From the NCBI GenBank assembly GCA_005883695.1, contig VBBV01000095.1, positions 1 through 17,417 of the forward strand: DNA of 17,417 bases, given 5' to 3'. The position numbers were made by a program, and so were the translations under genes. This document shows, piece after piece, positions 1-17,417 of the stretch. The DNA comes from Candidatus Bathyarchaeota archaeon. Lineage in GTDB: Archaea; Thermoproteota; Bathyarchaeia; 40CM-2-53-6. Below the pieces are notes generated by a model, which was not told where the DNA came from, made no database searches, and was given only the letters and a program-made list of their open reading frames with translations. Each line of letters begins with the position of its first letter. Within the stretch, counting starts at the first letter, position 1.

Positions 1-238
1 CAGGCCTCCGAGGATGAGTTGGAGCCTTATCCTGGCTACCAAGGGTTCGCGTCTTCAGTCTTGTCTTCGCCCGCGCTACAACTCTGGCCTTTGTCCCAGA
101 GATAATTGCACGTTCAGCATTCAACACGACCATCTTCTTCCCCTCCAAGGCTTGCTTGGCGACGTAACTAGCCATCCTTCCCAAGATCAGATTAGAAGCG
201 TCAACCACTTCTTCTTCCGGCGAGAGACTTGCGACCAT
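1..238 (-). CDS. rpl13: 50S ribosomal protein L13 (uL13), N-terminal 79 residues, cut by window edge
   Basis: Large-subunit ribosomal protein. Reading leftward from the ATG at 238-236, all 79 codons to the window edge are open. The product has the archaeal L13 features: VVDASNLILGRMASYVAKQA at residues 11-30, a VVLNAERAIISG strand, and the SQDKAPTHPRRP segment near the cut end. The start lies 5 nt after the rpoD stop, so the two genes are surely co-transcribed. In most archaea rpl18e sits directly upstream of rpl13; here rpoD does. The C-terminal half is outside the window. Confidence 0.93.
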   Translation of the reverse strand, partial: MVASLSPEEEVVDASNLILGRMASYVAKQALEGKKMVVLNAERAIISGTKARVVARAKTRLKTRTLGSQDKAPTHPRRP

Positions 239-243
239 TTTTT

Positions 244-879
244 TCAACTTTCACTCATTCCTCCAAGTCCCTCTCCGAAGCCTACGGATTTTGCGTTAAT
301 GATCCGCGCGGCCTCAAGGACGATCTTTTCGGGAGGCATAGTTCCAGTCGACTCGACAAGGAACGTGAAGGTTCGAGCTTTCTCGTCATAGTTGTAGGTC
401 GCGGCTGAGACAGATTGCCATTTCGCGTGGACGTTTCCTCTCCCGAGCCTTGCGTATGCTTCGAGCTTGATCCTTTGGCCTGCAGTGAGTTTCACTATAG
501 GGATCTTGTCCGAGACTGGCTTGACCTCCGGATTCTCAGGCTTAAGCTGCGACGAGTATACTACTTCGATCGGTTCAGAGGCTTCTATCTCGAGCGAGAA
601 TGATGCCCTGCATTTTTCACAGCCCAACTCGCTCTTACAGGTGCATTCTTCCGGTAGATTGTAAGAGCCGTCAGTTGTGACCGGAACTAGTCCAAGGCGG
701 TGCGCGAGAATCTCATCATACATAACGGAGTTATTCTCAAGGATCATGACGTCGTCAATCGCCATCACCGGAATCTCCGAGATCATTATCCGGCGTAATG
801 CATTGGCGAAGGCGGGCGATACGTCTGAAAGCACGAAGCGGAGAGTCTCTTGTTCCTTGCTCAGGAGTTTAATGTCCAT
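244..879 (-). CDS. rpoD: DNA-directed RNA polymerase subunit D (Rpb3/RPAC40 type)
   Basis: Subunit D forms the assembly platform of archaeal RNA polymerase with subunit L. The 211-residue product has the N-terminal dimerisation part (SPAFANALRRIMISEIPVMA, about residues 21-40) and a four-cysteine loop, C79-x-C81-x5-C87-x2-C90, where yeast Rpb3 has its zinc loop. The C-terminal helix region resembles the alpha/Rpb3 family (EAARIINAKSVGFGEGL). At 211 residues it is shorter than D subunits such as that of Sulfolobus, which carry an extra ferredoxin-like Fe-S domain; no second cysteine cluster is present. The ATG at 879-877 follows a TATA-like box at 931-940 (minus strand), so it probably has its own promoter and drives rpl13. 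Confidence 0.97.
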   Translation of the reverse strand: MDIKLLSKEQETLRFVLSDVSPAFANALRRIMISEIPVMAIDDVMILENNSVMYDEILAHRLGLVPVTTDGSYNLPEECTCKSELGCEKCRASFSLEIEASEPIEVVYSSQLKPENPEVKPVSDKIPIVKLTAGQRIKLEAYARLGRGNVHAKWQSVSAATYNYDEKARTFTFLVESTGTMPPEKIVLEAARIINAKSVGFGEGLGGMSES

Positions 880-930
880 CTAGCTATCATACTTCCAGGA
901 TGAAGGTGACCCGGGCAAGCGGTCCGGACT

Positions 931-940
931 TTATTTAAAG
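931..940 (-). promoter_or_regulatory. TATA box for rpoD
   Basis: The minus strand reads CTTTAAATAA here. A start about 25 nt downstream would give a leader of roughly 30 nt before the rpoD ATG at 879. The surrounding gap (880-1028) shows no other gene. Confidence 0.6.
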
Positions 941-1028
941 CTGACGAGAAAATGAGCCTGAAAAACGGCAAACGCCACGGAAACCTCTAGGACAGATGGC
1001 TTAGTTGCCAAGGTCCGGCCATTAGTCG

Positions 1029-1568
1029 CTAGACGGAGAAGAAGAGGATTCCGAAGTAGATATTGACCAGCCCAATCGCGATGGCGATCGGTGGAAAGGC
1101 TAACACTGAGCCTATGAACTCAAAGAGGTCCTCAACGAACCTCAACAGCACGTAGATTGCGAGAGTTGCAATGAGGAAGACAACCACGAGAACCGTGGTG
1201 CTTGTAAACAGGGATGGGAGAAATGTTCTGAGAAAGTATGCAATCAGCAACCCCAACGCGAGGGACAGGAGAGAGGCCCAACGAACGTTTCGAATGGGGC
1301 GTGAGATGAGAAGAACCCCGAGTAGAATCATCGCCGGCAAGAAATACTTGAGATATGGCGAGCTTGCCGACGCAACGGCGTCAGAAATCGCGCCCGAGAG
1401 AAATCCGAGGCTGAGGGCATAGTCAACCGCGACTATGAGCACTAGTATGCCGACAGCGAACCCTAGAATGGATAGCGCGCGTCCGAGCGCCTGTGAGACG
1501 CGTTTGAAGAGGGGGGCGCAGGCACAGATTCCTCCTGCAACTAGTATTATGCCTGCCGAGAAGACCAT
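1029..1568 (-). CDS. Predicted six-helix membrane protein of unknown function
   Basis: I do not recognise this 179-residue protein. It is almost entirely hydrophobic, with likely membrane helices at about residues 3-20, 31-55, 73-90, 96-113, 122-143 and 149-177 and short basic loops (LFKR, SRPIRNVRW). There is no catalytic motif or cysteine pair that suggests a function. It lies between rps4 and rpoD, the slot normally held by rps11, on the same strand. The 47-nt gap to rps4 contains CTTAAACT on the minus strand near 1600-1607, so it may have its own promoter. Whether it is functionally tied to ribosome or polymerase genes is unknown. Confidence 0.72.
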   Translation of the reverse strand: MVFSAGIILVAGGICACAPLFKRVSQALGRALSILGFAVGILVLIVAVDYALSLGFLSGAISDAVASASSPYLKYFLPAMILLGVLLISRPIRNVRWASLLSLALGLLIAYFLRTFLPSLFTSTTVLVVVFLIATLAIYVLLRFVEDLFEFIGSVLAFPPIAIAIGLVNIYFGILFFSV

Positions 1569-1615
1569 GAGTTGTATTAGTCTCGTTGGGGTATTTGCTC
1601 AGTTTAAGTGGCTTG

Positions 1616-2302
1616 CTACTTTTTCTCTGGTTCGGGCTCAGCTGCCAGCTCTTCATCTGGCTCGACCAGTTCGAGCGGCTGTTCTGCCTGAACTTCTTCC
1701 TTGATCTCCGGTGAAACCACCGGGAGAGCAGGCATAACCGGTGCCACAATGGGCGCTTCTTCTATAACCCTGGCAAGTCTCTTACCTCCCGGCGCGGCTC
1801 GCGCGGGGTGCTGAGCATTCGTCAGCGGGCTTCTCTGATCGAAAGCGATTCTGGACTCTTCATCGCGTTTGACAATATAGCTAGGCACTGATACGATCTC
1901 GTTTGCGATACTGATGTGTCCGTGGCTGACGAACTGGCGTGCCTGATGAATACTCCTCGCCAGTCCAGATCGGTAAACGATCGTTTGCAGGCGCCTCTCC
2001 ATCAAATCCTTAACGTTGAGATCAAGGATGTTATCGACGCTCGCAGATTCTGGTAGGATTCCAAGCCGCGCAAGACGTCTAAGGTACTGACTTTCAATCT
2101 TGGACTTTTGTTCTTCCGACCCGCCGAGTAGAGATCTCGCTATCCCGCGTATCTTCGAGAGCATCGTTTCATGACGCCTGAGTTCCCGCTTGTTTCTGAG
2201 ACCGTACTCGCCAAGGAGATGGAGCTCCGCTTCGAGCTGTTCCTTTCGCCATGGATGACGAGGAGTCTCGTATGTCTTTCTCGGCTTTCTCGGGTCGCCC
2301 AA
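1616..2302 (-). CDS. rps4: 30S ribosomal protein S4 (uS4) with long acidic tail
   Basis: Small-subunit primary assembly protein. The N-terminus MGDPRKPRKTYETPRHPWRK is the archaeal/eukaryotic S4 (Rps9) signature. The S4 RNA-binding domain follows at about residues 103-165 (RLQTIVYRSGLARSIHQARQ, FVSHGHISI). The chain is 228 residues, longer than the roughly 170-200 usual for archaea. The extra part is a Pro/Glu-rich low-complexity tail from about residue 180. The start is TTG (2302-2300); it is chosen because it gives the conserved MGDP N-terminus and lies 3 nt after the rps13 stop. Translation is likely coupled to rps13. Confidence 0.96.
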   Translation of the reverse strand: MGDPRKPRKTYETPRHPWRKEQLEAELHLLGEYGLRNKRELRRHETMLSKIRGIARSLLGGSEEQKSKIESQYLRRLARLGILPESASVDNILDLNVKDLMERRLQTIVYRSGLARSIHQARQFVSHGHISIANEIVSVPSYIVKRDEESRIAFDQRSPLTNAQHPARAAPGGKRLARVIEEAPIVAPVMPALPVVSPEIKEEVQAEQPLELVEPDEELAAEPEPEKK

Positions 2303-2305
2303 GTA

Positions 2306-2806
2306 CTAGTCCTTCTTCTCTTCCTTCTTCCCACTCGCTGCCGCTCGCGCCGCTTCCATGAGAACTTTCTTCTTAACTCCCACAGCTTTTCCTGAACGCC
2401 CAGTAGTTCTCGTTCGCTGGCCTCTCACTTTCAATCCAAGGGAGTGTCGGATACCCTTCCAGCTCTTGATATCCTTCATCAGATCGATATCGGCCTTGTT
2501 TCTGAGCGCGAGATCCGGCCCAACAAGGTGCATGTCTCGGCCACTCTCGATATCCTTTCTGCGATTAAACAACCGTGAAGGTATCCCATGTTTCGCCGGA
2601 TCCTTGATGACGTCTTCTAATCGTGCAATCTCCGCCTCGCTTAGACTTCCTATCCTCGCCTCAGGGCTGATCCGGGCCACTTTCACGACTGCTTGGGCGA
2701 AGTTTGGCCCAACTCCTCGTATCCTGCTCAGCCCGAACGGCACCTTCTTGGTCCCATCAACGTCCGCTCCGAGTACGCGGAGGATGAGTCTAAACTCTCT
2801 TGACAT
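2306..2806 (-). CDS. rps13: 30S ribosomal protein S13 (uS13)
   Basis: Head-of-subunit ribosomal protein that contacts the P-site tRNA and the intersubunit bridge. Seen: the N-terminal FRLILRVLGADVDGTKKV segment, the helix-turn-helix IRGVGPNFAQAVV at about residues 30-42, and the C-terminal RNA-binding motif GQRTRTTGRSGKAVGVKKK at about residues 129-147, followed by a Lys/Ala tail. The 166-residue length is close to archaeal S13. It is first in the minus-strand operon rps13-rps4-membrane protein-rpoD-rpl13. A TATA-like box at 2843-2852 precedes the ATG at 2806. Confidence 0.97.
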   Translation of the reverse strand: MSREFRLILRVLGADVDGTKKVPFGLSRIRGVGPNFAQAVVKVARISPEARIGSLSEAEIARLEDVIKDPAKHGIPSRLFNRRKDIESGRDMHLVGPDLALRNKADIDLMKDIKSWKGIRHSLGLKVRGQRTRTTGRSGKAVGVKKKVLMEAARAAASGKKEEKKD

Positions 2807-2842
2807 CGCGCTTACACGAGGAAGAGGAAGCCTACCCCATCG

Positions 2843-2852
2843 CTTAATTTAA
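2843..2852 (-). promoter_or_regulatory. TATA box for rps13 operon
   Basis: The minus strand reads TTAAATTAAG, about 40 nt upstream of the rps13 ATG. The expected start of transcription is near 2820, giving a leader of about 15 nt. Confidence 0.55.
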
Positions 2853-3085
2853 CGTTTCGACTTTGCGACAGCTTTGCGCCTCACGAAGCAAGCGCTTAGC
2901 AAGTTCGCGTCTGATCCGGTTTGGATCTCGCCAAGTGATCTTGCCTTCTCAACTCCAAGTTTCCGTTTCGGTTGCAAACTTTTTTCTCCGGTGAAAAAGT
3001 TCGTCCAACGAAAATTTTCTACGACAGGAGATTTTTTTCTCACCGGAAAAATTTACCGACGAACTCGGTCGATGTGTAAACAATT
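2853..3085. promoter_or_regulatory. Divergent intergenic region with repeated TTTTTCACCGG motif
   Basis: No gene is supported in this gap between divergent rps13 and the decarboxylase gene. Its AT-rich core has CCGGTGAAAAAG at 2988-2999 inside the near-palindrome 2981-2999, and TTTTTCTCACCGG at 3034-3046 in the other orientation. A third copy, CTTTTTCACCGG, lies at 3596-3607 just after the decarboxylase gene. There is also an interleaved 7-bp inverted pair, GTTCGTC at 2999-3005 and GACGAAC at 3058-3064. The placement upstream of the decarboxylase TATA box suggests operator sites, which is inference. Confidence 0.4.
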
Positions 3086-3095
3086 CTTAAATACA
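3086..3095 (+). promoter_or_regulatory. TATA box for the SpeD-family decarboxylase gene
   Basis: CTTAAATACA on the plus strand. A start about 27 nt downstream, near 3117, leaves a leader of roughly 40 nt before the ATG at 3159. Confidence 0.6.
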
Positions 3096-3158
3096 TCACG
3101 CGCCTTGTTGGCCATTTATCCGAAAAAAATTCGCGAGAAAGAGAAATCAACTCCAGAA

Positions 3159-3581
3159 ATGTTCGGGCCTCATCTTACACTTGATTTGTCGGAGTGTAAT
3201 CCTGAAAAGCTCTCCGACCTTTCTTACATCTACAATATCCTAGACGAGCTTCCGGATGTTATCGACATGCACAAGATCACTGCGCCGTACGTGTTCGTCT
3301 ACAAACCGAAAGGAAATCCGACAGAGTGGGGAATCAGTGGCTTCGTGATCATTGCCGAGAGCCACATCAGTATTCACACCTTCCCAGACAACAAGCACGC
3401 CTTCATGGACATTTTCAGCTGCAAACAGTTCGACATTCACACGGCCGTCAACTACATCACATCCAAGCTTGAGGCCCACAAGGCGGACAAGAGACTCTCG
3501 GGAAGAGGAAAAGAGTATCCGCGCCAAGTCATAGCCGCGAGAGAGATCGTGGCAAGGTCACGCCCAACGCTCAAGCACTAG
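3159..3581 (+). CDS. speD: Pyruvoyl-dependent S-adenosylmethionine (or arginine) decarboxylase proenzyme
   Basis: Self-cleaving pyruvoyl enzyme of polyamine synthesis. The ATG at 3159 gives 140 residues, the usual prokaryotic class 1B length. The open frame extends upstream to 2874 but that part is not conserved-looking. Cleavage motif AESHISIHTFP is at residues 66-76: predicted cut Glu67/Ser68, with Ser68 becoming the pyruvoyl group. His73 (processing) and Cys88 (proton donor) stand at +5 and +20 from the serine, the same spacing as Ser63, His68 and Cys83 of the Thermotoga maritima enzyme. In Crenarchaeota a paralogue of this family is an arginine decarboxylase, so the substrate cannot be decided from the motifs. 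It is the first gene of a plus-strand run and is flanked by the TTTTTCACCGG motif. Confidence 0.93.
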   Translation: MFGPHLTLDLSECNPEKLSDLSYIYNILDELPDVIDMHKITAPYVFVYKPKGNPTEWGISGFVIIAESHISIHTFPDNKHAFMDIFSCKQFDIHTAVNYITSKLEAHKADKRLSGRGKEYPRQVIAAREIVARSRPTLKH

Positions 3582-3651
3582 AGCTGCCGAGAACACTTTT
3601 TCACCGGAACGCGGTTTGATCTACCGGCCGGAGTACGCACTACAACGAAAC

Positions 3652-3659
3652 CTTAAATG
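3652..3659 (+). promoter_or_regulatory. TATA box for rpl14e
   Basis: CTTAAATG, about 50 nt before the GTG start at 3702. The expected transcription start is near 3684, with a leader of about 18 nt. Confidence 0.5.
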
Positions 3660-3701
3660 ACGTATTCCATCGGCGAGTGACAAAGCTCCAGATGTGAAAC
3701 T

Positions 3702-3998
3702 GTGCCAACTATAGAAGTTGGACGCGTCTGCGTCAAACTCAACGGAAGAGAGGCCGGCCGCAAGTGCGTCATAGTCGATGTTATCGACAAGAACTTTGTC
3801 CTAATCACCGGACCCAAAAAAGTGAACGGAGTCCGTCGTCGTCGAACCAACGTCAAACATGTTGAACCGACCGCCGAGACTATCGAGATCAAGAAGGGCG
3901 CTGCTGACGAGGATGTCGCCAAAGTAGCTGAAAAGGCGAAAAAGACAAACTATCTGAAAGAGATAGTCACGATCAAAGAGATCAGTGTAGCAGCCTAG
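3702..3998 (+). CDS. rpl14e: 50S ribosomal protein L14e (eL14)
   Basis: Large-subunit protein found only in archaea and eukaryotes. The 98-residue product begins at a GTG codon and has the KOW-type beta fold: IEVGRVCVKLNGREAGRKCV at residues 4-23, then VIDKNFVLITGPK, and the RRRRTNVKHVEPT strand. The C-terminal third is helical and Lys/Ala-rich (EDVAKVAEKAKKTNYLKEIV). The rpl14e-cbf5 neighbourhood is a conserved archaeal arrangement. In many TACK genomes cmk lies just upstream; here cmk is about 8 kb away. Confidence 0.95.
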   Translation: MPTIEVGRVCVKLNGREAGRKCVIVDVIDKNFVLITGPKKVNGVRRRRTNVKHVEPTAETIEIKKGAADEDVAKVAEKAKKTNYLKEIVTIKEISVAA

Positions 3999-4070
3999 TA
4001 AAAGACCAGACTGCGATCAGCGAATCCTAATCTGACTTCTAGGTTGTGGACAACTATGTCATCAACGACA

Positions 4071-4079
4071 GTTTAAGAA
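4071..4079 (+). promoter_or_regulatory. TATA box for cbf5
   Basis: GTTTAAGAA, centred about 25 nt before the tandem GTG codons at 4098 and 4101. The cbf5 message is therefore probably leaderless. Confidence 0.5.
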
Positions 4080-4097
4080 TCAGAAACCGCCCTGTCC

Positions 4098-5158
4098 GTG
4101 GTGGAGAAAAATTGGTTGTCACAACAGGCTCCCTGGAATAAGTCACAGAAATTGCTCGTCAAGCTCGACGAGGAAACAGACCCGGCGTTAGGCTGTCCGC
4201 CAGAGAAGAGGACGATTAATCAGCACATCCGGTTCGGTCTGATCAACCTGGATAAGCCCTCAGGCCCATCAAGCCACGAAGTCGTCGCATGGGTCAAACG
4301 TCTCCTTCGGTTGAACCACGCTGGCCACGGTGGAACTCTAGAGGTCCTCTTCAGGGCCGGAGTAATCCAATGGTCACCGGCGTTCTTCCGCTCGCCCTAG
4401 AAGACGCTACCAAGACGATCCAGGCATTCCTTCTCACCGGGAAGGAGTACGTCTGCCTCATGACAATGCACGGCGACGTCGACCAGACTAAACTCCGCGG
4501 TGTACTGGAGGAATTTGTCGGCGACATATTCCAGAAACCCCCAGTGAGAGCCGCGGTCAAGAGGGAAGTCCGGAAAAGAACAATCTACTCGATCGACGAT
4601 GTGGAAATTGAGGGAAGACAGGTTCTATTCCGCGTCGCCTGTCAAGCAGGAACCTACATCCGGAAACTAGTTTACGATGTCGGAGAAGTTCTCGAAGTAG
4701 GCGCTCACATGCGAGAACTCCGCAGAACAAGATCCGGATCCTTCACTGAAGGAGACATACACTCCCTCTACGATATGCTCAAACTCTCTCAGGCCTCCCC
4801 GGACGAGAGGGAAGGGATGGTCCGGCAAATCGTTAGACCGATGGAGGACGCATTCGAGTATGTTCCGCGAATCTACATTCGCGACTCCGCTGTTAGTTCA
4901 ATATGTCACGGTGCTGACCTTGCTGTTCCTGGGATTGTCAAGCTAAGCGAGGGAATACGCCCCAAGACCGCAATCGCGCTGTTTACGCTCAAAGGAGAAC
5001 TCGTCGCATTATCAAGAGCGCTCATCGGAACCGAACAGATAATGAAGGACGAGCGCGGGCTCGCTGCTAAAACGGTTAGGGTGATTATGCCGACTGATAC
5101 ATATCCCAAACTGTGGAAACCGAAGCATCGTCGTTCCGTGGTAACCCAGTTCAATTGA
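4098..5158 (+). CDS. cbf5: tRNA/rRNA pseudouridine synthase Cbf5 (dyskerin/TruB family), spliced from two exons
   Basis: Catalytic subunit of the H/ACA RNP, which makes pseudouridine in rRNA and tRNA. Exon 1 is 4098-4341 and exon 2 is 4365-5158, separated by a 23-nt intron (4342-4364). Removal joins two different frames and yields 345 residues, normal for archaeal Cbf5. The spliced catalytic motif reads [20 protein letters not shown], with catalytic Asp82 built from the exon junction codon G/AT. N-terminal signature: [24 protein letters not shown] domain fills about residues 250-340 ([38 protein letters not shown]). Without splicing, exon 1 would run into a stop at 4398-4400 and lose the catalytic Asp, so the gene is intact only if spliced. 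Starts at GTG 4098 or 4101. Confidence 0.9.
4342..4364 (+). other. Archaeal pre-mRNA intron in cbf5 (23 nt, BHB type)
   Basis: Hand pairing gives a canonical bulge-helix-bulge. The 4-bp central helix is exon bases 4336-4339 (CTCT) with intron bases 4359-4362 (GGAG). The 5' bulge is 4340-4342 (AGA), cut after G4341; the 3' bulge is 4363-4365 (TAA), cut after A4364. The inner helix is 4343-4347 with 4354-4358 (GGTCC/GGGCC, one G-U) closing a 6-nt loop. The outer helix is weak: T4331-G4333 with C4367-A4369, plus A4335-T4366. The cut sites restore the Leu-Asp-Pro codons exactly. Confidence 0.85.
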
Positions 5159-5328
5159 CAAGCTTGAGCACGAACCAGGTTACCTTCGTCTGCAATTGTG
5201 GAGACGAGATTACGGTCGAGGTTAATCCTGATCAAGAAAATGAGGTTGTGTGCCCAAAGTGTGGCCAGCAATATCGGTTCTTTGGACAGAGTGTTCTGAG
5301 ATGGGGCAGCAGGTCAGGTGAAGAATAG
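5155..5328 (+). CDS. Small zinc-ribbon protein (57 aa)
   Basis: Function not recognised. The start chosen is the TTG at 5155 that overlaps the cbf5 stop as TTGA; in the same frame an ATG lies further upstream at 5113, inside cbf5. The product has a four-cysteine zinc ribbon: CNC near residues 13-15 and CPKC near residues 34-37 (CxC-x18-CxxC), with beta-rich sequence between (DEITVEVNPDQENEVV). It is not Nop10, whose sequence is different, despite lying next to cbf5. Translational coupling with cbf5 is likely. Its last 15 nt overlap the end of the convergent protease gene. Confidence 0.7.
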   Translation: MTSLSTNQVTFVCNCGDEITVEVNPDQENEVVCPKCGQQYRFFGQSVLRWGSRSGEE

Positions 5329-6159
5329 CACTGATACTGCGACCAGTGTCCAAAGCGGGATGGCGACAGCCGCCCAGATCTTTCGATCCCACGTGAAGAC
5401 CTTCTGTCCATCTAGTATGAAGAAGGGTATCATGTTGAACGCACCAAGCCAGATATTGATCTGAACTCCCACTCGGAGGAAATGGAAGGCGTTGCCGATT
5501 ACAAGGTCCCCAAAGCCTAGAGTAGCGGAGCCCGCGAGAGCTATGGCGAAGATCGCGGCGGCTACGATGTTGACCACGGGTCCGACGAGAGAGATTACTC
5601 CGTTGGCCTTCCGATCGATTCCCTCGCCAAAATAACTCGAGCGTGAGGCGATGTACACGGCTCCAGGGGCGGCGAAGATGAAGGTGCCCTGCGAGATTAC
5701 TGCAAACAAGAGGGCCATGATTGCCCCCACGGTCCAGAGCTTGAATTCTGCCCAACATCCATAATGTTGGGCGCTGAACTTGTGCGCAAGCTCGTGCCCT
5801 AGGAATCCCGTTCCGATCACTAAGAGCGTTAACAGAAAGACCTCCAATACCTCCAGGGGTCTTAGGCCACTGAACACGTACCTCATCGAGAAACTGAGGC
5901 CCAGGACCAAGAGAGCTGCGGTCAGCGCGTAGAGTTCTCGGCTCGATACTGAGGATAGCTTTGGGGCCCTGATCAGTCTCAGGTTTGTCCCCGACGAGCG
6001 TCGCTCGACTCGAATAATGGGCTTTGGGGCTCGCGCTTGCTGGATGTTGGGGCATTCGTGGTTCTCGGGGAGTCGGTGGTAGACGCAGTGTGTGCGGTCG
6101 CAGTATCTGCACACGTAGGGGATGAATTCTTCCGCCCCGCAGACGGCGCAGCGTTCCAT
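5314..6159 (-). CDS. AN1-type zinc finger fused to a site-2 protease (M50 family membrane metalloprotease)
   Basis: Predicted intramembrane zinc protease of 281 residues. N-terminal AN1 finger with all ligands: C4, C7, C17, C20, C25, H28, H34, C36. After a basic linker come hydrophobic helices (about 77-92, 104-120, 140-158, 185-210, 222-243, 262-279). The M50 active site HELAH is at residues 122-126 and the second motif NMIPFFILDG at 242-251 supplies the third zinc ligand (Asp250). S2P enzymes cut membrane-anchored regulators or clear membrane proteins. The AN1 finger probably acts as a cytoplasmic recognition module, by analogy with eukaryotic AN1 proteins (inference). The substrate is unknown. 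Single gene with its own TATA box, convergent with the zinc ribbon. Confidence 0.92.
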   Translation of the reverse strand: MERCAVCGAEEFIPYVCRYCDRTHCVYHRLPENHECPNIQQARAPKPIIRVERRSSGTNLRLIRAPKLSSVSSRELYALTAALLVLGLSFSMRYVFSGLRPLEVLEVFLLTLLVIGTGFLGHELAHKFSAQHYGCWAEFKLWTVGAIMALLFAVISQGTFIFAAPGAVYIASRSSYFGEGIDRKANGVISLVGPVVNIVAAAIFAIALAGSATLGFGDLVIGNAFHFLRVGVQINIWLGAFNMIPFFILDGQKVFTWDRKIWAAVAIPLWTLVAVSVLFFT

Positions 6160-6186
6160 GATTGTCCAGTGATTGTCTGCTTGCCC

Positions 6187-6196
6187 ACTTAAAATC
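6187..6196 (-). promoter_or_regulatory. TATA box for the AN1-S2P gene
   Basis: The minus strand reads GATTTTAAGT, 28-37 nt upstream of the ATG at 6159, implying a leader of only a few nucleotides. Confidence 0.55.
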
Positions 6197-6199
6197 GTG

Positions 6200-6460
6200 C
6201 CTGCAAGAGGGAATATTTCGTAGTAACGACCGTGCGTGTTGGTTGGTTACGCGAGGCTTAGAATCGTATCTCACGACTTGCCGATTCAAGGGTGGCGTCC
6301 CCCGGGCGCGGACACTGCCATTCGCCCGTCAAGGGTTGACGGCTGGCCCGCACCCACCGCCACTCTAGTTCTTACTTCTCGGACGGTCGAAGTTTCAGCC
6401 GGTGTTTTCGGTTTCTTTCCCAAAGGGGAAAATAGTTCCTCGTAAACGGGCTTAGGCTGG
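6200..6460. other. GC-rich gap with nested inverted repeats upstream of tRNA-Ser
   Basis: No protein gene is supported. Between 6291 and 6364 three stems can be drawn: GGTGGCG (6291-6297) with 6358-6364 as an outer stem, CGGGCG (6303-6308) with CGCCCG (6323-6328), and CCGTCAAGGGTTGACGG (6326-6342) as a 7-bp hairpin. The last two are mutually exclusive at 6326-6328. A further hairpin TTTCCC-AAAG-GGGAAA lies near 6416-6431. AAAATAG near 6428-6434 may be the TATA element of tRNA-Ser. Confidence 0.35.
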
Positions 6461-6490
6461 GCCGGGATTCCTGAGCCTGGTACAGGGCAG

Positions 6491-6515
6491 TCCACTCCGA
6501 GAAACGTGGGCCTAG
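6491..6515 (+). other. tRNA-Ser intron A (25 nt) at position 29/30
   Basis: BHB core: 4-bp central helix 6485-6488 (GGGC) with 6510-6513 (GCCT, one G-U). The 5' bulge is 6489-6491, cut after G6490; the 3' bulge is 6514-6516, cut after G6515. Inner helix CCAC/GTGG (6492-6495 with 6506-6509). There is no good outer helix, as in relaxed non-canonical tRNA introns. The position is inside the anticodon stem. Confidence 0.8.
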
Positions 6516-6523
6516 GCCTGGAA

Positions 6524-6538
6524 AAGTAGGCTCCTGTC
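6524..6538 (+). other. tRNA-Ser intron B (15 nt) at canonical position 37/38
   Basis: Outer helix is the anticodon stem (27-31 with 6540-6544). Central helix 6518-6521 (CTGG) with 6533-6536 (CCTG) has one U-U mismatch. The 5' bulge AAA (6522-6524) is cut after 6523 and the 3' bulge TCA (6537-6539) after 6538. The inner helix has only 2 bp (6525-6526 with 6531-6532) around a 4-nt loop. A very short intron; the 8-nt exon 6516-6523 lies between the two introns. Confidence 0.75.
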
Positions 6539-6574
6539 AGCCTGTGGTCCTTGCGGGCCGCGTGGGTTCAAATC

Positions 6575-6589
6575 CCACTCCCGGCGCCA
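6575..6589 (+). repeat. Putative att site 1: 15-bp tRNA-Ser 3' end
   Basis: CCACTCCCGGCGCCA, the last 15 bases of the tRNA gene, is repeated exactly and in the same orientation at 7273-7287. Such target duplications of a tRNA 3' end are the usual footprint of site-specific integration. Confidence 0.65.
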
Positions 6590-6696
6590 TTACACCCGCC
6601 TGCAGTCTGACATGTAATACAGCGCCGCGTGTCCACAATTTTTCGCAGAGGAGCAGTAATCCCGGCGGTGGCACGAACTGGTAGAGCCTTCTTCCG

Positions 6697-7173
6697 TCAA
6701 GGGGCCAGAGCTGGCATCTTAATCTTGGAAAGATAGTCCTTTCCATCCGAGAACCTAATCTCCCACTGCGGGTTTATCCCGCCACCGCGGTCGGTGATGA
6801 CTACTGGGGGCCTGTGTCTCTCCCAGACTCGGAGGACATCAGGGGGGAGCCTCGCAATCCCCGCGGAGGTCATCTTCCCTTCGTTCATTAGCTTCCAGGC
6901 CCTCGCTATGTTATACTTCGACCAGTTGGACCCCTTTCGTCTCGGAGAATACCGTATCAACCATCTTTCATCATCTAAGCGTTTGTACCATCCATCAATC
7001 CAACCGAAACACAGAGCCTCCTCGCGAGCATGGCGAGATGGAAGTCTTTCGTTCTTCGGGGGACGCTTGTAGATTACTAACAGCGCCGCAATTTTGGTGG
7101 CGTGGTTTTTTTCAAGCCACTTCCGCCAGCGCTCTCTTGAAGTGAATCTAAGCGCTCCCTCTACATCTCTCAC
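6697..7173 (-). CDS. YdeI/OmpD-associated (bacteriocin-protection-like) family protein
   Basis: The 158-residue product resembles the YdeI family, widespread in bacteria and scattered in archaea: LRFTSRERWRKWLEKNH at residues 8-24, the conserved core REEALCFGWIDGWYKRLD near residues 50-67, then RYSPRRKGSNWSKYNIARAW near 74-93. The biochemical role is not established; bacterial members have been linked to resistance to cationic peptides. It starts at GTG 7173, with GCATTTTAGA about 30 nt upstream on the minus strand as a possible TATA box. It is the only gene between the two 15-bp tRNA-Ser repeats and probably arrived by transfer. Confidence 0.85.
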   Translation of the reverse strand: MRDVEGALRFTSRERWRKWLEKNHATKIAALLVIYKRPPKNERLPSRHAREEALCFGWIDGWYKRLDDERWLIRYSPRRKGSNWSKYNIARAWKLMNEGKMTSAGIARLPPDVLRVWERHRPPVVITDRGGGINPQWEIRFSDGKDYLSKIKMPALAP

Positions 7174-7272
7174 ACTGCTGGGCCAATCCCATTCAGTCTA
7201 AAATGCATTCTTGAGTAGGGATGAGCAAGAATTGTCGTGCAAAGCGTGGAACCACAGGTTCCAGCTCCTATG

Positions 7273-7287
7273 CCACTCCCGGCGCCA
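7273..7287 (+). repeat. Putative att site 2: copy of tRNA-Ser 3' end
   Basis: Exact 15-bp copy of 6575-6589 in direct orientation, about 0.7 kb away. The sequence upstream of this copy does not form a T arm, D arm or acceptor stem, so it is not a second tRNA. No integrase gene is visible between the copies. Confidence 0.65.
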
Positions 7288-7414
7288 ACCTAAGAGTCAG
7301 CTGCGACGAGCATGTTTTCTTCGGTGTTTGGTGCATCTCTTTCGGCCCGGGTCTTCGCATTGCTCTCTTGTGAATATACTTGTTGAGAGGATTTAGTCCT
7401 AGGCTTTTTGAGAA

Positions 7415-7777
7415 ATGTCGGATCCTCCCTATGATGTCGAGAAAGATCCGTATCCATTGATGTCTAAGTGGCGCCAGTCCGAGAGGCATAATATGATCGC
7501 GGCGTTAAGGGATCTGATTGATGAGGCTTCCAGGATGGCAAAGTCCAAGCGTGCTCCAGCAAGCGAGAGGATCAGGTGGACCCGTCTTGCAGGTCAGTTG
7601 ATCTGGTACAAGGACGCAATTCTGAGGAGTATGAGCCTTGAATCCATGGAGAATGAAATGTTCGTTATCAAGAAACAAGTCTTCGAAAAGAAGCCGGAAC
7701 AAAAACCTCCGCCAGGCTACATGTACCCAACCTTCGCTGAGCCCGCCAAGAGATCAGAAAGCCAAGAGCAGGGATAA
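7415..7777 (+). CDS. Hypothetical protein (120 aa)
   Basis: I do not recognise a family. The product is soluble and mostly helical: a polar N-terminus with SDPPYDVEKDPYPLMSKWRQ, a long basic helix (RHNMIAALRDLIDEASRMAK near residues 24-43), the segment RIRWTRLAGQLIWYKDAI near residues 52-69, and a Pro-rich tail (KKPEQKPPPGYMYPTFAEPA). No cysteine, metal or nucleotide motif is present. The ATG at 7415 is the first in the frame; AATATAC near 7372-7378 may be a TATA element. It lies just outside the apparent tRNA-Ser island, with an empty gap of about 125 bp on its left. Confidence 0.65.
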   Translation: MSDPPYDVEKDPYPLMSKWRQSERHNMIAALRDLIDEASRMAKSKRAPASERIRWTRLAGQLIWYKDAILRSMSLESMENEMFVIKKQVFEKKPEQKPPPGYMYPTFAEPAKRSESQEQG

Positions 7778-8079
7778 AGTCCGCGAATTTCGGGCTTATC
7801 AGCTAGGATAAGCCGATAATCAGCCCAGATATCGATTCCAAGCAGACGATTTTGAGAGCATAGATTTCCACGCTTATCACTCGGGGATTCCACGGGGATC
7901 AAGAAATCCTGGATAAGCCGATAACGAACCCGTCTCGAAAAAACAAGCCCGGAATCCCACTCGGACAGAAAGAGGATCCGGAAAATAAATTCGTATAACT
8001 TTTGCAAGGTCCCCGTGTGCCAGAGTGGGGAGAGACAAAAGCCCGAAGGGAACGAAAAGCGGTGGTTTGATTGTTGGTT
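7778..8079. repeat. Gap with two hairpins sharing GGATAAGCCGATAA
   Basis: No gene is supported. GGATAAGCCGATAA occurs at 7806-7819 and 7911-7924. In the first unit it closes a hairpin, GGCTTATC (7793-7800) with GATAAGCC (7807-7814) and a 6-nt loop. In the second, GCTTATC (7872-7878) pairs with GATAAGC (7912-7918) around a larger loop that can itself pair (GGATT near 7884-7888 with AATCC near 7905-7909). These could be transcript ends, a small RNA or protein-binding sites. Confidence 0.45.
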
Positions 8080-8193
8080 TGGTGCGGGAGGTGGGATTCG
8101 AACCCACGAACCCCTACGGGACAGGCGCCTCAGGCCTGCGCTTCCAAGACCCGTGATCGAAGGGTCTCTTTGACCTGGCTTGGCAACTCCCGC
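8080..8193 (-). tRNA. tRNA-Leu(GAG) with a D-arm intron and encoded CCA
   Basis: Read on the minus strand: acceptor GCGGGAG pairs with CTCCCGC, discriminator A (Leu type), and encoded CCA at 8082-8080. The spliced D arm has GCC/GGC with loop AAGCCAGGTCAAA. Anticodon stem CAGGC/GCCTG holds the loop CTGAGGC with anticodon GAG. The long variable arm TCCCGTAGGGGTTC and T arm GTGGG-TTCGAAT-CCCAC are typical of tRNA-Leu. Exons are 8193-8168 and 8141-8080. The mature length is 85 nt plus CCA. Lies divergently from rpl15. Confidence 0.92.
8142..8167 (-). other. tRNA-Leu intron (26 nt) in the D stem, about position 23/24
   Basis: Numbering from the tRNA 5' end: central helix 21-24 (TCAA) with 47-50 (TTGG, one G-U). 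The 5' bulge is 25-27 (AGA), cut after 26; the 3' bulge is 51-53 (AAG), cut after 52. Inner helix GACCC/GGGTC (28-32 with 42-46) with a 9-nt loop. Excision restores the GCC/GGC D stem exactly. Confidence 0.85.
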
Positions 8194-8341
8194 ATAACCA
8201 AGTCACTTCCCGTATCGCAAAGGAACACGTGCAAGGCCCTAATTGGCTTTCCCTGCATCCACCCAAATCGCGTGTGTTCCCACAAACGCTCAGACTAGAG
8301 CATGCCCTAGCAGCCAAGAAATCATCCACGTGAACCCCGAC

Positions 8342-8788
8342 ATGACCACAGCAAAAAGAAAAACACGAAAGCTCAGAGGCTCTAGATGCCACGGCTGGGG
8401 ACGATCAGGTCAACACCGAGACTCAGGGATGCTCGGGGGTCATGGCAATGCGGGCTGGAAACGGCACAAATGGTCCGCGGTCATACGGTATGACCTGCAA
8501 ATGGGAAGCAGAGGCTTCCACCCCGTAAGGCAAAAGATAACCAACGCGATCAACGTAGGCGACCTAGTACTACAACTAGACCGGCTAATCGAAGAGGGCT
8601 CCGCGAAACAAGCCGGCAACATGGTCGAGGTTGACCTTGGAAAGGCCGGCTACCAGAAACTGCTGGGAAACGGCGGGATAAGCCAGCCGCTAAGAATAAT
8701 TGTTGCGAAGACCTCCGAGCGTGCCCAAGAGAAGATCGGAAGGGCTGGCGGAGAAATTGTCCTCCCAACAAAGAACAAACAGGACTGA
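8342..8788 (+). CDS. rpl15: 50S ribosomal protein L15 (uL15)
   Basis: Large-subunit protein of 148 residues. The Gly/Arg/His-rich N-terminal extension that enters the rRNA is clear (RKLRGSRCHGWGRSGQHRDS, then GGHGNAGWKRHKWS), followed by the globular domain (VGDLVLQLDRLI, VDLGKAGYQKLLGNG, IIVAKTSERAQEKIGRAGGE). The ATG at 8342 gives the normal archaeal N-terminus; a GTG at 8330 is also in frame. It is the first gene of the rpl15-secY-adkA-emc3-rpl34e-cmk operon. Upstream S5/L30 genes, usual partners, are replaced by tRNA-Leu on the other strand. Confidence 0.96.
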   Translation: MTTAKRKTRKLRGSRCHGWGRSGQHRDSGMLGGHGNAGWKRHKWSAVIRYDLQMGSRGFHPVRQKITNAINVGDLVLQLDRLIEEGSAKQAGNMVEVDLGKAGYQKLLGNGGISQPLRIIVAKTSERAQEKIGRAGGEIVLPTKNKQD

Positions 8789-8794
8789 TCACTA

Positions 8795-10291
8795 ACGGTC
8801 AGGTTCATAGAGCTATTCCAACCCCTCACCAGAATCCTCCCAGGAGTCAAATCGCCCCAGAGAGAAGTCGGCTTCACCGAGAAGCTGATCTGGACAGCGG
8901 TCACCCTAGTCGTCTATCTGATAATGGCTGAGACGCCTATCTACGGAATCACCCATACTGGGAACATTAACGACCAGTTCGGACCCCTACGGGTCATATT
9001 CGCATCCAACCGCGGAACACTGGTCGAGCTCGGAATCGGGCCAATAGTCACAGCCGGGCTAATCCTCCAAGTGCTCTCCGGCTCCAAGATGATCAACGTG
9101 GACTTCACAAACCCGGCGGACAGAGCATTGTTCACCGGGGCGAGCAAGGTACTGTCAGTATTCATGACCGTCTTCGAGGGAATAGCCTTCCTGATAGGCG
9201 GAGCCTACAACGTACAAAACTCAGCGGGACAACTTATCACGCCTAGTCTGCAGGCTCAATTCCTGATCCTCGTCCAGCTAGTGGTCGCCGGAGTCGTGAT
9301 CATCCTCCTGGACGAGATGCTGCAGAAAAACTGGGGCTTCGGAAGCGGAATCAGCCTGTTCATAGCCGCAGGAGTCTGCCTCTCCATCGTATGGAGCACG
9401 ATCGGGCCGATATCACCGGTCGCAGATGGGAAATACTTCGGCGCTATCTTCGCCTTCGCCCAGTCGATCGGGCCGGTACTTTCGAACCCAGGGAGCTTTT
9501 CCGCATGGCAGAGCGCACTGTACAGGGGAGGAAGCGGGCTCCCAGACATGGTCGGACTATTCACAACCCTCGGCGTGTTCATCCTCATAATCTACCTCAA
9601 CGGGCTCCGAGTCGAAGTGCCCGTCTCATACGCCCGATACCGAGGCTTCCGAGGACGCTTCCCGATCAAGTTCTTCTACGTATCCAACATACCCGTCATC
9701 TTCGCCGCCGCCCTTTTCGGAAACATCTTTTTCATCGGACAACTACTCTTCCAAAGATACAATCCCACGTGCTCCAGTACGGGGCTAAACTTCTGGCTCA
9801 GCCTATTCCCCGGCTGCTTCGTACCCACCAGCTCGACCAATGCCCAACTCGTTCCCAGCAAGGGACTCGCATACTACACGTTCGCCCCTAGATCCATCAC
9901 CGTCGTCCTTCAAGATCCCATTAGAGCCGCAGTATACATGGGAATCTTCGTACTAGCCTGCGTCTTCTTCGCCGTCACATGGGTTGAGGTGGGCGGAATG
10001 GATTCGAAGACAGTCGCAAAACAACTGATCGACTCTGGAATGCAAGTAGAAGGATTCAGACGCTCCGGCACGACGATAAGACAGATCCTCGACCGCTACA
10101 TACCAACCGTAACCATCATCGGAGGAATTGTCATAGGAACAATAGCGGCAGGCGCGGACTTCCTCGGCGCCTTCGGCACCGGAACAGGGATTCTACTAAC
10201 CGTAGGCATCATCGAACAATACTACGAGATACTGGTCAAGGAGAGAATTACCGAAATATACCCTGGAGTCAAGGGATTCCTTGGACAGTGA
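8795..10291 (+). CDS. secY: Preprotein translocase subunit SecY, start codon unusual
   Basis: Central pore of the Sec translocon. The coding frame is intact from the conserved N-terminus VRFIELFQPLTRILPGVKSP through ten membrane helices to the C-terminus (ERITEIYPGVKGFLGQ). Typical segments include GPIVTAGLILQVLSGSKMI and the cytoplasmic loop RVEVPVSYARYRGFRGRFPI. The first ATG in frame (8924) would remove the N-terminal amphipathic helix and most of helix 1, so the real start must lie upstream. In frame after the rpl15 TGA the codons are TCA CTA ACG GTC AGG TTC ATA: no ATG, GTG or TTG. ACG at 8795 is proposed because it gives the expected N-terminus and length (498 aa). rpl15 is in the same frame, separated by a single TGA. 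Confidence 0.93.
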   Translation, partial: TVRFIELFQPLTRILPGVKSPQREVGFTEKLIWTAVTLVVYLIMAETPIYGITHTGNINDQFGPLRVIFASNRGTLVELGIGPIVTAGLILQVLSGSKMINVDFTNPADRALFTGASKVLSVFMTVFEGIAFLIGGAYNVQNSAGQLITPSLQAQFLILVQLVVAGVVIILLDEMLQKNWGFGSGISLFIAAGVCLSIVWSTIGPISPVADGKYFGAIFAFAQSIGPVLSNPGSFSAWQSALYRGGSGLPDMVGLFTTLGVFILIIYLNGLRVEVPVSYARYRGFRGRFPIKFFYVSNIPVIFAAALFGNIFFIGQLLFQRYNPTCSSTGLNFWLSLFPGCFVPTSSTNAQLVPSKGLAYYTFAPRSITVVLQDPIRAAVYMGIFVLACVFFAVTWVEVGGMDSKTVAKQLIDSGMQVEGFRRSGTTIRQILDRYIPTVTIIGGIVIGTIAAGADFLGAFGTGTGILLTVGIIEQYYEILVKERITEIYPGVKGFLGQ

Positions 10292-10300
10292 GCCAAGAAC

Positions 10301-10891
10301 GTGTCGCGCACTATCATAGTAGCAGGGATACCCGGGGTTGGCAAAACCACTGTTCTCCAAGAACTGGAAACAGTTGCGCGCGAGAAGAACATTCCGCTGA
10401 AGATAGTGAACTTTGGAAACGTGATGAACGAACTGTTCAAGAAACGTGGAAAGACCGTTCATCGAGACCATATGCGCCGCCAAGACCTCGAGCTGCAAGC
10501 CAAGGTCCAGGAACAGGCTGCACGCGAGATTGGAAAGACCGGGGGAAAGTCAGCGGTGGTCGTTGACACTCACATGTTCGTCAGGACAAAGGATGGAATC
10601 TGGCCGGGAACGCCACGAAGAGTCCTGGAAGCGCTTGACCCTGGCCTAATCATTTTGATCGAAGCGGACCCCGAGGATATTGCAAGGAGAAGGAATGCGG
10701 ACAGGACGCGCGAGAGAGACAGCAAGACAGTCGACGAGGCCCGGGCCGATCTACAATGGTCAAGATACATGGCCAGCGCCAACGCTGTTCTAGCGGGTGC
10801 TCCCATCCAGATCGTTCTGAATCCTGATGGGCATCAGAGAAGAGCGGCGGAGGACCTATTAGCGCTGATCCAGAAGCGGACCCTGCAATGA
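10301..10891 (+). CDS. adkA: Archaeal adenylate kinase AdkA
   Basis: Converts AMP and ATP to two ADP. The 196-residue product has the archaeal-type Walker A GIPGVGKTT at residues 9-17, the VNFGNVMNELFKKRG segment, VVVDTHMFVRTKDG near residues 87-100, and the lid region DPEDIARRRNADRTRERDSK. Starts at GTG 10301, 9 nt after the secY stop. Its own stop overlaps the next ATG (ATGA at 10888). The secY-adkA-DUF106 order is conserved in archaea. Confidence 0.95.
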   Translation: MSRTIIVAGIPGVGKTTVLQELETVAREKNIPLKIVNFGNVMNELFKKRGKTVHRDHMRRQDLELQAKVQEQAAREIGKTGGKSAVVVDTHMFVRTKDGIWPGTPRRVLEALDPGLIILIEADPEDIARRRNADRTRERDSKTVDEARADLQWSRYMASANAVLAGAPIQIVLNPDGHQRRAAEDLLALIQKRTLQ

Positions 10892-11442
10892 GCTTCATCG
10901 ACGATATTCTAAACACATTAGCAGCCCCTCTCCGCCAATACAGTCATCCGCCCTCTGCGACACTCCTAGTGCTGGGTGCTGCGATCGTCCTCTCGCTAAT
11001 CACTATGTCCGCCAACAGGTTTCTGGTGAACTACAAGATGATTGCAAACTCAAGACGTGAATACATGGCGTGGACGAGTGCAGTGCGGAAAGCCAAGAAA
11101 GACGGAGACGAGAAAGCGCTTGAGAAACTTATGAGGCGTCAGTCGGCTATGATGAAGATGAGCTCGCGATCGACCTTCGAGCAGTTTAAGACATACCCGA
11201 TTACGATCATCCCTTTTCTCTTGATCTACTATACCGTAGTAAGGGCGATCGGCTCGATCCCGGTAGCATATGCACCGCTCGTCCTCCCATTCACCACGGC
11301 GACGGCCAACGGCATGTTTTCAGTTCTGTCTCTGTTTTACTGGTATCTTATCTGCTCGTTCACTCTGAGCATTCCGCTGTCCAGATTGTTTGGAGTCCAG
11401 TCTTCGTTCTCGATGACTCCAACAACGGGAGATTCTAATTGA
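10888..11442 (+). CDS. EMC3/Oxa1-superfamily membrane insertase-like protein (DUF106)
   Basis: Archaeal member of the YidC/Oxa1/EMC3/GET1 superfamily, thought to help insert membrane proteins alongside SecY. 184 residues with three predicted membrane helices (about 24-44, 103-121, 146-167). A long charged cytoplasmic coiled-coil stretch follows helix 1 (NSRREYMAWTSAVRKAKKDG, then a Met-rich MRRQSAMMKMSS), the hallmark of this group. The start overlaps the adkA stop as ATGA, and the stop overlaps the rpl34e start as TTGA. Confidence 0.9.
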   Translation: MSFIDDILNTLAAPLRQYSHPPSATLLVLGAAIVLSLITMSANRFLVNYKMIANSRREYMAWTSAVRKAKKDGDEKALEKLMRRQSAMMKMSSRSTFEQFKTYPITIIPFLLIYYTVVRAIGSIPVAYAPLVLPFTTATANGMFSVLSLFYWYLICSFTLSIPLSRLFGVQSSFSMTPTTGDSN

Positions 11443-11711
11443 CGCGTCCCTCGCAGAGGACCGGGGGGCGCCGAAAGAAAGTGCTTACTCTACCATCTGG
11501 AATTCGATCTATCCACTTTGAAGCCAAAGCGCACAAGAGCGCGCATTGCTCACGATGCGGAGAAGAGTTACATGGAGTGGTAACGGGAAGACCGGTAGGA
11601 GTAGCAAAGAGCTCGCGTGTTCCCTCGCGTCCGTTTGGTGGAGTACTGTGTGGGAACTGTTTGGCATTTGAGATTAGACGAGTTGCTCGCGCGTCAGGTT
11701 CCATCGATTGA
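11439..11711 (+). CDS. rpl34e: 50S ribosomal protein L34e (eL34)
   Basis: Large-subunit protein shared by archaea and eukaryotes. 90 residues with a basic N-terminus (TRPSQRTGGRRKKVLTLPSG) and the zinc ribbon C37-x2-C40 and C71-x2-C74, with the GRPVG and RPFGG turns between them as in other L34e proteins. Starts at TTG 11439, inside the TTGA shared with the preceding stop. Its own stop is shared with the TTG start of cmk in the same way. Confidence 0.93.
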   Translation: MTRPSQRTGGRRKKVLTLPSGIRSIHFEAKAHKSAHCSRCGEELHGVVTGRPVGVAKSSRVPSRPFGGVLCGNCLAFEIRRVARASGSID

Positions 11712-12304
11712 TTGTGACCCTTAGCGGGCCGCACGGGTCTGGCAAGTCTACATACGCGGCGAAGCTAGCTGGATCACTTGGTCTCCGCCATGTGTCGGCT
11801 GGGTTAATGTTCAGAAAGCTAGCAGAGGAAAGACAGATCTTGCTGGAAAAATTTCAGGAACTGGCTGCCGCGGATCCAAGTATTGACCGGTTAGTAGACG
11901 AAAGGACGATGGCAGAGGCAGAAAGGGGTGACGTCGTGGTCGATGGACAGCTCGCCGGATGGGTTTTGAAGGAGATTTCTGACTTGAGGGTCTTATTGAC
12001 TGCGCCGTTAGTGGTGAGGTTGGAGAGGATTGCGGCACGAGACCGCGTTAGTCTGGAGGAGGCACGGAGGCAAACATTGCACAGGGAAGGAGTGCAGGCT
12101 GAGAGATATCGGAAACATTACGGGTTCAGCGTTGATGACTGGTCAATATATCATCTAATCTTGGATACGAGTTTTGGCTCGATTGAGGATACAGCAAAGA
12201 TCCTTTTTGCCGCAGCTTTAACGGCAAAGAACGCGAAGATGGGAAAGAGCTCAGAGAGGAATCCGGGACCCCAGCCTATTCCTGCGGGCACTAATCCCTC
12301 ATAA
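11708..12304 (+). CDS. cmk: Cytidylate kinase (archaeal type)
   Basis: Phosphorylates CMP/dCMP. 198 residues with Walker A GPHGSGKST (residues 7-15), the NMP-binding stretch HVSAGLMFRKLAEER, VVVDGQLAGWV in the middle, and the lid (RIAARDRVSLEEARRQTLHR). The TTG start at 11708 overlaps the rpl34e stop (TTGA) and gives the usual MIVTLSGP N-terminus; a GTG at 11714 is the alternative. The last 25 or so residues (after LFAAAL) are a Lys/Pro-rich tail that may be disordered. Last gene of the operon. Confidence 0.93.
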   Translation: MIVTLSGPHGSGKSTYAAKLAGSLGLRHVSAGLMFRKLAEERQILLEKFQELAAADPSIDRLVDERTMAEAERGDVVVDGQLAGWVLKEISDLRVLLTAPLVVRLERIAARDRVSLEEARRQTLHREGVQAERYRKHYGFSVDDWSIYHLILDTSFGSIEDTAKILFAAALTAKNAKMGKSSERNPGPQPIPAGTNPS

Positions 12305-12369
12305 CGACTCCGACCGCGGCAAAGTAGGAGCTCCGCTGAGACAATATCCGGATAGACCTAGCGGGATTC

Positions 12370-12455
12370 TCTATGGAGGCCATCGTCCAGTAACAGCATG
12401 CTCATGCCGGGGAATCCAGTCATGGCTATGCATTCCCCTTCGGGGATGACCCCTC
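12370..12455 (+). promoter_or_regulatory. Structured leader upstream of the CCC1-type transporter gene
   Basis: Several mutually exclusive stems can be drawn: GGGGAAT (12409-12415) with ATTCCCC (12432-12438); CCCC-TTC-GGGG (12435-12445); GGGG-ATGA-CCCC (12442-12453); and GGAGG (12375-12379) with CCTCC (12452-12456) next to the proposed start. An ATG-led frame of 37 codons (12398-12511) crosses this region and ends inside the transporter gene. The arrangement resembles an RNA switch or attenuator, which is inference. Confidence 0.3.
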
Positions 12456-13085
12456 CTGGCAGTACAGAGCACAGAGCTAGTAGTTCAAGAGACAGGGAGT
12501 CGAAGCGCTGAACTCGTCTTCGGCTCCATAGATGGCCTCTTCTCCGTTCTCGGAATCATATCAGCCGCCGGGTCCGCGGCGCTGATACCAGTACAGATCT
12601 TCGCAACGGGTGTAGGGGGAGCGGTAGCAGGGGCGTTATCCGTTTTTGCGGCAACCTACTTGTCCGAAACTCACGAAAAAAAGACACAGTTGTTGGAGGC
12701 GATAACAAGGACAAACCGCCAGCGGTCGAGACAGAGCAACGGCAACAAGAAGAAACCTGTCCCCCTTACAACGGAGCATCCGAAGGTTCATCGCTTGTTG
12801 GGAAAGATCAATCGGAGAGCGCTAGGCTCCGGGATAGTCACAGCTATCACTTCCGCACTCGCCTCACTGGTATTGCTGTTGCCACTGGTACTCTTCCCCG
12901 AAACCTATGCTGTGACAGCGTCCATAGTCATCGGAGTCATACTACTCTTCTTACTTGGAGCATTCCGAGGAGTCACGCTGAAACAGTCAGCGACGAAGTC
13001 AGCAATGAAAATGGTCGTCCTGGGAATTCTCGTAATCTTGGCGAGTAAAGTCCTCGGGTCCTATGTCCTGAAACTCGTAACCTAG
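12456..13085 (+). CDS. VIT1/CCC1-family Fe/Mn transporter, apparent CTG start
   Basis: Predicted membrane transporter for iron or manganese. The frame contains AELVFGSIDGLFSVLGIISA and GGAVAGALSVFAATYLSETH, the first two membrane helices of the family, then a basic hydrophilic loop (TNRQRSRQSNGNKKKPVP) and three more helices (SGIVTAITSALASLVLLLPL; TASIVIGVILLFLLGAF; MKMVVLGILVILASKVLG). The frame opens after a stop at 12447-12449 and has no ATG, GTG or TTG before the conserved region. The first in-frame TTG (12660) would cut off helices 1-2. CTG at 12456 gives 209 residues, a normal length. An alternative is an ATG start at 12398-12422 with a 1-nt frameshift near 12509. Confidence 0.82.
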   Translation: MAVQSTELVVQETGSRSAELVFGSIDGLFSVLGIISAAGSAALIPVQIFATGVGGAVAGALSVFAATYLSETHEKKTQLLEAITRTNRQRSRQSNGNKKKPVPLTTEHPKVHRLLGKINRRALGSGIVTAITSALASLVLLLPLVLFPETYAVTASIVIGVILLFLLGAFRGVTLKQSATKSAMKMVVLGILVILASKVLGSYVLKLVT

Positions 13086-13088
13086 CAG

Positions 13089-14075
13089 CTACGGGATGCC
13101 GCCGGCAAGAACCTTCGCCAACTTTGAAGAGTCAATATTGCCGCCGGAGACGATGCAGACAATTCTTCCAGACCCCGCCTTGCCCGTCATCGCTGCGGCC
13201 ACCGATGCTGCTCCAGCGCCTTCAGCGACAATCCTGTTGCGCTCTACCAAGAGCTTGATGGCTGCGGCAATCTCCGAGAGAGAAACGACCAGTGGCAGAA
13301 GCAGATTTCTTGCTCGCTCCCACATCTCGGGCAGAACACTCTTTCCACCGATACCATCGACGAAGCTAGGAATTCTCTTAATCCCTCGCGCCGAGCCAGC
13401 AGCGAAAGACGCGGACAATGGTGCTGCGGTTTCAGGCTCTACAGCATAGACACGAGTCTGAGGACTCTTCGCACGGATTGAAGACGCGATACCTACGGAC
13501 AGTCCTCCACCTCCAAACGGTATGACAACCGACTCGACATCAGGTAAATCTTCGAGGACCTCTAGACCTGCGGTTCCGTTTCCTGCCATCATTCGAATAT
13601 CCGCAAATGGGTGAATGAACACGGAGCCGTCGAGGGGAGGATAACGGTGAGTCACAACGACCTTCCAGACTTCGTCAAACGAGACTTGGATGATCTTTGC
13701 GCCGAACCTTCTGATCGCTTCTAGCTTAGTCTCCGGAGCATTGTCCGGGACGATTACTGTGCACGGAATATGGTTTTGGCGAGCTTGCCAGGCGAGTGCC
13801 TGGGCCATGTTTCCAGCGCTGCAGGTGTATACTCCACGTTTCTTCGCGTCTGGACCAGCGAGGGCGATCGCGTTGCTCGCCCCTCGGACCTTGAAGGAGC
13901 CTGTGGGCTGCAGATTCTCCAGCTTCAGAAAGATATCTGCTGGCGCTTCGTCAACATTCAAGCGGACGAGCGGAGTTCGCAAAACTGTGCCCTTGATCCG
14001 TTCTCTGGCCTCTTCGATAAGTTTCAGGGGTATCTGGCCGGGAATCTCCGGGCTTGAAACGGCCTTTTCTAGCAT
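13089..14075 (-). CDS. Threonine/serine dehydratase (PLP fold type II), catabolic form without ACT domain
   Basis: Deaminates threonine (or serine) to the 2-oxoacid through an unstable enamine. 328 residues. PLP-binding Lys62 lies in QPTGSFKVRGA; the substrate loop is CSAGNMAQALAW (residues 85-96); the phosphate-binding glycine run is GGGG 188-191; and SGGNIDSSKL is at the C-terminus. No ACT regulatory domain follows, so it resembles catabolic threonine dehydratase or serine racemase rather than feedback-controlled IlvA. It is divergent from ridA, sharing a TATA box at 14107-14117, and its end lies 3 nt from the convergent transporter gene. Confidence 0.93.
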   Translation of the reverse strand: MLEKAVSSPEIPGQIPLKLIEEARERIKGTVLRTPLVRLNVDEAPADIFLKLENLQPTGSFKVRGASNAIALAGPDAKKRGVYTCSAGNMAQALAWQARQNHIPCTVIVPDNAPETKLEAIRRFGAKIIQVSFDEVWKVVVTHRYPPLDGSVFIHPFADIRMMAGNGTAGLEVLEDLPDVESVVIPFGGGGLSVGIASSIRAKSPQTRVYAVEPETAAPLSASFAAGSARGIKRIPSFVDGIGGKSVLPEMWERARNLLLPLVVSLSEIAAAIKLLVERNRIVAEGAGAASVAAAMTGKAGSGRIVCIVSGGNIDSSKLAKVLAGGIP

Positions 14076-14106
14076 GAATCGTCAGTTATTCGGTGTTATC
14101 TCTCAA

Positions 14107-14117
14107 CTCTTAAACAC
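14107..14117. promoter_or_regulatory. Shared symmetric TATA box between dehydratase and ridA
   Basis: CTCTTAAACAC reads as a TATA element on both strands (CTTAAAC forward, GTTTAAGAG reverse). Its centre is about 36-37 nt from both start codons (14075 and 14148), so each transcript would have a leader of about 10 nt. Confidence 0.6.
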
Positions 14118-14147
14118 CAAAGATACTGTGCGGACTTTTCGACTCGT

Positions 14148-14540
14148 ATGAAGAAGGAAGCTGTGAAAACCGGCCCCGCGCCGCTTGGTCTTCCGTTCTC
14201 GCCTGCGGTCAGGTTTGGAGAATTATTGTTCGTTTCCGGACAAGGGCCAATCGACAAAAACGGGAAAGTTATTCCTGGAGATATCGGAGCCCAGACGAAG
14301 GCTACTTTGGAGAACTTCAAGAGGATCATGGAGGCAGCAGGGTCCGATATGGACTGTGTCCTCCAGACAACAGTCTACCTCAAGGATCTAGCAGAGTATT
14401 CTGGGATGAACGAGGTCTATTCCAGTTTCTTCAGCGATCCCAAACCGGCGAGGGCAACTGTCCAGGCTGGCGATCTGCTCTTTGGGATGAAGGTGGAGGT
14501 CCAGGGCATAGCTTATGTCGCAGAGAAGCGGAAGAAGTAA
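14148..14540 (+). CDS. ridA: RidA family enamine/imine deaminase (YjgF/UK114)
   Basis: Hydrolyses reactive 2-aminoacrylate/2-aminocrotonate released by PLP dehydratases. 130 residues, the family's normal size. Conserved features: PFSPAVRFGELLFVSGQGP at residues 16-34, QTKATLENFKRIMEAAG, and KPARATVQ near residues 99-106, where Arg102 matches the carboxylate-binding arginine (Arg105 in E. coli RidA) and Glu118 in MKVEVQGIA matches the active-site glutamate. The divergent partner makes its substrate, strong support for the function. An ATG start 36 nt from the shared TATA box. Confidence 0.95.
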   Translation: MKKEAVKTGPAPLGLPFSPAVRFGELLFVSGQGPIDKNGKVIPGDIGAQTKATLENFKRIMEAAGSDMDCVLQTTVYLKDLAEYSGMNEVYSSFFSDPKPARATVQAGDLLFGMKVEVQGIAYVAEKRKK

Positions 14541-14571
14541 CAATTAGGCGTGGTTTTCAGAGGGGTGGTTT

Positions 14572-14910
14572 CTGAAGGACCGCAAGCACCAGTTTCTCTA
14601 TCTTACTACCGAAGGCTGGAAGACTAAGGCACCGCACAGAATAGAAATCTGGTACATCCGACATCAGGGACGATTCTATCTCGTCTCGCAATACCGTGAT
14701 CAGGCGCATTGGGTTCGGAACATCAAGAACCACCCCGGAATCTCATTCGAAGTGGACAGCGACAAGTATGTGGGGCTGGGCCGGATAATCGATTCATCCG
14801 AAGAGCCCGAACTGGCTAAGAAGGTGTCCGAGCTGATGGATGAAAAGTACCAATGGAGCGATGGACTCATCGTGGAACTCCGACCAGAACCCGGAGTCCT
14901 GCAGAAATAG
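14572..14910 (+). CDS. Deazaflavin/FMN-dependent nitroreductase-like oxidoreductase, apparent CTG start
   Basis: A coding frame missed by simple start-codon searches. From 14572 the product (about 112 aa) reads LKDRKHQFLYLTTEGWKTKA, then RIEIWYIRHQGRFYLVSQYR, AHWVRNIKNHPGISFEV, and a C-terminal helix EKYQWSDGLIVELRPEPG. This is the split beta-barrel pattern of the F420-dependent nitroreductase/PPOX-like family (GRKTGKPHEIEIWF, AHWVRNIR and so on). The frame opens after TAG 14545-14547 and contains no ATG, GTG or TTG before 14740. CTG 14572 is preceded by AGGGGTGG (14561-14568), a possible ribosome-binding site. It lies 31 nt after ridA and probably shares its transcript. The substrate is unknown. 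Confidence 0.75.
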   Translation: MKDRKHQFLYLTTEGWKTKAPHRIEIWYIRHQGRFYLVSQYRDQAHWVRNIKNHPGISFEVDSDKYVGLGRIIDSSEEPELAKKVSELMDEKYQWSDGLIVELRPEPGVLQK

Positions 14911-14998
14911 CTCTCCCGAAATCTAGCCTCCGGAATATAGATCCTGCTAAAGGAGTATTTGGCGCTGGCTAGAATGGCACGAAAGGATTTCCACAAGG

Positions 14999-15008
14999 CT
15001 TATTTTGA
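14999..15008 (+). promoter_or_regulatory. Possible TATA box for the G1 peptidase gene
   Basis: CTTATTTTGA lies about 42 nt before the ATG at 15046, which would leave a leader of roughly 15 nt. It falls after the in-frame upstream ATG at 14974, which argues for the later start. Confidence 0.4.
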
Positions 15009-15045
15009 TTCCATTTTCCCAGAAAATGCTCGAGAAAAATTGTCA

Positions 15046-15840
15046 ATGCGACATTTCTTCACAACAACCCTTGCAGCACTCGCTATTGTCTTCCTATCAA
15101 CTCTCAGCTTTGCCGCGGCTCTTCCAGCACCATCAATGAGTGTAGCGCCACGAATTCACGATGGAAGCGTTAGCAGTACAAACTGGAGCGGATTCGCCGT
15201 GACAGGCTCTGCCGGATCCGTCAGCGACGCAAAGGGATCATGGGTGGTCCCGACGATACAGGGCAATTGTCCGAGCACTAATCAGTACTCTAGCTTCTGG
15301 GTCGGAATCGACGGGTACAGCTCAGGCACTGTGGAGCAAACAGGTACCGATTCTGACTGCCAGAACGGCGTCCCCACGTACTATGCTTGGTACGAGTTCT
15401 TCCCGCATCCATCGTTTCTCATCAACGGCATCTCTGTCCATCCTGGAGACGTGATGTCTGCAGAAGCACATGCGTTGGGCAACGGAAAATTCACCGTCAG
15501 CATTTCTGACGCTACGACTGGCCAGAGCTTTAGCACCTCGTCAACAGTTCACCGGGCGCAACAGTCCTCAGCAGAATGGATTGCCGAGGCGCCCTCGAGC
15601 AGCGGTGGTATCCTCCCGCTTGCAAACTTTGGGACAGTCAAATTCGGCCTCGACAATACAGGAGTGAGCAGCACTTGCTATGCTACGATCAGAGGGACCA
15701 CCGCAGCCTTTGGAACGTTCGGCTCGAACGTTCAAAAGATTACGATGGTGACCAGCGGCGGAGCGACAAAAGCCTCACCCTCGAACCCGTCCAGCGACAG
15801 CACTAGCTTTTCAGTTACCTGGGTAAGTTCTGGTCCCTAA
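15046..15840 (+). CDS. Secreted glutamic peptidase, G1 (eqolisin) family
   Basis: Predicted acid-acting extracellular protease. From ATG 15046 the product is 264 residues with a signal peptide (MRHFFTTTLAALAIVFLSTL, cleavage near AAALPA). The catalytic domain begins at TNWSGFAV (45-52), contains GSWVVPTIQG and FWVGIDGYSSGTVEQTG, whose Gln98 fits the catalytic glutamine (Gln53 of scytalidoglutamic peptidase), and SSAEWIAEAPS, whose Glu177 fits the catalytic glutamate (Glu136). Further G1 features: YYAWYEFFP and VHPGDVMSAEA. Cys75 and Cys105 could form a disulfide. Almost no propeptide is present between signal and domain, unlike fungal enzymes. A Ser/Gly-rich tail ends the chain. It probably degrades environmental protein. 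Confidence 0.9.
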   Translation: MRHFFTTTLAALAIVFLSTLSFAAALPAPSMSVAPRIHDGSVSSTNWSGFAVTGSAGSVSDAKGSWVVPTIQGNCPSTNQYSSFWVGIDGYSSGTVEQTGTDSDCQNGVPTYYAWYEFFPHPSFLINGISVHPGDVMSAEAHALGNGKFTVSISDATTGQSFSTSSTVHRAQQSSAEWIAEAPSSSGGILPLANFGTVKFGLDNTGVSSTCYATIRGTTAAFGTFGSNVQKITMVTSGGATKASPSNPSSDSTSFSVTWVSSGP

Positions 15841-15864
15841 ACAGGGACCACATCCCACTTTTTG
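15831..15864 (+). terminator. Hairpin plus T-run at the end of the G1 peptidase gene
   Basis: TGGTCCCTAAACAGGGACCA (15831-15850) is a perfect 7-bp stem with a 6-nt loop that contains the stop codon. It is followed by CATCCCAC and TTTTTG. The stem-loop plus T-run resembles an intrinsic terminator; in archaea the T-run alone is usually the active part. Confidence 0.6.
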
Positions 15865-15889
15865 TCCACTGAACCGCGATGGCTAGAGA

Positions 15890-15903
15890 GTTTATTCTTA
15901 TAT
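15890..15903 (+). promoter_or_regulatory. TATA box for the thioredoxin-fold gene
   Basis: AT-rich TTTATTCTTATAT segment about 30 nt before ATG 15929, giving a nearly leaderless message. Confidence 0.5.
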
Positions 15904-15928
15904 CGAACATCTGAATGGTTTTCTAGAG

Positions 15929-16384
15929 ATGGCGTTGACGGTTTCTAGCCAGGTCATTTCTGACAAAAGCGTGGAAGTGATCGATTTTCAACGGTTGAAG
16001 GGATTACCGGATGACGGGGCGGTTGAAGCCCTCGTGAAAGAGTCAGGCGTTGTCTATGTGACTGTGCTCACTAGGGACGGATGTTCAGGTTGTATGGAAC
16101 AGAAGCCGCTGTTTCGGGAGCTTGCGCAAAAAATGACCTCGGATCTTGGCGGAATGGTGCATTTCGCGAACGTTCATGTTCGCTATGCAGAGGATGACCG
16201 GGCAGAGTCCTGGGAGAGCAAGAGAGTATTTCGACATGCTGCTTATCCGACGTATCTAGTTCATGTGAGATCCAAGAACGGCGTCCTTGAGGTATACAGA
16301 GCGATTTATCCGAATATGGAGGAGCTGGAGAAGCAAACGCGAGAATCCTTGGACCTGGCGAAGTTCTACAAGGACGAAGCTTAG
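15929..16384 (+). CDS. Thioredoxin-fold protein with CSGC motif
   Basis: Probable cytoplasmic thiol-disulfide protein of 151 residues. The thioredoxin fold is shown by the strand VVYVTVLTRD, the active-site motif C52-S-G-C55 at the start of a helix (EQKPLFRELAQKM), and the cis-proline Pro107 in AAYPTYLVHV, followed by the last strand and helix (VLEVYRAIYPNMEELEKQTR). CSGC differs from CGPC of classical thioredoxin. There is no signal peptide. About 40 extra N-terminal residues precede the fold. The partner is unknown. Its last 129 nt overlap a possible antisense membrane ORF. Confidence 0.85.
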   Translation: MALTVSSQVISDKSVEVIDFQRLKGLPDDGAVEALVKESGVVYVTVLTRDGCSGCMEQKPLFRELAQKMTSDLGGMVHFANVHVRYAEDDRAESWESKRVFRHAAYPTYLVHVRSKNGVLEVYRAIYPNMEELEKQTRESLDLAKFYKDEA

Positions 16385-16618
16385 GAAGAACCAGAAGGCG
16401 TCTAGCTTCTCGAGGGCTTCGAGATCATAGAGCCCTGCCAGGGCGTTCTCGAGGGGATGGTTGTCGAATAACCGGAAGAATCCGCCTAGGACGAGGAATA
16501 GGCCGCCGACCTGTAGGCTGAGGATTGCTCTCTGGTAGCCGAGTGTCCGGGAACCTAGGAGGAGTGACGAGAGCGTTAGGGCGAGGCCGAGGAAGGCGAC
16601 TATCTTGGTCTTTAGCAT
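16256..16618 (-). CDS. Possible small membrane protein (120 aa), convergent overlap
   Basis: Uncertain gene. From ATG 16618 the first 85 or so residues look natural: two strong hydrophobic helices (KIVAFLGLALTLSSLLLGSR at about 4-23; LQVGGLFLVLGGFFRLF at about 35-51) and a third (DAFWFFLSFVLVEL, about 73-86). The last 35 residues overlap the thioredoxin-fold gene on the other strand and look like shadow sequence, so the true reading frame may have been lost by a frameshift near 16385. CATTATAG near 16664-16673 on the minus strand may be a promoter. No family is recognised. Confidence 0.45.
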   Translation of the reverse strand: MLKTKIVAFLGLALTLSSLLLGSRTLGYQRAILSLQVGGLFLVLGGFFRLFDNHPLENALAGLYDLEALEKLDAFWFFLSFVLVELRQVQGFSRLLLQLLHIRINRSVYLKDAVLGSHMN

Positions 16619-16751
16619 GCGGGCACTACAGCATCAATCACAAGATATGGAATGGAAGATTACGGCTATAATGCTGACCCGAGTTTCTCACGGAAGAATA
16701 GTAAGAACAAAGAACTGAGAAAGCACTTGTGCGTCGTGGGATGCTTGGCTA
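16619..16751. other. Short non-coding stretch
   Basis: Nothing is supported here apart from the possible minus-strand promoter of the small membrane ORF. Confidence 0.4.
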
Positions 16752-17213
16752 ATACCCCTTTTTTGGAGAAGTGACTCGCTGTCTGGCCGTGATTTTGGGC
16801 GAGTCTCTGTATTCTAGGCGGACTCCAGGCTTAGATCAATAGGCGAAACTCGCCATTATTTCAGCCAAACCCGAACGATTCTAAGGATAGAGTTTAGACG
16901 GGATCCTAGAATCGCGATCAGGGCCGATAATGGGCGATTTCCTGGATCAATGGTTTCCCTTCAACCACTCTTGTGTCGCGAGGTAGAGTCGCTAAGACCC
17001 CCTATTTTCCAAAAACGATTTCCTGTCCGGCATTGATAACAGGCGAGTCCAAGCAATCGGGGCGTAATCCTGGCTTGGATGACAAGGCAGAGAAGACGAC
17101 AAATCCGAACGAATTTCGGGAGAGTTCATGCAGGGTTTCCAGAATAGAGATTAGGGGTTAAAATGGGCGATATCCGGGGTCGTATGCGATAGAATATGCT
17201 CTAGTCTTAAACC
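16752..17213. repeat. Degenerate tandem duplication, two units of about 220-240 bp
   Basis: Unit 1 is about 16752-16990 and unit 2 about 16991-17213. Matching blocks in order: TCTGGCCGTGATTTTGGGCG at 16782-16801 against TCCGGCATTGATAACAGGCG (both followed by AGTC at 16802-16805 and 17046-17049); AGGCGGACTCCAGGCTTAGA against GGGCGTAATCCTGGCTTGGA; CCGAACGA in both; and ATGGGCGATTTCCTGG against ATGGGCGATATCCGGG. Each unit begins after a (C)TAAGACCCC-like sequence, and a third start, CCAAGACCCC, stands at 17214-17223 just before the last gene. No long conserved reading frame runs through both units. Confidence 0.55.
17205..17212 (+). promoter_or_regulatory. TATA box for the last gene
   Basis: CTTAAACC about 30 nt before ATG 17239, so the transcript is probably leaderless. 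Confidence 0.45.
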
Positions 17214-17238
17214 GCCAAGACCCCTGGTATGATTTAGC

Positions 17239-17417
17239 ATGCCGAAACCCGTGCTGACAGTCGAGCTGAAAGAATTGCATGACCGGGCGAGCGAAGCAAC
17301 CCAGTTCCTGAAATCGAAAGTCGAGGGCAAAATGAGAACCAAGGGAACACAGCTCCAGATCGAGGGGGCAAAAACCAAACAAGTCAAGCTACAACTACAC
17401 AAGTTCCTGCACCACCA
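17239..17417 (+). CDS. Unrecognised protein, N-terminal 59 residues, cut by window edge
   Basis: The frame is open from ATG 17239 to the end of the window. The product starts MPKPVLTVELKELHDRASEA, continues with a charged helix (TQFLKSKVEGKM), a beta-like part (TQLQIEGAKTK) and KLQLHKFLHH at the cut. It is soluble, basic and small-domain-like. I cannot assign a family from this fragment. Reasonable codon use and a well-placed TATA box support a real gene. Confidence 0.6.
   Translation, partial: MPKPVLTVELKELHDRASEATQFLKSKVEGKMRTKGTQLQIEGAKTKQVKLQLHKFLHH

Follow-up and report, generated by a model that had tools for sequence, protein, structure and literature searches.

The window considered here, meaning the whole stretch of 17,417 nucleotides that was analysed, comes from a Candidatus Bathyarchaeota archaeon and contains on its forward strand a cbf5 gene, in which two open frames are separated by an insertion of 23 nt at positions 4342-4364. 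The last base before the insertion is G4341 and the first base after it is 4365; when 4342-4364 are excised, the two frames fuse into a single Cbf5 of 345 amino acids, and the coordinates that an earlier, sequence-only reading had assigned to this joint proved to be exact. The elements of the gene are the following.

4098, + strand: GTG, putative start codon of exon 1, the first start codon after a stop
4098-4341, + strand: cbf5 exon 1; its frame alone matches TIGR00425 (89 bits over residues 15-82) and Pfam DKCLD
4342-4364, + strand: predicted BHB intron of 23 nt; its removal joins the frames exactly, and the site is common to 18 of 18 genus mates
4365-5158, + strand: cbf5 exon 2 including the stop codon, with the rest of TruB_N, TruB_C_2, and PUA

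The spliced product of 345 residues scores 414 bits with TIGR00425, above the NCBIfam cut-off of 238, and 422 bits with NF003280 (curated cut-off 242), for which the downstream open frame alone gives 320 bits. The DKCLD, TruB_N, TruB_C_2, and PUA domains are all found in it, and its alignment with the solved Cbf5 2aus is gapless across the joint. Without splicing, the frame of exon 1 is shifted and runs into a stop at 4398-4400, leaving a product of 100 amino acids. The insertion lies between the first and second bases of the codon of the catalytic Asp, and its removal restores GAT. The neighbouring genes, encoding ribosomal proteins S4 and S13, an RNA polymerase subunit, SecY, and cytidylate kinase, are ordinary archaeal ones. 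Elsewhere in the window, the minus strand at 8083-8193 holds a tRNA gene (40.8 bits in Rfam, not detected by ARAGORN) whose D-arm region contains a long insertion and whose variable arm is long, with an anticodon that by eye is GAG (Leu); a sequence at 6561-6578 (+ strand) that weakly matches the tmRNA T-arm (12.3 bits, below the cut-off) may terminate a further tRNA gene, one rich in introns; and a Peptidase_A4 family protein is encoded, in an archaeon, at 14959-15840 (+ strand; 127 bits).

Bases 4342 and 4365 are identical, and excision of 4343-4365 would give the same product. The sequence by itself thus allows a shift of the joint by one base to the right, and the cut sites 4341/4342 and 4364/4365 were chosen because they agree with the register of the BHB fold, whose predicted parts are listed below.

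4332-4334, + strand: outer helix, 5' strand GGA, pairing with 4366-4368 (UCC); 129 of 154 unique junctions have a canonical third pair
4336-4339, + strand: central helix, 5' strand CUCU, in the Thr and Leu codons, pairing with 4359-4362; canonical in 603 of 616 cells (four pairs in each of 154 unique junctions)
4340-4342, + strand: 5' bulge AG/A, predicted cut after 4341; AG/A in 129 of 154 unique junctions
4343-4358, + strand: inner helix 4343-4347/4354-4358 with a 6-nt loop, read from the sequence
4359-4362, + strand: central helix, 3' strand GGAG, intronic, pairing with 4336-4339
4363-4365, + strand: 3' bulge UA/A, predicted cut after 4364, in the register set by the central helix

The core described in the sequence-only reading, a 3-nt bulge, a 4-bp helix, a 3-nt bulge, and a 5-bp inner helix, is present, but the word "textbook" applied to it has to be withdrawn: A4335, opposite the 3' bulge, is unpaired or, in the minimum-energy fold, pairs with U4363 to leave a bulge of 2 nt. 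Owing to this base, the window's junction departs from the canonical hBHBh' form, in which 3-nt bulges flank a 4-bp helix and no further base is left unpaired, and is a relaxed BHB with both cuts predicted between the second and third bulge residues. One U-G pair occurs in the central helix and another in the inner helix, to which the minimum-energy fold adds one more pair. Two of the three outer pairs are fixed by the Gly and Pro codons, and the A that ends the 3' bulge in all 154 junctions, as part of the Asp codon, is forced by the construction of the search. Folding energy was rejected as evidence for the intron, being unexceptional in the window (z of -1.23, with 30 of 200 shuffled sequences folding as well); across the 154 unique junctions, the minimum-energy fold has none of the four central pairs in 30.

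A pre-mRNA intron in crenarchaeal cbf5, 16-44 nt long and with spliced cDNA, was reported at the same site by Yokobori et al. (2009, PMC2738675), through which we also cite Watanabe 2002 and Yoshinari 2006; according to PMC7714728 (2020), additional BHB introns of this type had been reported from archaea only once, in crenarchaeal cbf5 mRNA. The window's intron shares with the one of PMC2738675 the gene, the codon, the phase, the cut register in a relaxed BHB, and the length range. The sequence-only reading was right that cbf5 introns are known from Crenarchaeota, and the comparison of positions that it had proposed shows agreement. Its doubt whether the position or the lineage had been described is settled in two ways, as the position was already published, whereas the lineage is absent from Table 1 of PMC2738675. 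The window's intron is therefore a further case of the published one. It differs in that its host is a bathyarchaeon, in that it is known from sequence and the crenarchaeal one from cDNA, and in an intron 5' part that in many cases is agg and not agc. Searches among open-licence papers, with passages of PMC7714728, PMC12397907, and PMC13149111, turned up no earlier record of the intron from Bathyarchaeia, from Terraquivivens, or from Asgard archaea. The sequence-only reading also suggested that splicing may control H/ACA output; this idea is not new, because a role of the intron as a negative regulator was already proposed by the authors of PMC2738675.

Among named records, the window best matches Candidatus Bathyarchaeota BA_9, whose exon 2 is 98% identical. 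Next come Bathyarchaeota or Crenarchaeota records from samples of the "13_1_40CM" type, a label that we take to denote soil, so that the nearest named genomes would be those of soil Bathyarchaeota; the nearest genome compared has 20% of the window's sampled 31-letter words. In the nearest genus, 18 of 18 genomes have 22-23 nt at the cbf5 site. For a wider comparison, the distance between the codons of the motifs GHxGTL-G and AY-P was measured by a script. Around the nearest genome, matches were found in 114 of 121 genomes and 106 loci were obtained, eight with weak matches being left out; with the window added, 65 of these 107 loci of its class have 16-38 nt at the exact phase and 42 have none. 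Among 80 named loci, 39 have the insert and 39 lack it, and the remaining two gave 16 and 17 nt. Three further genome sets (40, 61, and 60 genomes) contributed 30 loci each, and 40 loci were picked by family, among the matches listed, from other Thermoproteota families. A search of 196 Asgard genomes gave a match in 193, from which the best 30 loci and eight chosen ones were read. Overall, 375 of 385 loci were readable, the ten others belonging to the class round G293 (three) and the phylum round G486 (seven). They reduce to 321 unique sites, 161 with the intron and 160 without, distributed as follows.

Window's class: intron 74, none 42
Named loci not already counted: intron 24, none 32
Class round G187: intron 23, none 7
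Other Thermoproteota families: intron 30, none 7
Asgard phylum: intron 10, none 23
Class round G293: intron 0, none 27
Phylum round G486 (record titled Methanosarcinales): intron 0, none 22

The splicing endonuclease of the class round G187 has as its closest structure 2cv8, which we take to be a Sulfolobus tokodaii protein, and this class therefore serves as a positive control, presumably carrying the published intron itself. Its intron lengths agree with those of PMC2738675. The class round G293 consists of ammonia oxidisers, as archaeal AmoA was found in five of the six genomes tried. In 19 of 23 other Thermoproteota families, at least one locus among the 40 picked from the matches listed has the intron. 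Carriers include Terraquivivens yellowstonensis (Nitrososphaerota, Wolframiiraptoraceae in NCBI) and, within Asgard, records titled Jordarchaeia, Jordarchaeum, and Freyarchaeota together with one titled Sigynarchaeota that groups with them. Other Asgard genomes also carry it, for example G493, whose cbf5 lies on a contig of 1.1 Mb, which argues against stray contigs. Five of the eight chosen Asgard loci were picked for a short open frame, and the Asgard proportion is no estimate of frequency. Contamination may explain two of the apparent Asgard cases, which were therefore discounted: L247, which nests in Bathyarchaeia and whose genome G564 has a second, intronless cbf5 (L391), and L381, whose genome G531 has a second copy (L392). 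Both were kept in the 321-site counts and in the tree of 318 rows, and dropped from the later tree and from the re-tests of introns with lengths divisible by three.

Intron lengths range from 13 to 76 nt, with the mode at 23 nt (28 of 161). The window's 23 nt, considered very short in the sequence-only reading, is thus an ordinary length, also in view of the 16-44 nt of PMC2738675. The two candidate introns of 13 nt, L294 and L307 of family f47, lie below the published minimum of 16 nt, and in these genes Gln replaces His before GGTL. Other peculiarities were seen among the genomes. Eight of them that are at least 90% complete (G053, G058, G106, G114, G116, G404, G413, and G418) gave only weak matches and no cbf5, through an assembly gap or some other cause. 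In the window's class, L105 (genome G043) and L100 (G119) have a large in-frame insertion in Cbf5 after TYIRKLC that resembles a LAGLIDADG intein, the motif being recognised by eye; L105 has both this insertion and a cbf5 intron of 22 nt.

An assembly error or a decayed, frameshifted cbf5 might be suspected from a single metagenomic contig with an insertion that breaks the frame, but it has practically no chance of being the explanation and is refuted as a general account by independent genomes, since the 18 genomes of the nearest genus carry their 22-23 nt in this position with loops that differ in sequence, the family profile is kept in both exons, and the helix letters covary.

The covariation links exon to intron bases. 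Against the 603 canonical cells of the central helix, controls in which the partner was slid by one or two bases gave 334-396. The Thr codon ends in a synonymous wobble base that is free in the protein. Over the 154 unique junctions, it forms with its intron partner C-G in 103, U-A in 41, and A-U in eight, with two failures; these 152 canonical pairs compare with a maximum of 121 in 10,000 shuffles. The next central position is canonical in 150 of 154, and the maximum in shuffles was 144. In pairs that are independent on a tree, the Thr wobble position agrees in ten of ten, and the next position agrees in six, with none against and two without difference. Moreover, A is the last base of the Leu codon preceding the joint in 148 of 161 genes with the intron versus 45 of 160 intronless genes; on the tree, this A gave on average 7.7 pairs in the expected direction, 0.4 in the opposite one, and 3.9 without difference. 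Since the exon wobble bases covary with intron bases and the Leu-codon A is enriched, the RNA fold shapes silent positions of the exon. The comparison across species thus supports splicing of the cbf5 intron, and with the central helix and bulges in register it agrees with the prediction that both cuts fall after the second bulge base.

Programmed ribosomal bypass or frameshifting across the insertion would also restore the frame, and, according to PMC2738675, the first crenarchaeal cases were interpreted by other researchers as frameshifting. We rejected it as very improbable: the inserts span 13-76 nt and all three length classes at a single phase, the BHB is conserved with its cut register at the joint, the helix covaries, and PMC2738675 reports spliced cDNA of crenarchaeal cbf5, whose intron occupies this site.

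The machinery expected for splicing is encoded by close relatives of the window. Of eight genomes of the genus that were searched, seven encode two PF01974 (endonuclease) proteins and the last encodes one; RtcB was found in 18 of 18 genomes searched. In G001, the strong PF01974 protein, aligned to 3p1z_B, keeps the Tyr, His, and Lys that are presumably the catalytic residues of the splicing endonuclease. In the weak protein, Phe stands at the aligned position of the Tyr, the His is missing from its aligned position, and a Lys is retained. Cutting of relaxed BHBs outside tRNA has been linked to hetero-oligomeric endonucleases (PMC2738675). Endonuclease gene content was rejected as the cause of intron presence or absence, as the intronless G067 and G099 (Bathyarchaeia) and G477 (a Thorarchaeota record) also have two PF01974 proteins; the enzyme is therefore at most necessary and no marker of the intron. 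In two genomes (G006:C11 and G018:C2), the match to RtcB is split in two within one open frame of 1006 amino acids, which suggests an RtcB intein.

On the observed gene structure, site, conservation, and covariation, together with the enzyme genes of the relatives, we consider the following account highly probable. In the window's bathyarchaeon, cbf5 would be transcribed with its 23-nt BHB intron; a splicing endonuclease made of a catalytic and a non-catalytic subunit would cut after the second base of each bulge, and RtcB or another ligase would join the exons, restoring the GAT codon of the catalytic Asp, whereas unspliced message would yield only the fragment of 100 amino acids. The intron most likely descends from an ancestor that predates the split of Bathyarchaeia and Thermoproteia and may have been lost many times later. 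The BHB motif and the route through EndA and a ligase would be shared with archaeal tRNA introns, from which this intron differs in residing in an mRNA with its central helix partly within codons. Its position, the covariation, and the presence of endonuclease genes in near relatives support the main proposal of the sequence-only reading, that a BHB intron splits the catalytic Asp codon.

How old the intron is was approached on two trees, where the minimum number of state changes is 23 (318 rows, FastTree) and 18 (91 rows, bootstrapped). A real intron gained repeatedly at one hot spot, in Thermoproteota and in separate Asgard lineages, is a serious competitor to one ancient intron, and we give it somewhat less than an even chance. 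A two-rate model fits the 318-row tree better when the root lacks the intron (logL -83.66 vs -90.63), and the introns of Asgard archaea vary in length and letters and occupy several separate places in the trees. However, one site and one phase are used everywhere, the 5' bulge letters are identical in the same 129 of 154 junctions, and on the 91-row tree, where the central deep nodes are supported at 66 or below, a model in which the root had the intron and only losses followed scores almost as well (-51.52 vs -49.97). Ancestral states also speak against repeated gain. With the two-rate model on the 318-row tree, the ancestor of the window, a Sulfolobales-like row, and a Nitrososphaeria row has a P(intron) of 0.999, and on the 91-row tree the ancestor of all rows of the window's class, the class round G187, and Nitrososphaeria has 0.997, at a node with support of 66 that also includes most Asgard rows. 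The published account (PMC2738675) dates the gain to the ancestor of Desulfurococcales and Sulfolobales, which is probably too late; the frequent occurrence of the intron beyond both orders makes a gain confined to that ancestor difficult to maintain.

The introns themselves bear on what failure of splicing would cost. The earlier statement that splicing is obligatory for an active enzyme is supported by all 161 introns read, 132 of which shift the frame and 29 of which hold an in-frame stop. Among 152 unique introns, the 29 of length divisible by three all have a stop in the frame of exon 1, compared with 53 of 123 others; in the two other frames of the same 29 introns, stops occur in 11 and seven, and with shuffled interiors 13.2 of 29 are expected to have one. 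The difference persists when suspect or selectively fetched loci are dropped (28 of 28 vs 51 of 119, Fisher p 2.4e-9), with one intron per genus (median p 1.2e-5), and with one intron per family (p 0.0064). A strict tree-controlled sign test, which is underpowered, gave on average 4.8 pairs for, 0 against, and 14.2 without difference (median p 0.0625). A stop in every such intron suggests selection against read-through, the target of which may be a full-length but dead Cbf5 made from the unspliced message. In short introns of the eukaryote Paramecium, lengths divisible by three likewise carry in-frame stops; the splicing machinery there is a different one, and we know of no nonsense-mediated decay of the Paramecium kind in archaea. 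We suggest only tentatively, as a rather unlikely combination, that one ancient intron, present in the ancestor of Thermoproteota and at least part of Asgard, was lost often and kept under a rule of no read-through, with dead Cbf5 being able to occupy H/ACA RNPs.

The distribution of this intron is of importance both for annotation and for the history of the gene. Crenarchaeal cbf5 genes have been mis-called, as noted in PMC2738675, and the same may apply to cbf5 in many metagenome genomes. Carriers in Bathyarchaeia, in many Thermoproteota families, and in several Asgard lineages point to a probable origin before the ancestor of Desulfurococcales and Sulfolobales. Finally, the stops in introns of length divisible by three provide a first testable statement of the cost of the intron, namely that the unspliced message would be translated and its read-through selected against.
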